From Colwellia sp. TT2012 (GTDB taxonomy: Bacteria; Pseudomonadota; Gammaproteobacteria; Enterobacterales; Alteromonadaceae): 64,000 nucleotides of DNA. This document shows, one piece after another, positions 1 through 64,000 of the stretch. The stretch is from contig NZ_LJYX01000011.1 of the NCBI RefSeq assembly GCF_001440345.1, positions 62,001 through 126,000 on the forward strand, read 5' to 3'. The translations under genes were made by a program, and so were the position numbers. A model generated the notes under the pieces. That model saw only the letters and a program-made list of their open reading frames with translations, was not told the origin of the DNA and did no database searches. Numbering within the stretch: position 1 is the first letter of the stretch; each line of letters starts with the position of its first letter.

Positions 1-599
1 AGAATAAGCTTCGAATGTGGAATAGCATCAATAGCGTTTACTTGCTTAGCGGATTTTTTTCCGGTGATCATAGGCAATACTAAATTTTGTTTTTTTATGC
101 ACCAATAGTAAGTAATGGCAGCAAGGTGCAAAGCAATGGCGGCAATCATAAAGTCAAAGGTGTTGTGATGTAAAAAAAACATTATTTTCTCTAAATCATT
201 ACCAATACTGCTGTAGTATGGCCCGGAGGAAAAAATATCATCATTGATAAATAAGCCGCTAACGGCTTGTAAAGTGATTAATACAATCATCAATACCACC
301 ATCAAGGCACCTAAGGGATTGTGACCAGCGGTATTTTTACTCTCCTTTGCCGGGTGTAAATAGTGAATAAGCGTCTTGGGCGAGGGGATAAACTGAGCAA
401 AGCGTGCATGTTTTGGCCCGATAACGCCCCATAGAATGCGAAATACAAGCAAAGCTAAGGCAACGAAACCCAACTGCATATGTAAGTCGACCATTTCTCC
501 CTCTTGCTCTGAGGTATACCAGCAAGCTAAGATGGTAAAGGCAAAGCTCCAATGAAAAATGCGTAAGGGTAAATCCCAAATAAGATGTTTTTCTGTCAC
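1..599 (-). CDS. Cytochrome b561-family membrane protein (3' end cut by window)
   Basis: The minus strand is open from a GTG at 599 to the window edge, about 199 codons. The start reads VTEKHLIWDLPLRIFHWSF, the usual N-terminus of prokaryotic cytochrome b561 and Ni/Fe-hydrogenase b-type subunits, with the first heme-ligand type histidine in RIFHW. Further His residues occur in hydrophobic stretches (DLHMQLGF, FFLHHNTFDF, IALHLAAITYYW), fitting four transmembrane helices with bis-His b heme. The family passes electrons between quinone and a redox partner in the inner membrane. The partner cannot be named because the downstream gene is off the window. The GTG start follows an AAAGG-like Shine-Dalgarno. 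Confidence 0.85.
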   Translation of the reverse strand, partial: MTEKHLIWDLPLRIFHWSFAFTILACWYTSEQEGEMVDLHMQLGFVALALLVFRILWGVIGPKHARFAQFIPSPKTLIHYLHPAKESKNTAGHNPLGALMVVLMIVLITLQAVSGLFINDDIFSSGPYYSSIGNDLEKIMFFLHHNTFDFMIAAIALHLAAITYYWCIKKQNLVLPMITGKKSAKQVNAIDAIPHSKLI

Positions 600-801
600 G
601 TGATAGCCTTTAATTGCCCGAGTGAATAGTAATTGAGGGCGCTATTTTACCCTAAGTTACTAGGTAATGTTAAGCCGCTAAATGTTACCAATCATCATTT
701 TTTTTTTGTGTTTAGTTTTGATATTTATTTTTTGTCTGTTATTGAGGCATGTTAAAGTGAACTTATTAGCTGCTCAAAATATCAATAACAATAGAAATAT
801 C

Positions 802-2475
802 ATGAAGAAACTTCAAATGATTAGTGCCATTACATCACTGTTAATCGCTACGCCCCTTATGGCGCAGACAACCATAATAAAAAATATCAATGGCTACACT
901 CTCAGTGGTGAGACCTTAATAAAATTTTCTGCTATATCGTTCACTAATGACACCATCAATAAAACATATCAACCAGGTGAAACTGTTGATATAGCCAGTG
1001 ATGTGGTGGTTATTGATGGTCATGGTAAAACGATGCTGCCTGGCTTAATTGACGCACATGGCCACGTTCTTGGTTATGGGCACAGTTTACTGCGGGTTGA
1101 CTTGGTTAATAGCGCATCAGAAGCCGATGCCGTTAACCGGACAATAGTTTATGCCAAAGATAATCCTTCCCAGCACTGGGTGCTTGGTCGAGGCTGGAAT
1201 CAGGTGCAATGGCTTAATAATAGTTACCCCAGTGCTAAAAGTTTAGATAAGGCTTTTCCAGACAAACCTGTGTGGCTTAGACGAGTTGATGGTCATGCTG
1301 GTTGGGCAAACTCTAAAGCTATGGCCTTAGCGGGGATAACCTCAGCGAGTAAAGGCCCTGCTGGCGGGGAGATAATAAGAGATGAAAATGGCCAGCCTAC
1401 CGGTGTTTTCATTGATAATGCTATGGAGTTAATCATCGCTAGCATTGCCCAACCATCACGTAGTGAAGATAAGCTAGCTTTAACAAAAGCAATGCATTCA
1501 TTGGCAAGTTTGGGATTAACCAGTGTCCATGACGCCGGAATAGATCAAAATAATATTAACTTATATAAAGAGCTAGCCAGTGAAAATAATATGACCATTC
1601 GTATTAATGGCATGTTGTATTTACCCAGCGAAAACTGGCAGCAACAATTAGCACAGGGCCCTTTTAAAACTCACGATGACATGTTTATTTTTAACAGTGT
1701 GAAAATTCAAGCAGATGGTGCTTTAGGCAGTAGGGGAGCCTCATTAATTAACGATTATAGCGATCACGCTGGTCATAAGGGCTTGTTATTACATGATAAG
1801 GAAACCTTACAACACTATATTGATTTTGCTATGAATGCTGGTTTTCAAGTTAACACCCATGCTATTGGTGATAATGCCAATAAATTGATATTGGATCTGT
1901 ATCAGCAAGCCATTGCTAAAAGTAACACTAAGTCATTACGGCATAGAATAGAGCACGCACAAGTACTGCGCTTAGTTGATATCCCTCGCTTTGCCTCACT
2001 TAATGTTATTGCCTCAATGCAAGCGACACATGCCACTAGTGATAAAAACATGGCAGTTACTCGTCTTGGTGAACAACGGATTTTAGGTGCCTATGCATGG
2101 CGAAAGTTGCTTGATAGTAATGCTGTTATTGCTGCTGGTTCAGATTTTCCGGTAGAGTCGCCCAATCCGTTTTATGGTTTACATGCAGCCATTACTAGGC
2201 AAGATCACAACAACTCACCCCAAGGCGGTTGGTATGGTGATCAAAAGATGACACCAGTTGAAGCGTTGAGAAGTTTTACTCTAGATGCCGCTTATGCAGC
2301 CCATCAAGAAAAGCTAATAGGCAGCTTAGAGGCAGGTAAAAAAGCCGATTTCATTCTGCTTAGCGATGATATATTTACTATGCCAGCAAGCCAAATATGG
2401 CAAAGTCAGGTGTTACAAACATGGGTAGCAGGTAAAAAGGTTTTTTCTTTAGCCGAGCCATCCGTAGCTAAATAG
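802..2475 (+). CDS. Exported amidohydrolase, YtcJ-like (Amidohydro_3)
   Basis: The ATG at 802 is chosen because it begins a clean signal peptide (MKKLQMISAITSLLIATPLMA-Q). The frame is open further upstream to 682, but that part is low-complexity and hydrophobic. The mature protein has the metal-dependent hydrolase landmarks in order: DAHGHVLGYG (HxH metal site), a QADGALGSRGAS segment, NTHAIGDNA, an EHAQVL histidine, and GSDFPVE near the C-terminus. This is the Amidohydro_3 family, which deacylates or hydrolyses amides. The substrate is unknown. Periplasmic location is inferred from the signal peptide. It stands alone and ends in a bidirectional terminator shared with asnB. Confidence 0.85.
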   Translation: MKKLQMISAITSLLIATPLMAQTTIIKNINGYTLSGETLIKFSAISFTNDTINKTYQPGETVDIASDVVVIDGHGKTMLPGLIDAHGHVLGYGHSLLRVDLVNSASEADAVNRTIVYAKDNPSQHWVLGRGWNQVQWLNNSYPSAKSLDKAFPDKPVWLRRVDGHAGWANSKAMALAGITSASKGPAGGEIIRDENGQPTGVFIDNAMELIIASIAQPSRSEDKLALTKAMHSLASLGLTSVHDAGIDQNNINLYKELASENNMTIRINGMLYLPSENWQQQLAQGPFKTHDDMFIFNSVKIQADGALGSRGASLINDYSDHAGHKGLLLHDKETLQHYIDFAMNAGFQVNTHAIGDNANKLILDLYQQAIAKSNTKSLRHRIEHAQVLRLVDIPRFASLNVIASMQATHATSDKNMAVTRLGEQRILGAYAWRKLLDSNAVIAAGSDFPVESPNPFYGLHAAITRQDHNNSPQGGWYGDQKMTPVEALRSFTLDAAYAAHQEKLIGSLEAGKKADFILLSDDIFTMPASQIWQSQVLQTWVAGKKVFSLAEPSVAK

Positions 2476-2506
2476 CATCTGCTGAATAGGCTCGATAAAA
2501 AATACA

Positions 2507-2536
2507 AAAGCCGATATTAGCCAATATCGGCTTTTT
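2507..2536. terminator. Bidirectional intrinsic terminator
   Basis: AAAGCCGATATT and AATATCGGCTTT form a perfect 12-bp stem with a 4-nt loop. A-tracts on the left and T-tracts on the right suit termination in both directions, between the convergent amidohydrolase and asnB genes. Confidence 0.85.
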
Positions 2537-2575
2537 ATGATCTTGCTAGTTAAACAAGCGCGTTACCAGCGGTTA

Positions 2576-4240
2576 TTAATAACTTTCGTTATGTACACTT
2601 AATACCGCACGACCGGATGGATCAGCATTATTTCGAAAGCTTTCATCCCAAGCTAGCGCTTCTTCGGTACTACAAGCAACAGATTTACCACCCATTACAC
2701 ATTCAGCAGCCGTAACTAACGGGAACTTTTCTTCAAAAATTGTACGGTAGTAATAACCTTCTTTGTTATCAGGGGTATTTATCGGGAATCTAATGTGAGC
2801 ATTTTCAAGCTGTTGTTCGGTAACCAGTGTTTCAACATGGGCTTTTAAACCGTCAATCCACGAATAACCAACACCATCAGAAAATTGCTCTTTTTGACGC
2901 CATAAAATTTCTTTCGGTAAATAACCTTCAAAAGACTCACGTAAAATAGATTTTTCCATTTTACCGTTACCACATAGCTTATCTTCAGGGTTGATGCGCA
3001 TAGCAACATCCATAAAGTGTTTATCTAAGAAGGGTACACGTGCCTCAATACCCCAAGCCGACATAGACTTGTTAGCACGTAGACAATCAAACTTATGTAA
3101 GCGGTCAAGTTTACGAATTAACTCTTCATGAAAGGCTTGTGCATTTGGTGCTTTATGGAAATATAAGTAACCACCAAATAGTTCATCCGCGCCTTCACCC
3201 GAAAGTACCATTTTAATACCCATGGCTTTAATCTTACGTGCCATTAGGTACATCGGAGTAGAAGCACGAATTGTGGTGACATCGTAAGTTTCTAAGTGAT
3301 AAATAACTTCTTTAAGGGCATCAATACCTTCTTGCTCGGTAAAAATAATGCTGTGATGGGTAGTACCAATATCGTCAGCAACGGTTTGCGCGGCAATCAA
3401 ATCAGGAGAGCCCGCTAAACCACAAGCAAAGGAGTGAACTTTTGGCCACCATGCCTCGCTTAAATCATTATCTTCGATTCTGCGGGCGGCAAATTTTTTG
3501 GTAATGGCTGCGATTAAGGACGAGTCTAAACCACCAGATAATAATACTCCGTAGGGTACATCTGTCATTAAGTGACTTTTTACTGACTCTTCCAAGGCTT
3601 CACGAATTTTAGTGGTGCTGGTGGTATTGTCTTTAATGGCACCATATTCTTGCCAGTTACGTTTATAATATTGTTGTAATTTACCCACACGGCTATCTAA
3701 GATATGGCCAGGAGGAAATTCAGAGACTGTTTTACAAATAGGCATTAACGCTTTCATTTCTGAAGCGACATAAAAGTTACCTTCGCTATCATAACCGGTA
3801 TAAAGTGGAATAATACCAATATGATCACGGGCTATTAGGTAAGAATTGTCTTTTTCGTTATATAAAATAAAGGCGAACATACCTTGTAGTTTATCAATAA
3901 AATCAACACCAAACTCTTCATAAAGTGGCAATATGACTTCACAATCAGACGCCGTTTGAAAGGTGTAATCTACATTTAAGTCATTGGCTAAGGCTTTATG
4001 GTTATATATTTCACCATTTACCGCCAAAACATTGCTTTTATCCTTGTTATATAACGGTTGAGCGCCATGCTCAGTATCAACAATAGATAAACGCTCATGT
4101 ACTAAGATAGCATGGTCGTTGCTGTAAATGCCTGACCAATCAGGACCACGGTGACGTAAAAGACGAGAATATTCTAACGCTTGAGGACGAAGTGCTGCTG
4201 CACCTGTTTTTATATCTAATATACCAAAGATCGAACACAT
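2576..4240 (-). CDS. asnB: Asparagine synthetase B (glutamine-hydrolysing)
   Basis: The 554-aa protein matches the length of enterobacterial AsnB. It starts MCSIFGI, so Cys2 is the glutaminase nucleophile once Met is removed. The Ntn amidotransferase domain (1 to about 190) contains RHRGPD and NGEIYNH. The synthetase domain contains the PP-loop LLSGGLDSSL at about residue 235 and GEGADELFGGY. It converts aspartate, glutamine and ATP to asparagine in the cytoplasm. An AAAGGAG Shine-Dalgarno precedes the ATG. Monocistronic. Confidence 0.97.
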   Translation of the reverse strand: MCSIFGILDIKTGAAALRPQALEYSRLLRHRGPDWSGIYSNDHAILVHERLSIVDTEHGAQPLYNKDKSNVLAVNGEIYNHKALANDLNVDYTFQTASDCEVILPLYEEFGVDFIDKLQGMFAFILYNEKDNSYLIARDHIGIIPLYTGYDSEGNFYVASEMKALMPICKTVSEFPPGHILDSRVGKLQQYYKRNWQEYGAIKDNTTSTTKIREALEESVKSHLMTDVPYGVLLSGGLDSSLIAAITKKFAARRIEDNDLSEAWWPKVHSFACGLAGSPDLIAAQTVADDIGTTHHSIIFTEQEGIDALKEVIYHLETYDVTTIRASTPMYLMARKIKAMGIKMVLSGEGADELFGGYLYFHKAPNAQAFHEELIRKLDRLHKFDCLRANKSMSAWGIEARVPFLDKHFMDVAMRINPEDKLCGNGKMEKSILRESFEGYLPKEILWRQKEQFSDGVGYSWIDGLKAHVETLVTEQQLENAHIRFPINTPDNKEGYYYRTIFEEKFPLVTAAECVMGGKSVACSTEEALAWDESFRNNADPSGRAVLSVHNESY

Positions 4241-4639
4241 TGAAGCGCTACTCCTTTATTAATATTGTTATGTAAACTGATTATATTGACTCTTTAGGTC
4301 ACATAATTAATTTAAGCCGAATTGTAGGGCAGGTTTTTTTGTAAGAGGGTAACCTGACCATACCTCTGCTAATTATCTATCTCTCAATGAATCATTAAAA
4401 GTGAGAATAAACAAGCACATTCACTTTGACAGCTTTCATCGAAAGATCAATATCAAATAATAAAGTTTTTACACTAAAGGTAATAAGCATAGCAATGTTA
4501 GTGACGGTATTCTCATTTAGGGTCAGATTCTCATATATCCTGTATATAATGATTTAGGATGATTTTTAAGATTACCTGTAAATGTAATGGTCAACTACTT
4601 GTCTATTCTTCTTAATAATATACTTTCATAGTCTGCCTT
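4241..4639. other. Intergenic region without a supported gene
   Basis: AT-rich spacer between divergent asnB and the RHS remnant. It should hold the asnB promoter. No convincing ORF, tRNA or terminator was seen. Confidence 0.5.
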
Positions 4640-5182
4640 TATATGCAGGCACGATACTATGATCCCGTTATAGGGCGTTTTTATTCGAATGATCCGGTTG
4701 GGATTACCAATATTCACACATTTAATCGCTATGCTTATGCAAATAACAACCCATATAAGTATGTTGATCCCACAGGAGAAGCCGCTGAGATCACTTATAA
4801 AAAAAATGGCAGTATTCAAATTAACATTCCGATTTCTTATTCAGGTTCAGGATATACCTATGACAATATATCGTCGATCAAAAAATCTATCGCCAATGTT
4901 TGGTCAGGTACTTATCTCGTAAATGGAAAAGATACATATGTCAATGTTCAAATTACAAAAGGTAACGATTTAGGAGTAGACAACAATGTTGAACTGATAA
5001 ACGGACCTACTAGTGATATTGAAACGCAAGGTAAGTCTTTTGTTCAAACTTATACTGATGGTACAACTTCAGGCGAATGGCGAACAGATAAAAACAATTT
5101 AACCAATGGTAGTATTGGCCATGAAGCTGGACATTTAATGGGTGCAGTTGATCAATATGATAAGATGAAGTGGCATAGTTAA
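4640..5182 (+). pseudogene. RHS-protein C-terminal remnant with zincin-like toxin tip
   Basis: The readable part (ATG 4643, 179 codons) begins inside the RHS repeat-associated core: MQARYYDPVIGRFYSNDP, then NRYAYANNNPYKYVDPTGEA. This is the conserved junction after which RHS/polymorphic toxins carry a variable C-terminal domain. The remaining ~130 residues end in IGHEAGHLMGAVDQYD, an HExxH motif typical of zinc metallopeptidases. The thousand-residue RHS body is missing and the C-terminus stops a few residues after the motif, so this is a fragment. No signal, RBS or immunity gene is visible. A second RHS scrap lies at 6575. Confidence 0.75.
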
Positions 5183-5202
5183 TTTTATTAGACATTGATG
5201 AT

Positions 5203-5646
5203 TTGAATTTCGCCGATCAGTTACTCAGGATAAATCGGGGAAAAGGAAATAAAGAGCGTATTGTTCCTATTAGTACAAGAGCCTGTGAATGGCTTGCTTT
5301 GTATATCAGTAAAATCAGGACGAAGGTGTCACATATTGGCTCAGGAGGTACTTTATTTTTAGCTAACAATGGTAAGCGATATAATGCTAATAAACTCTCA
5401 GAAATGGCAGGACGTTATGTCAAACTTTCAGGGTTTAAACGTGCGGGAGCTTGTCATTTATTTCGCCATGCTACGGCTACTACGATGCTTGATAATGGTG
5501 CAGACATTAGACATGTGCAAGAGATGCTAGGTCATGCTGATATTTCAACGACACAGATTTATACACATGTATCGAGATCTAAATTAACTGAAGTTTATAA
5601 TAAAAGTCACCCCTCTGCATTGAGCGGTAGTAACATATTTCATTAA
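5203..5646 (+). pseudogene. Tyrosine recombinase, 5'-truncated C-terminal catalytic fragment
   Basis: The 147-aa fragment covers the end of a XerC/D-type catalytic domain. GKGNKERIVPIS carries the beta-hairpin Lys. HLFRHATATTML supplies H85 and R88, LGHADIST supplies H111, and TQIYTHV supplies the nucleophile Tyr120. The N-terminal core-binding domain and the first catalytic Arg are absent. The same frame stays open upstream only to a stop just inside the RHS remnant. It is probably inactive and marks an old mobile-element junction. Confidence 0.8.
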
Positions 5647-5656
5647 CTAATCTTGC

Positions 5657-5682
5657 AATGGTAATGCAGTTGCATTACCATT
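5657..5682. promoter_or_regulatory. Perfect 26-bp palindrome, probable TA operator
   Basis: AATGGTAATGCA and TGCATTACCATT are perfect 12-bp arms with a 2-bp spacer. The site lies 32 bp before the antitoxin ATG and lacks a following T-run, so it fits an autoregulatory antitoxin operator better than a terminator. This is inference from position and symmetry. Confidence 0.55.
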
Positions 5683-5713
5683 ACTTTGTAAACCTAATAA
5701 CTTGGAGGTTACT

Positions 5714-6043
5714 ATGATACATGCAACTTTAGAAACAGAATCCACATTAACCGATCGATTCCAAACAACCGTACCAAGTGTTGTTCGTCAAGCACTACAT
5801 TTGAAGAAAAAAGATAAAATAAAATTTATCATTCAGCCAAATGGTAGCGTCATACTTTCTCGTGTTGAACCCAAAGAAAGTGATCCTGTTGTTGAATCGT
5901 TTTTAGCTTTTGTTGCTAATGATATGCAAAGACATCCTAAAAAGCTTCAGTCACTTACCGCAAGTATGCGTGATCGTATTGAAGTATTAACCTCTGGTAT
6001 TGAATTAGATTTAGATGCCCCATTATCCGATGAGGATGAATGA
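5714..6043 (+). CDS. prlF: PrlF/SohA-type antitoxin
   Basis: The ATG at 5714 is chosen because GGAGG sits at 5704-5708. The 109-residue product has an N-terminal AbrB/SpoVT-like swapped-hairpin fold (TLTDRFQTTVPSVVRQALHL, then IIQPNGSVILSRV) and an acidic C-terminal tail ending in DEDE. That is the layout of PrlF, which binds DNA through the AbrB-like part and neutralises YhaV. Its stop overlaps the toxin start by 4 nt (ATGA), indicating translational coupling. Confidence 0.88.
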   Translation: MIHATLETESTLTDRFQTTVPSVVRQALHLKKKDKIKFIIQPNGSVILSRVEPKESDPVVESFLAFVANDMQRHPKKLQSLTASMRDRIEVLTSGIELDLDAPLSDEDE

Positions 6044-6522
6044 TTTTGTCTGATAATGTCGCTATTGTCGTCAATGGGTGGACGTTATATACGCACCCAT
6101 TATTTGTTGAGCAATATGAGATTTTAGAGAAAAAGGTCGTAGCGCTTAAGGCAAAAGATCCAAGAGGTTATATTAAAAAGAACGCTACAAAAAGGCTAGC
6201 AGCTATTCATAAGCTAGCTTTTGAAGTGATTCCACAAGATCCAACAAAATCGGATTATCGCCAAGGTAAAACATTAGGCGAAAACAATAAACACTGGTTC
6301 AGAGCTAAGTTCTTTCAACAGTACCGATTGTTTTTTCGATACGATATCCAATCAAAAGTAATTGTCTACGCTTGGGTAAATGATGATAGCAGCAAACGAG
6401 CTTATGAAAGTAAAACAGATGCTTATAAAGTATTTGCGAAAATGCTGAAATCAGGCAACCCACCAGATAGCTGGGAAGATCTATTAAAAGCCGTCAAAAA
6501 AGAAAAATCCTCCAATAAATGA
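6040..6522 (+). CDS. yhaV: YhaV-type ribonuclease toxin
   Basis: 160 aa, near the 154-residue length of E. coli YhaV. It begins with the family signature VNGWTLYTHPLFVEQYE. The RelE-like core follows with KRLAAIHKLAF, IPQDPTKSDYRQG, HWFRAKFFQQYRLFFRY and VIVYAWVNDDSSKRAY. Known family members are ribosome-associated mRNA interferases. No truncation is seen, so the pair looks functional. It is wedged between RHS scraps in an accessory region. Confidence 0.92.
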   Translation: MILSDNVAIVVNGWTLYTHPLFVEQYEILEKKVVALKAKDPRGYIKKNATKRLAAIHKLAFEVIPQDPTKSDYRQGKTLGENNKHWFRAKFFQQYRLFFRYDIQSKVIVYAWVNDDSSKRAYESKTDAYKVFAKMLKSGNPPDSWEDLLKAVKKEKSSNK

Positions 6523-7003
6523 TTTTAGGGAGTTATTACCACTAAGGAATAGTGGATCATAAAACCAATTACTGTATATGCAGGTACGATAGTATGATCC
6601 AGTACCCGTACATTTCTTCTTTTTAAAAACCTTAAAAACCAGATATAAATAGCACCATCTAACGTCTTCTTGGTGAGCTTACTTGACGTTAGCGCTTGTT
6701 TCTCTAACGGCAGCTCTTCCGACGAAGCAGATGAGATATTAGTGGAATATACCGACAACCTATCAATAATTAGAAGACTGTGTTGCTGGAAATGAAATCC
6801 AATCGGTTGTTAATTTTTCACAAAAATTCAACTATTTTTGAATGGTAAGTTAAATTAAAATCAACATTAATACTCATTATTTAACTAAAAAACATGCTAA
6901 ATTTTTCTATTCGTTTTCTATACGGTAAGAAAATAGAAAACCAATAAGACTTCTTTTCAGTCAATTTCATAATATCTCCTTATCAATTTAATAAGGAGCT
7001 ATT
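6523..7003. other. Intergenic debris with a second RHS scrap
   Basis: At 6575-6600 the sequence TATATGCAGGTACGATAGTA nearly repeats 4640-4659 and would encode the RHS signature YMQVR-stop-YDPV, with an in-frame stop. At 6659-6693 CTAACGTC and GACGTTAG form a short inverted repeat related to the cassette-leader element further downstream. The rest is AT-rich leader for the FGE-like gene. No supported gene on either strand. Confidence 0.55.
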
Positions 7004-8581
7004 ATGAAAAAAATCATCACCACTTTAGTTATAGGGTTCACTACAAATCTATGGGCAAATTCGCTGCCAATAGAACCCGTGTTAGTGCCAATAGTAGAAG
7101 CAACAAAAAACATAAATATTCAAATGGGTAAGTACGAAGTTACTGTTGAAGAGTTTACTCGTTTTGTTAACGCCACAGATTATAAAATGTCAGGTAAATG
7201 TTATTTATATAACGCTAAACATGTACCTGCTGACGGTACCGGTACAGCGAATGATAAAGACTTAACAGCAAATCCTTTTCGGCCTATTGTCTGTATTGGT
7301 CCGTATGGTGCCATGGATTATGCAAGTTGGTTAGCAAAAACCACAGGAAAACCCTATAGATTACCCGAAAAAAATGAATGGCTGTATGCCTCATCCGAAG
7401 GTAAATCAAGTCGCTTTGCTTTTGGCGACGATTTTAACTACAGCGAAATGTGCGACTATGAAAATATTGAAGATGCAGCGAATAGTGCGGGATTAAAACA
7501 ACATCATAATTACAGAAATAGAATCAGTGCTAACTGTAATGATGGCGCTATCTATCACACTGTTGTGGGTATGTATCGTCCAAATAATTTTGGTTTACAT
7601 GACATGATGGGTAACGTGAGGGAGTTTCTGCAAACTTGTCATGTATTTAATAAGGCGGAGCCTAAACAATGTCAGGAGTATGTATTAGCAGGGAGTGGTT
7701 GGCATTGGATGCCAAGACCTACCGATGTATTCGACAGTATGGGTGGTAACTTTGTTGGCAGCATTGAAGGCTTTCGTGTAGTACTTGATAGTTCGACAAA
7801 ACATTCTCAATCGGTACAAACTCAAACCTTTGTTAATAACCTAGTGGTAGCCCAACAGCACGAAAAACACAAGCATGATAGGTTAAAATCTTTACCGACC
7901 AGACCACCCGGATTATATGCAAAACTGGGAAATAAAAATCAAGTGAGCCTCAGTTGGTTACCTAGCACTGGTGAAAGCGTGAGTTATTCTTTGTATCGTA
8001 GCTATCTAGATCCTAGTGCAAAAATAAGCCGAAAAATGACGAAAATAGCCGAAGGCATTAAGATGCTCTACTATGTTGATAATTTACCGAGCGGTAGTGC
8101 GGCAAGTTATCAAGTATTTGCAGACAATGAGATAGGACAAAGTCAGGCAAGTAATGAAGTGAGTATTGGAAAATATCCAGTGTTTCATGTTGATGAACGA
8201 ATTCAAGCGGAGTTTTATAACCAATATCGCAATACTAAAATATTTGAGAAAGAGCAACAACAAAGTGTTCTTTTTGATGGTAATGCCGGCGATAACATGC
8301 AAAATCAACGGCCATTTGTTCCATCATGGTTAAAGTATAAATTTAACAGTGAAAAGGCAGGCCAAGCGATGCTAAAAATGAACATTCGAGGGCAAAAAGG
8401 GGCTATTATTGAGTTTTGGCAAGGTAATCATTTAGTGGCTAAAACAGCGATTGAGGGCGGTGAAAATTATGCTGAGCAAAGCATTCCTGCTCAATTGATG
8501 GCAGGAGATGACCCGATACAAATTCGTGCCGCCAACAAACTATATTTTATACTTGATTGGTTTGAACTGCGTTACCAATAA
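7004..8581 (+). CDS. Secreted FGE/SUMF1-like protein with fibronectin-type domain
   Basis: 525 aa with a signal peptide (cleavage near LWANS, residue 19). Residues ~35-270 resemble the formylglycine-generating-enzyme fold: MGKYEVTVEEFTRFVNAT, a DYASWLAKTTGKPYRLPEKNEW block, NNFGLHDMMGNVREFL, and the terminal EGFRVV. The typical GNVWEW is changed to GNVREF, and the paired catalytic cysteines before the final GFR are not evident, so it is probably a binding or structural member, not an oxidase. Residues ~300-390 look like a fibronectin III domain (SLSWLPS...YSLYRSYLDP). The C-terminal 120 residues resemble a beta-sandwich. It converges on a CadC-like regulator. Confidence 0.72.
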   Translation: MKKIITTLVIGFTTNLWANSLPIEPVLVPIVEATKNINIQMGKYEVTVEEFTRFVNATDYKMSGKCYLYNAKHVPADGTGTANDKDLTANPFRPIVCIGPYGAMDYASWLAKTTGKPYRLPEKNEWLYASSEGKSSRFAFGDDFNYSEMCDYENIEDAANSAGLKQHHNYRNRISANCNDGAIYHTVVGMYRPNNFGLHDMMGNVREFLQTCHVFNKAEPKQCQEYVLAGSGWHWMPRPTDVFDSMGGNFVGSIEGFRVVLDSSTKHSQSVQTQTFVNNLVVAQQHEKHKHDRLKSLPTRPPGLYAKLGNKNQVSLSWLPSTGESVSYSLYRSYLDPSAKISRKMTKIAEGIKMLYYVDNLPSGSAASYQVFADNEIGQSQASNEVSIGKYPVFHVDERIQAEFYNQYRNTKIFEKEQQQSVLFDGNAGDNMQNQRPFVPSWLKYKFNSEKAGQAMLKMNIRGQKGAIIEFWQGNHLVAKTAIEGGENYAEQSIPAQLMAGDDPIQIRAANKLYFILDWFELRYQ

Positions 8582-8592
8582 GCTAAAGGTAT

Positions 8593-8629
8593 AACGGCGC
8601 TAGGCTAAGACTTCAATTACCTAGCGTTT
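8593..8629. terminator. Weak hairpin between convergent genes
   Basis: CGCTAGG and CCTAGCG arms (flanked by AAC and GTT) separated by 15 nt, with only a short T-run. It lies between the converging stops at 8581 and 8651. Confidence 0.4.
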
Positions 8630-8650
8630 GTTAAGTAATGACTAACACTG

Positions 8651-10477
8651 CTATTCTTTATCCATTTTTTTCATCTGCTCATTCAGCCACGCTTTCAAAG
8701 CATTGCGTTCTAAATAGTCCATATACTCTGCTTGTATTTTTGGGGCATGGCTATTTAGCTGATATAGCCCAAAAGCTGCATGGACAGCCATATGAGTATT
8801 GTGCTCTAGCCGCGCTAATTCAAAGGCTTTTAAAAAATACGTGCGTGCTTCATTTTTGTTATCCGTGGCATGATGTAACTTGGCTGTTAACACCAGAGAT
8901 GCTGGAGATTCAGGTCTGCTTTGCAAAAGCGACCTAGCTAAGTCGAAATCTTTTTGCACTATGTATTGCTCGATGAGTAACTCAGTTGAATGCTCGATAA
9001 CCCAGGTATTATGAATTGTTCTAGGTAAAAGTAATATTTTCTCCAAATAAGGTAATGCCTTACTGTTATCTTTGGTGAATATCACGAAGTGATAATAGAC
9101 GACAGCGAAATTAGATTCATTTAGCTTATGTTTCAGTAACAGAGCTTGTGCTTCATTTAGGTGAGCATATTTTTTGTGTCCGTCACCGGCTTTTTTAGCC
9201 AGTATTGAATAGGTAATATGTAACTCGAACAAACTTAGCGCGTTAACGTGTTTCTGACTAAACTCAAGACCTTGCTCTAGTATTTCAAACATTTTTTCAA
9301 AATCGTGTAGCTCTTGAGCTACCCACGCTCTTGCACTTATGTTTTCATATTTCAAAGCCCACAATGGTGTATCAGCTAATATAGATGATACTTTCTTTAA
9401 ACTATTCGAGGCTAGTTTATATTTTCGATGCACTTTATAAATATCACTCATTAGTCGCTGAGCCTTAGCTCGATAAGGACTAAAACCATAGGACTCGTCT
9501 GCATTAGCTAGCTTTTGTGCATAAGTCATTGCCACTTCCAGCTGTTTTACCTCAAAATAATGATTTGCTAACCGGAATAGTAAATCCGGATCATTGGGTG
9601 AGGTTTCCATCATCGATGTCATTGTGCTGATATTTAACTTAATATTTGGCTTGGTAAATAAACCGAGTTGATCTAGCTCGATTAAGCGTTCTGACAATTT
9701 TTGAGTAACTTGTTCATGAGTTTTTCCAAATACATAACCACGCCAATAAGCGTCGCCATTTGATACCCCATAATTTAAGAAAACTCCGTTTGAAGAAGCG
9801 AAGTTTTCTGTCCATAACAACCACTCACTATCCGGAATATTCGATAACTTCCATGTTAGTTTAGGGGTATGAAAAGATTGTCTGGATGAATGATTGACAG
9901 TGGTATATTTGACCTCAAACCTGTTATCTTTGAGGATGCTTTTCTTAATTAAATCAGTAAAGTTTGCTGAATTTTGAGAGTTTTCTTTGGTATTATGTAC
10001 AAGGTGTAATATTACTTGTTCTTTTAGTGTAAATGTTTGAAAAAGGTAAACAACTATTGCTAAAAAAACAGCTAAAAAGTAAATAAGCCAGTGCGACTTT
10101 ACCAACGAGCGAGAGGCTTTATCAGCCTTAATTATATTTGGTTGTACGTCTACAGTTGAAACATTCTGTAATGGTATCTCCCACTTATAACCTTTTTTAG
10201 AAAAAGTCTTAATAGCATCAGAGCCCAAAATGGCTCTAAGTTGGCTGATGGTTTGAAAAACAACTTGTTCAGAGACAATTTTATCCTGCCAAACAGCGTC
10301 CATAATTACATCTTTGCTGTGAATACCATCAGGATTAGTGATGAAGAAATCTAATAATAGTGCTTGGTTACGTTTCAGCGGAATAATTTCTTCATGTTTA
10401 TAAAGGATGAGTTGATCGCGTAAGAAACGGTATTCTGAAAATTTAACGTCCATATAATTATTGCTTAAGGAATTCAT
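8651..10477 (-). CDS. CadC/ToxR-like winged-helix membrane regulator with TPR-like C-terminus
   Basis: 608 aa. Residues ~10-105 form an OmpR/PhoB-type winged helix (LKRNQALLLDFFITNPDG, VSEQVVFQTISQLRAILG, IKTFSKKGYKWEIPL). A single transmembrane helix follows at ~130-150 (WLIYFLAVFLAIVVYLFQTF). About 450 helical residues then repeat in TPR-like fashion (ANHYFEVKQLEVAMTYAQKL, AKLHHATDNKNEARTYFLKA). This is the CadC-like one-component design: a cytoplasmic DNA-binding head and a periplasmic sensor. The signal is unknown. The likely target is a neighbouring gene such as the FGE-like protein, by proximity only. Confidence 0.85.
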   Translation of the reverse strand: MNSLSNNYMDVKFSEYRFLRDQLILYKHEEIIPLKRNQALLLDFFITNPDGIHSKDVIMDAVWQDKIVSEQVVFQTISQLRAILGSDAIKTFSKKGYKWEIPLQNVSTVDVQPNIIKADKASRSLVKSHWLIYFLAVFLAIVVYLFQTFTLKEQVILHLVHNTKENSQNSANFTDLIKKSILKDNRFEVKYTTVNHSSRQSFHTPKLTWKLSNIPDSEWLLWTENFASSNGVFLNYGVSNGDAYWRGYVFGKTHEQVTQKLSERLIELDQLGLFTKPNIKLNISTMTSMMETSPNDPDLLFRLANHYFEVKQLEVAMTYAQKLANADESYGFSPYRAKAQRLMSDIYKVHRKYKLASNSLKKVSSILADTPLWALKYENISARAWVAQELHDFEKMFEILEQGLEFSQKHVNALSLFELHITYSILAKKAGDGHKKYAHLNEAQALLLKHKLNESNFAVVYYHFVIFTKDNSKALPYLEKILLLPRTIHNTWVIEHSTELLIEQYIVQKDFDLARSLLQSRPESPASLVLTAKLHHATDNKNEARTYFLKAFELARLEHNTHMAVHAAFGLYQLNSHAPKIQAEYMDYLERNALKAWLNEQMKKMDKE

Positions 10478-10804
10478 TACTATAGATGATTTTAATGGTG
10501 ACTAACTTAGCATAGTAATGCAAATATGTAGAAAAATAATATTGGTATGAATTAGGCACCAAAGTTGTCTTTAAGATCTCAATAGCTAACGTCCGGTAAG
10601 TGGTACTTACCGCCATTAGCATCTGATTTTAAAAAATCAGTAAATTTCAAATGAAGTAGCCCTTTTGCTAAGGGTAACTTTGTGCGCTTAGCGGAAGTTA
10701 GCAATAATTTTTTTGCCCTATATTTGCTAATGAATGAATGAATCATTCACATAATGTTACTAAGACGTATCCATAATAAGCTGTTATATGCAAATGGAGT
10801 TCGC
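10478..10804. other. Left edge of the orphan cassette array; leader repeat, no gene
   Basis: ATTAGGC at 10551-10557 resembles a degenerate attC/attI right core and may mark the left boundary. The palindromic leader element follows at 10585-10702, then a GAATGAATGAATCATTCAC stretch and the lipoprotein RBS. No gene is supported before 10805. Confidence 0.45.
10585..10702. repeat. Palindromic cassette-leader element, copy 1
   Basis: Outer arms GCTAACGTCCG (10585) and CGGAAGTTAGC (10692) bracket 118 bp. An inner near-inverted repeat (CCATTAGCA / TGCTAAGGG) and the core GTGGTACTTACCGCC are shared with the copy at 18324. It contains no ORF. Confidence 0.7.
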
Positions 10805-11023
10805 ATGAAGTATTTACCCTTATTACTTATTATCCTTATATCAGGTTGTTCATCTCAACAAGTTGGTAATTTCATCTTGGGTGGGGTCTTTGACAAAGCA
10901 ACTAAAACTGAAGTTAGTCACAACGCTGCAAGTTGCGTTAATGTAAAACGAAACTGTTCAAATGGTAATTATGAAGAGTGGTATCAAAAAGATGGGAACA
11001 AATCTTGTGCTTGCAATAAGTGA
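10805..11023 (+). CDS. Small cassette lipoprotein, function unknown
   Basis: 72 aa from the ATG at 10805, which follows GGAG at 10797-10800. The longer frame from 10754 lacks an RBS. The N-terminus is a lipoprotein signal (MKYLPLLLIILISGC-SS) with lipobox ISGC. The mature part is short and carries four more Cys (SCVNVKRNC..., SCACNK), suggesting disulfides in the periplasm. The stop lies just before an attC site, as in gene cassettes. I do not recognise the family. Confidence 0.7.
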   Translation: MKYLPLLLIILISGCSSQQVGNFILGGVFDKATKTEVSHNAASCVNVKRNCSNGNYEEWYQKDGNKSCACNK

Positions 11024-11027
11024 TTTC

Positions 11028-11127
11028 ATATAACAAGCTGTTTAATAAGGACAAAATACAGTTGGCTGTGTTTCGTTCCTCAACATGCTAACCAACAATA
11101 TTTTGCCCATTAACGAGGGCGTTAGGC
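11028..11127 (+). repeat. attC site 1
   Basis: ATATAAC (left core) to GTTAGGC (right core, a good GTTRRRY). Between them AAGGACAAAATACAGTTGG pairs with CCAACAATATTTTGCCC, giving the long imperfect stem typical of attC recombination hairpins. It begins 5 bp after the lipoprotein stop. Confidence 0.85.
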
Positions 11128-11286
11128 GTCACTTATATTTCGGAATCATTTGATTTATCTTATGTTTTTATCACTTTTCTATGTTTTTGTCTTTAAATTA
11201 TGAATTTAATCCCCAGTATAATTAATGGGCACCTGTAATCTACATGTTATCAGGGTTTAATAATCACAATTAAAATGAGAATACAT

Positions 11287-11574
11287 ATGACAAAAGAACA
11301 AGTAATAACTCAATGGTTAACAGATAATACAGATCTATCTTGGACACGAACTGGTGGCGACACGCCAGCAGTAAAATTAGATCGACTGTACATCAATCGA
11401 AGTGAAGCGTATGAGATCAGAGACTTTATTTTAAAGTATTACAAGGAATGTAATTTGGAACATAAATCAGATAATTATAAAATAACGCTTAAGAAAATCA
11501 TGTCGTATAAGTCAGGTGATAGAGTGAAAACTCAAGACATGCTTGATCACCTTACAAGCAAATTAAACGCATAA
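11287..11574 (+). CDS. Cassette gene, hypothetical protein
   Basis: 95 aa from the ATG at 11287 (MTKEQVITQWLTDNTD). A second ATG 12 nt upstream is possible. The composition is charged and soluble with no signal or TM. The predicted layout is a short helix, a strand-like stretch (AVKLDRLYINRSEA), then helices (IRDFILKYYKECNLE). It ends 10 bp before attC site 2. I do not recognise it, and no function is proposed. Confidence 0.7.
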   Translation: MTKEQVITQWLTDNTDLSWTRTGGDTPAVKLDRLYINRSEAYEIRDFILKYYKECNLEHKSDNYKITLKKIMSYKSGDRVKTQDMLDHLTSKLNA

Positions 11575-11584
11575 TTTAGCAGCA

Positions 11585-11640
11585 ACCTAACAAAAACCTC
11601 AATCAGACGGCTTTTACTGTCGCTTAGGTTGGCGTTAGAC
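11585..11640 (+). repeat. attC site 2 (short, 56 bp)
   Basis: ACCTAAC (RYYYAAC) at 11585-11591 and GTTAGAC at 11634-11640. Arms CTAACAAAAACCT and AGGTTGGCGTTAG pair with a small central bulge. The size and layout match a classical 59-base element. Confidence 0.88.
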
Positions 11641-11661
11641 AGTATAAAGGATCTTAATTAC

Positions 11662-12282
11662 ATGAATTATCATGACTCTCATAAAAACCATATTTTTGAT
11701 AAGATTGATGCCGTTAAATCAGCAATTTTTGAAAAACTACTACCTGTATATAATGATATTGAAACAGAAGCAGAATCAGTTTCGAAGGAAAAATATAAGG
11801 AGTTAGGCAAAAAATTTAACCCTGAGACTATGGATGAAAGTAGTGCTGCTGAAAAAGCATGGGAAGAAGGAGGTAAATATTATGAACTGCAACATGCTAT
11901 GAAAGCTGAATTTTTACTAAGTACAGCCACATGGCTTTTTCATCTTTTTGAGAAAGATTGCAGAGAAATGTGTTCGAGATTGTATAACAAACATGATGAG
12001 CTTAAAATAAAACTTGAAGAAATGGGCATTAATTGTGATGATAACTCTGATTGGTATAAAACAAATACTGAACTCCGTTTAGTCGCCAATACCATTAAAC
12101 ATGGAGAAGGTAGCTCATCTAGAAAACTTCAACTAATTAAACCAGAATATTTTGACACAAAATCATCATACTTGACAGATAGTAAAATTGAAATTACAGA
12201 TCAAGATATCCAACTTTATATCGAATATATGAAATCATTTTGGATTTCTTTTTTTGATAAAGTATTACGAAAATCAACATAA
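11662..12282 (+). CDS. Cassette gene, helical HEPN-like hypothetical protein
   Basis: 206 aa from the ATG at 11662, with AAGGA at 11646. An upstream in-frame TTG lies inside attC site 2 and is not used. The protein is almost entirely helical and charged. It contains TELRLVANTIKHGEGSSSR, reminiscent of the helix with conserved Asn/His-Gly seen in HEPN-type proteins, which often act as RNases or toxins. That likeness is pattern-level only. The stop abuts attC site 3 directly, confirming a one-gene cassette. Confidence 0.72.
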   Translation: MNYHDSHKNHIFDKIDAVKSAIFEKLLPVYNDIETEAESVSKEKYKELGKKFNPETMDESSAAEKAWEEGGKYYELQHAMKAEFLLSTATWLFHLFEKDCREMCSRLYNKHDELKIKLEEMGINCDDNSDWYKTNTELRLVANTIKHGEGSSSRKLQLIKPEYFDTKSSYLTDSKIEITDQDIQLYIEYMKSFWISFFDKVLRKST

Positions 12283-12368
12283 GTCTAACAAATAAAATGC
12301 ACCGGGAAGACAAAGCTACAGTCGTGCCTCCTTCCGCTTTGTCTTCCCGGTGATTTTGGCCGTTAGCT
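12283..12368 (+). repeat. attC site 3
   Basis: A perfect RYYYAAC core (GTCTAAC, 12283-12289) and GTTAGCT at 12362-12368. CACCGGGAAGACAAAGC (12300-12316) is a perfect inverted repeat of 12336-12352, a 17-bp stem. It begins one base after the preceding stop codon. Confidence 0.88.
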
Positions 12369-12705
12369 GCCGAATAAATTATGGATATAGCATCATACAT
12401 AGAAGATGGATTCGGTTTATCTGAATCAACTCTTATTTCAGATAAATTTATCGTTGAAAATGACGATTTGATGTGGATTAAGTTCGAGTGCATATTCTCA
12501 TGCATCGCGATCACCTAATACCCTCTAAGCCGATCACCTAATACTATCCATCGCGATCACCCAATACCATCGATGCCGATCACTTTTCGTCAAAAGGGTA
12601 TTGAGTGATCGGCTTGAATAGTATCGTTCTATTTTTGTACTTTTTTGTCTAGCCAGTAGGTGTTTTTAACCGTTATTCTTTTCATTTTTGATGATGAGAA
12701 TAACC

Positions 12706-14234
12706 ATGCCAACGGCAACTATTTCAATGCGTAAACTTAAAGAGATTTTAAGACTAAAATACGACTGTAAACTCAGTCATCGAAAGATAGCAAATAGCTT
12801 ATCAATTTCACCGTCAATTGTGTCTAAATATGCCTGTAAATCAGCAGAGCTAGGGATCACTTGCTGGCCGCTTGATACAAAGTGGGATGATCACTCCCTG
12901 CAACAAGCGTTCTTCAAAACAAAGCCTAGATTAAAAGGTTTTTCGATCCCTGACTGGTCATTAGTTCAGCAGGAGCTGCGGCCCAAAACGATGACGCTAT
13001 TACTGCTTTGGCAAGAATACAAAGAGCGACACGAGGAGGGTTTTTACAGTTATACCCACTTCTGCCGCCAGTACAAAGCATGGCTTAAATGTCAAAAACC
13101 TTCCATGCGCCAAAATCATAAAGCAGGTGAAAAACTGTTTGTCGATTACTGTGGGCCAACCATGAATATTGTTGATGCCAGTACCGGTGAATACCGCACG
13201 GCACAGGTATTTGTCGCCGTTATGGGGGCCTTGAGGCTACCTATAGTCAAAAGCTCGAAGATTGGGTGATGAGTCACGCCCGTTGTTTTGAGTTTCTGGG
13301 TGGTGTGCCTGAGCTGGTTATTCCTGATAACCTTAAAAGTGCGGTAACAAAACCCTGTCGGTATGAGCCTGACTTAAATCCAACCTACCAGCAATTGGCG
13401 ACACATTACAATACCGTCATTGTTCCTGCTAGACCCTATAAGCCCAAGGATAAAGCCAAAGCAGAGGTAGGTGTGCAAATTGTCGAACGCTGGATCATGG
13501 CACGGCTTCGCAATGAAAGCTTCTTTAGCTTGCGCCAACTAAACTTAAAAATACAAGAATTATTGGTCGATTTAAACCAGCGGCAAATGAAAAAGCATCC
13601 TGGTTCAAGGCTCAGTCAGTTTGAAGCTATCGACAAACCAGCGTTAAAACCGTTGCCTGCACAAGCTTACAGCTACACCTTAGTCAAACAAGTTAGCGTG
13701 CATATTGATTACCATGTTGAAGTTGAAAAACACTATTATTCCGTGCCGTATACCTTGATCAAACAAAAGCTTGAAGCCCACGCCACCGGACAATTGGTGA
13801 CACTTTACCATCAAGGCGTTCAAGTCGCTGTTCACCCAAGATCCCACCGACAAGGTGCTCACACCACACTTGATCTACATATGCCAGTCGCTCATCAAAA
13901 GCAACAGCAATGGACACCACAACGTTTTGAACGTTGGGCAAGTAAATTCGGACCATCAACAGAGCAGTTCGTTATGCAATTGATGCAAGCTAAAAAGCAT
14001 CCAGAGCAAAGCTACCGCGCTTGTATGGGGTTATTAAGTTTAGGTAAGAAGTTTACCGACCAACGACTAGAAGCAGCCTGTTATCGCGCCTTAGCCACAG
14101 GCGTAACGCGGGTAAAACAAGTGAAAACTATCTTAGAAAAAGGCTTAGATAAACAAGACTTGCCTGAAGAGCAAGGTAACTTACTGAAAGATATTGACCA
14201 TGAAAATATCCGCGGCAACCACTATTACCATTAA
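12706..14234 (+). pseudogene. istA: IS21 transposase IstA, frameshifted by internal deletion
   Basis: The first part (MPTATISMRKLKEILRLKYD) holds the helix-turn-helix and the first catalytic Asp in KLFVDYCGPT. The frame runs to [11 protein letters not shown] and then ends at 13269. The second part resumes in another frame at [20 protein letters not shown] and continues with the second Asp region ([11 protein letters not shown]) and the Glu helix ([12 protein letters not shown]) to 14234. IstA proteins usually read GAS-N-Y-T-x-A before EAT. Here only two bases remain between GCC and GAG, so about 16 bp appear deleted near 13230. The DDE triad is thus split across frames and the transposase should be dead. 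Confidence 0.85.
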
Positions 14235-14264
14235 ACCCAATCCCCATAAAACAAAGGAAACCCA

Positions 14265-15029
14265 ATGCAAAATATAACGCAACAAGTAAATAGTCAATTA
14301 AGTAACTTAAAGCTAAGCGGCATACGTGATGCGCTACAGCAACAGTATGAACAGCCCAATCTATACGTAGAGCAGAGCTTCGAGGAGCGGTTAAGTTTAC
14401 TGCTTGATGTTGAGATAACACAGCGTGATCAACGAAAAATTGATCGATTAACTCGACAAGCTAAATTCAGAGTGGGTGGCACGCTTAGTCAGCTCAATTA
14501 TGGTGCAGAGCGACAACTAGATAAAACCCAGATCCGCTCATTGGCCCAAGGTGAATGGCTTCGCCTTCATCAAAACATATTGATCACAGGTGCAACGGGG
14601 TGCGGCAAAACGTATCTCGCTTGCGCGCTTGGTCAAAACCACTGCCAACAAGGGCATAGTGTTTACTATTTTAGGCTCAAAGAGCTATTAGAAAAAATGT
14701 TTCTGGCACAGGCAGATGGCAGTTATCGTAAGCTAATTAACAAGCTTAGCTCGGCCAGTTTACTGATCTTAGATGATTGGGGATTAGAGCCATTAACGGC
14801 TCAACAACGCAGTGATTTATTGGAGTTAATTGATGCGAGATATGATACCAAATCGACCTTGATTGCAAGCCAATTACCGATAGAAAATTGGTATGAAATG
14901 ATCGGAGAATCTACCCATGCAGATGCGATCCTAGATCGGCTTGTTCATGGGGCAATAAAGTTGGAATTAAAAGGCGAATCGATGCGAAAAAAGCTAAATT
15001 CCTTGACGGATGGCGATCACTCAAGTTAG
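14265..15029 (+). CDS. istB: IS21 helper ATPase IstB
   Basis: 254 aa, full family length. It is an AAA+ DnaC-like ATPase with Walker A GATGCGKT (~residue 105) and Walker B LLILDDWGLEPL, followed by YDTKSTLIASQ and ILDRLVHGA, as in all IstB proteins. It would stimulate IstA during transposition. The ORF is intact although istA is broken, so it could only act with an IstA supplied in trans. It starts 30 bp after the istA stop. Confidence 0.95.
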   Translation: MQNITQQVNSQLSNLKLSGIRDALQQQYEQPNLYVEQSFEERLSLLLDVEITQRDQRKIDRLTRQAKFRVGGTLSQLNYGAERQLDKTQIRSLAQGEWLRLHQNILITGATGCGKTYLACALGQNHCQQGHSVYYFRLKELLEKMFLAQADGSYRKLINKLSSASLLILDDWGLEPLTAQQRSDLLELIDARYDTKSTLIASQLPIENWYEMIGESTHADAILDRLVHGAIKLELKGESMRKKLNSLTDGDHSS

Positions 15030-15361
15030 ATTTTACGGAGGTCTACTGATTAACAAAAAAGTGATCGGCTTGAATAGTATTGACCGATCGGCATCATGGT
15101 ATTACGCATCGAGATAGATCACATGGTATATGTTCCAAGTTATATACGGTGGTGCATCAAAAATAAAGATATAGATGGTAATCTTATTTGTGACAATACT
15201 ATTAGCGCTCTTGCTGAATTTGGACGAATGAAAAGCTCAAATTCCGCTGCTCTATAGAGCAAAAAAAGCTAATGTTTTTGTTTTTGTCTTGGTGTGAGGC
15301 TAATTTAGATTTCTGTAATATAGAGCAAATACAACGCTCTCTTAAACAGTGGCGAAAAAGC

Positions 15362-15458
15362 AGCTAAGCAAATTAATCAGGACAAATAACAGTTGGTTTT
15401 TGCTCCTGCGTCGCCTATTTTAACCAACTATCATTTGCCCATTATTTGGGCGTTAGGA
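15362..15458 (+). repeat. attC site 4
   Basis: AGCTAAG to GTTAGGA. The left arm AATCAGGACAAATAACAGTTGG pairs with CCAACTATCATTTGCCCATT. It belongs to the same attC family as sites 1, 5, 7 and 8 (AACAGTTGG motif). The right core deviates at its last base. Confidence 0.75.
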
Positions 15459-15492
15459 AAATACTGTAATCCTCAACCTACATGGAGCCGTT

Positions 15493-17163
15493 ATGATTGA
15501 AGATATAATAAAAAAAGCAACTGGTGGTCTAGACGGTATAGTCGATGATTTACTAAAGTCTGCCAAAGGAAAAATTCAAGAAAAAATATCTGAAGCATTC
15601 GCTATTGGTAAGCTTAAGGCCTTTAAGAATAATGTTGACCGAATAGGGCAAGTCAAAACAATATTAAACCCTGATTCAATCGTGAATTTAAATAATATAT
15701 TCTTTGATGAAGCAGTGCTTTTTGACGGTGAAAAAATTGAATCTTTTAGTCAATTTGGCACGAAACAAATTTTAGTTGAGGCAGGTCCTGGGCAAGGAAA
15801 ATCTTTATATCTTAGAAAACTATGCATAAAAGAAGGAGCAGGTAGTAACTTTATCCCTATTTTTATCGAATTCAGAAATTTGAGCTATAAGAAAAAGCTC
15901 AAAGAAGAATTGATGGATGCAATCGAAGATCTTGGAGTGAAGCTTGATAATTCATTATTTGATTTTTTGGCAAAATCAGAAAAAATAGTTTTATTCTTAG
16001 ATGGTTTTGATGAAGTTCCAAATAACGAAAGAACTCGAATCGCGAGGGAACTAGAAACTATTGTAAGAACTTATCCTGATTTACGGATTGTAATTTCATC
16101 AAGGCCAGACTCAGGAATGGGATCATCATTCTATTTTTCTAAACGAAAAATAAGTCCTATGTCACTTGATACACAAAAGAGATTTGTAAACCATTTATAT
16201 AAATCAGATAAGCAGTCAGAGAGTATTAATACGATCCTTTCAAACAGTAAGTTTATATCTGAAGTAACTACTACTGCTTTATTACTGACGCTATTTACTA
16301 TCACTTATAATGCGAGACAGTTTAAACCAGATAGTCTCTCTGAATTTTATAGTTTAATTTTTCCAACAATGCTTTATAGACACGATAGAATGAAAATTGG
16401 CTTTGAAAGAGAAAGAAAGGCTGGTTTAACTGATTATCAAATGCAGCGATTATTCAATTCCTTAAGTTTTTTGTCTTTAAACGATAATAACACACGATTC
16501 TCCAGCTATTTATTTCAAGATTATTTACATAACTCAGCAAAACTGAATGGACTCCCTGAGAATTTGGAAGATCGTTTAATTGACGATATAACAAGTATTA
16601 CGGCTCTAATTGTTCGAGATGGCTTTAATGAATTTTCGTTTACTCATAAGAGTATTCAAGAATATTTTGCTTCTGTATTTATTTCAATGCTTAGTGAAGA
16701 CCGTAAAATAGGCTTTTATAATTTAGTCATCAATGATTTTAATGAGTTTAGAAAGTGGCAAAATACCTTAGCGTTTCTTGAAACTATTGATGAAAGAAAT
16801 TACACCAAATATTTTCTTATTCCATACAAGAAAAATGCACTTTGCTTAGATGATAACTCAAGTATTAATATAAATTACTCCTCGTTAATGAAACTTGTAG
16901 GTAGCGACTCAAAAGTCCGTATTGATGAATCGGGTAAACTAAAAGATTTTTATTGGGGTGATACTTTGTCTTCTGTTTTATACGTTCAATACTCAGAGTT
17001 CGCCAAAAAAGCTATAAGCACATACCTACAAAATAAATCGTTGATGCTCGCTGAGTTTTTATCTTATTGCGATGAGCCTGATTATGTCGATTCTCAAGAT
17101 TTGGAAGGCGATTACGTTATTGTTATTGATAAGTTTTTTAAAGAAAATAGAATACAAAAATAA
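15493..17163 (+). CDS. NACHT-domain NTPase (bNACHT-like), probable defence protein
   Basis: 556 aa with an ATG preceded by GGAG. The N-terminal ~85 residues are helical. The NACHT NTPase follows: Walker A GPGQGKS at 98-104, Walker B LFLDGFDEVP at ~167-176, sensor-like IVISSRPDS, then a winged-helix region and FSFTHKSIQEYFASVFIS, the conserved motif after NACHT in STAND proteins. Such bacterial NACHT proteins sense phage and trigger abortive responses in known cases. The TAA at 17161 may be premature: the same frame stays open through 17280 and ends just before attC site 5. It is a cassette gene by context. Confidence 0.85.
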   Translation: MIEDIIKKATGGLDGIVDDLLKSAKGKIQEKISEAFAIGKLKAFKNNVDRIGQVKTILNPDSIVNLNNIFFDEAVLFDGEKIESFSQFGTKQILVEAGPGQGKSLYLRKLCIKEGAGSNFIPIFIEFRNLSYKKKLKEELMDAIEDLGVKLDNSLFDFLAKSEKIVLFLDGFDEVPNNERTRIARELETIVRTYPDLRIVISSRPDSGMGSSFYFSKRKISPMSLDTQKRFVNHLYKSDKQSESINTILSNSKFISEVTTTALLLTLFTITYNARQFKPDSLSEFYSLIFPTMLYRHDRMKIGFERERKAGLTDYQMQRLFNSLSFLSLNDNNTRFSSYLFQDYLHNSAKLNGLPENLEDRLIDDITSITALIVRDGFNEFSFTHKSIQEYFASVFISMLSEDRKIGFYNLVINDFNEFRKWQNTLAFLETIDERNYTKYFLIPYKKNALCLDDNSSININYSSLMKLVGSDSKVRIDESGKLKDFYWGDTLSSVLYVQYSEFAKKAISTYLQNKSLMLAEFLSYCDEPDYVDSQDLEGDYVIVIDKFFKENRIQK

Positions 17164-17280
17164 GTAACTAAATATCTATCTAAAAAGTTTGAAAATAGCT
17201 CCTTTAAAACGGAAGTTTTAAGCTTAGAGAGTGAACTGGATATATCAGACAAAGTAACTGACGCTATTTTGCCATTTTAA
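17164..17280 (+). pseudogene. In-frame 3' extension of the NACHT gene beyond a stop codon
   Basis: After TAA 17161-17163 the identical frame continues for 38 sense codons (VTKYLSKKFENSSF...SDKVTDAILPF) and stops at 17278-17280, 12 bp before attC site 5. Its composition is protein-like, and cassette genes here stop close to their attC. A nonsense mutation, a sequencing error or readthrough are the options. Confidence 0.55.
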
Positions 17281-17292
17281 AAAATTTGCCAA

Positions 17293-17381
17293 CTATAAGT
17301 TGCTCAAACGGACACGTACAGTTTGCTCGCGCTCCGCGCATTATAGCAAATTGTACTTAGCCGCTTAGCAAGGCGTTATCG
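17293..17381 (+). repeat. attC site 5
   Basis: CTATAAG to GTTATCG. AAGTTGCTCAAACGG...GTACAGTTTGC pairs with GCAAATTGTACTTAGCCGCTTAGCAAGG. The loop is the GC-rich TCGCGCTCCGCGCATT. The right core departs from GTTRRRY after GTTA. Confidence 0.78.
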
Positions 17382-17450
17382 ATACAAAATCTAATCCAAA
17401 TCACCGCTACTGATTAAATGCTAATGTCCGCAATGTGGTAATAGTTGTCA
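17376..17450 (+). repeat. Cassette-leader repeat, partial copy
   Basis: TTATCGATACAAAATCTAATCC (first 20 nt at 17376) recurs at 18279 and, shortened, at 19910. GCTAATGTCCGCAATGTGGTA at 17420 matches the left end of the palindromic element at 18324 and 10585. The right end of the element is not recognisable here. Confidence 0.6.
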
Positions 17451-17541
17451 AAACGGGGTTACTTAGTGTTATTGACGGTAAATCGGTTGTAGCTTGGTTG
17501 AAATAATTAGGCACTAAAAAAGCTAACTATAAGGTAGTAAT

Positions 17542-18168
17542 ATGAGTAATGATAAAACTTACAAAACAAGAGGAATTGTACTGGGGATATCTCTGGTTAT
17601 TTTGCTTTTGCCTGTCATAGTTTACAGCTATCAATTTGGCATTGGTATGTGGACGTCTCATTCTGAATGGGCTGAAATGGGAAGCGCTCTCGGAGGGATT
17701 TATTCTCCAATCCTAACTGTGTTAATGGTTTTACTTTTATTTAAACAAACGAATATTCAATCAGACATGGCTAAACAAACCTATGATACTTATAGAATAT
17801 CGCAATCAAAAGAACGGCTGGACTACCACAAAATAAATATACTTAAGGTCTTATCAATCAAAGGTAATGATGGCTTTTTAATGAGCTTAAATAAAGTTAG
17901 GCAAGCTTGTAATGATATATCTGTATTGACTAAGATTGATGACTGGTTCGATAGTCACTTGAATCAACTTTCAGTGGATTGGGTCAATATACAAGGAATT
18001 CTTGCGGGGCTTAATCAGCCTGAAGAGTCGGAATATATATTACACTTTTCAATTATTAAAAGTATGTTAATCAGTGAGTTAAGCCATGAGGTTTGTACAG
18101 GGTTAGATAATATTTGCTATAATAAAGAGATGCATCAAAACAAAGATTTTTATTTTTTTATGAAGTAA
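17542..18168 (+). CDS. Cassette gene, two-TM protein resembling phage abortive-infection proteins
   Basis: 208 aa, with ATG after AAGGTAGT. It has two membrane helices (12-34 and 54-72) separated by a short loop with WTSHSEWAEMGSALGGIYSP. A long cytoplasmic helical region follows (FKQTNIQSDMAKQTYDTYR...). Two helices with a W-x-x-x-G-x-x-x-GG-x-x-x-P loop and a trailing Q-rich coiled segment recall the putative AbiC-type family (putAbiC). That assignment is by architecture and is tentative. No catalytic motif is visible. It sits between attC sites 5 and 6. Confidence 0.7.
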   Translation: MSNDKTYKTRGIVLGISLVILLLPVIVYSYQFGIGMWTSHSEWAEMGSALGGIYSPILTVLMVLLLFKQTNIQSDMAKQTYDTYRISQSKERLDYHKINILKVLSIKGNDGFLMSLNKVRQACNDISVLTKIDDWFDSHLNQLSVDWVNIQGILAGLNQPEESEYILHFSIIKSMLISELSHEVCTGLDNICYNKEMHQNKDFYFFMK

Positions 18169-18181
18169 TGAAAAATCAAAA

Positions 18182-18284
18182 GTGAAACACTTCTCTACGG
18201 AACTGTTGCACATCTCACAACCTTTCGGCTAATCCATGACCGAAAGAATAAGGCATGTAGCCGCACCTTAACGCGGCGTTATCG
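18182..18284 (+). repeat. attC site 6 (degenerate)
   Basis: GTGAAAC at 18182 and GTTATCG at 18278. CTTTCGG and CCGAAAG form the hairpin tip, and TCTACGG / TAGCCGCA support the lower stem. Pairing is weaker than in the other sites, but the right end and following leader match site 5 exactly. Confidence 0.6.
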
Positions 18285-18638
18285 ATACAAAATCTAATCC
18301 GAATCAATATTGCAGGTTAAATTCTAATGTCTTCTTTGTGGTACTTACCGCCCTTAACATCTCATTATAAAAAATTAGTGAATTCCAAATGAAATAGCTC
18401 TTTTGTTAAGGGCTTATTGGTGCGCTAAGAAGACATTAGCAGTAAATATTTTTCCCTATATTTTCTAATGAATTACTACTGTCATTTTACTAAGAAGTCT
18501 CAGTGATGCCCAAGTCTTAAAAAAGTTGAAAATATGTAGTTTATAATGCTTTGGAATTGTGGGATATTAAATGAAATTTATGGACGGTCTTTGCTAAGAA
18601 GTATTCATAAAACGTTAAATTTTAAAGGAGTATTAAAT
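18285..18638. other. Long cassette leader before the Asn-rich protein gene
   Basis: It contains the palindromic element at 18324-18439, the AT-rich tail TTTTTCCCTATATTTTCTAATGA shared with 10710, and TTTGCTAAGAAGTATTCATAAA at 18589, which resembles the lipoprotein leader at 10757. The recurring leader could carry the cassette promoter. No gene before 18639 is supported. Confidence 0.5.
18324..18439. repeat. Palindromic cassette-leader element, copy 2
   Basis: Perfect 13-bp terminal arms CTAATGTCTTCTT (18324) and AAGAAGACATTAG (18427). A nested perfect 10-bp stem GCCCTTAACA / TGTTAAGGGC lies inside. It is 116 bp, non-coding, and closely similar to 10585-10702. Confidence 0.8.
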
Positions 18639-19232
18639 ATGTTTTCAGAGATTACAAATGATGTTGTTAATTTAAGAAAGTGTAATGGAGAAATTGTCAA
18701 AGATATAAAAGCTAGTGTTCAGGCCAATATGATATTTATCGAAGGATCGCATATTCTTATTGAAACAGGTGACTTAATTCAACGAGTAATGAGCAATAGT
18801 GGAGTTGAAACATACGAAGTTATAGACCCTGGGTTCAAAGAGGCATTTGGAAGTGATATACCAGCTCACTATCAAATAAAGCACCGAAATCTAGGCTTAC
18901 CTGAAGCTGAAAAAGCAATACGACAAATAACTTATAATTTTAATGGTCATAACGCTAGGGTCAATAATAACTCTGTTGATAATTCTGTGAATACAGCCAA
19001 CATTAACTCGGATATTGTTGAGCATATTGAACTACTTCGTTCGGAAATCACTCGACTTGTAAAAACACCTCAAGAAAAGCAAGATGCGCTTGAAGTCGTT
19101 GGTGCTCTTGAAGGGCAATTTCAAGCAGAGAAACCAAGCAAAGTTGTAGTAAAGACACTTCTTTCAGCATTACCTCATGCTGGGAGCATTGCATCGATTA
19201 GCTCATTTTTATTAGCTGCTATCGGTGGTTAA
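18639..19232 (+). CDS. Cassette gene, hypothetical with Asn-rich linker and hydrophobic tail
   Basis: 197 aa from the ATG at 18639, which has an AAAGGAG Shine-Dalgarno. The frame upstream to 18546 lacks one. Residues 1-~100 look beta-rich (DIKASVQANMIFIEGSHILIETGD, IQRVMSNSGVETYEV). The middle has ITYNFNGHNARVNNNSVDNSVN, an Asn/Ser repeat of the kind found before signalling or amyloid-like motifs in bacterial defence proteins. A helical segment and a hydrophobic C-terminus (ASISSFLLAAIGG) follow. The defence link is inference. Its stop is followed by attC site 7. Confidence 0.68.
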   Translation: MFSEITNDVVNLRKCNGEIVKDIKASVQANMIFIEGSHILIETGDLIQRVMSNSGVETYEVIDPGFKEAFGSDIPAHYQIKHRNLGLPEAEKAIRQITYNFNGHNARVNNNSVDNSVNTANINSDIVEHIELLRSEITRLVKTPQEKQDALEVVGALEGQFQAEKPSKVVVKTLLSALPHAGSIASISSFLLAAIGG

Positions 19233-19234
19233 GC

Positions 19235-19309
19235 AATTTAGCAAGTTGCTTAAACGGAAAAGTAACAGTTGGCTATCGCTTTGTAATTATAGTTATGTGA
19301 GCGTTATAA
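19235..19309 (+). repeat. attC site 7 (degenerate)
   Basis: TTTAGCAAGTTGCTTAAACGG...AACAGTTGGCTATCGC matches the left half of sites 1, 4 and 8, and GTTATAA at 19303 serves as the right core. The right arm pairs poorly, which suggests mutation or an internal deletion. Confidence 0.5.
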
Positions 19310-19325
19310 CTTTAGGCAGTTATTC

Positions 19326-19829
19326 GTGAATAAACTAAATGATGCAGTTTTTATACTTGATGGACTGGCCGGAGATCTAACCGGCTCAGTTCTATTACTA
19401 AAGGAAACGAGAAGATACAATTTTCTCGCAAATACCCCTATACAACACAAGCATATCTTTAGACTTTGTTTTACGTCTATCTTCATGAGCTGCACTAAGT
19501 ATGTTGAATATTGTGATAAATATGGAAAACTTATAAATGATGAAGCTCCTCAATTATCTAAACTGCAAAACAAGTTCAAAGAAGAAATAAAAAATAGAGG
19601 GATTGTTGCTTTTAGAAATGATTATATTGGTCATATTCATTCTAAAAAATTGGGTAGAGCGTTAAGTAACATAGAAGCGCAAGACAAATTAGAAAGCTGT
19701 ATTGGAGGTCAAAATTCGTTACCTTTTCTAAATTGGATTTACCCTGATGAAGTAGAGTTAGAATGTAGGGAAAATTATTTAGTGGGCGCTATTGAGTTGT
19801 TGCACAATGCATTACAAGCAAAGTTATAA
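19326..19829 (+). CDS. Cassette gene, HEPN-like hypothetical protein
   Basis: 167 aa with a GTG start at 19326. No RBS is evident and the next Met lies 51 codons in. The fold is helical. The segment GIVAFRNDYIGHIHSKKLG carries an R-N-x-x-x-x-H signature like the catalytic Rx4-6H motif of HEPN ribonucleases, which are common in toxin and phage-defence systems. Function is otherwise unknown. It is the last cassette gene of the array, followed by a damaged attC. Confidence 0.68.
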   Translation: MNKLNDAVFILDGLAGDLTGSVLLLKETRRYNFLANTPIQHKHIFRLCFTSIFMSCTKYVEYCDKYGKLINDEAPQLSKLQNKFKEEIKNRGIVAFRNDYIGHIHSKKLGRALSNIEAQDKLESCIGGQNSLPFLNWIYPDEVELECRENYLVGAIELLHNALQAKL

Positions 19830-19912
19830 TAAATTACTCAAACGGTCAAAAAGCAGTTACCTCATACTCGCTGATTTTAACCAACTATTTTATTGTCGCT
19901 TAGTAAAGGATT
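19824..19912 (+). repeat. attC site 8, terminal remnant lacking its right core
   Basis: TTATAATAAATTACTCAAACGG...AGCAGTTA pairs with TAACCAACTATTTTATTG, and CGCTTAG is present. The expected GTTRRRY is lost: AGGATTACAAAATC stands where site 5 has GGCGTTATCGATACAAAATC. It overlaps the gene stop and ends the recognisable array. Confidence 0.6.
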
Positions 19913-20359
19913 ACAAAATCTAATCCAACCTTTCCAATTAGCTGTAATTGCTAATGTCTTCTTTGTGGTAACTGCTGTCCTTAGAATTTGGTTAAATTTC
20001 TCTTATGGTCTTTTAAGTGGAGGTTAGAAATATAGCCGATAGTAATGAATAATGATTTATGAATCTCATTTTTATTGACTCAGTCTCATGGTTTGTGATT
20101 GTATTTTATTTAAACACTAAATCTTAATCATCAGTTTCCCCCTTTGTTTACGCTACTTTAAAATGAGACCAGTCTCATTTATTTTGCGCAGTCACAGGCG
20201 TGTTATTATCGCGCGGCAGATTTGAATAAAAACAACGGGTATAAATGAGGTTAATGTCAATAATTCTAAGGGGGCACAGTGAACGTTATAGCAAGATATG
20301 CATAACGTTCACTGCTCGTTACCTTGAGTAGGGGGGATACAGTGAGTGGCTGCTATTTT
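19830..20359. other. Array right edge and nhaD downstream region, no gene
   Basis: It contains attC site 8, a last partial leader repeat at 19910-19970, GAGACCAGTCTC-like half palindromes near 20165, and a strong 13-bp inverted repeat at 20277-20314. No ORF with an RBS was found. Confidence 0.55.
20277..20314. repeat. Perfect 13-bp inverted repeat downstream of nhaD
   Basis: CAGTGAACGTTAT (20277) and ATAACGTTCACTG (20302) with a 12-nt loop. It lies 46 bp past the nhaD stop on the minus strand, with no T-run. It could be a 3'-end stabilising hairpin or a protein-binding site. Confidence 0.6.
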
Positions 20360-21604
20360 TTAGCCAATTAGCCAATTAGCCGCGAAATATACACAGATAT
20401 ACCCCACGGTATAGGCGATAATCAAAGCGAAAATATTTTGCAAGTAACTGATGAAGTTCAATTCGTTAATTTTGCTCATGGCAATAATACCTGCGGCTGA
20501 GCCTATAACGAGAATAGAGCCACCGACACCCGTGGCATAGGTGAGCATTAGCCACTCGGTGACTTTCATATCAACGCCAGATTTTAATAACGCGGCGGTT
20601 AAGGGCACGTTGTCAATTGCAGAGGACATAAAGCCAACTAAATAGTTAACTGTTATGGCGGGTAAGTACTGATAGAGTTCAGTAAAGCCCTGTAGTACGC
20701 CAATTTCTTTTAAAATCCCGACCAGTAATAATACCCCTAAAAAGAACAGTAGGGCATCATATTCTACTTCGCGTATATAGTTTAAAGCATCTTTATTATT
20801 TTTATTGGGTAGCATATTAGCCACTAAAAACATCACAGATAAACCAAACAAAAAACTCAATACGGGTGGAATATGAAACAAGACATTGGCAAGTAAAGTA
20901 CCTGAAATAGTTAAAACAAAAATTAGGGCGATAATGATATCCCCTTTATCAATCTTAATACGTGTTTGCGCTAATTTAACCTCGCCGGTGAGTTTGAATG
21001 ATAATAAAGTCGCTAAGGTTAATACCCCCAAAAATGCCGGTAGAATTAAAATAAGCAAGTTAGCAATGGTGACTTTGTTTTCCATGAATATCATTAAGGT
21101 AGTGACATCACCGGTGATCAGCGAAACACCACCACTGTTAACGGCAAATATTATTAGGGTGGCATATTTTAAGCGTTTTTTTACTTCTAATTGTAAATTT
21201 ACCACCACAGTAATAGACACCAGTGTTGCGGTGACATTATCGGCGAAAGAAGAGAAGACAAAAGCAAAAATGGCAATGACAAACATCAAACCACGTTCAG
21301 AGATGGTTTCCGGCAATATCCGTTGCACTAGCGCGGAGATAAAACCTTTGCTATTTAAATAAGCAACAAAGGTCATTGCCGACATCAGAAATAACCACAG
21401 GGTGGCAATTTCAAGTAAATTTTCATTCAGTTGCTGAGTTGTTTCACTGGTAAGGCTTTGGTTTATTGGAAAGATAAATGCGAGTATCCAACAAAGGGTG
21501 CCAAAAAAGAGGGTTGTTTTGGCCTTGTTGATGTGAATTAAGTCTTCAAAAATAATCATCAAAAAACTGATCACCACTAGGGTGAGAATAACGGTATTAA
21601 TCAT
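20360..21604 (-). CDS. nhaD: Na+/H+ antiporter, NhaD type
   Basis: 414 aa, 11-12 hydrophobic helices. Family landmarks are the start ILTLVVISFLMIIFEDLIHINKAKT, SSFADNVTATLVSITV in the middle, AVNSGGVSLITGDVTTLMIF, and SAIDNVPLTAALLKSG near the end. The two DN-containing half-helices are typical of the ArsB/NhaD ion-transporter superfamily. It exchanges sodium or lithium for protons across the inner membrane, consistent with a marine lifestyle. It is monocistronic, and the stop is followed by a strong inverted repeat. Confidence 0.9.
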   Translation of the reverse strand: MINTVILTLVVISFLMIIFEDLIHINKAKTTLFFGTLCWILAFIFPINQSLTSETTQQLNENLLEIATLWLFLMSAMTFVAYLNSKGFISALVQRILPETISERGLMFVIAIFAFVFSSFADNVTATLVSITVVVNLQLEVKKRLKYATLIIFAVNSGGVSLITGDVTTLMIFMENKVTIANLLILILPAFLGVLTLATLLSFKLTGEVKLAQTRIKIDKGDIIIALIFVLTISGTLLANVLFHIPPVLSFLFGLSVMFLVANMLPNKNNKDALNYIREVEYDALLFFLGVLLLVGILKEIGVLQGFTELYQYLPAITVNYLVGFMSSAIDNVPLTAALLKSGVDMKVTEWLMLTYATGVGGSILVIGSAAGIIAMSKINELNFISYLQNIFALIIAYTVGYICVYFAANWLIG

Positions 21605-21687
21605 AATAATGGGCTGCTAGGACAATAAGAATCTGTTATCACCATTAAAAAATAGTGACAAGAAGTCTCCAAAAAAGAGAAAATACT

Positions 21688-21825
21688 ATGCTTTATCGCG
21701 GTTTATTTATCGCTTGGCTGATAGTATTGAGTGCTGTTTTTGTAACGTTTAAGAGGCCGGTGGGTCACGATTACAGCAAGGTAATCTTTGCAGGTTTAGG
21801 CTTTCTAAGGGGGGATGAACAATGA
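21688..21825 (+). CDS. Possible 45-aa single-TM small protein
   Basis: The ATG at 21688 opens MLYRGLFIAWLIVLSAVFVT, a clean N-terminal transmembrane segment, then a short basic/acidic tail ending GDEQ. The RBS is weak (AAGAGA). Its 3' half overlaps the opposite-strand ORF at 21749, so at most one of the two is likely real. Confidence 0.3.
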   Translation: MLYRGLFIAWLIVLSAVFVTFKRPVGHDYSKVIFAGLGFLRGDEQ

Positions 21826-22027
21826 GTAGGCTAGGTTTGTCAAACCTTTTTATAGTAAGGTGACTGCATAAAAGCGCACTAGGCTCATGATTATCTTCTA
21901 ACTCAAGTTGGCCATAATAGCCGTTGCTTACGTTAGTTTCTGCTAAGCAGGGCTGAGCTAAGCTTGTACTTAAAAAGCAAAAGCATAATAAAAAACACAA
22001 TAAGGCATAGGGCTTATTGAAGGTCAT
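21749..22027 (-). CDS. Small putative exported protein, hypothetical
   Basis: 92 aa from the inner Met (MTFNKPYALLCFLLCFCFLSTSLAQP), which makes a plausible signal peptide. The frame extends to an ATG at 22051. The mature ~65 residues are not recognised and end in a Pro/Cys-rich tail. It is divergent from the DUF4266 operon. Support is the signal peptide only. Confidence 0.4.
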   Translation of the reverse strand: MTFNKPYALLCFLLCFCFLSTSLAQPCLAETNVSNGYYGQLELEDNHEPSALLCSHLTIKRFDKPSLLIVHPPLESLNLQRLPCCNRDPPAS

Positions 22028-22328
22028 TTTTTTATCATTAATTAACACCATGGCGGCGCATTATATACGCAAGTTTACTCTAAGGAAACGTTAATTTACT
22101 GCTCTAAGTGAATAAGACAAGCACGCTGAGGCAGGGCCACATAGTTAAGTGTTTTCCCATTAAGCCGAGTAAAACTAGCTTAATAAAAGCCGATGGCGAG
22201 ATTAAATATCGCCATAGTGTTTTGTTTTAAGGTAAAATAACCCCTATGGAAATTGGATTTAACCTTGATTAAGCCATCATCAGTCACTCTGTCGAACAAG
22301 GTTAATATCAAGACAATTAAAGGCAATA

Positions 22329-22607
22329 ATGAAAGCGATACAATCCACCGTTAAAAAATCACTGCAATTACACCAGCATAAATTAACCGCTAAATTTAAG
22401 CTTGTTTTGTTCGTTGTTGTTCTTAGTAACCTTAGTGCTTGCAGTAGTTTGGGAGTAGAGCCGTGGCAGAGGGATTTATTGGCGAAAAAATCAATGGCGC
22501 TAACATCCAGCTCTATTGATGCTGCTTTGGACGATCATATTTATTTTTCCAAAGAAGCCTCTAGCGGAGGCAAGAGTTTTGGCGGTGGCGGCTGTGGCTG
22601 CAATTAA
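22329..22607 (+). CDS. DUF4266-family lipoprotein
   Basis: 92 aa. A basic N-terminus and hydrophobic stretch lead to the lipobox LSACSS at ~37-42. The conserved block EPWQRDLLAKKSMAL and the Gly-rich, two-Cys C-terminus ending GGGGCGCN fit DUF4266. The family is typically encoded next to DUF3570 and ApbE genes, as here. The CGC tail suggests metal binding or a modification site, which is inference. Spacing to the next gene is 32 bp. Confidence 0.85.
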   Translation: MKAIQSTVKKSLQLHQHKLTAKFKLVLFVVVLSNLSACSSLGVEPWQRDLLAKKSMALTSSSIDAALDDHIYFSKEASSGGKSFGGGGCGCN

Positions 22608-22639
22608 TTTTAGACAATAAGCACTAAGTATAATAATCG

Positions 22640-24010
22640 ATGAGTTATCCAGACAATAAAAACACTAAACAACATAACCAGTATAAAAAAACCAATCTCA
22701 AAACCGCTTTATCTATGGCGGCGGGCGCTTTATTAGGTACTGGCGCTATAGTGCATGAGGCAAAAGCTGAAGTGTTAAAAGATTGGCAATTTGATAGCGC
22801 CTTTTTATATTATTCCGAAGCCGAGCGGGTAACCGCGGCTGAGATCATTGTCAGCGGCAACAAAACCTTTGCCAATGATGAAGTATTAAATGTAAAGCTG
22901 ACTATCGATTCCTTAACCGGCGCTTCTGCTAATGGCGCTGTGGTGCAAGCTCAGGCGCAAACCTTTACCCGCCCCTCAGGTGAGGGCCAATATGTTACTC
23001 CCGCAGGTGATAACCCCCTTGATGACACCTTCAAAGATACTCGAGTGCAGTTAAACGCCCAGTGGACACAACCGCTAGCTGAAAACTATACCGCCAGTAT
23101 TGGTGGCCATTTATCGAAAGAGTTTGATTATTTATCCCTGGGTATTAATGGTAATTTAGCGCTGGATTTTTATAAGAAAAACTCAACAATTTCATTAGGT
23201 TTGAGTCATTTTCAAGATAGATTTACCCCTATTGGTGGCATACCTAAACCTTATGCCGCTATGCTTATTGGTGATAGCAATGCACCTAGTTGGCATGAAG
23301 ATTTTGCGGCAACGCGAATAGCCAGTGGCGATAATAAGATCACCACTGATGTCTTAGTGGGTTTTACCCAAGTTATTAATCGCCGGATGATCACCCAGTT
23401 TAATTACTCCTATTCTATGGTGCGGGGTTATTTAACCGATCCCTTTAAAATTGTCAGTGTGTTGAACCAAGCGGGCACGGCCCAAGATTATATTTATGAA
23501 CACCGGCCGGATGAGCGCAAAAAGCAAAGTATCTTTGCGCAAACTAAATACCATTTTGACCAAAGCCTGTTGAATAGTGTGCTGGATGTTTCTTATCGTT
23601 ATATGTGGGATGACTGGCAAATTAAATCGCACACCCTAGATAGCACTTTGCATATGCCTCTTGCTAGTCGCTTTGGTAAAGAAAGCTATCTACAGCCACA
23701 TATTCGCTATTATCAACAAAGTGCCGCTGAATTTTATCGCCCCTATACTTTTGTGGAGCAAACAAGTAATTGCTCATCAGAAGAAAACTTTATCAGCGCC
23801 GATTACCGCATAGGGGAAATGACCGCGGTAACGCTTGGGCTGAAATATGGTTTCAGTCTCAATAACGGTAACAATTTTTCCGTAAGGTTAGAATATTATC
23901 GACAAATGCCAAGCAATGCTGGTTTTGACCAACCTAGCGAGCTGGCTAACTTAACTGTCTATCCCGTGGTGCAAGCCGTTATATTCCAGTTAAGTTATTC
24001 GTTCTTATAA
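22640..24010 (+). CDS. DUF3570-family outer-membrane beta-barrel protein
   Basis: 456 aa. An N-terminal export signal (LKTALSMAAGALLGTGAIVHEAKA) precedes EVLKDWQFDSAFLYYSEAERV, the usual DUF3570 start. The remainder alternates aromatic/polar strands (YTASIGGHLSKEFDYLSLGI, FNYSYSMVRGYLTDPF) and ends with an aromatic-rich terminal strand (AVIFQLSYSFL), as expected for a BAM substrate. Role unknown. It is the second gene of the DUF4266-DUF3570-ApbE unit. Confidence 0.85.
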   Translation: MSYPDNKNTKQHNQYKKTNLKTALSMAAGALLGTGAIVHEAKAEVLKDWQFDSAFLYYSEAERVTAAEIIVSGNKTFANDEVLNVKLTIDSLTGASANGAVVQAQAQTFTRPSGEGQYVTPAGDNPLDDTFKDTRVQLNAQWTQPLAENYTASIGGHLSKEFDYLSLGINGNLALDFYKKNSTISLGLSHFQDRFTPIGGIPKPYAAMLIGDSNAPSWHEDFAATRIASGDNKITTDVLVGFTQVINRRMITQFNYSYSMVRGYLTDPFKIVSVLNQAGTAQDYIYEHRPDERKKQSIFAQTKYHFDQSLLNSVLDVSYRYMWDDWQIKSHTLDSTLHMPLASRFGKESYLQPHIRYYQQSAAEFYRPYTFVEQTSNCSSEENFISADYRIGEMTAVTLGLKYGFSLNNGNNFSVRLEYYRQMPSNAGFDQPSELANLTVYPVVQAVIFQLSYSFL

Positions 24011-24169
24011 TTGCTAACATGGAAAGTACTATTGAAGTTACTATGGCAGTTGATATGACAGTGAATATTAAATTTTATCCTGATAATAACCTTAAAGAAC
24101 AAAGCTATTAATAAAGTACGTTACAACAGCCAGCGCACCCTGGCGGTCAAAGCTCAAGAGCAAGGCTAT

Positions 24170-25033
24170 GTGATATCTTTTTACGCAATGGCCAGCCCTT
24201 GTGAAGTACTGATCCAAACAAAGGATCATCGCTTGGCTAAACGCGTCGCCAGCGCGGTCAGTGATGAGGTTTGGCGTATTGAAGATAAATTTAGTCGTTA
24301 TAATAAACACAGTGTTTGTTACCAAATTAATAACAGTGCCGGACAGAGCATTGCCATCGATGAAGAATGCTACCTATTATTAAATTTTGCTGAGCAGTGT
24401 TATCAGCTCAGTGATGGTTTGTTTGATATTAGCGCCGGTATTCTAAATCAAGTGTGGCACTTTGATGGCAGTGATAAAATCGCCACAAAAAAGCAAGTTG
24501 CCGCTGTTTTACCTTTAGTTGGCTGGCATAAAGTTAGCTATCAGAAAAATAGCATTACCTTGCCCCAAGGTATGGCTCTTGATTTTGGTGGTATTGGTAA
24601 AGAATATGCGGTGGACCGCGGTATTTTATTAAGCAAGCAAATAACCGCTCTGCCGGTTCTGGTGAACCTCGGAGGCGATTTGGCGGTCACGGGTCCCAGA
24701 TTAAACGATTTACCCTGGCAAGTTGCCATCGAGTCAACGGAGCACACTAAGCCAAACAGTGATAATAACAAAGAAATAATAGTGGCCTTAACTCACGGCG
24801 CCTTAGCAACAAGCGGTGATAGTAAGCGCTTTCTCGTTAAAGATGGCCAGCGATATAGCCATGTGCTTAACGCGTTAACAGGTTGGCCCATCGAGCAGGC
24901 GCCAAGATCAATTACCACGTTAGCACCGCAATGTATTCAAGCGGGCATGTTAGCTACCCTAGCCTTGCTGCAAGGAGAGGGCGCAGAGCAGTTTTTGTCT
25001 GAGCAAGAGGTTACTTATTGGGCACGAAGATAG
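24170..25033 (+). CDS. apbE: FAD:protein FMN transferase (ApbE family)
   Basis: 287 aa from a GTG. The family start AMASPCEVLI is followed by EDKFSRYN, LSDGLFDISAG, LDFGGIGKEYAVDR (flavin/Mg site), VNLGGDL, ATSGDSKRF and YSHVLNALTGWPI. ApbE covalently attaches FMN to Thr/Ser of target proteins. No signal peptide or lipobox is visible, unlike many periplasmic ApbEs. The frame is open about 40 codons upstream (KVRYNSQRTLAVKAQEQGY) without an ATG, so the start is uncertain. It lies 160 bp after DUF3570. Confidence 0.9.
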   Translation: MISFYAMASPCEVLIQTKDHRLAKRVASAVSDEVWRIEDKFSRYNKHSVCYQINNSAGQSIAIDEECYLLLNFAEQCYQLSDGLFDISAGILNQVWHFDGSDKIATKKQVAAVLPLVGWHKVSYQKNSITLPQGMALDFGGIGKEYAVDRGILLSKQITALPVLVNLGGDLAVTGPRLNDLPWQVAIESTEHTKPNSDNNKEIIVALTHGALATSGDSKRFLVKDGQRYSHVLNALTGWPIEQAPRSITTLAPQCIQAGMLATLALLQGEGAEQFLSEQEVTYWARR

Positions 25034-25081
25034 TCATAAGCCAATAAACGACAACAGAGCCATTAAAAATATTCGTTATGC

Positions 25082-25894
25082 TTAATTATTCGGTTTTTTG
25101 CTGTGTTGATCGTTTTTGAGCTCTGGCTTATCACCTTGATTAAATATACCCTTCATTAACTCCATCGGCATGGGAAATAAAATGGTCGAATTTTTTTCGC
25201 CAGCAATCTCGGTCAACGTTTGCAAGTAACGTAATAAAATAGCATTGGGCTCCTTGGCTAAATTATTAGCAGCCTCGACTAATTTAGTGGAAGCTTCCAT
25301 TTCTCCCGAGGCATGAATGACCTTGGCTCGCCTAGTTCGTTCTGCTTCGGCTTGCCGAGCAATAGCCCTGATCATGGTTTCATTTAAGTCAACATGTTTT
25401 ATTTCGACATTTGATACTTTAATGCCCCAACCGTCGGTACGTGCATCCAATATCGCTTGTATATCGGTATTAAGCATATCTCGGTTGGCAAGCATCTCAT
25501 CTAACTCATGTTGACCCAGCACTGAGCGCAACGTTGTTTGTGCTAATTGTGACGTTGCTTGCAAGAAATTCTCGACATTAATGATGGCCTTTTGTGGGTC
25601 GATAACGCGAAAATAAATGACCGCATTAACCCGCACCGAAACATTATCGCGACTGATAACATCTTGACTGGGCACATCCATAACCACAGTACGTAAATCT
25701 ACCCGTACCATTTGTTGAATTATCGGGATAACAATGATTAAGCCCGGCCCTTTTACTTTTTCAAAGCGGCCTAAAAAAAATATTACCCCACGTTCGTATT
25801 CTCTTAAAACACGGAACATACTAAACGCAAATAATAACAATAAACTTATGATTGCTATTGGCATCAGCATGCTGGTATTAATTAAAATTTCCAT
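25082..25894 (-). CDS. Slipin (SPFH/prohibitin-domain membrane protein)
   Basis: 270 aa. An N-terminal membrane helix ([19 protein letters not shown]) precedes [21 protein letters not shown], the stomatin start, then [21 protein letters not shown] and a coiled helical region with [23 protein letters not shown]. The family oligomerises on membranes and is usually encoded with an NfeD-type protease, here directly upstream (25-bp gap). A role in membrane microdomains or protein quality control is family knowledge. Confidence 0.93.
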
Positions 25895-25919
25895 TCTGTT
25901 GTTACCTCTATCTTGCTGG

Positions 25920-27269
25920 CTATTTTTTCTGCGGTTCTGATGATCTTGTCACGCTGACAGTTAAGCCAGTAAAGCTATTCACTGTCACTAACTGCCCTTG
26001 TTTAAGTGGCTCTGTGCTGATTGCCGCCCAATGCTCGCCTTTTAATAAAATAACCCCTTCAGGGGTGAAATCCTCAAGTACTGTACCTTGTGCGCCAATA
26101 AGCGCGGCCAAGCCACTAACAACTTGATTACTACGCATACGCCATATATAGCCTAGAATAAAAACAATAAATGAGCCGCTGGCAATGGCGAGGGAAAAAA
26201 TGAGCGTTAAGGACACCTGAAACTGTTGCTGATCGGTATCTATTAGAAAAATAGAACCTAAGATAAAGGCGACTAAGCCACCCATGCCAAAGACGCCAAA
26301 ACTCGGTATCATAGACTCAACAATGAGTAAGCTGATACCAAGTAATAATAACGCAAAACCTGCGTAGTTAATCGGTAACAGCTGAAAGGCATAAAGAGCA
26401 ATAAACAACGAAATAGCCCCGGTAACACCAGCAATGCCAATACCAGGGCTATAGAATTCCAGTAATAAGCCATAGATACCAATTAGCATTAACAGATAAG
26501 CAATATTCGGATCGGTAATGGTGGCAATAAATTTACTGCGCCAATCGGGTTGGCGGTAAACCAACTGCGCACCCGCGAGCTGTAGAGGGTATTCTTGCTG
26601 TTTAACTATGATGGTTTTACCATCAAGTACTTGTAATAATTTTTCAGGACTCTCAACTAAATAGTCAATAACATTTTTTTCCAACGCTTCTTTCGCAGAT
26701 AAAGTGGCTCCTTCGCTAACGGCCAGCTCAGCCCATTTGACATTGCGCCCCCTTAATTGTGCTAAAGAGCGAATGTAGGCGATGGCATCATTGAGGACTT
26801 TTATCTCCATGGCGGATTTTTGTCGGCTTGCTTCTTTGTCTTGTTGCTTAGGGGAGAAACCCCCCGCGATATTTACTGGCGTAGCTGCGCCCAATGTGGT
26901 CGCTGAAGACATTGCCGCGACGTGACAAGCATAAAGTATATAGGTGCCTGCACTAGCGGCGCGTGCACCTTGTGGAAAAACTAAGCACAATAGCGGTATG
27001 TCTGAATCAAGTATGCGCTGATTTATATCGCGCAAACTACTGCTTAAACCACCGGGAGTATCGATAATAAGTATGATAGCCGATGCTTGTGCTTGTTGAT
27101 TGGCTCTGCTGATTTCTTTGGCAATATAATCACTCACTGCAGGGCCAATAGCACCTTTTATCGTTAACACTGGGATATGTTGTTGAGTAGCAGGGCGGTG
27201 TTCTGCTGCCAGTAGCTCGCCGAGCAACAAAGGGCTGCTAAGTATAATAAATAATAATAAGCGCAACAT
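25920..27269 (-). CDS. nfeD: NfeD-type membrane serine protease (long form)
   Basis: 449 aa. A signal peptide is followed by a ClpP-like protease domain: [17 protein letters not shown] and [20 protein letters not shown], the latter carrying the nucleophile Ser (AASAGT). Four or five TM helices ([18 protein letters not shown]..., [17 protein letters not shown]...) precede a C-terminal OB-fold NfeD domain ([24 protein letters not shown]). It is the partner of the downstream slipin; in family members the protease cleaves the slipin C-terminus. First gene of a two-gene operon. Confidence 0.92.
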
Positions 27270-27465
27270 AACTGCACACCCAAGTTAATCACCACTTGTA
27301 CTTATTTTAGCTCAAATAATGAACAGTTGCTAAATAGAATTAACCTTAGAGAAAAGCTAAATAGATGAAAGTAATAATGTCAGCAAGCGGATGTTCAGCC
27401 GAGTTTTACCTGGGAGTTTGTCGCAGGAAAATCTACCAGCGCCATGGTCTAATAGAGTGAGAAAT

Positions 27466-27490
27466 GGGGGAGGTAATTGCTATCTCCCCC
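27466..27490. terminator. Short GC-rich hairpin downstream of the 71-aa gene
   Basis: GGGGGAG and CTCCCCC with an 11-nt loop, 65 bp beyond the minus-strand stop at 27555. There is no clear T-run, so termination is uncertain. Confidence 0.35.
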
Positions 27491-27554
27491 TTAGCAATGT
27501 CAGTGTCGATGTGCTCGTTAGCAACTTGTTGTTAACGATATATTATGGCCAAGG

Positions 27555-27770
27555 TTACTTCTTATGAACCCGGTAATTTGGGTCGGTCCAGCACCGAGGT
27601 AAGTCTTCACCCGATAAAAAAACCAGCTCTGATTTCTTAAATTCTTGTGGGTCTTGTACCTCTTCCCCCACTTGATAACATCCCAAAACCTTTTCATGAT
27701 ACAAATTGGTTAAATCTCGTATTGTATCGACATCGACCATATCGCCATTTTTTCTGTTTTTTAAAAACAT
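27555..27770 (-). CDS. Conserved small cytoplasmic protein, function unknown
   Basis: 71 aa, MFLKNRKNGDMVDVDTIRDL..., ending EDLPRCWTDPNYRVHKK. The layout (short N-terminal beta part, GEEVQDPQEF, KSELVFLSGE, then CW-DP-Y-R) matches a small protein found across marine gammaproteobacteria that is sometimes loosely labelled an acetyltransferase. It is far too short for that fold, so I give no function. A GAGGTT Shine-Dalgarno precedes the ATG. Monocistronic. Confidence 0.75.
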   Translation of the reverse strand: MFLKNRKNGDMVDVDTIRDLTNLYHEKVLGCYQVGEEVQDPQEFKKSELVFLSGEDLPRCWTDPNYRVHKK

Positions 27771-28032
27771 AATAACCTCCAGAAAGCGTAACCCCTGTGC
27801 TTACTAGTATAACCGCTAATCGGATTGATGACGGGTAAACAGGCTTTAAAAACGTAGGGGGACAGAATAGATTGTTACCTCAATAGCTAGCACACTATTA
27901 AAATATGCAATTGCTTGTTTATTGGTCACATTTGGCGTATTAGGCCGGTGTTTATATCAGTACTTAAGCTTGTATTTAGACGTCATTTAACGCATGGTAA
28001 TAACAATCAGATTGCTACAAGGTCGATATTCA

Positions 28033-28293
28033 ATGAAAAAATTAAAAAATGAAGCTGAATTGCTAAAAAAAGCGTTAAGCATTGGTGAAAATTACGCGGT
28101 TAACCGTGGCTACAATAGTTTTGCCGCGACAAACTCTGCCAAAGATAAAATAGAAAGTCTTTATCGCTTATTGGTGAATGATAAGCTCATTCAACCCTTA
28201 GCTATCGATAATGAAGACCAACCCAATATGAAGCATAAATTGGCACTTTGGATCGCAAAACAGTTACCCGAGGGTCATGATTTACTTAAATAA
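28033..28293 (+). CDS. DUF5062-family protein
   Basis: 86 aa from the ATG at 28033 (MKKLKNEAELLKKALSIGEN). An upstream in-frame start at 27994 lacks family-like sequence. KDKIESLYRLLVNDKLIQPL and MKHKLALWIAKQLPE are the parts I recognise from DUF5062, a small helical family of gammaproteobacteria with no known function. Monocistronic. Confidence 0.8.
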   Translation: MKKLKNEAELLKKALSIGENYAVNRGYNSFAATNSAKDKIESLYRLLVNDKLIQPLAIDNEDQPNMKHKLALWIAKQLPEGHDLLK

Positions 28294-28619
28294 TGATGTC
28301 GCTTTACCGTGTTAATTCACCGGGGGTGTTAGTTAATATTTACGGAATTTGTCGTCATTTTTCAATATTAGAATATTTATTCTAATAACTAGCCTGTAAC
28401 AGCAATTTTTCATGGTATTCAACCAGCAACACTGCTAGATTGTTTTTGGGATTCTAATTAGGAATTAATAATAAGGTATTTAGGGGACGTTATTTTACTA
28501 AAGCCATAACTAACGATATGGCAAAGCTAAAAGTAACATAAACACCACTGAGTATCGTCAACATTCAGGCTAAATGAATTAGTCATGAATAAGCAACAAA
28601 TAGCAGTAGAGAGCCAACT
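28294..28619. other. aroG upstream region
   Basis: 326 bp with no supported gene. It contains an AT-rich 20-bp palindrome at 28367-28386 (ATTAGAATA and TATTCTAAT arms, 2-bp spacer) that could be an operator. No Phe- or Tyr-rich leader peptide or attenuator hairpin was found. Confidence 0.5.
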
Positions 28620-29678
28620 ATGTACCAAACTGACGATGTACGCATCAATAAAATTAAAGACTTATTACCTCCAATTGCTTTATTGGAGCGATTTCCTGCG
28701 TCAGAGCAAGCCACTAAATCCGTTGTTGCCGGCAGAACTGCTATTCACAATATTCTCAACGGTAAAGATGATCGCTTACTGGTGATTATTGGACCTTGCT
28801 CTATTCACGATCCTAAAGCTGCGCTTGAGTATGGCCAGCGTTTGGTCAAGTTACGTGAAAAGTATAAAGGTAGTCTTGAAATAGTGATGCGGGTTTATTT
28901 TGAAAAACCACGGACAACGGTCGGTTGGAAAGGCTTGATCAATGACCCTTATATGGATAACAGCTTTCAATTAAATGATGGCTTACGTTTAGGTCGGAAA
29001 TTACTGTTGGATCTTAATGATCTTGGTTTGCCAACGGCGGGTGAGTTCTTAGATATGATCACGCCACAATATATAGCGGACTTTATGTGTTGGGGAGCTA
29101 TAGGTGCGCGTACGACCGAATCACAAGTACATCGTGAATTAGCCTCAGGGCTTTCTTGTCCGGTTGGCTTTAAAAACGGTACTGACGGTACCATTAAAAT
29201 TGCTATCGATGCTATTGGCTCTGCCGCTGCATCTCATCACTTTTTATCGGTGACAAAATTTGGTCATGCGGCCATAGTCGAAACGACAGGTAATGGTGAT
29301 TGCCATATTATTTTACGTGGCGGAAAAACCACTAACTTTGATGCGGACAGTGTTAAATCGGTCATCGAGCAGTTATCTTCGTGTGATTTAAACCCTAAGG
29401 TGATGATTGACTTTAGCCATGCTAACTCAAACAAAAAATTTGAAAATCAAATGTTAGTCTCTACTGATGTAAGTCAGCAAATAAGCCAAGGCAATGAAAA
29501 TATCTTCGGTGTTATGGTTGAAAGCCATTTAGTGGCAGGTAATCAAAACCTAGTTAACGGTAAAGCTGAAGTCTATGGACAAAGTATTACCGATGCTTGT
29601 ATTGGTTGGCCTGATACCGAGCAGTTATTAAGTCAGTTAAATGAAGCGGTTGCTAATCGACGTTATATTAACGACTAA
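28620..29678 (+). CDS. aroG: 3-deoxy-7-phosphoheptulonate synthase (DAHP synthase, AroG type)
   Basis: 352 aa, collinear with E. coli AroG from MYQTDDVRINKIKDLLPPIALL onward. It shows LLVIIGPCSIHDPKAA (metal Cys), EIVMRVYFEKPRTTVGWKGL, GARTTESQVHRELASGLS, VGFKNGTDG and PKVMIDFSHANS. It condenses PEP with erythrose-4-phosphate, the first shikimate step. The N-terminal MYQTDDVRI and the segment around residue 150 favour the Phe-regulated isoform, though allosteric specificity is inferred. It is followed by a strong terminator. Confidence 0.95.
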   Translation: MYQTDDVRINKIKDLLPPIALLERFPASEQATKSVVAGRTAIHNILNGKDDRLLVIIGPCSIHDPKAALEYGQRLVKLREKYKGSLEIVMRVYFEKPRTTVGWKGLINDPYMDNSFQLNDGLRLGRKLLLDLNDLGLPTAGEFLDMITPQYIADFMCWGAIGARTTESQVHRELASGLSCPVGFKNGTDGTIKIAIDAIGSAAASHHFLSVTKFGHAAIVETTGNGDCHIILRGGKTTNFDADSVKSVIEQLSSCDLNPKVMIDFSHANSNKKFENQMLVSTDVSQQISQGNENIFGVMVESHLVAGNQNLVNGKAEVYGQSITDACIGWPDTEQLLSQLNEAVANRRYIND

Positions 29679-29715
29679 CTGCAGCTAGTGATTCCCTTTA
29701 TTGTCAATTCATGAT

Positions 29716-29754
29716 AAAACGTCTAATTAACTCATTATAATTAGACGTTTTTTT
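29716..29754 (+). terminator. Strong terminator of aroG, abutting the moxR start
   Basis: AAAACGTCTAATT and AATTAGACGTTTT form a perfect 13-bp stem with a 10-nt loop, then a run of Ts ending at 29754. The next base begins the ATG of the MoxR gene. Confidence 0.9.
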
Positions 29755-30795
29755 ATGCCGCAAACGCCGCCAGTTGTAGATATAGTACAAGCCAGTCAAG
29801 CAGCCATCACTGCCATTCTAAATAAAATTGAAACCGTGGTATTAGGTAAACCGAAAGAGTGCCGTTTAGCGCTTGCTTGTTTACTTGCTCAAGGACATTT
29901 ATTAATAGAAGATTTACCGGGTATGGGTAAAACGACACTGGCCCATGTGCTCGCCACCACCTTGGGTTTAACTTATCAGCGCACACAATTTACCAATGAT
30001 TTATTACCGGCTGATATAGTCGGTTTTTCCATTTTTGATCAGGCAACTAATCGTTTCGAGCTGCACAAAGGCCCTATTTTTAATCAAGTGGTCTTGGCCG
30101 ATGAAATTAATCGGGCGAGTCCTAAAACCCAAAGTGCTCTGCTTGAAGCCATGGCTGAACAGCAAGTGAGTATTGATGGTATTACCCATGAATTACCAAG
30201 ACCATTTTTTGTTATTGCTACGCAAAATCCTTTATTTCACGCCGGTACATATCCATTACCTGAGTCGCAACTGGATCGGTTTATGATGCGTTTATCCCTC
30301 GGCTTCCCTGATATAAAAGCGGAAAAGCAGATTTTATTAACTAGCTCTCAGCGGACTAATCAGAAGACCGCAGATAATCAGGCTGCAGTAGTTAGTCAAG
30401 ATGAGCTTATTGCCATGCAAGATGCCGTCAGTCAAATAAGTGTTTCAAATGACGTGCTTGAGTATATTATTGCGTTAAGTCATGTCAGTAGACGGGCTTA
30501 TAGTAGTCACACTAGCCAGGTAAATAATAGCGGAGAAACTGCCGCTGAAATTAGCTGCAAGCCATTATCACCAAGGGCATCAAAAGCACTGTTACAAGCC
30601 GCTAAAGCGATGGCTTTTATTGATAACCGTGATTATATTTTACCTGATGATGTACAAGCGGTATTTTATGTGGTGTGCCAGCATCGATTAGAAATGCAAG
30701 CTAACCAACAGCTAGACCCAAGTCAACAGGAGTCTACCAGCGTGGCTAGGCAAATACTCAATAGTGTTGATGTGCTTAATCCGCTTGGTTACTAA
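29755..30795 (+). CDS. MoxR-family AAA+ ATPase
   Basis: 346 aa with the full MoxR pattern: HLLIEDLPGMGKTTLAH (Walker A), ADIVGFSIFD, QVVLADEINRASPKTQ (Walker B), LLEAMAEQQVSIDG, FFVIATQNP (sensor 1), YPLPESQLDRFMMRLS (Arg finger), and the C-terminal lid SPRASKALLQAAKAMAF. It is a chaperone-like ATPase that acts with DUF58 partners. It begins a three-gene unit with DUF58 (23-bp gap) and the transglutaminase. The ATG directly follows the T-run of the aroG terminator with no RBS, so translation initiation is odd or the start lies elsewhere. No better start is visible. Confidence 0.93.
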   Translation: MPQTPPVVDIVQASQAAITAILNKIETVVLGKPKECRLALACLLAQGHLLIEDLPGMGKTTLAHVLATTLGLTYQRTQFTNDLLPADIVGFSIFDQATNRFELHKGPIFNQVVLADEINRASPKTQSALLEAMAEQQVSIDGITHELPRPFFVIATQNPLFHAGTYPLPESQLDRFMMRLSLGFPDIKAEKQILLTSSQRTNQKTADNQAAVVSQDELIAMQDAVSQISVSNDVLEYIIALSHVSRRAYSSHTSQVNNSGETAAEISCKPLSPRASKALLQAAKAMAFIDNRDYILPDDVQAVFYVVCQHRLEMQANQQLDPSQQESTSVARQILNSVDVLNPLGY

Positions 30796-30818
30796 GTAGA
30801 TCGCTAACGGGTATCATT

Positions 30819-31835
30819 ATGGCAATAACTTCATTTTCATTGGTTAAACCGCTGAGACGTTTCCTTGATGAAAACTTTGAGCGTTGGCTCGCTCATCGCC
30901 TGCCAAGTAGGCGGGAGCATCAACTAAATAGCCGAAATATAATGATATACCCAACCCGTTTTGGCCTTACCTACGTAGGTTTTGTCGTCTTGGTGTTTTT
31001 ATTAGGCACCAACTACCAAAATAATATCATTTTATTGTTTAGCTATTTATTAGCGAGTTTGTTTATTAGTGTCATGCTGCATAGTTTTTATAACTTTTCA
31101 CAATTGCGTTTTTATAGCAGGGCAAAACAACAAGGTTATGCTGATGCCACCTTATATTATGCCATTAAAATAACGGCTAAAAAAACGCATTATGATATCA
31201 ATGCTCATTTTAGTGATGTCAGCTTAAACAGCCCCATTGTCAACATGGGGCAATGTAAACAGGGGACACAAGAGTTAATCCTAGCCTATAAACCCTCTAA
31301 ACGAGGCCAATATAAATTAGGCCGAGTCACTGTATTTAGCGAATATTCCTTAGGGCTATTTAAAAGTAAAGCCATGTTAGATTTTGGCCACTATGCCATT
31401 ATTTATCCTAAAGCTAAAAGTTTAATTGCTGGTCAATATCAATTATCAGGGCAAGTAGATGAGCCAAACAGAGAAAGTTATCAAACTATGAATAGTGTTG
31501 GCAGCGATGATTTTTTAGAATTAAAGAGCTTTGTTCGCGGTGAATCCAAAGCCAGAACCGCTTGGAAGCAGTTAGCAAAGGGGCAAGGGCACTACTCAAA
31601 ACACTATCAAACAAGCCAAGGGCAATTAACATGGTTAAAACTTAGCGACATGCCCAGTAATGATCTAGAAATACAATTGGCCTATTTAAGCTTTCTTATT
31701 GGTGAATTGACGGCAGCTAAGCAAAGCTTTGGTTTAGCGCTATCCTCTGATATGGCAAATAAATCCATGAACATCCCACCTAACTCTGGCTTTGAGCACC
31801 AACAAGCTTGTTTGACGGCACTGGCTTTATATTGA
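30819..31835 (+). CDS. DUF58-domain protein, membrane-anchored
   Basis: 338 aa. Two TM helices near residues 48-85 (FGLTYVGFVVLVFLLGTNYQN, IILLFSYLLASLFISVML) are followed by a beta-rich stretch and the DUF58 region. That region contains KPSKRGQYKLGRVTVFSEYSLGLFKS and DDFLELKSFVRGESKARTAWKQLAKG, with the hallmark Y/F-x-x-GD/GE-R-x-I-x-W-like segment. The family pairs with MoxR and transglutaminase genes. Function is unsettled; envelope roles are suspected. Its stop overlaps the next start. Confidence 0.9.
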   Translation: MAITSFSLVKPLRRFLDENFERWLAHRLPSRREHQLNSRNIMIYPTRFGLTYVGFVVLVFLLGTNYQNNIILLFSYLLASLFISVMLHSFYNFSQLRFYSRAKQQGYADATLYYAIKITAKKTHYDINAHFSDVSLNSPIVNMGQCKQGTQELILAYKPSKRGQYKLGRVTVFSEYSLGLFKSKAMLDFGHYAIIYPKAKSLIAGQYQLSGQVDEPNRESYQTMNSVGSDDFLELKSFVRGESKARTAWKQLAKGQGHYSKHYQTSQGQLTWLKLSDMPSNDLEIQLAYLSFLIGELTAAKQSFGLALSSDMANKSMNIPPNSGFEHQQACLTALALY

Positions 31836-34075
31836 TGATGTTATTCAAAAAGAAAAAGAAGCAGCTGTCAAAAGGCACGAGCGGGAACGTTAACAGTAAA
31901 ACCAGGAGTAACTTTTACTTAAGCCGACAAAACACCTGGCTACTTTGGTTGTGCCAATGTTTAAATATCGCCGTCGTTGCCATGGAACTAAGCACCTGGA
32001 TGTTGACAATTATTGCTTTATCATTGGCATGGCAGGCACTTTTATTACAGCAAAATAGCGATAGGGCTACCACCAGCAGGGGGAAACATCCTGGCACAGT
32101 TCAGAGTAACTTAGCGAATAAGCGCCACAGTCATGGCCTAAGTAAACAACTAACAACTAATGTCTCTCCCGTGGTGCTGGGCATATTTGCACTATTGGGC
32201 TGCGTTGCAATCGCGCTTACCGCCAAGCAGGTCGGTATTCTGCTTAGTATGGTGCATTTACTTTGTTTTTCTTATGCACTTAAAGGTTTTGAATTAAGAA
32301 CACGTAGAGATTTTTATCAACTGTTATTATTGGGTTTGTTCATTTTAGCTTCGGCACTTATTTTTAGGCAAGACTTGGCTTTTTCCCTGATAATATTCAG
32401 CTTATTAATCCTTAATTTAACGGTATTGTTACAGTTTTTTTCCTCGGAAAAGGCTTTTGCCACTAATCTTAAGGTGGTGGTGGTCTTATTGGGGCAAAGT
32501 GCTCTTTTGGCTATGGTACTCTTTTTAGTTTTTCCTCGGCTGTCACCTTTTTGGCAAGTACCATTCGCTAAGTCCGCTGAAACGGGTTTGTCCGATACCG
32601 TTAAACCAGGTGATATTGCCAATTTAACCCGCTCAACTAAATTGGCTTTCCGTGCTGATTTTGGTACACAAAAAGTACCCGATTATGCACAGTTATACTG
32701 GCGGGCCATAGTGCTAGAAAATTACGATGGCAGGCAGTGGCGCAGACAAAATAAAGTTACCACAAACAATACTGCGGCTAGAAGCATAATTTTTGATGCC
32801 AGTAACACTGAGGTTTTACCCTTAACGTATCAAGTATTTGTTGAAGCGAGTTTCCAAAAATATTTGTTTGCTTTAGCGCCGGCGGTTGTGACCGGCAATA
32901 CCAGTGGCATTACTGCCCAAACTGATTACACCATCCAGAGCTCAACCATTATTAGCCAAGCTAAGTCTTATCGGTTAACTAGCTATTTAACCGCGCCATT
33001 AGCACTTGAGTTATCGCCCCAGAGTAGACAAATAAATTTGAGCTACCCTCAGGGGAGTAACCCTAGGCTTGAGCAATTGGCGTTACAGTTACAACATAAC
33101 TATGTTGATGTGCAGGCGCGTGCACAGGCGGTATTAACGCTAATTAACCAACAAAATTATTCTTATACCTTACAACCGCCCTTATTGATAAATAACAGCT
33201 TAGATCAATTCTTTTTTGATAGCCAAGCAGGTTTTTGTGTACATTATGCCAGCGCATTTACTTTTCTTATGCGCGCTTCAGGAATACCGGCACGACTGGT
33301 TACTGGCTATTTAGGTGGTGAATATAATGGTGTTACTGCTGAGGTAAATAGTGCCGGAAAAATAGTGAATAAAGGCCATTTAAGTATTTATCAATATGAC
33401 GCTCATGCTTGGTCTGAGATATGGGTGGCAGGTAAAGGATGGTTGCGTATTGACCCAACGGGTGCGGTAGACCCGCAGCGGGTAAATATTGGTTGGTCAA
33501 ATCAGTTACTGCAAGAGCAAGCTGAGCTGAATAATAGCTTCTTTAGCTTATATCGTATGAAGAATATTACTTGGCTAAATACTTTACGTTTACAATTTGA
33601 TGCCCTCGACTACCAATGGACCCGCTGGGTTATTGGTTTTACCAGCCAGCAACAATATGACTTATTGAAACACTGGTTTGGCAAGATGGTCCCGTGGAAA
33701 TTAGCGTTAATTATAGCCGTGACCTTGGTGCTCAGCATGCTAATGCTGATGTTGTTATTACACTGGTTAAATCGTCCTAAGGTAAAAAAACAAACCTTTG
33801 CTCAGTGGCAAATAATTTATCATAAAGCCATCGACCGATTAGCAAAACAAGGCATAGAAAAACCTTTAGCCATGACGGTTAATGATTTTGCTAAAAAGAT
33901 CAGGCAGCAATGTCCAGAGTTAGCTATTGTTTTCACTCGACTCAGTGCTAGTTATAATCGACTGTGCTACCAGACGTTATCAATAAGTGAACAAGAAAAG
34001 CAGGCAGTAACAATGCAGCAACAATATCATCACTTTATCCAAGTATTAAAAAATAGCGATAAAAAACATTTATAG
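31835..34075 (+). CDS. TgpA-type transmembrane transglutaminase
   Basis: 746 aa from the ATG that overlaps the DUF58 stop (TGATG), favouring coupling over an upstream alternative at 31808. Six or so N-terminal TM helices (~10-190) precede a periplasmic transglutaminase core with the Cys in AGFCVHYASAFTFLMRASG, the His in YDAHAWSEIWV and the Asp in WLRIDPTGAVDP. A last TM (WKLALIIAVTLVLSMLMLMLL) and a DUF4129-like tail follow. P. aeruginosa TgpA, of the same build, is essential, but the physiological substrate is unknown. Confidence 0.92.
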   Translation: MMLFKKKKKQLSKGTSGNVNSKTRSNFYLSRQNTWLLWLCQCLNIAVVAMELSTWMLTIIALSLAWQALLLQQNSDRATTSRGKHPGTVQSNLANKRHSHGLSKQLTTNVSPVVLGIFALLGCVAIALTAKQVGILLSMVHLLCFSYALKGFELRTRRDFYQLLLLGLFILASALIFRQDLAFSLIIFSLLILNLTVLLQFFSSEKAFATNLKVVVVLLGQSALLAMVLFLVFPRLSPFWQVPFAKSAETGLSDTVKPGDIANLTRSTKLAFRADFGTQKVPDYAQLYWRAIVLENYDGRQWRRQNKVTTNNTAARSIIFDASNTEVLPLTYQVFVEASFQKYLFALAPAVVTGNTSGITAQTDYTIQSSTIISQAKSYRLTSYLTAPLALELSPQSRQINLSYPQGSNPRLEQLALQLQHNYVDVQARAQAVLTLINQQNYSYTLQPPLLINNSLDQFFFDSQAGFCVHYASAFTFLMRASGIPARLVTGYLGGEYNGVTAEVNSAGKIVNKGHLSIYQYDAHAWSEIWVAGKGWLRIDPTGAVDPQRVNIGWSNQLLQEQAELNNSFFSLYRMKNITWLNTLRLQFDALDYQWTRWVIGFTSQQQYDLLKHWFGKMVPWKLALIIAVTLVLSMLMLMLLLHWLNRPKVKKQTFAQWQIIYHKAIDRLAKQGIEKPLAMTVNDFAKKIRQQCPELAIVFTRLSASYNRLCYQTLSISEQEKQAVTMQQQYHHFIQVLKNSDKKHL

Positions 34076-34251
34076 GATTTATTCATAAAATTGAAATAAT
34101 TAGCTGCTATTTTAACTGACAACACATAAAACCATCTTGTTGAATGACATTATTTTTCCTAAATTAAGGTTAAGTCCTAAGTAACATATTTAGCTACTTA
34201 CATTCGTTACTCAGGCGGTTTTCCCTAAACATTAGTTACGGAGTGTCTGTT

Positions 34252-34611
34252 ATGCCACATATACCAAGTGATTATGACAATGTTTTTGAAAAGAAAATGA
34301 ATTGGGCCGAGCGACATAAAATGGCAATACTCGTTGCGGTTATTAGTTATTTCACCCTAATAGGTTGGGTGGTAGCTATGGTTATCTATGATAAACATCA
34401 ATCTTCACTAGCCAGTTTTCATTTACGGCAATCTTTAGGTTTAATTATTACTGGAGCCATACTTTCTTTGATCCCTTTAGTGGGTTGGATACTTAATATA
34501 GCTGTCGTAGTAGCATGGGCCGTAGGACTATATTGTGCGATTAAAGGGCGTGAATATAAAGTGCCTTTACTCGGTGATTCGTATCAACAACATCTAGATT
34601 TTATTAAGTGA
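34252..34611 (+). CDS. DUF4870-like small membrane protein
   Basis: 119 aa from the ATG at 34252, with GGAG about 12 nt upstream. A GTG at 34243 in the same frame is the alternative. Three TM helices (MAILVAVISYFTLIGWVVAM, QSLGLIITGAILSLIPLVGW, LNIAVVVAWAVGLYCAIKG) with the conserved SFHLRQSLGL loop match DUF4870/YtpI-type proteins of unknown role. Monocistronic. Confidence 0.8.
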   Translation: MPHIPSDYDNVFEKKMNWAERHKMAILVAVISYFTLIGWVVAMVIYDKHQSSLASFHLRQSLGLIITGAILSLIPLVGWILNIAVVVAWAVGLYCAIKGREYKVPLLGDSYQQHLDFIK

Positions 34612-34719
34612 TGCTAGTAGTTGCCAAGATGAATTTATGCTAACCGTCAATACTGTTGGCACAATTTACTTGCAACCAAGCAGCAATATTGCTCGAGCAA
34701 GCAAGCTTGTTACCACCAC

Positions 34720-36516
34720 TTAACCACTTTTTTGGTGCAGTGCGTGGTAATAACCTGCTTTGGCGAGTAGCTCTAGATGAGTGCCTTGTTCGACCAATTC
34801 GCCTTGGTTGAGCACGATAATTTCATCGGCATTTCTTATGCTTGATAACTTATGGGCAATAATCAATAAGGTTTTGTTTTTGCTTAGCCGAGTGAACGCT
34901 TCCTGTATATGTTGTTCACTGTGGTTGTCTAAGGCGGAAGTCGCTTCATCTAAGATGATAATGCTGGCATCACGTAAAATGGCACGAGCAATGGCTATTC
35001 GTTGGCGTTGCCCTCCCGATAAATTGCGACCATTTTCTCCTATTGGCGTATTTAAACCTAAGGCTAGCTCTTTAGCAAAAACGGTGACATTGGCATCAAG
35101 TGCAGCTTGCTCAACTTCTTCGTTTGATACGGGGCGATTACAGCCAAAACGGATATTGTTTGCTAGGGTGTCATCTATTAACACAATATCTTGTGAGACA
35201 AAAGCAAACTGTGCTCTAAGTGACGCTAAGCTATAATTTTCAATGGCTATGTCATTAATGAAAATGGACTGTGGCGGCGATTGATATAAACGTAATAATA
35301 AGCGGGCTAGGGTGCTTTTACCGCTGCCGGATTCACCGACAAAAGCAACACTGCTACCGGCTTTTATCTTCACTGAAAAATGTTTTAACGCGGGTTGAGC
35401 CTTACCTTGATAAGAGAAAGATAAATTGTTAAAGGTAATTTTTGAGCATTGTGATAATAAATGCTTGCTACCCGTATCAGGCTCTTCTTTTTCATCTAGA
35501 AAACTAAACAAACTGCTTGCTGCCGTTAAACCCTTTTGTAAGTGTTGATTAATATTACTTAGTTGCTTAAGTGGTTTGAGCAATGAGCCCATGGCAATTA
35601 AAATCAGCGTGAAACTGCCGGGGCTTAATTGATTGAGCACCTGCTCATTACTGGCAAGGAGTAGTACCGCAGCAATAGCAAACGAGGCAATAAGTTGAAT
35701 GACCGGATTAGTTATGGCACTTGTTGCTTGTAACTTCATATTTTGTTGACGGTTATGGTTGTTTATTTGCTCGAACTGAGCGCTTATTTGACCACTAGTA
35801 TTGAGTAATATTATTTCTTGTTGATTTGAAATTGCTTGCTCTGTTGCCTTACTGACTTGCCCCATACTTTTTTGTAATGCGCGGCTAATCATTTTAAAGC
35901 GCTTCGATACCTTGTTAATAATTAACGCGATAATGGGTGCTATCACCAAGAAAATTAGTGTTAATTGCCAACTGTGGTAAAACATCATAGTGAGTAATAC
36001 TAAGATGATGACAGACTCTCGGATGACAATAACGACAGCCGTTGCAAAGGTCTGAGATACTTGCTCGCTATCATAGATGAGTTTAGCAATAAGGCTGCCA
36101 CGGCTATTGTTATCAAAAAAGGTTCGAGGTAAAAATAATAACTTATCAAAAGCTTGTTGCCGTATTTGATACGTTACCTTGCTACTGACGTAGGCAATGG
36201 CATAGTTTGAGATAAAACTTGCACTACCACGTAGCAAAAAAATCCCGATGATTAATAAAGCGCCTAGTTGTAAGGTGTTGCTATCGGCTTTTCCTAAACC
36301 TTGGTCAATAAGTGGCTTGACCAAATAAATCATACCAGCATCAACCAAACTAAATAAACATAGAGCAAGCAAGGCAATGAAAATAAGCTTTTTATGTATC
36401 AGGTAATAAGCGAGTAATCTGCGGTATAAACGGGTGCTTTTATTTGCAGTGTTGCTTGAAATATAATTTACCGTATTGTTTGATGATTTTTCCAGACTAT
36501 TTACCTTGCTTATCAT
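34720..36516 (-). CDS. MsbA-like ABC exporter (TMD-NBD half transporter)
   Basis: 598 aa from the ATG at 36516, which overlaps the acyltransferase stop as ATGA. A second ATG at 36534 is possible. Six TM helices lie in residues ~40-320, then a nucleotide-binding domain: Walker A GESGSGKSTLARLLL, Q-loop FVSQDIVLID, signature NLSGGQRQRIAIARAIL, Walker B IIILDEATSALD, H-loop IIAHKLSS. The layout matches lipid flippases such as MsbA. In this operon it likely exports the product of the acyltransferase and adenylation pair, which is inference. Confidence 0.9.
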   Translation of the reverse strand: MISKVNSLEKSSNNTVNYISSNTANKSTRLYRRLLAYYLIHKKLIFIALLALCLFSLVDAGMIYLVKPLIDQGLGKADSNTLQLGALLIIGIFLLRGSASFISNYAIAYVSSKVTYQIRQQAFDKLLFLPRTFFDNNSRGSLIAKLIYDSEQVSQTFATAVVIVIRESVIILVLLTMMFYHSWQLTLIFLVIAPIIALIINKVSKRFKMISRALQKSMGQVSKATEQAISNQQEIILLNTSGQISAQFEQINNHNRQQNMKLQATSAITNPVIQLIASFAIAAVLLLASNEQVLNQLSPGSFTLILIAMGSLLKPLKQLSNINQHLQKGLTAASSLFSFLDEKEEPDTGSKHLLSQCSKITFNNLSFSYQGKAQPALKHFSVKIKAGSSVAFVGESGSGKSTLARLLLRLYQSPPQSIFINDIAIENYSLASLRAQFAFVSQDIVLIDDTLANNIRFGCNRPVSNEEVEQAALDANVTVFAKELALGLNTPIGENGRNLSGGQRQRIAIARAILRDASIIILDEATSALDNHSEQHIQEAFTRLSKNKTLLIIAHKLSSIRNADEIIVLNQGELVEQGTHLELLAKAGYYHALHQKSG

Positions 36517-37436
36517 GATTCGTAGTTTTTCCAACGGTTATATGACCAATACCATTGGCTTGGATATTGTCTAATTATTTGCTCAAAGCGTTGGTAAATT
36601 TGTGCCATCACTTGTTCAACGTTTTGCTCAATTTCTTGCTCTGCTAGGTTTTTTTCAGATCTTTGTTGTTGCAATGTTTCAAAAAATACTTGTACTTGGC
36701 CGTCGTCTTGATAAACCGCATAGGCCAGTAATAGCGGTTTTTTAGTCATTTTTGCCAGTAAAACTACGCCAGCAGGTGCTTTAGTTTTTTGTCCAAAAAA
36801 GGTTACTTCAGTTTGGTTGGCGTACAGATCGCAATGCAAAGAAATATACGCATTATTGCCCGCTTGGATTAATAACTGGCTAAAAGCATGTGCAGATTTT
36901 TTATTGATGGCGGTAATATTAACGGCAGAATAAAAGTCCATTTCATCGGCTAAAAAATTAGGGATGTTAGTTAAAGTGACTGAATTATTGGCAAATTTTG
37001 CCACAGCAAGCGGCACTGCTTCGTAGCAGCCTAAATGCATGGTGGCAATGCAAGCCCCTGTTCCTGATTGCAAAATTTGTAAGGTTTCTTCATCACAAAA
37101 AATATCAGGATCTACTTGTGATAACCAAAAAGACTCGGCCACGCCATAGGCACAATTACCATAAGCTTCAAAGGCCAAGTCAGTTGCTTCTTTAATACTG
37201 AGTTCTGGCATGGCTCGGACAATATTATTGATGGCACGTTTTCTGGTTTTTGTAGCAAAACGTAGTATTATTTTGCCGATATTGTTGATTAATTTCTTAC
37301 GTCGATTTTTAGTTAACTTCATTAAAGTACTCACCAAAAATCTTATGCTGAGACTCATTGCTTTATGCTTTATTAAGGTTCGTTTCGAACCTGCTACCTC
37401 TTTGTCTGTAGACTTGCTAGAGCGTTCAACTTTCAT
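36513..37436 (-). CDS. LpxL/HtrB-type lysophospholipid acyltransferase family protein
   Basis: 307 aa from the ATG at 37436 (MKVERSSKSTDKEV); a longer frame starts at 37466. The catalytic motif HLGCYE (H-x4-E) lies in CIATMHLGCYEAVPLAVAKF, and the family ends with QWYWSYNRWKNY. LpxL-type enzymes transfer acyl chains from acyl-ACP to lipid A or other acceptors. Here the acceptor may be a carrier-bound amino acid, judging from the adjacent ACP and adenylation genes. It overlaps the ACP gene by 11 nt and the ABC gene by 4 nt. Confidence 0.82.
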   Translation of the reverse strand: MKVERSSKSTDKEVAGSKRTLIKHKAMSLSIRFLVSTLMKLTKNRRKKLINNIGKIILRFATKTRKRAINNIVRAMPELSIKEATDLAFEAYGNCAYGVAESFWLSQVDPDIFCDEETLQILQSGTGACIATMHLGCYEAVPLAVAKFANNSVTLTNIPNFLADEMDFYSAVNITAINKKSAHAFSQLLIQAGNNAYISLHCDLYANQTEVTFFGQKTKAPAGVVLLAKMTKKPLLLAYAVYQDDGQVQVFFETLQQQRSEKNLAEQEIEQNVEQVMAQIYQRFEQIIRQYPSQWYWSYNRWKNYES

Positions 37437-37656
37437 GGTGCTGCTCAACCCAAAAAATAAACTCATCGATTTGTCTTAAGTTAGCGGTAAGTGCCTGCTC
37501 AAAGGGCAGTGTTAGCTTGAATTTCTGTTCCAGCTCTAGCATGAGCATCATGAAATCGAATGATTTTATCGTGCCAAGTAAGTTGTCCGTTAGGTCTATT
37601 AACGGGCAATGGGTCTTTTCTTCAATGAACTGAATGATACTTTGTTGTATTAACAT
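37426..37656 (-). CDS. Acyl/peptidyl carrier protein
   Basis: 76 aa, typical ACP length. The phosphopantetheine site is the Ser in LLGTIKSFDFMMLMLELE, a variant of DSLD/DSFD in which Lys replaces Asp before Ser. The flanking helices (QQSIIQFIEEKTHC, FEQALTANLRQIDEFIFWVE) fit the four-helix carrier fold. Its ATG overlaps the stop of the adenylation gene (TAATG), so the two are co-translated. It probably carries the aminoacyl group made by that enzyme. Confidence 0.85.
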   Translation of the reverse strand: MLIQQSIIQFIEEKTHCPLIDLTDNLLGTIKSFDFMMLMLELEQKFKLTLPFEQALTANLRQIDEFIFWVEQHHES

Positions 37657-39371
37657 TATAGGGTCTCCTTAGGAGTAGTTATTTTATTATGATCACCACT
37701 AAGTAGCGCTTTGATATCCACTTTGCCACTGATATTACGGGGTAATAATGGCTGAAAATCAAACTCATCAGGCACCATGTAAGTGGGTAAATGCTGTAAA
37801 CAATGCTTGCTTAGGGCGGCAAGAGTGTGTTGGTAATTGTCTAAGACTGAAGTTGAACTTGAACTTGAACTCGAAGCTGAACAAGTGGAGGAGTTTTGTT
37901 GGTATTCAATAAAGGCGATGATCCTAGTATTGCCGCTATGATCAAGGTGTGCAGCAACAACACACCAAGTGATATCGTTGGAAAAGCTAACAATGGCAGT
38001 TTCAATCTCGGCAGCTTCGACCCGATGACCTGATACTTTAAATTGCTGATCGTTACGACCATGAAAGACGATATTTTGTTGTTGGTCATAATAGACAATA
38101 TCGCCGGTACGGTAGAAACGTGTTGCGCTTTGAGCTAACGGGCTTGCTAGTGTGATAAAAGCTTGCGCTGTTTTCTTACTGTCTTGGTAGTAACCGTCAA
38201 CAAGTTGATCACCGGCTAGATACAATTCAGCTAAGGTATTGCTGGTTGTTATCTCTTTATTATCGTTGACCAGTATGGCCGTTAATCCAGGCAAGGCTTG
38301 ACCAATGGGTACTGATGCTGAGGTGATTGCTTGCTGGTCACTTAATTCAAAATAAGTGGCGGTAATCGTACACTCTGTTGGACCGTAGAGATTGATTACC
38401 CGACTATTATGAGCACATTTTTGCCACTTTAACGCTTGGCTGGTGAGTAGTTTTTCACCACCAAAACAGCTTAGTCTCAAGCTAGGTAATTGCTGAGGTT
38501 TTAATAAGCGCATTTTATCCATAAAAGATAACACTGAAGCAACGGCGGAAAAAACAGATAATTGATGCTGTTTAATAAATGCCATCGGGCAGATAAGCTG
38601 TTCATTAGGAATAATATAGAGCGCCGCGCCTTTGTGCCAGCAACTGAACATATCATGTACGGATAAATCAAAAGATAATTCAAAAAACTGACTGACTTTA
38701 TCGCTTGCCGTTATCTTTAAAAGCTTATCGAGCCGGTGCAGGTGACTGATAATGTTTTTATGACTAACGGCAATGCCTTTTGGTGTGCTGGTACTACCCG
38801 AAGTAAATAAGATATATGCATAAGGGGATGCCGTTAATGATGCTATGTTCGTTGTAGTTGTTGCAGTGGTATTTGCTCTTAGGTCAGAGCTGCTTATTGA
38901 AATCGCATCGTCAATGTTAATATACTGATGGCGTTTGTTATTTGTGCCTAAATACAAGACAACTAATGGCTGTTTAGTGTGTTGTAATAACTCCGATGGG
39001 TCTTCGTTAGCAGCAACCAAGAGTACCTGGCTATTTATTTCTGACAATATCTTGCTATTTCGCTTGGCCGGTTGTTTGATATTAAGCGGTACATAGGCAT
39101 TATTACTGGCCAGAATGGCGAGTATGCCGGCGTACATCTGCCATTGTCGGCCACCATAAATAGCCACTGGGTATGACGCATCATTAAAATAACGAATGCT
39201 GTTCGCCCATTGTTGACTCAGTGCAAATAAAGCTTGGTAGGTAAAGGTTTTCACCTGTCCTTTTTTGCCTTTGACACTGTTATTTTTTATGGCACTAGCG
39301 TCAACATAAAGGGCGATATTATTGGGAAACTGCTTTGCGGATGTGGCAAAGCTTGCTTGATATAAATTCAT
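37656..39371 (-). CDS. Stand-alone amino-acid adenylation domain (NRPS/DltA-like)
   Basis: About 571 aa from the ATG at 39371 (MNLYQASFATSAKQFPNNIALY), the usual A-domain start; a GTG at 39422 extends it. Adenylation core motifs appear in order: A3 ILFTSGSTSTPKGIAVSHKN, A4 FFELSFDLSVHDMF, A5 INLYGPTECTI, A7 FYRTGDIVY, A8 RNDQQFKVSGHRVEAAEIE, A10 LPRNISGKVD. It activates an amino acid as AMP ester and loads the downstream carrier. A Ser-rich low-complexity insert (~residues 510-525) comes from a hexanucleotide repeat. The amino acid cannot be predicted with confidence. Confidence 0.88.
   Translation of the reverse strand: MNLYQASFATSAKQFPNNIALYVDASAIKNNSVKGKKGQVKTFTYQALFALSQQWANSIRYFNDASYPVAIYGGRQWQMYAGILAILASNNAYVPLNIKQPAKRNSKILSEINSQVLLVAANEDPSELLQHTKQPLVVLYLGTNNKRHQYINIDDAISISSSDLRANTTATTTTNIASLTASPYAYILFTSGSTSTPKGIAVSHKNIISHLHRLDKLLKITASDKVSQFFELSFDLSVHDMFSCWHKGAALYIIPNEQLICPMAFIKQHQLSVFSAVASVLSFMDKMRLLKPQQLPSLRLSCFGGEKLLTSQALKWQKCAHNSRVINLYGPTECTITATYFELSDQQAITSASVPIGQALPGLTAILVNDNKEITTSNTLAELYLAGDQLVDGYYQDSKKTAQAFITLASPLAQSATRFYRTGDIVYYDQQQNIVFHGRNDQQFKVSGHRVEAAEIETAIVSFSNDITWCVVAAHLDHSGNTRIIAFIEYQQNSSTCSASSSSSSSTSVLDNYQHTLAALSKHCLQHLPTYMVPDEFDFQPLLPRNISGKVDIKALLSGDHNKITTPKETL
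37852..37882. repeat. (TTGAAC)n hexanucleotide tract inside the adenylation gene
   Basis: GTTGAACTTGAACTTGAACT followed by imperfect units encodes a poly-Ser run on the minus strand. Because the unit is 6 bp, copy-number change would keep the frame. Confidence 0.6.
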
Positions 39372-39659
39372 TCGTTGTCGTTGGGCTGCTGATTTTATGA
39401 AAGCTAATGTAACCAATAACACGGTTATCTTCGGTAACTATTTTGTCGATAAAATGTCGTAACTATGGGTAAATTTGTAAAAAAGTGTCAAGGTAAGGGA
39501 AAAAATAGCAGAGCTTTCTTCGCTAGCTAACTAATTTTACTCGTATTCTTTAACGCCTTATGGTTAAATTTAAGGTAATTTTATTAGTTGATTTCTCATG
39601 TCATAATGAGTGGTTTTTAGCCACTGGCAATCATAGTCATTTACAATTAAGGCATTATC

Positions 39660-42600
39660 TTGATCCATCTTTATCCTGCCAACAAAATGGAAAATTTGTT
39701 GCTCTTGCTCAACAAAATATCGGAACTTTCCCCTCTAGGTGTATTTAATCAAGAAGTCATTGTCGTGCAAAATGCGGGTATGCAGCATTGGCTTAACTTA
39801 GCGATCGCTAAAGAGCGTGGTATAAGTATGAATATGCGTTACGCGTTACCGGCTCAATTCCTGTGGAAGTTAATAAGGTCACTGGCTAGCGAAGATAAAG
39901 TGCCTGATCAGTCACCTTACTCCAGAGAAGTGCTTTGTTGGCGTATACATGCACTTCTAGCACTCGATTCAGTGGTCGAAGATGATGATTTTAGTCAAGC
40001 CAGCCACTATTGGCGTGGTGACATATCGGCAGATTCAGTAGATGGCAGTAGTTATAATGAAGACAAACAAGCGCAATTAAAACGTTATCAATTAGCCACA
40101 CAATTAGCTGATTTATATGAGCAGTATTTGATTTTTAGACCACAGTGGTTAGACAGTTGGCAACAAGGAAATTTTGAACTGCAAGGTCTTGAAAAAATTG
40201 CTGCCAGTGAACATAAATGGCAAGGCAAATTATGGCGCTTGTTAATTGAGCAATTACCTTATAACCCGGTTGAATTACTCAAGGATGCTATTGCCAATAT
40301 TGCCAACAAAAAAGATCTTATTCCGCCCCGCATTAGTTTCTTCGGTCTTAATACTATGGCGCCGATGTGGCTTGATTTTATTAATGCCTTGAGTGAGCAT
40401 GTTGAAGTACATTTCTTTCATCTTAATCCGTGTTTCTCCTATTGGGGAGATATAGTGACTGAAAAACAGGCGCTCAATAAGTTATCACAATGGTCCGATG
40501 GTGTTTCAGCCGATGAGAGCGAGGTACAAAACTTTGTCGGCAATCCTCTATTAGCTAACTTAGGCCAACAAGGCCGAGAGTTTATCTCCATGTTGCAAGA
40601 TTACAGCACCATAGATGTTGAATTGTTTGAACACGCTAAAAATGACCAACCGAGCATGGCAGCAGCGGAAAAAACCAGTGTTTTACATCAGCTGCAAAAT
40701 GATATTCTTTCGCTTACTGATGCCAGAATTGAGGGAAAAAGTGAGGCTAGCGATGATGACAAGGATGCGCTAAATACGGCTGGTCAAGATGATTCTATTG
40801 TCATCACTAGTTGTCATAGTGCTTTACGAGAAGTGCAAGCATTGCATGACTACTTATTACATCAATTTAACCAAGATAACAGCTTAACACCAAAAGATAT
40901 CTTGGTGATGTGTCCACAAGTGGAACAATATGCTCCTTATGTTAATGCTGTCTTTACTCGGGGTTGGCAAGATATAGCCGGTGAAGTACCGCCACTGCCT
41001 TGCTCTATTGCTGATCGTAGTGCTAAAGATAGTGATCCCTTAGTCGCCGCTTTTACCGAGTTACTGACCTTACCTGATAGCCGATTTGGTGTCGCACAAT
41101 TGTTATCGTTTTTACGTTTACCCGCCATGGCAAATAAATTTGCCATCAACACGGAAGACTTGGCTAAGATTTCAGCTTGGCTTGAACAAGCAACGGTGCA
41201 TTGGGGCATTGATTTAAGTCATAAACAAGCATTGTTAGGGCAACAGGCCAGTGGTGCTTTTACTTGGCAACAAGGCTTAGCACGACTATTACGTGGCTTT
41301 GCTTATGCCGACAGTGAACAAATTTATCAAGAGCAACTGTTATTGAGTAATGTTGAAGGCAGTGATGGCGTGTTATTGGGTCAGTTAATGCTTTTTATCG
41401 AACAGTTACAATATTTTAGTGAAAACCTGCAACGCTCTCGTAGCGCAATACAATGGCAAAGTTTTTTACTTGCACAACTCGAGGGTTTATTTAGTCGAGT
41501 TGATGCTGATAATATCAGTAATGAAAGCAGCCTAATGGTGATTGAGCAAGCCATTGCCGGTTTGGTAGAGCATTGTCACCATGCCCATTTTGACGATGAC
41601 ATTTGCTGGTTAATTATCGTTGATTACCTAAGCCAACATTTTAGTCAGGGTGATGCCAGTAAGCAGTTTATGGTTGGTCAGGTCACCTTTTGTTCCATGT
41701 TACCTATGCGCAGTATCCCCTTTAAAATCATCGCGGTATTGGGCTTAAATGATGGCGAGTTCCCTCGGCAACGCCAAGCCTTGGGCTTTGATCTTATGTC
41801 GCTGTCTAAGGCTCAATTAGGCGATAGATCGCGCCGTGGTGATGACAGGTACTTATTTTTGGAAGCGATTATTTCCGCCAGAAATTCCTTGTACCTGAGC
41901 TATCAAGGGCGAAATATCAAAAATAATAATGAAAGACAACCCTCATTGGTGGTTAAAGAGTTGATGGAATATTTAGCTCAAGGTTATGGTTGGAATTTCT
42001 GTGAACACGATAGCAGTAGTCATAATGAAGCGCAGTCAACGGGAGTCTATCAATTAGCCATGCAAGCGTTTAGTGCCGATAATTATTGCGGCAAGTGGCC
42101 AAGTTTCGATGCCAATTGGTTGGCGTTAGGGCAACGTTCTGTTGCTGATGCTGGCTCAGTTGCCGATTCAATCGATAACAGTGCACAGTTAGCCATACAG
42201 GCACAAGATAATAATAAAGAGGTAAGTTTATCTTGCCAGCAATTAATACGCTTTTATCAACATCCAGCAAAAATGTTTGCCCAACAACAACTTAATTTGT
42301 ACTTTGATAATGATCATAGCTTGTTAGAAGATGTTGAGCCTTTTAGTGTTAATCACTTACAAAGCTACTTATTACGCCAAGACTTGCTCAATGCAGCATT
42401 AAATAGTGAAGCATCAGCGGAGGTGTTAACCCGTGCACAGTTATCGGGTAAATTCCCCGATTTACCCACTACAGCAAGCTTGTTTAAGGATTATCAGCAG
42501 GATGTGCAGCAATTCAGTGAGGAAATAAGCAAGCTTAATTGTGCTAATCCTGAGATCATTGACTGTCATCTTGTCCTTGATGTTGACAGCCTAAGCGGTA

Positions 42601-43232
42601 ACAAAGTTAAGGTGACATTGAATACTCAATTAGCGGTTAAGAACAACTTATTGGTGCACTATCGTAGCTCAAGCGCTAAAGCGAAAGATAAATTTACCAT
42701 GTACTTTCAGCAACTTGTGGTGCAGGTATGGCAACAGCAACTCATTGCTAATGAACAGACGGCCAATGAAACGATTATTAACAATGAAGACTCGGTAAAA
42801 CTACAACAAGTAACTGAAACTATTGGCTTATATTTTAATACTAAAGCGCAGAAGGTAGAGCAGTTTACGGTCGCCAATATTATTGATGCAAAAACAAAAC
42901 TCATTAACCTCATTAAGATATTTTTTAAAGGTCAGCAACAAGCCTTACTGTTAAACGGTGAATTGGCCGACAAAGTCTTTACCAAAAAGCGCGGCCAGTT
43001 AACGGAAATGACCCAAGGGCGTTTTGAAAGTTTGTGGCAAGGGGATATGAGTACACGTGGCTTGGCTGATGATGATTATTTGAGTTATTTTTGGCCAGAG
43101 TGTCCGCAATACGCTAAACACCAGGCGGACATCGACTTTATTTATCAGGATTTATATCAAGTGGTCACTAAACAGGCAGCCAAACAAGTCGCTAAAAAGA
43201 CAACCGCTAAAACTGCTAAGGAGAACAAATAA
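39660..43232 (+). CDS. recC: Exodeoxyribonuclease V gamma subunit RecC
   Basis: 1190 aa with a TTG start that aligns with the RecC N-terminus (IHLYPANKMENLLLLLNKI, VVQNAGMQHWLNLAIAKERG). Further RecC blocks are ISFFGLNTMAPMWLDFI, DILVMCPQVEQYAPYV, PLPCSIADRS and FKIIAVLGLNDGEFPR. RecC recognises Chi and scaffolds RecB and RecD in double-strand break repair. It is the first gene of recC-recB-recD and overlaps recB by one nucleotide (TAATG). The upstream 240 bp presumably hold the promoter shared divergently with the adenylation gene. Confidence 0.95.
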   Translation: MIHLYPANKMENLLLLLNKISELSPLGVFNQEVIVVQNAGMQHWLNLAIAKERGISMNMRYALPAQFLWKLIRSLASEDKVPDQSPYSREVLCWRIHALLALDSVVEDDDFSQASHYWRGDISADSVDGSSYNEDKQAQLKRYQLATQLADLYEQYLIFRPQWLDSWQQGNFELQGLEKIAASEHKWQGKLWRLLIEQLPYNPVELLKDAIANIANKKDLIPPRISFFGLNTMAPMWLDFINALSEHVEVHFFHLNPCFSYWGDIVTEKQALNKLSQWSDGVSADESEVQNFVGNPLLANLGQQGREFISMLQDYSTIDVELFEHAKNDQPSMAAAEKTSVLHQLQNDILSLTDARIEGKSEASDDDKDALNTAGQDDSIVITSCHSALREVQALHDYLLHQFNQDNSLTPKDILVMCPQVEQYAPYVNAVFTRGWQDIAGEVPPLPCSIADRSAKDSDPLVAAFTELLTLPDSRFGVAQLLSFLRLPAMANKFAINTEDLAKISAWLEQATVHWGIDLSHKQALLGQQASGAFTWQQGLARLLRGFAYADSEQIYQEQLLLSNVEGSDGVLLGQLMLFIEQLQYFSENLQRSRSAIQWQSFLLAQLEGLFSRVDADNISNESSLMVIEQAIAGLVEHCHHAHFDDDICWLIIVDYLSQHFSQGDASKQFMVGQVTFCSMLPMRSIPFKIIAVLGLNDGEFPRQRQALGFDLMSLSKAQLGDRSRRGDDRYLFLEAIISARNSLYLSYQGRNIKNNNERQPSLVVKELMEYLAQGYGWNFCEHDSSSHNEAQSTGVYQLAMQAFSADNYCGKWPSFDANWLALGQRSVADAGSVADSIDNSAQLAIQAQDNNKEVSLSCQQLIRFYQHPAKMFAQQQLNLYFDNDHSLLEDVEPFSVNHLQSYLLRQDLLNAALNSEASAEVLTRAQLSGKFPDLPTTASLFKDYQQDVQQFSEEISKLNCANPEIIDCHLVLDVDSLSGNKVKVTLNTQLAVKNNLLVHYRSSSAKAKDKFTMYFQQLVVQVWQQQLIANEQTANETIINNEDSVKLQQVTETIGLYFNTKAQKVEQFTVANIIDAKTKLINLIKIFFKGQQQALLLNGELADKVFTKKRGQLTEMTQGRFESLWQGDMSTRGLADDDYLSYFWPECPQYAKHQADIDFIYQDLYQVVTKQAAKQVAKKTTAKTAKENK

Positions 43233-46200
43233 TGACCCAGGTTAATACTCCTGACGCTAACCAAGTAGTTAACAACCTTGATAATAAGGTAGCTAGCGCA
43301 GCACTAACGCTGAAAAATCTTGATGCGGCTACTATCCCATTAAGTGGTAAACATCTAATCGAAGCCAGTGCCGGTACTGGCAAAACCTATAATATTACTC
43401 GAATCTATTTACGTTTATTACTTGAGCGTGAGCTAACGGTTGAACAAATATTATTGATGACCTTCACCAAAGATGCCACGCAAGAATTACGAGGCCGCAT
43501 TGATAGCTTTATTCGCCTCGCCTTGAGTGATTGGCAGGTATTGTGTGTTGATGACCCTTATTTTACCGCCCTCGATAAACGGCTCGACAAAACTAAGCGC
43601 GAGTTTTTATTAAAACGCGCGTTACTTTTTTTAGATGAAGCGGCAATTTTTACTATTCATGGTTTTTGCCAACGGGTATTAAATCAATATGCTTTTACCA
43701 GTGGTTTACCTTTCAATGCCAACATGGCGGCGAACTCAACAGAAATCACCTTGCAAGTGTGCCAAGACTGGTATCGCAGTTTAGCTAAAACTGATGGTGA
43801 TAGTTTTATGCTGTTGGCGAGCTTTTGGGCAACGCCAGCAAGCTTTTTATCAAGCTTTAATAAAGCCATAGGGCATAGCAGTGCTTTATCGGTTATCGAT
43901 GTTGAAAGTATTGCCGCTGAATTTATTACCCTAGTACGCCAGGCTAAAGAACATTTAACCACAAACAGCGATTTATTTGAAAATGCGCTGATCCTGGTTA
44001 AAAAGGGCGCAGAGCAAGAAAAAAGGCGCAGCGAGCTGGCGCAATTAAACACTTGGCTGGCAAGTATTATCGACCAAGAGTTATCACTGATGGCTGTCGG
44101 TGAAGGCAAAGTTAAAATGCCCGATGCTTTTTTTGATGGTAAACGTTACGCCAGATCCACTTATAAAGCTGAATTGCTTGACGCTTTTGCACCGGTAAAA
44201 CAAGTGAAAGAGCAGGTTAAGAAAATTGCCAACAAAATCAATAAAGCGAAAGCTTATACCATTGTTAAATCCGGCATTTATAACATTCGCCAGCAAGTGA
44301 TCACACAAAAACAAGCGCTGAATTTACTTGATTTTGACGATCTAATTAATACCTTAGCCTATTGTCTTAGCTCTGCTGGTTTGACTGATAAAAGTTCCAA
44401 CGATGAAAGCTCAAGTGATGACAATGCTAATCAACTGGCGAAACAATTACTGGCGCAATACCCGGTCGCTTTAATTGATGAGTTTCAAGATACCGACCCT
44501 AAACAGTTTGGTATTTTGCAAGCTATCTATTATGGCGATAATGCGGTCAAAGCCAATGCAGCTTTGTTTCTTATTGGCGATCCTAAGCAAGCCATTTATG
44601 GTTTTCGTGGTGGTGATATTTTTGCCTATCTCAATGCCCGTAGTGGCTGTGACTACCATTGGTTGATGGATACTAATTGGCGCTCAACGCCTGAAATGAT
44701 TGCTGGTTATAATCAGCTTTTTAGCAAGAAGGCTAAAGAAGTAAGGCCTGAAGATGCTACTGGTAAACCAAGTGAGAGTGTCTTTGGTTTTGGTATTCCT
44801 TATTTAGCGGTATTGGCCGGTAAAAAATCGGCTAGTGCCAAGCAAGAAAATGCTGAGAGCGGACACGTGTTAGCAGACAGTGATAAAGCGCTGCAGTTTA
44901 TTCATTTTACTGACCATGAACAACCAGATAGCAAGGTTAGTCAAGGCTCTCGGCCTATGTTGGCTAACTGGTGTGCCAATGAAATAGTGACCTTGCTCAC
45001 CTCGAACGAGCATGCGGCCAAGCCAAAAGACATTGCCATATTAGTCAGAGATGGCGCTGAAGCGCGTGATATAAAACAAGCCCTAGAGCAAGCGGGTCTT
45101 GATAGTGTCTTTCTATCTGACCGAGCCAATTTATTTCATTCCGAGCAAGCCAGGCAATTGTTATGTTTGCTTAAAGGGGTACTGTTACCCGAAAATGAAC
45201 GTTTGTTTGTTGCGGCATTATCATGTGGTTTATTGGGCTATGATGCAGAAAAACTGCATCAGCTGCAGCAAGATGAACTGGCCTATCAAACCCTAAAGTT
45301 TGCTTTTGTCGATTACCGCAGTCAATGGCAACGACAAGGTTTCATTACCATGGCCATTACTTTAATGCACAATCTGCTTGAGGTACCGCTACGCAATAAA
45401 GATCGTTGTTTAACCAATATTTTACATTTGTTTGAAATATTACAGGCGGCGAGTGTGCGCTTAAGTCAGGGGCAAGAGCTGTTACATTGGTTTGAACAGC
45501 AATGCCATGCCGAGTCGAATGACGTTGAAGCCGAGTTGCGTTTAGAAAGTGATGGCGACCTTATTCGTTTAATTACCCAGCATGGCTCGAAAGGCATGGA
45601 ATATCCTTATGTGTTTATTCCGTTTGCTTGTCGTCATAAAGATCCACTCAAATTTGGCAATAAAGCGGTTAGTTATCTTGAGTACCATGATAAACAAGGT
45701 AATTTGTGTTTAAGCCTAGATGGCTGCAAAGAAGCTAAACAAGCCATGAGTAATGAAGCTTATGCAGAAAGTATTCGTTTACTGTATGTAGCGATAACGA
45801 GGGCAGAGCGACGTTGTTATATACTTTGTTGTGCTTTTGATGGCTATCATTTATCACCTTTAGGCAAAACGCTACAACTACAAGAGCAAGACAGCATTAT
45901 TAAGGGGCTAGAAGTAGTTAAAGCAGGTGCTGAGCATGCCATTGGTATTCGTCAGGTCTCACTTGATTGTCCCCTTGATGATAATGGGCAAGTGTTAAAA
46001 CAATGGGCAAGTAACAGTCAAGAGTCGGTCAATAGCGCGGTTAGTCAATTCAACGGGACCATAGAGCGAGATTGGTGGTTGAGTTCTTTTACTGCCTTAA
46101 GCCGCAATATTCGTCATGCCGGTGTTTCTAATCCTGACCGAGATACGGATACTGCCCAGAGCCAACTAGCCACATTGAGCAATAGCCCGCTAGGTAATAG

Positions 46201-47065
46201 CGAACTTGCCGCGTTAACTCACGGGCAACAAATTTGTTTCAACTTAGCTAAGGGTGCTCATACCGGTAACTTATTACATGATATTTTAGAGCAAACTGAT
46301 TTTACTGCGCCCAACTGGCAAGAAAGTTTAGCAAAGCCGTTGTTAGTTTATGGTGAGTTAACTAGTAGCGGGGTAAATACCAGTGCCAATACTAGCTTTA
46401 CTGAAGATGATTTAATTGCCTGGTTAGAGCAAGTGCTTAATACCGCTTTTATTACCGGTCATGATAATGACAATTATGCCAGTCTTAGCGATCTCGCCTT
46501 GAATAAAACCTTGCGTGAAAGTGAGTTCTATTTTCCCATGCAAGGCGAGGGCACCAGTGCCTTAGCTAAATTGCTAACCGATCACCGAAATAGTGCTGAG
46601 CGTAGTGAAAACAAGACATCAACTAGCCCCTCAACGGTAACGTTAAAGTATCCAGTGATGTTACCTAGCCATAAAAAGCTTAGCGGCATGATGCATGGTT
46701 TTATCGATTTGATTTTTGAATACCAAGGTAAATATTACTTGTGTGATTATAAATCTAGCCACCTAGGTGATAGCTTTCAAGACTATCAGTATGATGCTTT
46801 ACTCGATAATGTGGAAAAAAACTATTATGACTTACAATATCTTATTTACTCCTTAGCACTACATCGCTATTTAAAGCAGACTCTTAGTGATTATCAGCCC
46901 AGTAAACATTTTGGTGGTGTCTATTATTTATATCTTCGTGGTATGACGACAGAGCCAGAGCATAAAGGTGCTGGGGTGTATTATCGTAAAATTTCGGTGC
47001 AAGAATTAAATAATTTAGATGCACTATTTGCACATGAAAATAGCGAGGAAGCGCAGTATGACTGA
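43232..47065 (+). CDS. recB: Exodeoxyribonuclease V beta subunit RecB
   Basis: 1277 aa. SF1A helicase: Walker A IEASAGTGKTYNI, LLMTFTKDATQELRGRI, LIDEFQDTDPKQF (Walker B), IGDPKQAIYGFRGGD, TNWRSTPEM, LITQHGSKGMEYP and LYVAITRAERR. The C-terminal RecB nuclease domain has GMMHGFIDLIFEYQGKYYLCDYKSSHLG, with the catalytic D-x-K. It unwinds 3' to 5' and cuts DNA in the RecBCD complex. Its 3' end overlaps recD by 8 nt. Confidence 0.97.
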   Translation: MTQVNTPDANQVVNNLDNKVASAALTLKNLDAATIPLSGKHLIEASAGTGKTYNITRIYLRLLLERELTVEQILLMTFTKDATQELRGRIDSFIRLALSDWQVLCVDDPYFTALDKRLDKTKREFLLKRALLFLDEAAIFTIHGFCQRVLNQYAFTSGLPFNANMAANSTEITLQVCQDWYRSLAKTDGDSFMLLASFWATPASFLSSFNKAIGHSSALSVIDVESIAAEFITLVRQAKEHLTTNSDLFENALILVKKGAEQEKRRSELAQLNTWLASIIDQELSLMAVGEGKVKMPDAFFDGKRYARSTYKAELLDAFAPVKQVKEQVKKIANKINKAKAYTIVKSGIYNIRQQVITQKQALNLLDFDDLINTLAYCLSSAGLTDKSSNDESSSDDNANQLAKQLLAQYPVALIDEFQDTDPKQFGILQAIYYGDNAVKANAALFLIGDPKQAIYGFRGGDIFAYLNARSGCDYHWLMDTNWRSTPEMIAGYNQLFSKKAKEVRPEDATGKPSESVFGFGIPYLAVLAGKKSASAKQENAESGHVLADSDKALQFIHFTDHEQPDSKVSQGSRPMLANWCANEIVTLLTSNEHAAKPKDIAILVRDGAEARDIKQALEQAGLDSVFLSDRANLFHSEQARQLLCLLKGVLLPENERLFVAALSCGLLGYDAEKLHQLQQDELAYQTLKFAFVDYRSQWQRQGFITMAITLMHNLLEVPLRNKDRCLTNILHLFEILQAASVRLSQGQELLHWFEQQCHAESNDVEAELRLESDGDLIRLITQHGSKGMEYPYVFIPFACRHKDPLKFGNKAVSYLEYHDKQGNLCLSLDGCKEAKQAMSNEAYAESIRLLYVAITRAERRCYILCCAFDGYHLSPLGKTLQLQEQDSIIKGLEVVKAGAEHAIGIRQVSLDCPLDDNGQVLKQWASNSQESVNSAVSQFNGTIERDWWLSSFTALSRNIRHAGVSNPDRDTDTAQSQLATLSNSPLGNSELAALTHGQQICFNLAKGAHTGNLLHDILEQTDFTAPNWQESLAKPLLVYGELTSSGVNTSANTSFTEDDLIAWLEQVLNTAFITGHDNDNYASLSDLALNKTLRESEFYFPMQGEGTSALAKLLTDHRNSAERSENKTSTSPSTVTLKYPVMLPSHKKLSGMMHGFIDLIFEYQGKYYLCDYKSSHLGDSFQDYQYDALLDNVEKNYYDLQYLIYSLALHRYLKQTLSDYQPSKHFGGVYYLYLRGMTTEPEHKGAGVYYRKISVQELNNLDALFAHENSEEAQYD

Positions 47066-49142
47066 GATGAGAGTGAATAGTAGGAGCGAGCAAGTGTATA
47101 GCCACTTTAATCAAGTCAAAGACGCTATTCAAGGTGTTGAAGCCATTGATTATTTTTTTGCCAAAGAAATGTTTACTGCATTAATTCATAAGACAAATAC
47201 TGAGACCGCCGTTGATATCGAGCCGCAAAAAACTTTATATCATGTATTTTTAGCCTTAAGTGCTAGCCTACGCGCCGGACATACGTGTTTGCCCTTGGCA
47301 GAAATTGCTGAGCAACATTGGGGCAAAGGCGTGCCAGTAAAAAATGGCGATAACTATGATTTCAGCCATGCTGGTTTTGTTTTTGCCTCGTTAACTGAAC
47401 TGCAAAGCCTGTTAACAGAGTTAACTATTCAAGCCGGTGATCAACAATTACTGGTGCTGCACAAGGATAAGTTATATTTGCGCCGTTACTTTCAGTTTGA
47501 ACGTGACTTAGGACATGCCATTAACCACCGCTTAAGTCAGCAATGTCGGTATGATAATGGACAAATTCAACAGTGTATTTCGGCCTTATTCCCTAAGGAG
47601 CAAGGCCTAGCATCGTTAGAAATTGATTGGCAAAAAGTGGCGGTCGCCAATGCCATTAATAAAAACTTTAGTGTTATTGCTGGCGGCCCGGGTACGGGTA
47701 AAACCTATACAGTCACTAAATTATTAGCAGCGCTGGTGATGTTAGAGCAGTTAAGAGCAAAGCCGTTAGCTGTAGCCGCGCAAAGTAAACAGGGCACACC
47801 GACACTTAATATTGCCCTTGTTGCTCCGACAGGTAAAGCAGCACAACGTTTGTCAGAGTCCATTGTTACTACTATTGCTGGTTTTAAAGACTTAATCGAT
47901 GCCGAGGTGTTGGCGGAAATTCCGAGCCAAGCGCAAACCATTCACCGCTTGTTAGGGGTATTGCCCAATTCGCCTAATTTCAAACACCATGAAGATAATC
48001 CCTTAGCGTATGACATTGTCTTAATAGATGAAGTCTCTATGGTGGATTTACCCTTAATGACTCGGATATTTCGCGCGCTCAAGGATACAGCGAAAGTCAT
48101 TTTATTAGGTGATGCCGATCAATTACCCTCGGTTGCAGCTGGCAGTGTGTTAGCGGATATAGCGCCACGGCCACATGGCGGCTTTAGCTCGGATAATGTG
48201 CAATATTTACGGCAAGTTTGCCAACTTACGGCTGAGCAAGGTAGCGAATTTTTATCTGGGCAGTTAACCGATCATAATAGCAATGTTGATTACTTATCGT
48301 TTCTGCTTAAATCAAGACGTTTTGACGGTAAAGGCGGTATTGGTTTGCTCGCCAATAGTGTTATTCAAGGTGATGTTAACCGTAGTTGGCAGCTACTGTG
48401 TGATGCACATTCTCAGCAAGCGGGTCAATTATCATTGGCACAAGGTGAGCTTGCTAACTGGTTAGCGCCTTTGGTTAAACAGTATTACCAGCCGATTGAA
48501 TTTTGCGCCAATGTTAGCGATGCCTTTGTCTTGTTAGCACAATTTCGGGTCCTTTGTGCTACCCGGCAAGGCGATTATGGGGTCGAGCGTCTCAATGACG
48601 TGATTAAACGCTATTTAGGGAAAAATAAAGCCCTTTATCAGCAAAATGAGCCGGCGCTTTATCATGGTCAGCCCATTATGATTAATGAAAACGACTACCG
48701 TTTAGGTTTGTATAATGGCGATATCGGCATTATCTGGCGAGTAATAGATCAAGCAGGCAATACGCATCTTATGGCGTGTTTTGAAGACTCGACTGTTGAA
48801 ACTAACAGGGGTGAGGACACTGACACAGGGCAGCAACCGATAAGACAAATATTGCCATCACGCTTACCGAAATTTGAAAGTGTTTATGCCATGACCATTC
48901 ACAAAACCCAAGGCAGTGAGTTTGCTCATGTTGCTCTGGTTATTTCAGCGACACAGAGTGCAGCACACAATAAGCAGCAAAGAGCGAGTAAATTGTTATC
49001 ACGAGAATTACTCTACACGGGGATCACTCGGGCGAAAAAACAGCTGACTATTGCCGCCCACCAAGGGGTTTGGCAGCAAGGTGTTAGCGCACAAGTTAAG
49101 CGTCATTCGGGTTTAGTTTTATGCGCAACGCGTGAAAAGTGA
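47058..49142 (+). CDS. recD: Exodeoxyribonuclease V alpha subunit RecD
   Basis: 694 aa from the ATG at 47058, with GAGG just upstream and overlapping the recB stop. An earlier in-frame ATG at 47019 lies inside recB. SF1B helicase motifs: FSVIAGGPGTGKTYTV (Walker A), ALVAPTGKAAQRLSES, TIHRLLG, VLIDEVSMVDLPLM, ILLGDADQLPSV, AMTIHKTQGSEF and LLYTGITRAKKQLTI. It supplies the fast 5'-3' motor of RecBCD. It ends the operon. Confidence 0.97.
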   Translation: MTEMRVNSRSEQVYSHFNQVKDAIQGVEAIDYFFAKEMFTALIHKTNTETAVDIEPQKTLYHVFLALSASLRAGHTCLPLAEIAEQHWGKGVPVKNGDNYDFSHAGFVFASLTELQSLLTELTIQAGDQQLLVLHKDKLYLRRYFQFERDLGHAINHRLSQQCRYDNGQIQQCISALFPKEQGLASLEIDWQKVAVANAINKNFSVIAGGPGTGKTYTVTKLLAALVMLEQLRAKPLAVAAQSKQGTPTLNIALVAPTGKAAQRLSESIVTTIAGFKDLIDAEVLAEIPSQAQTIHRLLGVLPNSPNFKHHEDNPLAYDIVLIDEVSMVDLPLMTRIFRALKDTAKVILLGDADQLPSVAAGSVLADIAPRPHGGFSSDNVQYLRQVCQLTAEQGSEFLSGQLTDHNSNVDYLSFLLKSRRFDGKGGIGLLANSVIQGDVNRSWQLLCDAHSQQAGQLSLAQGELANWLAPLVKQYYQPIEFCANVSDAFVLLAQFRVLCATRQGDYGVERLNDVIKRYLGKNKALYQQNEPALYHGQPIMINENDYRLGLYNGDIGIIWRVIDQAGNTHLMACFEDSTVETNRGEDTDTGQQPIRQILPSRLPKFESVYAMTIHKTQGSEFAHVALVISATQSAAHNKQQRASKLLSRELLYTGITRAKKQLTIAAHQGVWQQGVSAQVKRHSGLVLCATREK

Positions 49143-49230
49143 TAACATAGCCCCTGCTCACTACTTTTTGTTTTTACCTTTTACGGTTGATTTTTATTTC
49201 TAATAAATACCCAAGGATTTCAGTAAACAC

Positions 49231-49788
49231 ATGCAATTAATTGATATAGACAAAGCACGATATAGAAAACATTTAAATATTGTTATTGTGGGCTTTATCA
49301 GCTCATTATTAGTGATGTCATTGCTTTTTGGTACTCTGCTGATCAGCCTATTTTCCAATGTTGGTGAAGTGACTGCGCTAGTGCAAGCGACGATTGATTC
49401 GGTAGCGGTAGAGCCAGAGACTAATTTTAGCTACAACTTAATTGGCGTTATTTTGGCACTAGTTGTCAATGGTGTCTTTTTGTATAAGGTTAAAAACAGT
49501 GATTTTTTTACTGAGATATATTACGTGTGGCGGGTAAAACAGCTACAGAACTTAGTGTATCGTAAGTTTAAAAAAATTAAACTTGCCGGTAAAAATGGTG
49601 AAGAAACCGCGCTGATCATTTTATCATTTTACTATCAGAGTCAAATACAAGTGTATCAACTCGATGATAATACCATTACCTTATCGACCATCGAAAAAAG
49701 CTTACAACAGCTCAATGAAACAATTGCTAACAAAGGCTTAACTATTAGTGCTGCCCAATTTGAAAAAAAGCTGATAGCTTGTTATTAG
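49231..49788 (+). CDS. DUF3087-family two-TM protein
   Basis: 185 aa. Two TM helices (LNIVIVGFISSLLVMSLLFG and FSYNLIGVILALVVNGVFLY) are followed by a soluble part with WRVKQLQNLVYRKFKKIK and IILSFYYQSQIQVYQLDDNT, as in DUF3087 of marine gammaproteobacteria. Function unknown. It lies downstream of recD with an 88-bp gap. Confidence 0.82.
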   Translation: MQLIDIDKARYRKHLNIVIVGFISSLLVMSLLFGTLLISLFSNVGEVTALVQATIDSVAVEPETNFSYNLIGVILALVVNGVFLYKVKNSDFFTEIYYVWRVKQLQNLVYRKFKKIKLAGKNGEETALIILSFYYQSQIQVYQLDDNTITLSTIEKSLQQLNETIANKGLTISAAQFEKKLIACY

Positions 49789-49889
49789 ATAGCAAATAAA
49801 TGCGATTATACTAATATCGTTAAAAAAAAAGGCCAAAGACAACTGGTCTTACATCACAAGCCGAACACAGCTTAATTTAAGGAAGAAAT

Positions 49890-50276
49890 ATGATAGGTTA
49901 TATTACTCTAGGCACGAATGATTTTGATAAAGCCGTCAGTTTTTATGATGAGCTTTTTAGCAGTATTGGCGCGAGTCGATTTTTAGAGACCGAGCAGTTT
50001 GTTGCTTGGTCAACAGGTATGGAGCACGCGGGTTTTTCAATCACCAAACCTTTTGATGGTAAAGCCGCAACTGTTGGTAATGGTACTATGATTGCCATTA
50101 TGCTTGACTCAAATGAGCAAGTGGCTAGCTTTTATCATAAAGCGATGAGTCTAGGTGCTACTTGTGAAGGAGGCCCAGGACCACGGAATGAGATGGCTGG
50201 CTTTTACGCGGCATATTTTCGTGATTTAGACGGCAATAAGCTGAATGCCTTTCATATGGAAATGCCTAAAGGGTAA
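49890..50276 (+). CDS. VOC-family (glyoxalase/bleomycin-resistance fold) protein
   Basis: 128 aa, start preceded by GGAAG. It has paired beta-alpha-beta-beta-beta modules with MIGYITLGTNDFDKAVSFYDELF at the start and YAAYFRDLDGNKLNAFH at the end, typical of the lyase-like VOC subgroup. Metal-ligand candidates include His and Glu near the termini. The substrate is unknown. It ends at a strong terminator facing infA. Confidence 0.85.
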   Translation: MIGYITLGTNDFDKAVSFYDELFSSIGASRFLETEQFVAWSTGMEHAGFSITKPFDGKAATVGNGTMIAIMLDSNEQVASFYHKAMSLGATCEGGPGPRNEMAGFYAAYFRDLDGNKLNAFHMEMPKG

Positions 50277-50326
50277 CATGTAAAGCAAGGAGTTCTAAGC
50301 GAGACTGAAGTTAAATCGTAGACAAT

Positions 50327-50364
50327 AAAAAACCAGCATTCTAAAAAGAGTTGCTGGTTTTTTT
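50327..50364. terminator. Bidirectional terminator between the VOC gene and infA
   Basis: AAAAAACCAGCA and TGCTGGTTTTTTT form a 12-bp stem with a 13-nt loop and a T-run on either strand. Confidence 0.88.
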
Positions 50365-50408
50365 ATATTGGTTTGAAATAACTTAAGAATATTAAGTTAT
50401 TTACTGGC

Positions 50409-50633
<225 letters not shown>

Positions 50634-50757
50634 CTAAACCTCTAATGTTGTGCAAATTAGCCAAGAATTTACTCTGTAATAGTAATATTTTCTGGCAGAT
50701 AAAAAAGCTGCGCGAATCATGCCTAATTGCTCGGCCAATGTAAAGGCTTGCCGCACT

Positions 50758-51510
50758 TTATTTAGCAATTTTAGCGTTATTAGCGATAGCTTTGCTGTTT
50801 AATTGCCATTGGCCGTTAATAAAGCGCTCAAAGGGGAAATATCGGTCTTTATAATTCATCTTTTGACAATCATCTATTTGATAACCCAAATATAAATAAG
50901 GTAATGACATTTCTCGGCAAAAGTTTAGTTGGGTGAGAATAGAGAACACCCCTAAACCATGGGCTTTATATTCTGGGTGATAAAAGGTATAAACGGCGGA
51001 TAAGGCGTTACTTAAGACATCGGTTACGGCAACACAGACAAGTTTCTCTTGCTCTTGCTCATTTGCCGGTGCCCAGGTTTCAATAAATAATTGTTGGGTT
51101 AAATTGCAGCTTAAAAACCCCTGATATTGCTCAAAAGAAGCGGGGTACATACTGCCTTCTTGATGAAAAGTATTAATATAAGCTTCAAACAAGGGGTAAT
51201 AGCTGTCTTTTAATTGTGAAGATTGTTTAATAATAAAATGATTATTACGCTTTTTGGATCTTCTTTGGCTTTTAGACGGGCTAAACTCCTGGCTTAATAC
51301 ACGAATTGACTGACAAGCATTACAATGAGGGCAGTGTGGTCGGTAGCTTTGTTCACCGCTACGGCGAAAGCCTTGGGTCATTAACCAAGCATAACTTTCA
51401 CTGTTGGCCAAGCGTTCATCAACAGCGATCAGTAACCGCTCTTCTTTATCAGGTAAATAATTACAGGGAAATGTTTTACTTATACCCAATTTATAGGAAA
51501 TTTCATTCAT
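50758..51510 (-). CDS. bpt: Aspartate/glutamate leucyltransferase (Bpt; ATE family)
   Basis: 250 aa. The N-terminal [19 protein letters not shown], the [28 protein letters not shown] cluster, then [20 protein letters not shown] and [28 protein letters not shown] define the family. Bpt adds Leu from Leu-tRNA to N-terminal Asp or Glu, creating N-degrons. It is paired with aat, the other N-end rule transferase, encoded 79 bp upstream. Confidence 0.95.
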
Positions 51511-51588
51511 TGATCATTTACCCATTGCACACCAGTATCAAGGTTAATTATAACTAAAATTATGACGCTCTGTCTTAACATCAGTCAT

Positions 51589-52314
51589 TTAATTTATGGT
51601 TAAGGTCCGGGCGTGCCAAAAGTCATCGGGCACTTGCTTTGTTATCGCCTGTTGGTGTTTTTGTAGAAAAGCCACACGGCTTATTTCTTTGGCGCCCATG
51701 TCTGCGAGAAAGGGGTTGAGCAACTGACAATCAATAAAATTAATACCGACACTCTGGAGTAATTGTCCTAGGGCAATCAGGGCAAATTTTGAGGTATTAC
51801 TGCGTTTATAGAACATAGACTCACCCGAAAAAAAACCGTTAATCGCGACACCGTATAAACCACCGACTAACTCATTATTATTATTTTCGTCTGTCTGCCA
51901 AATCTCAATAGAATGAGCATGACCTTGTTGATGCAAACCAATATAGGCAGCCTGCATATCATCCAGTATCCAAGTCTCATCTTGGCGAAAGGGCGCATCG
52001 GCACAAAGCTGTATAACCTGAGTAAAGTCTTGGTTTAGGGTGATGGTATAGGGCGCTTTACGTATTGCTTTCGCCAACGTGCGATTTATTCGTAATTGGC
52101 TAATGTCTATGATGGCTCTAGGATTGGGTGACCACCACATTAATGGATCATCTTCGCTATACCAAGGGAATATACCTTGGGAATACGCACTCAGTAACCT
52201 AGCACTAGATAAGTCACCACCGACCGCCAGTAAACCATTTGGCTCGGTTAGTGCGGAATTAAGGGGCGGGAACGCTAAACTGGCATCATCAAGTTGATAC
52301 AGTAATTGACTCAT
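51589..52314 (-). CDS. aat: Leucyl/phenylalanyl-tRNA--protein transferase
   Basis: 241 aa with the family core: FPPLNSALTEPNGLLAVGGDLS, AYSQGIFPWYSEDDPLMWWSPNPRAII, HSIEIW, LVGGLYGVAINGFFSGESMFY and FIDCQLLNPFLADMGA. It transfers Leu or Phe to N-terminal Arg or Lys for ClpAP degradation. With bpt it forms the full bacterial N-degron module. Confidence 0.97.
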   Translation of the reverse strand: MSQLLYQLDDASLAFPPLNSALTEPNGLLAVGGDLSSARLLSAYSQGIFPWYSEDDPLMWWSPNPRAIIDISQLRINRTLAKAIRKAPYTITLNQDFTQVIQLCADAPFRQDETWILDDMQAAYIGLHQQGHAHSIEIWQTDENNNNELVGGLYGVAINGFFSGESMFYKRSNTSKFALIALGQLLQSVGINFIDCQLLNPFLADMGAKEISRVAFLQKHQQAITKQVPDDFWHARTLTIN

Positions 52315-52364
52315 ATCTTACTCTTACTATTACGCTTACTTTTTTCGGCGGAGGAACTCAAATA

Positions 52365-52403
52365 AATAAACCACTTAAACGGTTAAAGCTCAAGTGGTTT
52401 ATT
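52365..52403 (-). terminator. Terminator downstream of trxB
   Basis: AATAAACCACTT and AAGTGGTTTATT, a perfect 12-bp stem with a 15-nt loop, between the trxB stop and aat. Confidence 0.75.
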
Positions 52404-52452
52404 AAGGTGCAATAAGTAAATGCAGTGCTAAAGAGGTCTTAACGGCAGCTAT

Positions 52453-53448
<996 letters not shown>

Positions 53449-53572
53449 CTACTTATTTTATAGAAAATCTTACTAGTTGATTGCTCACTTTGTCCGATTG
53501 CTATTATTTATTAATTGGCATGATAAGGAAATAAAGCAAGGGGGTAAATAATTACTTCGTTATAAGATAAAT

Positions 53573-53614
53573 TAAAAAAAACGCACTTTAGCTTAACTGT
53601 AAGCAAAAGTGCGC
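53573..53614 (-). terminator. Terminator of ald
   Basis: Read on the minus strand, GCGCACTTT...AAAGTGCG is followed by eight Ts, about 85 bp after the ald stop. Confidence 0.85.
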
Positions 53615-53697
53615 TATTTACGGTAAAAGACTGATCTAGCGAAAAGATTGTCCTAATGTTTACCGCGTTATTTTTTAGCTTAGGCTAAGGTTCAGCC

Positions 53698-54816
53698 TTA
53701 TGCGTTTAGGGCAACACTTGGCTCTACGTATTCATAACCTAATACATCGGCAACTGGCTTGTAAGTGATTTTACCGTGCGCTACATTTAAGCCAGCCATT
53801 AAATGTTCATCATCTAATAAAGCTTGTTTAGCACCTTTGTTTGCTATGGTAAGTGCAAAGGGCATAGTGGCATTCGTTAACGCCATTGTTGACGTACGCG
53901 CGACACCACCTGGCATGTTAGCAACACAATAATGGACAACTTCATCAACAACATAGGTTGGATCTTGATGTGTAGTCGCTTTTGATGTTTCAAAACAACC
54001 GCCTTGGTCGATAGCAACATCAACAACAACAGCACCTTTTTTCATCGATTTGATGTGTGCTTTAGTGACTAATTTAGGTGCAGCTGCACCTGGAATTAAT
54101 ACTGCACCAATGACTAAGTCAGCTTCAACGATTAGGTGATCCATAGCATCTGCAGTGGAATAAACAGTCTTTAAACGACCATCAAACTCAGTATCTAATT
54201 GACGTAAACGCGGTAAAGAACGGTCTAAAATAGTCACGTCTGCGCCCATACCTACGGCCATACGTGCAGCTTGAGTACCAACAACACCACCACCAATAAT
54301 AAGTACTTTAGCGGGAGCAACACCTGGAACGCCACCTAATAATGCGCCTAAACCACCTTGTGCTTTTTCTAATGCATGGGCACCGGCTTGGATAGACATA
54401 CGACCAGCCACTTCAGACATAGGTGCTAATAAAGGTAAACCACCCGCTGCGGCGGTAACGGTTTCATAAGCAATACAAATTGCTCCTGAAGCAACTAATA
54501 ACTCAGTTTGCTTAGGATCTGGTGCCAAATGCAGGTAAGTGAACAAAATTTGTCCTGGACGAAGCATACTACACTCAACCGGCTGTGGCTCTTTCACTTT
54601 GATGATCATATCGGCAGTGGCAAATATTTCTGCTGCGTTATCAATGATTTTTGCACCGGCGGTAATATATTGCTCATTATCGAAGCCAATAGAGGCACCG
54701 CCATTATGTTCAACAATTACTTGGTGACCATTAACGATCAATTCTTTAACACCTGCAGGTGTTAAGCCAATACGGTATTCGTGGTTTTTAATTTCTTTTG
54801 GTACACCAATAATCAT
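53698..54816 (-). CDS. ald: Alanine dehydrogenase
   Basis: 372 aa from the ATG at 54816 (MIIGVPKEIKNHEYRIGLTP), with an AAGAGAG Shine-Dalgarno. The frame extends upstream to 54852 without family sequence. It shows EHNGGASIGF, the Lys in MIIKVKEPQ, FTYLHLAPDP, the NAD-binding VLIIGGGVVGTQAA and MPGGVARTSTMALTNAT. It interconverts alanine and pyruvate/ammonia. It is divergently transcribed from an Lrp-family gene, a classic ald regulatory arrangement. Confidence 0.97.
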   Translation of the reverse strand: MIIGVPKEIKNHEYRIGLTPAGVKELIVNGHQVIVEHNGGASIGFDNEQYITAGAKIIDNAAEIFATADMIIKVKEPQPVECSMLRPGQILFTYLHLAPDPKQTELLVASGAICIAYETVTAAAGGLPLLAPMSEVAGRMSIQAGAHALEKAQGGLGALLGGVPGVAPAKVLIIGGGVVGTQAARMAVGMGADVTILDRSLPRLRQLDTEFDGRLKTVYSTADAMDHLIVEADLVIGAVLIPGAAAPKLVTKAHIKSMKKGAVVVDVAIDQGGCFETSKATTHQDPTYVVDEVVHYCVANMPGGVARTSTMALTNATMPFALTIANKGAKQALLDDEHLMAGLNVAHGKITYKPVADVLGYEYVEPSVALNA

Positions 54817-54994
54817 ATTAATCTCTCTTAAGCAAAGTTTGTGGTAGCACATTGTGCTGTTACCAAAGTGTTAACTGCGTGTGCTTCTCATATTTGAGCT
54901 TAGTATAATCACAATATAGTAGAATAACCTGTCGTTATTTGTAGACATGCGATATATAATGCTGCAAAACGGCAATAAAACAGAGTTATATAAA

Positions 54995-55477
54995 ATGAGT
55001 GATTTATTAGGTAAAGTTTTAGACCGTATCGACAAAAATATTTTAGTTGAATTACAAATCAATGGTCGGCTTTCTAATGTTGAACTATCTAAACGCGTTG
55101 GTTTAAGTCCAACCCCTTGTTTAGAAAGGGTAAGGCGGCTAGAGAAAGAACAATATATTAGTGGTTATAAAGCAATATTGAATCCTCATAAGCTTGACGC
55201 TGCCTTATTAGTGTTTGTTGAAATTACCTTAACCAAAACCAGCCCGGATGTATTTGATGATTTTGCTAAAGCGGTTGCAGAACTTGATGTTATTCAAGAA
55301 TGCCATCTGGTTTCCGGTGACTTTGATTTTCTGCTAAAAACGCGAGTCAAAGATATGCTGGCGTATCGGCAGCTTTTAGGTGATACATTATTAAGGTTGC
55401 CAGCGGTCAGTGCAAGCCGTACCTATGTGGTGATGGATGAGATAAAGTCCAGTAATATGCTACCCATTAACCGTTAA
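54995..55477 (+). CDS. lrp: Leucine-responsive regulatory protein (Lrp/AsnC family)
   Basis: 160 aa from the ATG at 54995 (MSDLLGKVLDRIDKNILVEL). An in-frame start at 54947 adds non-conserved residues. The winged HTH is LSNVELSKRVGLSPTPCLERVRRLE, followed by a RAM ligand-binding domain (ALLVFVEITLTKTSPDVF, ECHLVSGDFDFLL). Close in sequence to E. coli Lrp. The 178-bp divergent space to ald probably contains Lrp sites controlling both genes. Confidence 0.93.
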   Translation: MSDLLGKVLDRIDKNILVELQINGRLSNVELSKRVGLSPTPCLERVRRLEKEQYISGYKAILNPHKLDAALLVFVEITLTKTSPDVFDDFAKAVAELDVIQECHLVSGDFDFLLKTRVKDMLAYRQLLGDTLLRLPAVSASRTYVVMDEIKSSNMLPINR

Positions 55478-55611
55478 CATGACTATTCAACCCTAGTTGA
55501 TGAAAATATCGTACCCTAATGGTAATTTGTTGCTGTCAACTAAGCGTTAATTTGATACTTTAGTTGCTCTATGGGTAATTTTCACCTATTTATTTTCGAT
55601 GGTACTTTTAA

Positions 55612-58194
55612 TTGTCTTCAGATCTTACAGAAAACACCGATGTCTCTCTTGATACCTTGAGCAATAATCAGCTAACAGGCGTACAACGTTTGTTGGAAGC
55701 TGGTTTATTGTTTTTCACCGTTTTTGCCATGTTTATTATGTTGGCACTCTTTAGTTTTGATCCTGCTGATCCCGGCTGGGCACAAACAGGTTATCAAACA
55801 CAAGTACGCAACTTAGGTGGTGCGGTTGGCGCTTACCTGTCAGATTTGTTTTTAAATCTTTTTGGACTTATCGCTTATAGCTTACCTTTTGTTATTGCTA
55901 TTGTCGGTTGGCTGTTGTTTCAACGTTTTCATCAGCTGATGCAGTTAGATTATTTAACCTTAGGGCTAAAACTGATTGGCTTTTTCATGTTCTATCTCGG
56001 TGTAACCTCATTGGCTAGCATGAATTTTGATGATGTTTTTTACTTCTCTGCCGGTGGTATTTTAGGGGATGTGCTCAGTAAAACCTTACTGCCATACTTT
56101 TCTTTTGTTGGCTCTACCTTATTGTTTTTGCTATTCACCTGTGCCGGTTTTGTCTTATTAACGGGTTTATCTTGGCTTAAGTTTATTGACAGTGTTGGTC
56201 AATACGCCATTGTTGGCACACTATGGCTAGTAAACGCTCCTAAGCTTATTAAAGCGCATTTTGCCAGCAGTGATGATAAAGACAATGAAACAATAGGTCA
56301 TGGTAAAAGCCATTTGGCGGAAAATAAAACCAGTGATATAGAAGCACTTATCCCCGCAGAACTTATACCCACTGCAAAGCCTGTCAAAACAGCGAAGGTA
56401 GCATTGCCAGAGTCCTTTAGCATAGACGAAGAACAGCTTGCTAATGTACTGCCCGTTGATGATAAGTGTGAGCCCTTTATTGATATTGCTGAGTTAATGA
56501 GTGAAGCCAGTATTGGTAACGTGCAAGAGCATGTTAGTGAAAAAGAAATCACCGCCGCTTTCGCTGCAGTTGATAAACCCAATGTTGCGGATGACTTGCA
56601 AGTACCAACTATGGCACCGTTAGCACCCGTTGAGCAAAAAATAACCGGCGAAAACGGCCAGGTTAATTTAGTTGCTGTTGCCACAAGTAAGTTTAAGGGT
56701 ATGCCCTCTATCGATTTACTTGACCGACCCGATAAAGCGAAAAATCCGATTAACCAAGATGAATTGGATCAAGTTAGCCGCTTAGTTGAAGCCAAGTTAC
56801 TCGACTTCGGTATCCAAGCCCAGGTAGTTTCGGTTTATCCAGGGCCCGTTATAACGCGCTTTGAATTAGACTTAGCGCCGGGTATTAAAGTAAGTAGAAT
56901 TACCAGTTTATCGAAAGATTTAGCCCGTGCCCTATCGGCCATTAGTGTCCGTGTGGTTGAAGTCATCCCGGGTAAATCGGTTATTGGCTTAGAGCTGCCA
57001 AATAAACACCGGGAAATTGTTTATTTGAGTGAAGTTATTTCATGTGCTGCATTTAAAGAATCAACATCGCCCCTTGCTATGGTCTTGGGTAAAGATATTG
57101 CCGGTGATCCTGTGGTGGTCGATTTAGGTAAAATGCCCCATTTATTAGTTGCGGGTACGACCGGCTCAGGTAAATCTGTTGGTGTTAATACCATGATTGT
57201 CAGCTTGCTGTATAAATCGACACCAGAAGATGTGCGTATGATCATGATAGATCCAAAAATGTTGGAGCTGTCTGTTTATGAAGGCATTCCGCATTTACTG
57301 ACTGAAGTGGTTACCGATATGAAAGATGCCGCTAATGCCTTACGTTGGTGTGTCGGTGAAATGGAGCGGCGTTACAAGGTGATGTCAGCGGTGGGTGTGC
57401 GTAATCTTAAAGGCTACAACAAGAAAGTGCTTGAGGCGATTGCTAAGGGTGAGCCTATTATTGACCCTTTATGGCAGCCAACCGATAGTTTGGATCAAAC
57501 ACCACCGACCTTAGAAAAACTGCCAAGCATTGTCGTTATTGTTGATGAATTTGCTGACATGATGATGATAGTGGGTAAAAAAGTTGAAGAGCTTATCGCC
57601 CGTATTGCGCAAAAAGCCCGCGCCGCCGGTATTCATCTAATACTGGCGACACAGCGTCCCTCGGTTGATGTTATTACCGGCTTAATTAAAGCCAATATTC
57701 CCACCCGTATGGCGTTCCAAGTATCGTCGGGGCTAAACTCTCGTACCATATTAGATCAACAAGGGGCAGAGCAGTTATTAGGTATGGGCGATATGCTTTA
57801 TTTACCACCAGGTACCGGTATACCAACACGTGTGCATGGCGCTTTTGTTGATGATCATGAAGTACATGCGGTGGTTAAAGATTGGAAGTCGCGCGGAAAA
57901 CCCAATTATATTGATGAAATACTCTCGGGGGAAAACGAGCAAGATATTTTATTACCCGGTGAACAAGCCGAGGGCAGCGATGCTGAAGAGGTTGATGCCC
58001 TCTATGATGACGCGGTTAACTTTGTTACTGAAAAACGTCGAGTGTCTATTTCTAGTGTGCAAAGACAATTTAGAATTGGCTATAACCGCTCGGCAAGAAT
58101 TGTTGAACAAATGGAAAATCAAGGTATCGTCTCAACACCAGGTAATAACGGTGCCCGTGAAGTATTGGCGCCTCCACCGGTCCGTGATGTATAA
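55612..58194 (+). CDS. ftsK: DNA translocase FtsK
   Basis: 860 aa with a TTG start matching the family N-terminus. Four TM helices lie within residues ~25-185, then a short acidic linker (~190-370), much shorter than in E. coli. The motor follows: alpha/beta region, Walker [16 protein letters not shown], Walker [29 protein letters not shown]. The C-terminal winged-helix gamma domain ([25 protein letters not shown]) reads KOPS. It couples division to dimer resolution. lolA and rarA follow on the same strand, as in many gammaproteobacteria. Confidence 0.97.
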
Positions 58195-58296
58195 CGATTT
58201 AGGGTAACTTAATACCTTAAACCATTATCGGCACTTATTAACTCTATCTGTACTCGCAACAGTGCTAGTACATTTCATTCTATTAGAAGTGGAACT

Positions 58297-59124
58297 ATGT
58301 CAAAAAAATTGATGCTAAACCCCTTAATGCAAAATAAGTCAACGAAACGGCCTGTTATCAGAAGCCTTATATTGGCAAGTTTATTCATGCCAATACTACA
58401 TTTTTCTCAAGGCTTGGTTTATGCCGCTCAACCTCTGGCTGATGAAGCTAAGGTTAGCGATGTCAAGTTAGAAAAAAGTGCCTCGTCAGCAGAGTACTCA
58501 AGCGCAGCGAAACAACGTTTAATGACTAAATTGGGAAAATTGGCTTTTTTTAGCGCTAATTTCAGCCAAAAAATTCTCACTGAGCAAGGTGAATTATTAC
58601 AGCAAGGCACAGGTAAACTGGCTATTAGTAAACCTAACCTGGTCTATTGGCAGACCGTTACTCCGGATGAAACCTTAATTGTTAGTGATGGTAATACCTT
58701 GTGGTTTTATGACCCCTTCATTGAACAAGCCAGTGCGTATAGCTTAGCTAAATCCATTCATAACACGCCCATTTTATTGTTAATCAGTGATGACGCGACA
58801 CTTTGGCAACAGTACACTGTTGTACAAGAAAGTAATATTGCTCAGCAACCTGATGCTGAACCGCAAACTAACAAGCCGTTGGCTGAACGCTTTATTGTCA
58901 CGCCAAAAAATAAAAACAGTCAAATTAAGCAGTTAACCATCAGCTTTACTACTGTGGATAGTCAGGGTGAAAAAACTGAGCAGTTAAGCGAGTTTTCATT
59001 TCAAGATGCAACCGGACAAATTAGTCAAATTAGCTTAAGTCAGTTTAATAGTACCGATAAGCCAGACGCCTCATTGTTTAGCTTTAGCTTACCTCAAGGT
59101 GTAAGACTTGAAGACCAGCGATAA
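58297..59124 (+). CDS. lolA: Outer-membrane lipoprotein carrier protein LolA
   Basis: 275 aa, longer than the usual ~205 because of an extended N-terminus before the signal-type hydrophobic segment ([22 protein letters not shown]). The LolA core follows: [60 protein letters not shown]. The end reads [14 protein letters not shown]. It ferries lipoproteins across the periplasm. A 15-20 residue acidic insert near [13 protein letters not shown] is lineage-specific. The 3' end overlaps the rarA start. Confidence 0.93.
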
Positions 59125-60691
59125 TTCATCTTTAGGCTTAGGGCAAAGTGATGATCAGCAAAATTCACTGTTTGATCTTACCAGCGAAGCCGATACTGAA
59201 AGCCATTCCAGCAGTGGTTATGCTACCAGGGATGATAATACTGCTGCTGTGCAGTGTTTTATGCCGCTGGCCGCGAAAATGCGACCAAAAACCTTAGCTG
59301 ATTATGTCGGACAGCAGCATATTCTTGCTGGGGATTCTCCTTTAGCGCAAGCCATTACCCAAGGACATTGTCACTCGCTTATTTTTTGGGGACCTCCGGG
59401 CAGTGGCAAAACCACGTTAGCTGAAATTATTGCCGAGCATGCTAACGCAGAAATAGAGCGAGTTTCGGCGGTAACTTCGGGTATAAAAGAGATCCGCATC
59501 GCCATTGATAAAGCTAAACTACGTGCCCAAGGTCAGGGAAAAAACAAACGTCGTACGGTACTCTTTGTTGATGAGGTGCATCGCTTTAATAAAGCACAGC
59601 AAGATGCGTTTTTACCGCATATTGAAGATGGCACCATTATTTTTATCGGTGCGACCACAGAAAATCCTGCGTTTGAATTAAACCAAGCCTTGTTATCGCG
59701 AGCACGTTTATACACCTTAAAAAAATTAACGACAGATGACTTAGTACAAGTTTTACAACGCGCCATTAGCTTTTGTGAGAAAGAACAAGGCTTAGTGATA
59801 GAGCTTTGCGAAGATGCTAGACAAAGTTTACTTAATCGCAGTGATGGTGACGCCAGACGCTTGCTTAATTTACTGGAAAATTGCCTTGATAGCACTGTCG
59901 TTACACCTATTGCCAGTAAAGCAACCATTAGAGCGACTACACCAGCAAGTCAGTCAGTTTCTGTGCAAGAAGGTGATCAGCAAAGTGAGCAGAGCAACTT
60001 TGGCAAAGAAAAAACCTTGGTGAAAAGCATTTCTGTGGCACTCATTGCACAAGTCGCCGGTAGTAAAATTGCCCTTTATGATAAGGGTGGCGATGCTTTT
60101 TATGATTTAATCAGTGCCTTTCATAAATCAGTGCGTGGCTCTTGTCCTGATGCCGCACTTTATTGGTATGCCAGAATTCTTACCGCCGGTGGTGATGCCC
60201 TTTATGTCGCCAGACGTTTGCTTGCCATTGCCAGTGAAGATATTGGTAATGCCGATCCTCGGGCGATGCAACTGGCACTTAATGCGTGGGATACTTTTCA
60301 TCGCGTTGGCCCAAGTGAAGGTGAGCGGGCCATTGCTCAAGCTATCGTTTATATGGCACTAGCCCCTAAAAGTAATGCGGTTTACCAAGCCTTTAATAAA
60401 GCAAAAATATTAGCGCAGCAAACCTGTACTTTAGAGGTGCCTTTACATTTGAAAAACGCCACCAGCAGTATCACCAAAGAACTTGGCCATGGTAGTGAGT
60501 ATCGCTATGCCCATGATGAAATGAATGCCTTTGCCGCCGGAGAAAACTATTTTCCAGAAGCGCTAGCTAAAGGGGATAGCTCACACACTCGTTTGTATCA
60601 GCCAACTGAACGCGGGCTAGAGAAAAAACTGAAAGAAAAACTCGATTACTTGAATCAGCTTAATAGGAATAGCCATGAGCAGCGCTATTAG
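59108..60691 (+). CDS. rarA: Replication-associated recombination protein RarA (MgsA)
   Basis: 527 aa, about 80 longer than E. coli RarA. The TTG at 59108 lies inside lolA. The AAA+ core begins [22 protein letters not shown], with Walker [15 protein letters not shown], Walker [16 protein letters not shown], sensor [11 protein letters not shown] and the C-terminal oligomerisation part ([28 protein letters not shown]). The N-terminal tail contains QQNSLFDL, which fits a beta-clamp binding motif. A Ser/Gln-rich insert lies at ~280-305. It acts at stalled forks. Confidence 0.93.
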
Positions 60692-61076
60692 TAACGTTAC
60701 TTTATATGCTTTTGTTGCCCTTGGTGGTGCCTGTGGGGCCAGCTTACGCTTTTATATTTCACAATTAGTGCTAAATTGGCTTGGAAAAGGTTTCCCTTTT
60801 GCCACATTGATGGTTAATATCAGCGGCTCATTTATTATGGGTTTGTTATATCAGCTAATCGAGCGCGAAATTATCGATATTAGTGTGCATAGAACCTTAA
60901 TAGGAATAGGTTTTTTGGGTGCATTTACCACCTTTTCTACATTTTCATTAGACTCCTTGTTACTATTGCAGCAAGGCGACGTGTTAAAAGCGGCGATAAA
61001 TATTTTACTGAATGTTGCCCTGTGTATTGGCGCTGCAGGCTTGGGAATGTTTATGGTGACCGCTTTAACTAAATAA
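60675..61076 (+). CDS. crcB: Fluoride channel CrcB/Fluc
   Basis: 133 aa, four TM helices. Family motifs are [32 protein letters not shown] and [15 protein letters not shown]. It exports fluoride passively as a dual-topology dimer. The ATG overlaps the rarA 3' end by 17 nt. No fluoride riboswitch was seen. Confidence 0.95.
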
Positions 61077-61184
61077 CCGCAGATATACCTTATGCGCGGG
61101 TTGAATAGCCATAGCTTATATAGAACAAACGTGGCTTACACTTAAAAAAATACGATTTTAATAACTTTATAAACAAGAATGTGA

Positions 61185-62471
<1,287 letters not shown>

Positions 62472-62517
62472 TACACTTTTTGTTATGTTAGCTAGCTAGG
62501 TACGTTAGCTAAAAACC

Positions 62518-62552
62518 AAAACGCGACTCAGTTATCTGGGTCGCGTTTTTTT
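62518..62552 (+). terminator. Terminator of serS
   Basis: AAACGCGAC and GTCGCGTTT arms with a 12-nt loop and a seven-T run. It also separates the converging intI. Confidence 0.88.
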
Positions 62553-62611
62553 GTGATTTACCTTCATCTAAATTGCACTATTACTTAGCCCTGCGAATTT
62601 ATCATCACTGA

Positions 62612-63580
62612 CTATAAATCAGATAAAGGGCTACGCACACCATTGGCTCCCGCTTGAATTACATGCGTATAAATTTGTGTTGTGCGAATATCACTATGGC
62701 CTAATTGTTCTTGTACTGTTCTAATATCAGCACCTCGTTGTAATAAATGAGTAGCAAATGAATGACGTAGTGTGTGGCATGAGACGACCTTTTCGATGTG
62801 TGCTAATTTAGCAGATTTCTTAATTGCTTTTTGTAATGAACTTTCGTCAATATGATGTCGACGAACTTTATTATTGTCGTGAGGATCACGACTTAATCTT
62901 GCTGAAGGGAATAAATAATGCCAACCAAACTCTTTAGCCGCTGTTGGATATTTTTTCTTTAAAGCAAAGGGCAGCCAAACTCCTTGATAGTGCATCGAAT
63001 TGCTATCTAATTCGAAATATTTTTTACAGATATCTATTTGTAATTTTAATGGCTCCACTAATTCTTTTGCTAAAGTCACCCTGCGATTTTTGCCGCCTTT
63101 TCCTTGCCAAACCAAAACTGACATATAGTCAAAATCTATATCTTGTACTCGTAACCTAACAGTTTCCATAAGTCTTAACCCGCTACCATACATAATATTG
63201 GCTAATAGCCAATGTTGAGTATCAACCAAGCTGAGCAAAGATGCGGTTTCACCTTTAGTTAATACCACGGGTAATTTAGCTTGTCGCTGCGATTTATTAA
63301 AATTTAATGACAATGACAGAGGGGATCCTAAAAACTCACGATATAGAAATACTAATGAATTAAGGGCAATTGTTTGTGTCCCTGGTGCAACATTTTCTTC
63401 GTTGGATAAGTAAGTTAAATATTGTTCAACTTCTTTATTACCCAGTTTTGATGGATGTTGCTTGTTGTTGAAAATAATATATCGCTTGATCCAATAAATG
63501 TAAGTTTGAATAGTCCTTTTAGCAAATCTACGTGTGATCATAAATTCACCGATGCTATTTAAAAGTAAAGATTCAGACAT
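62612..63580 (-). CDS. intI: Integron integrase IntI (chromosomal type)
   Basis: 322 aa. Tyrosine recombinase catalytic set: R136 (YGSGLRLME), H269 and R272 (HTLRHSF), H295 (LGHSDIRT), Y304 (QIYTHV). The integron-specific extra patch is present at ~206-247: [20 protein letters not shown], then RLSRDPHD and [15 protein letters not shown], which XerC/D lack. It recombines attC with attI. The gene is intact. A LexA box overlaps its promoter, so SOS control is expected. The cassette side would be to the right, beyond its 5' end. Confidence 0.96.
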
Positions 63581-63600
63581 AGTAAAAATAAATATTTAAT

Positions 63601-63620
63601 AGCTGTGTTTATATACAGTA
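63601..63620 (-). promoter_or_regulatory. LexA (SOS) box over the intI promoter
   Basis: CTG at 63603-63605 and CAG at 63616-63618 with exactly 10 AT-rich bases between (GTGTTTATATACAG core), matching the gammaproteobacterial CTG-N10-CAG consensus. It lies 21 bp upstream of the intI ATG and overlaps a TATACT -10-like hexamer (63617-63622, minus strand). Confidence 0.88.
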
Positions 63621-63707
63621 TAGCTGGAATTATAAATGTGTCTTTGATAGACAGAATATTTCCGTAATGTACGCAATAATGAAAAAGTTAAAACTTTATT
63701 AAAGTCT

Positions 63708-63736
63708 TTGATATTAAATATGAAAGAGAGTATTTT
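63708..63736 (+). promoter_or_regulatory. Candidate outward cassette promoter (Pc-like)
   Basis: TTGATA (63708-63713), a 17-bp spacer and TATTTT (63731-63736) point toward the putative first cassette. Sequence match only, in an AT-rich context. Confidence 0.4.
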
Positions 63737-63758
63737 AGTATGAATTAAATATCATGAT

Positions 63759-63800
63759 AGAGAGAATAATTCCGTGTTTAAACACGGAATTATTCTCTCT
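63759..63800. repeat. 42-bp perfect palindrome beside intI
   Basis: 21-bp arms (AGAGAGAATAATTCCGTGTTT and its exact complement) with no spacer. It lies between the candidate Pc and a GTTATGA core at 63809-63815. TAGACAGAATATTTCCGT at 63648 partly repeats the left arm. Confidence 0.85.
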
Positions 63801-63841
63801 ATTAAGCTGTTATGAATTATCGATTTCCAAAAGGATTGAGC

Positions 63842-64000
63842 GTGATTAAGAATTTTATTACCTGTGAAAAAATTACCGATGATAATAGCCATGGTGGAGA
63901 AGGCACTATTGAAATTCAAAAAGTGTTTCGACGTGAAGACTTCAAAGGTGCATGGGATTTTGCTTTACGCGTATGTATGCCGCCTAACTCATCTATGGGA
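63842..64000 (+). CDS. Cupin-like protein, 5' part only (possible first cassette gene)
   Basis: The GTG at 63842 follows AAAGGA at 63829-63834. An in-frame ATG at 63812 lacks an RBS. It encodes VIKNFITCEKITDDNSHGGEG, then IEIQKVFRREDFKGAWDF and LRVCMPPNSSMG, where the window ends. PPNSSMG followed by (expected) H is the usual cupin motif 1 entry, so a small cupin is likely. The location next to intI makes it the candidate first cassette. Confidence 0.55.
   Translation, partial: MIKNFITCEKITDDNSHGGEGTIEIQKVFRREDFKGAWDFALRVCMPPNSSMG

Follow-up and report, generated by a model that had tools for sequence, protein, structure and literature searches.

A thioredoxin-less DUF3570 cluster of Colwellia with a predicted flavinylation site and an ApbE without export signal

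Closest described systems and organization of the cluster

DUF3570 and DUF4266, for which the Pfam copy consulted here lists no known function, belong to a kind of electron-transfer flavinylation cluster that was described in association with DsbD (Meheust et al. 2021, PMC8238504). According to the main text of that work, the DUF3570 protein of Chlorobium luteolum is flavinylated by its cognate ApbE and loses the flavin only when both of its predicted [ST]GA[ST] sites are changed, in keeping with the two conserved motifs of the DUF3570 set. The same text reports a DUF4266 protein with a C-terminal CxC in 221 of 285 DsbD clusters and raises redox cycling of this CxC as a possibility; neither “barrel” nor “propeller” occurs in it, and “outer membrane” appears once, on siderophore transporters. 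It was the only paper found on DUF4266, DUF3570 or PF12094/PF14086 in a search of the main texts of freely accessible papers.

The DNA analysed, called the window below, is a stretch of 64,000 nucleotides from Colwellia sp. TT2012. The host is a Colwellia whose closest named relative is C. marinimaniae MTCD1 (94% identity in DUF3570). Pfam profiles confirm the first-pass annotation of the locus as coding together a lipoprotein with a cysteine tail, a beta-barrel and a flavin transferase, which are DUF4266, DUF3570 and ApbE, respectively (Table 1). The lipobox of DUF4266 is L35-S-A-C38, and its C-terminal tail GGGGCGCN (coded by 22581-22604) contains C-x-C; DUF4266 proteins from relatives and from the second cluster of the genome end in CGCN (39/41) or CGCK (2/41). 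The window ApbE matches solved ApbE structures and keeps an RYSH stretch whose histidine we take to be the ApbE general base.

Table 1. Features of the DUF3570 cluster, in window coordinates.
Feature	Position	Strand	Basis
Relic of a thioredoxin-like gene, ~42 codons of its C-terminal part, in-frame stop	22129-22251	+	tblastn
DUF4266 lipoprotein, 92 aa	22329-22607	+	PF14086, 7e-21
DUF3570, 456 aa, signal sequence followed by a predicted 16-strand outer-membrane beta-barrel	22640-24010	+	PF12094, 2.8e-146
Predicted flavinylation site D90-S-L-T-G-A-S96 in DUF3570	22907-22927	+	exact motif, conservation
Ser96 codon, expected FMN residue of DUF3570	22925-22927	+	predicted from motif
ApbE FAD:protein FMN transferase, GTG start, without export signal	24170-25033	+	PF02424, 1.8e-60

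Judged from its genes, the window cluster is of the kind described in PMC8238504, sharing with the DsbD/DUF3570 system of that text the co-encoding of ApbE, a DUF3570 protein with [ST]GA[ST] and a DUF4266 protein with C-terminal CxC. The DUF3570 family is the published ApbE substrate there. The window cluster differs from the described system in having one site instead of two, a thioredoxin gene of which a relic is left, a gene set without DsbD and an ApbE that lacks a leader; the pairing of a thioredoxin-like gene with DsbD, usual in DUF3570 clusters but not defining for them, was not found in it. The first-pass annotation was right to see a dedicated flavinylation unit, but its assignment to an unknown envelope system falls, the site being present and DUF3570 being the published target family of C. 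luteolum. Overall its observation is partly confirmed and its interpretation partly supported. New with respect to the described clusters are the predicted barrel with Ser96 at a long outer loop, the clade of leaderless ApbEs, the thioredoxin relic and the absence of the ApbE start codon of C. marinimaniae.

The flavinylation site of DUF3570

The flavinylation motif is D-x-x-[ST]-G-A-[ST], with FMN on its last residue (PMC12052999, as described there). Neither neighbour of ApbE had been thought to carry a clear copy; residues 90-96 of DUF3570 spell one exactly. The motif search that had been proposed as a check thus does find a site, in DUF3570, and the reported absence from both neighbours does not stand; a cluster without a flavinylation site is ruled out. 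The motif is the sole one among the 47 non-overlapping window ORFs of at least 100 aa (18,022 aa). Its background rate is 4 in 389,769 aa, one of these being NqrB, over 945 other distinct ORFs of at least 200 aa, and it is present in 64 of 20,000 shuffles of the DUF3570 protein.

D90 and S96 are invariant in all 49 aligned DUF3570 sequences of the window type (window included); 45 of these read D-x-L-[ST]-G-A-S, three replace G-A-S by G-[ST]-S and one has an X-masked stretch between D and S. Among 100 distinct DUF3570 sequences with an ApbE within 1.3 kb, which come mostly from Colwellia or close to it and hence are not independent, [DEQ]xx[ST]GA[STA] is found in 94, DxxTG[ST]S in four and an X-masked site in one; the remaining one, from Hymenobacter, has SSAS and an exported ApbE. 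The surveyed loci were retrieved with the window's own DUF3570 type and are mostly from Colwellia and near relatives. From motif and conservation, FMN is expected on Ser96.

The motif and an adjacent ApbE do not correspond perfectly. When no ApbE lies within 7 kb, S[SN]AS is found in 14 of 21 distinct DUF3570 sequences and [ST]GA[ST] in the other seven, three of C-type and four of window type (L179, L180, L185 and L194); when ApbE lies 1.3-7 kb away the motif is found in four of six and SNAS in two. Five more DUF3570 genes lie at locus edges. The C-type clusters of Colwellia and relatives (e.g., L243) and those of Hymenobacter (L249, L250) share with the window type the thioredoxin-like, DUF4266 and DUF3570 genes, but their DUF3570 usually has D-x-x-S-S-A-S, unlike the window, and their ApbE is exported. 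The exported ApbE lies ~11 kb off in the Colwellia loci L243 and L244 and is adjacent in Hymenobacter. C-type clusters were considered as an ApbE-less, flavin-free control; this use is ruled out because 13 of the 23 C-type genomes, which were classified by eye, have an ApbE on the contig of the cluster, at a distance of 10.8-17.4 kb.

An ApbE without export signal

The first-pass annotation remarked that ApbE lacks an export signal from the chosen start, and reading frame and hydrophobicity bear this out. The stop-to-stop frame spans 24065-25033 and a hydrophobic run, ILNFILIITL, precedes the GTG; this run has no usual start codon, no charged stretch ahead of it and a score of 1.72 against a cut-off of 2.2, and a wrong ORF start concealing a leader is not supported for the window. 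The score is the highest mean Kyte-Doolittle value over 12 residues upstream of the domain, a test with mechanically assigned start codons and a cut-off made for this analysis, not SignalP. The ATG start of the C. marinimaniae ApbE is AAG in the window (24095-24097), so that the window ApbE must start at GTG 24170 or at an unusual codon. From this GTG it is 25 residues shorter than its C. marinimaniae counterpart.

The missing leader is general among the DUF3570-adjacent ApbEs of the sub-line sampled, which is a new point. The test is passed by one of the 98 distinct ApbEs whose genes lie no more than 1.2 kb from DUF3570 (L146, in a long ORF extension, with L048 close at 2.12) and by none of the six lying farther away in the same locus, four of which are of the L008 type, the others being L125 and L127. 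It is passed by 28 of 32 controls, which are L009, the best ApbE match in 30 genome loci and L246; of the four that fail, L234, L246 and L220 score 1.97-2.05, and the score that the script gave L230 is wrong. The C-type ApbE starts were read in L243, L244 and L246: the first two, which are far-linked, pass the cut-off, and L246, at 2.03, looks exported by eye. In a midpoint-rooted tree of 54 chosen ApbEs, the 39 DUF3570-linked enzymes of the window and L008 types split with support 0.977 from 15 others, which are controls and far-linked enzymes including L125 and L127. These two, which lie ~6 kb from the cluster in the C-type genomes G401 (L125) and G282 (L127), group with the exported ApbEs, yet have no leader by the cut-off test.

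Two whole genomes (G141 and G267) have a single detected ApbE each, which is DUF3570-adjacent and leaderless. In a third (G041) the single detected ApbE is on a different contig from its DUF3570 gene, which is near a contig end; it does not help either way, and one-ApbE genomes were set aside as proof. In Vibrio (L251) the start of ApbE overlaps the stop of DUF3570 and ApbE is leaderless too. The adjacent ApbEs of the two Hymenobacter clusters have a clear signal sequence, together with a D-x-Y-S-S-A-S motif in DUF3570, so that the lack of a leader marks one sub-line of the DUF3570 system and not all of it. Export of DUF3570 as a Tat substrate that carries ApbE along is unlikely, a twin arginine being found in the first 35 residues of two of 100 proteins.

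An ApbE that is cytosolic and has no signal peptide is described for Klebsiella fumarate reductase (PMC12052999); the window ApbE resembles it in this, but the target of the Klebsiella enzyme is the soluble fumarate reductase, unlike the exported DUF3570. Broader literature searches gave, among the matches listed, no title or abstract opening on a leaderless DUF3570-linked ApbE. A leaderless ApbE of an exported target goes against the way ApbE is generally described, as an enzyme of the periplasm. Its action inside the cell before the barrel is exported, which the missing signal makes likely, would be unusual.

DUF3570 is predicted to be an outer-membrane barrel

The AlphaFold model of DUF3570, built from 49 sequences, has a mean pLDDT of 84.3 and a pTM of 0.81, residues 1-45 being of low confidence. 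It comprises 16 strands of at least 10 residues (shorter ones are left out of the count), with loops of 20.0 residues on average after odd strands and 4.7 after even ones. The even strand number, the long loops on one side and the C-terminus YSFL, which places an aromatic residue near the end, are features of outer-membrane barrels, and DUF3570 is predicted to be such a barrel of 16 strands. Its best Foldseek matches are outer-membrane barrels (OmpG, FadL and other porins) at E ~1e-9 to 1e-7, with low TM-scores on the query (0.21-0.47). The top match by VIA-align 2 is a BamA model (Z 22.0, rmsd 5.2, 312 aligned), followed by two polysaccharide exporters (Z 19.9, rmsd 4.1, 264-268 aligned), FhaC (Z 17.9, rmsd 3.2, 250 aligned) and then BcsC, CymA and OmpG. 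A barrel fold in common with these proteins shows no function. No solved structural relative of DUF3570 was found by sequence at E up to 1.

In the model, the loop lengths suggest that both ends of DUF3570 are periplasmic. Strand 3 would then run outward and Ser96 would stand at the entry to the long loop 95-131, either on what is presumed to be the outer face or tucked into the lumen.

Proposed route of the flavin and of the electrons

The reading that we favour, and hold to be rather probable, is that of a DUF3570 cluster without thioredoxin in which the leaderless ApbE flavinylates Ser96 in the cytosol, the barrel is exported and DUF4266 acts as a relay. The FMN would most likely be placed before or during Sec export. 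As the seven-residue motif alone is described to suffice for ApbE (PMC12052999), an unfolded chain can be a substrate, and a leaderless ApbE together with a site placed early in the mature chain fits modification before export. The flavinylated chain would then form its 16-strand barrel in the outer membrane, where the flavin would lie either at the mouth that faces outward or inside the lumen. DUF4266, through its glycine-rich CxC tail, would probably pass electrons from periplasmic thiols (thioredoxin or DsbD) to the flavin, which would deliver them to an acceptor outside the cell. The order of modification and export, the thiol relay and the direction of electron flow are what we infer from these elements. 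Flavinylation in the cytosol before export is the simplest reading of the missing leader, from which alone it is drawn, and is unproven. Counting against it is a thiamine-growth test, reported in PMC12052999, in which a cytosolic ApbE failed to take the place of the periplasmic enzyme.

A bolder form is put forward tentatively and seems to us possible, though the odds are against it: a separate clade of leaderless ApbEs that loads FMN on an outer-membrane barrel in the cytosol, with the covalently flavinylated chain crossing Sec and being folded by BAM into a haem-free electron port of the outer membrane, its flavin at the outer mouth. Should DUF3570 prove to be an outer-membrane barrel that bears a flavin on its outer face, it would give electrons a way through the outer membrane that needs no haem. 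The pairing of a leaderless ApbE with an exported target also makes it possible to test cleanly whether chains that already carry a flavin can be exported.

The genome has three ApbE, two DUF3570 and two DUF4266 matches. One ApbE, with an LSAC lipobox, is coded separately, directly after nqrA-F (names assigned here by reading ORFs); NqrB and NqrC carry the sites DGFSGAT and DALSGAT. This exported enzyme could act in the periplasm, which weighs against cytosolic flavinylation. It might be the one that flavinylates DUF3570 there, leaving the leaderless ApbE with another target or role. Periplasmic service is possible in principle, for the DUF3570 clusters of C-type and of Hymenobacter accompany exported ApbEs, and the four window-type DUF3570 proteins that retain the motif though no ApbE lies nearer than 7 kb are in line with it. 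The tight linkage of the leaderless ApbE to DUF3570, its separate clade and the two genomes without any other detected ApbE argue in the opposite direction and make this explanation unlikely, if the most serious competitor. That the cluster ApbE modifies NqrB and NqrC only, the outcome the first-pass annotation had named as its refutation, draws on the presence of nqrA-F with both sites in the genome; it is disfavoured to the point of being hardly credible, as the genome has three ApbEs and the one immediately after nqrF falls in a different clade.

Loss of the thioredoxin gene and selection on the locus

The usual order in Colwellia is thioredoxin-like gene, DUF4266, DUF3570 and ApbE, often followed by genes matching the kinase/regulator protein of the second cluster (L008). 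Neither the thioredoxin nor the kinase/regulator genes have a match in the window, C. marinimaniae (L056), C. piezophila (L057) or two MAG loci (L058, L059); no two-component genes were found downstream of the window cluster and DsbD has no match within 8 kb of it. The relic upstream of DUF4266 has 55% identity over 42 aa (tblastn, 40 bits), the best of 200 dinucleotide shuffles reaching 26.6 bits. A similar relic (E at most 1e-3) is found in eight of the 26 loci with DUF4266 and no thioredoxin match, from five distinct genomes, and in none of the other 18. The window holds a DUF3570-type cluster after loss of its thioredoxin gene. This loss removes the usual electron-donor gene, which weighs against the favoured route; electrons would need another periplasmic thiol protein, in the window strain possibly one from the second cluster.

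The three genes are under purifying selection, with dN/dS of 0.07-0.25 where dS is finite: 0.09-0.25 against L133, L134 and L136 and 0.07-0.10 against L212, for which dS is high, dS being saturated against L137 and L138. Against the closest strain, dN/dS is 0.226 for DUF3570 and 0.212 for DUF4266, compared with 0.063 and 0.015 for the neighbours CitMHS and Band7, and on these ratios both proteins are less constrained than their neighbours. The latter values, the relic with its stop, the lack of two-component genes downstream and the absence of the start codon used by the nearest relative's ApbE would fit a locus that is decaying in this lineage, with ApbE perhaps little or not expressed in the strain. 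We find this improbable: the three frames are open, the dN/dS values against L133, L134 and L136 are low, the motif and the CxC tail are retained, and C. marinimaniae and C. piezophila have the same reduced cluster. Two observations touch on cytosolic flavinylation by the cluster's own ApbE and speak against it: the absent start codon and the four motif-bearing DUF3570 proteins of window type lacking a nearby ApbE.

The second cluster of the genome

The second cluster (L008, positions 5655-16334, on another contig, C1) codes, in this order, for a lipoprotein, a thioredoxin-like protein, DUF4266, DUF3570, a lipoprotein, DsbD, a leaderless ApbE and a hybrid histidine kinase. It is like the window cluster in DUF4266, DUF3570 and leaderless ApbE, and unlike it in having its own thioredoxin-like protein and DsbD, a DUF3570 with three sites (DSISGAS, DSITGAS and DAFTGAS) and two lipoproteins with D-x-x-T-G-A-S. 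Among 21 window-type Colwellia genomes, read by eye and not independent, this second cluster was found in four of the seven without thioredoxin versus none of the 14 with it; G003, G023 and G024 have neither. A compensation of the thioredoxin loss by the second cluster is suggestive only. In the two lipoproteins, DxxTGAS may simply be a common turn of a propeller fold.

Flavinylation-type motifs of DUF3570 and neighboring lipoproteins

The second DUF3570 protein of Colwellia sp. TT2012, encoded in cluster L008, carries the flavinylation-type sites DSISGAS, DSITGAS and DAFTGAS, all inside about 30 residues. The D-x-x-T-G-A-S motif of the two large lipoproteins from this cluster is kept in 4 of 4 clusters (L008, L064, L065, L071). 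Both lipoproteins may be new ApbE targets. Alternatively, their motif may be a propeller turn; the propeller matches of the second lipoprotein are weak, below the cut-off.

Two Hymenobacter plasmids (L249, L250) encode a DUF3570 with the motif SSAS next to an ApbE that has a signal sequence, so the form of the motif may be linked to where ApbE is located. The DUF3570 gene of L250 and the ApbE gene of L249 are split over two frames. The exported ApbE of the C-type locus L243 lies ~11 kb from DUF3570. The DUF3570 frame of L248 adjoins the sole ApbE detected in its genome. Other barrel-like proteins and a protein bearing CxxCH motifs, read by eye, are found beside the L243 DUF3570, together with further genes, also read by eye, that we take to be cytochrome-like and DUF1501-like.

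Features of the compared loci
Locus	Positions	Strand	Feature	Remark
L008	5655-8711		Large lipoprotein, D-x-x-T-G-A-S	Colwellia sp. TT2012, contig other than the window's
L008	9693-11012		Second DUF3570 of Colwellia sp. TT2012	Three flavinylation-type sites
L008	11120-13102		Large lipoprotein, D-x-x-T-G-A-S	Colwellia sp. TT2012, contig other than the window's
L040	6155-6172		DUF4266/DUF3570 junction	Example of overlap
L243	109-15645		C-type locus	DUF3570 reading DSISSAS
L248	3266-6004		DUF3570 in 912-residue frame	Further C-terminal part
L249	4248-6894		DUF3570 + ApbE	Hymenobacter plasmid
L250	4272-6887		DUF3570 + ApbE	Hymenobacter plasmid
Window	21749-22051	-	Small ORF	Signal-like start

Gene overlap and the upstream ORF

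Of 129 distinct DUF3570, 75 have a mechanically assigned start that falls 1-29 bases inside the 3' end of the DUF4266 gene, an arrangement absent in the window. In L040, the last Cys-Asn-stop codons of DUF4266 double as ATG CAA TTA (M-Q-L), pointing to translational coupling of the two genes. The small ORF upstream of the window cluster is probably a real gene: its C. marinimaniae counterpart is 98% identical, and those of other Colwellia loci share 44-68% identity with it.
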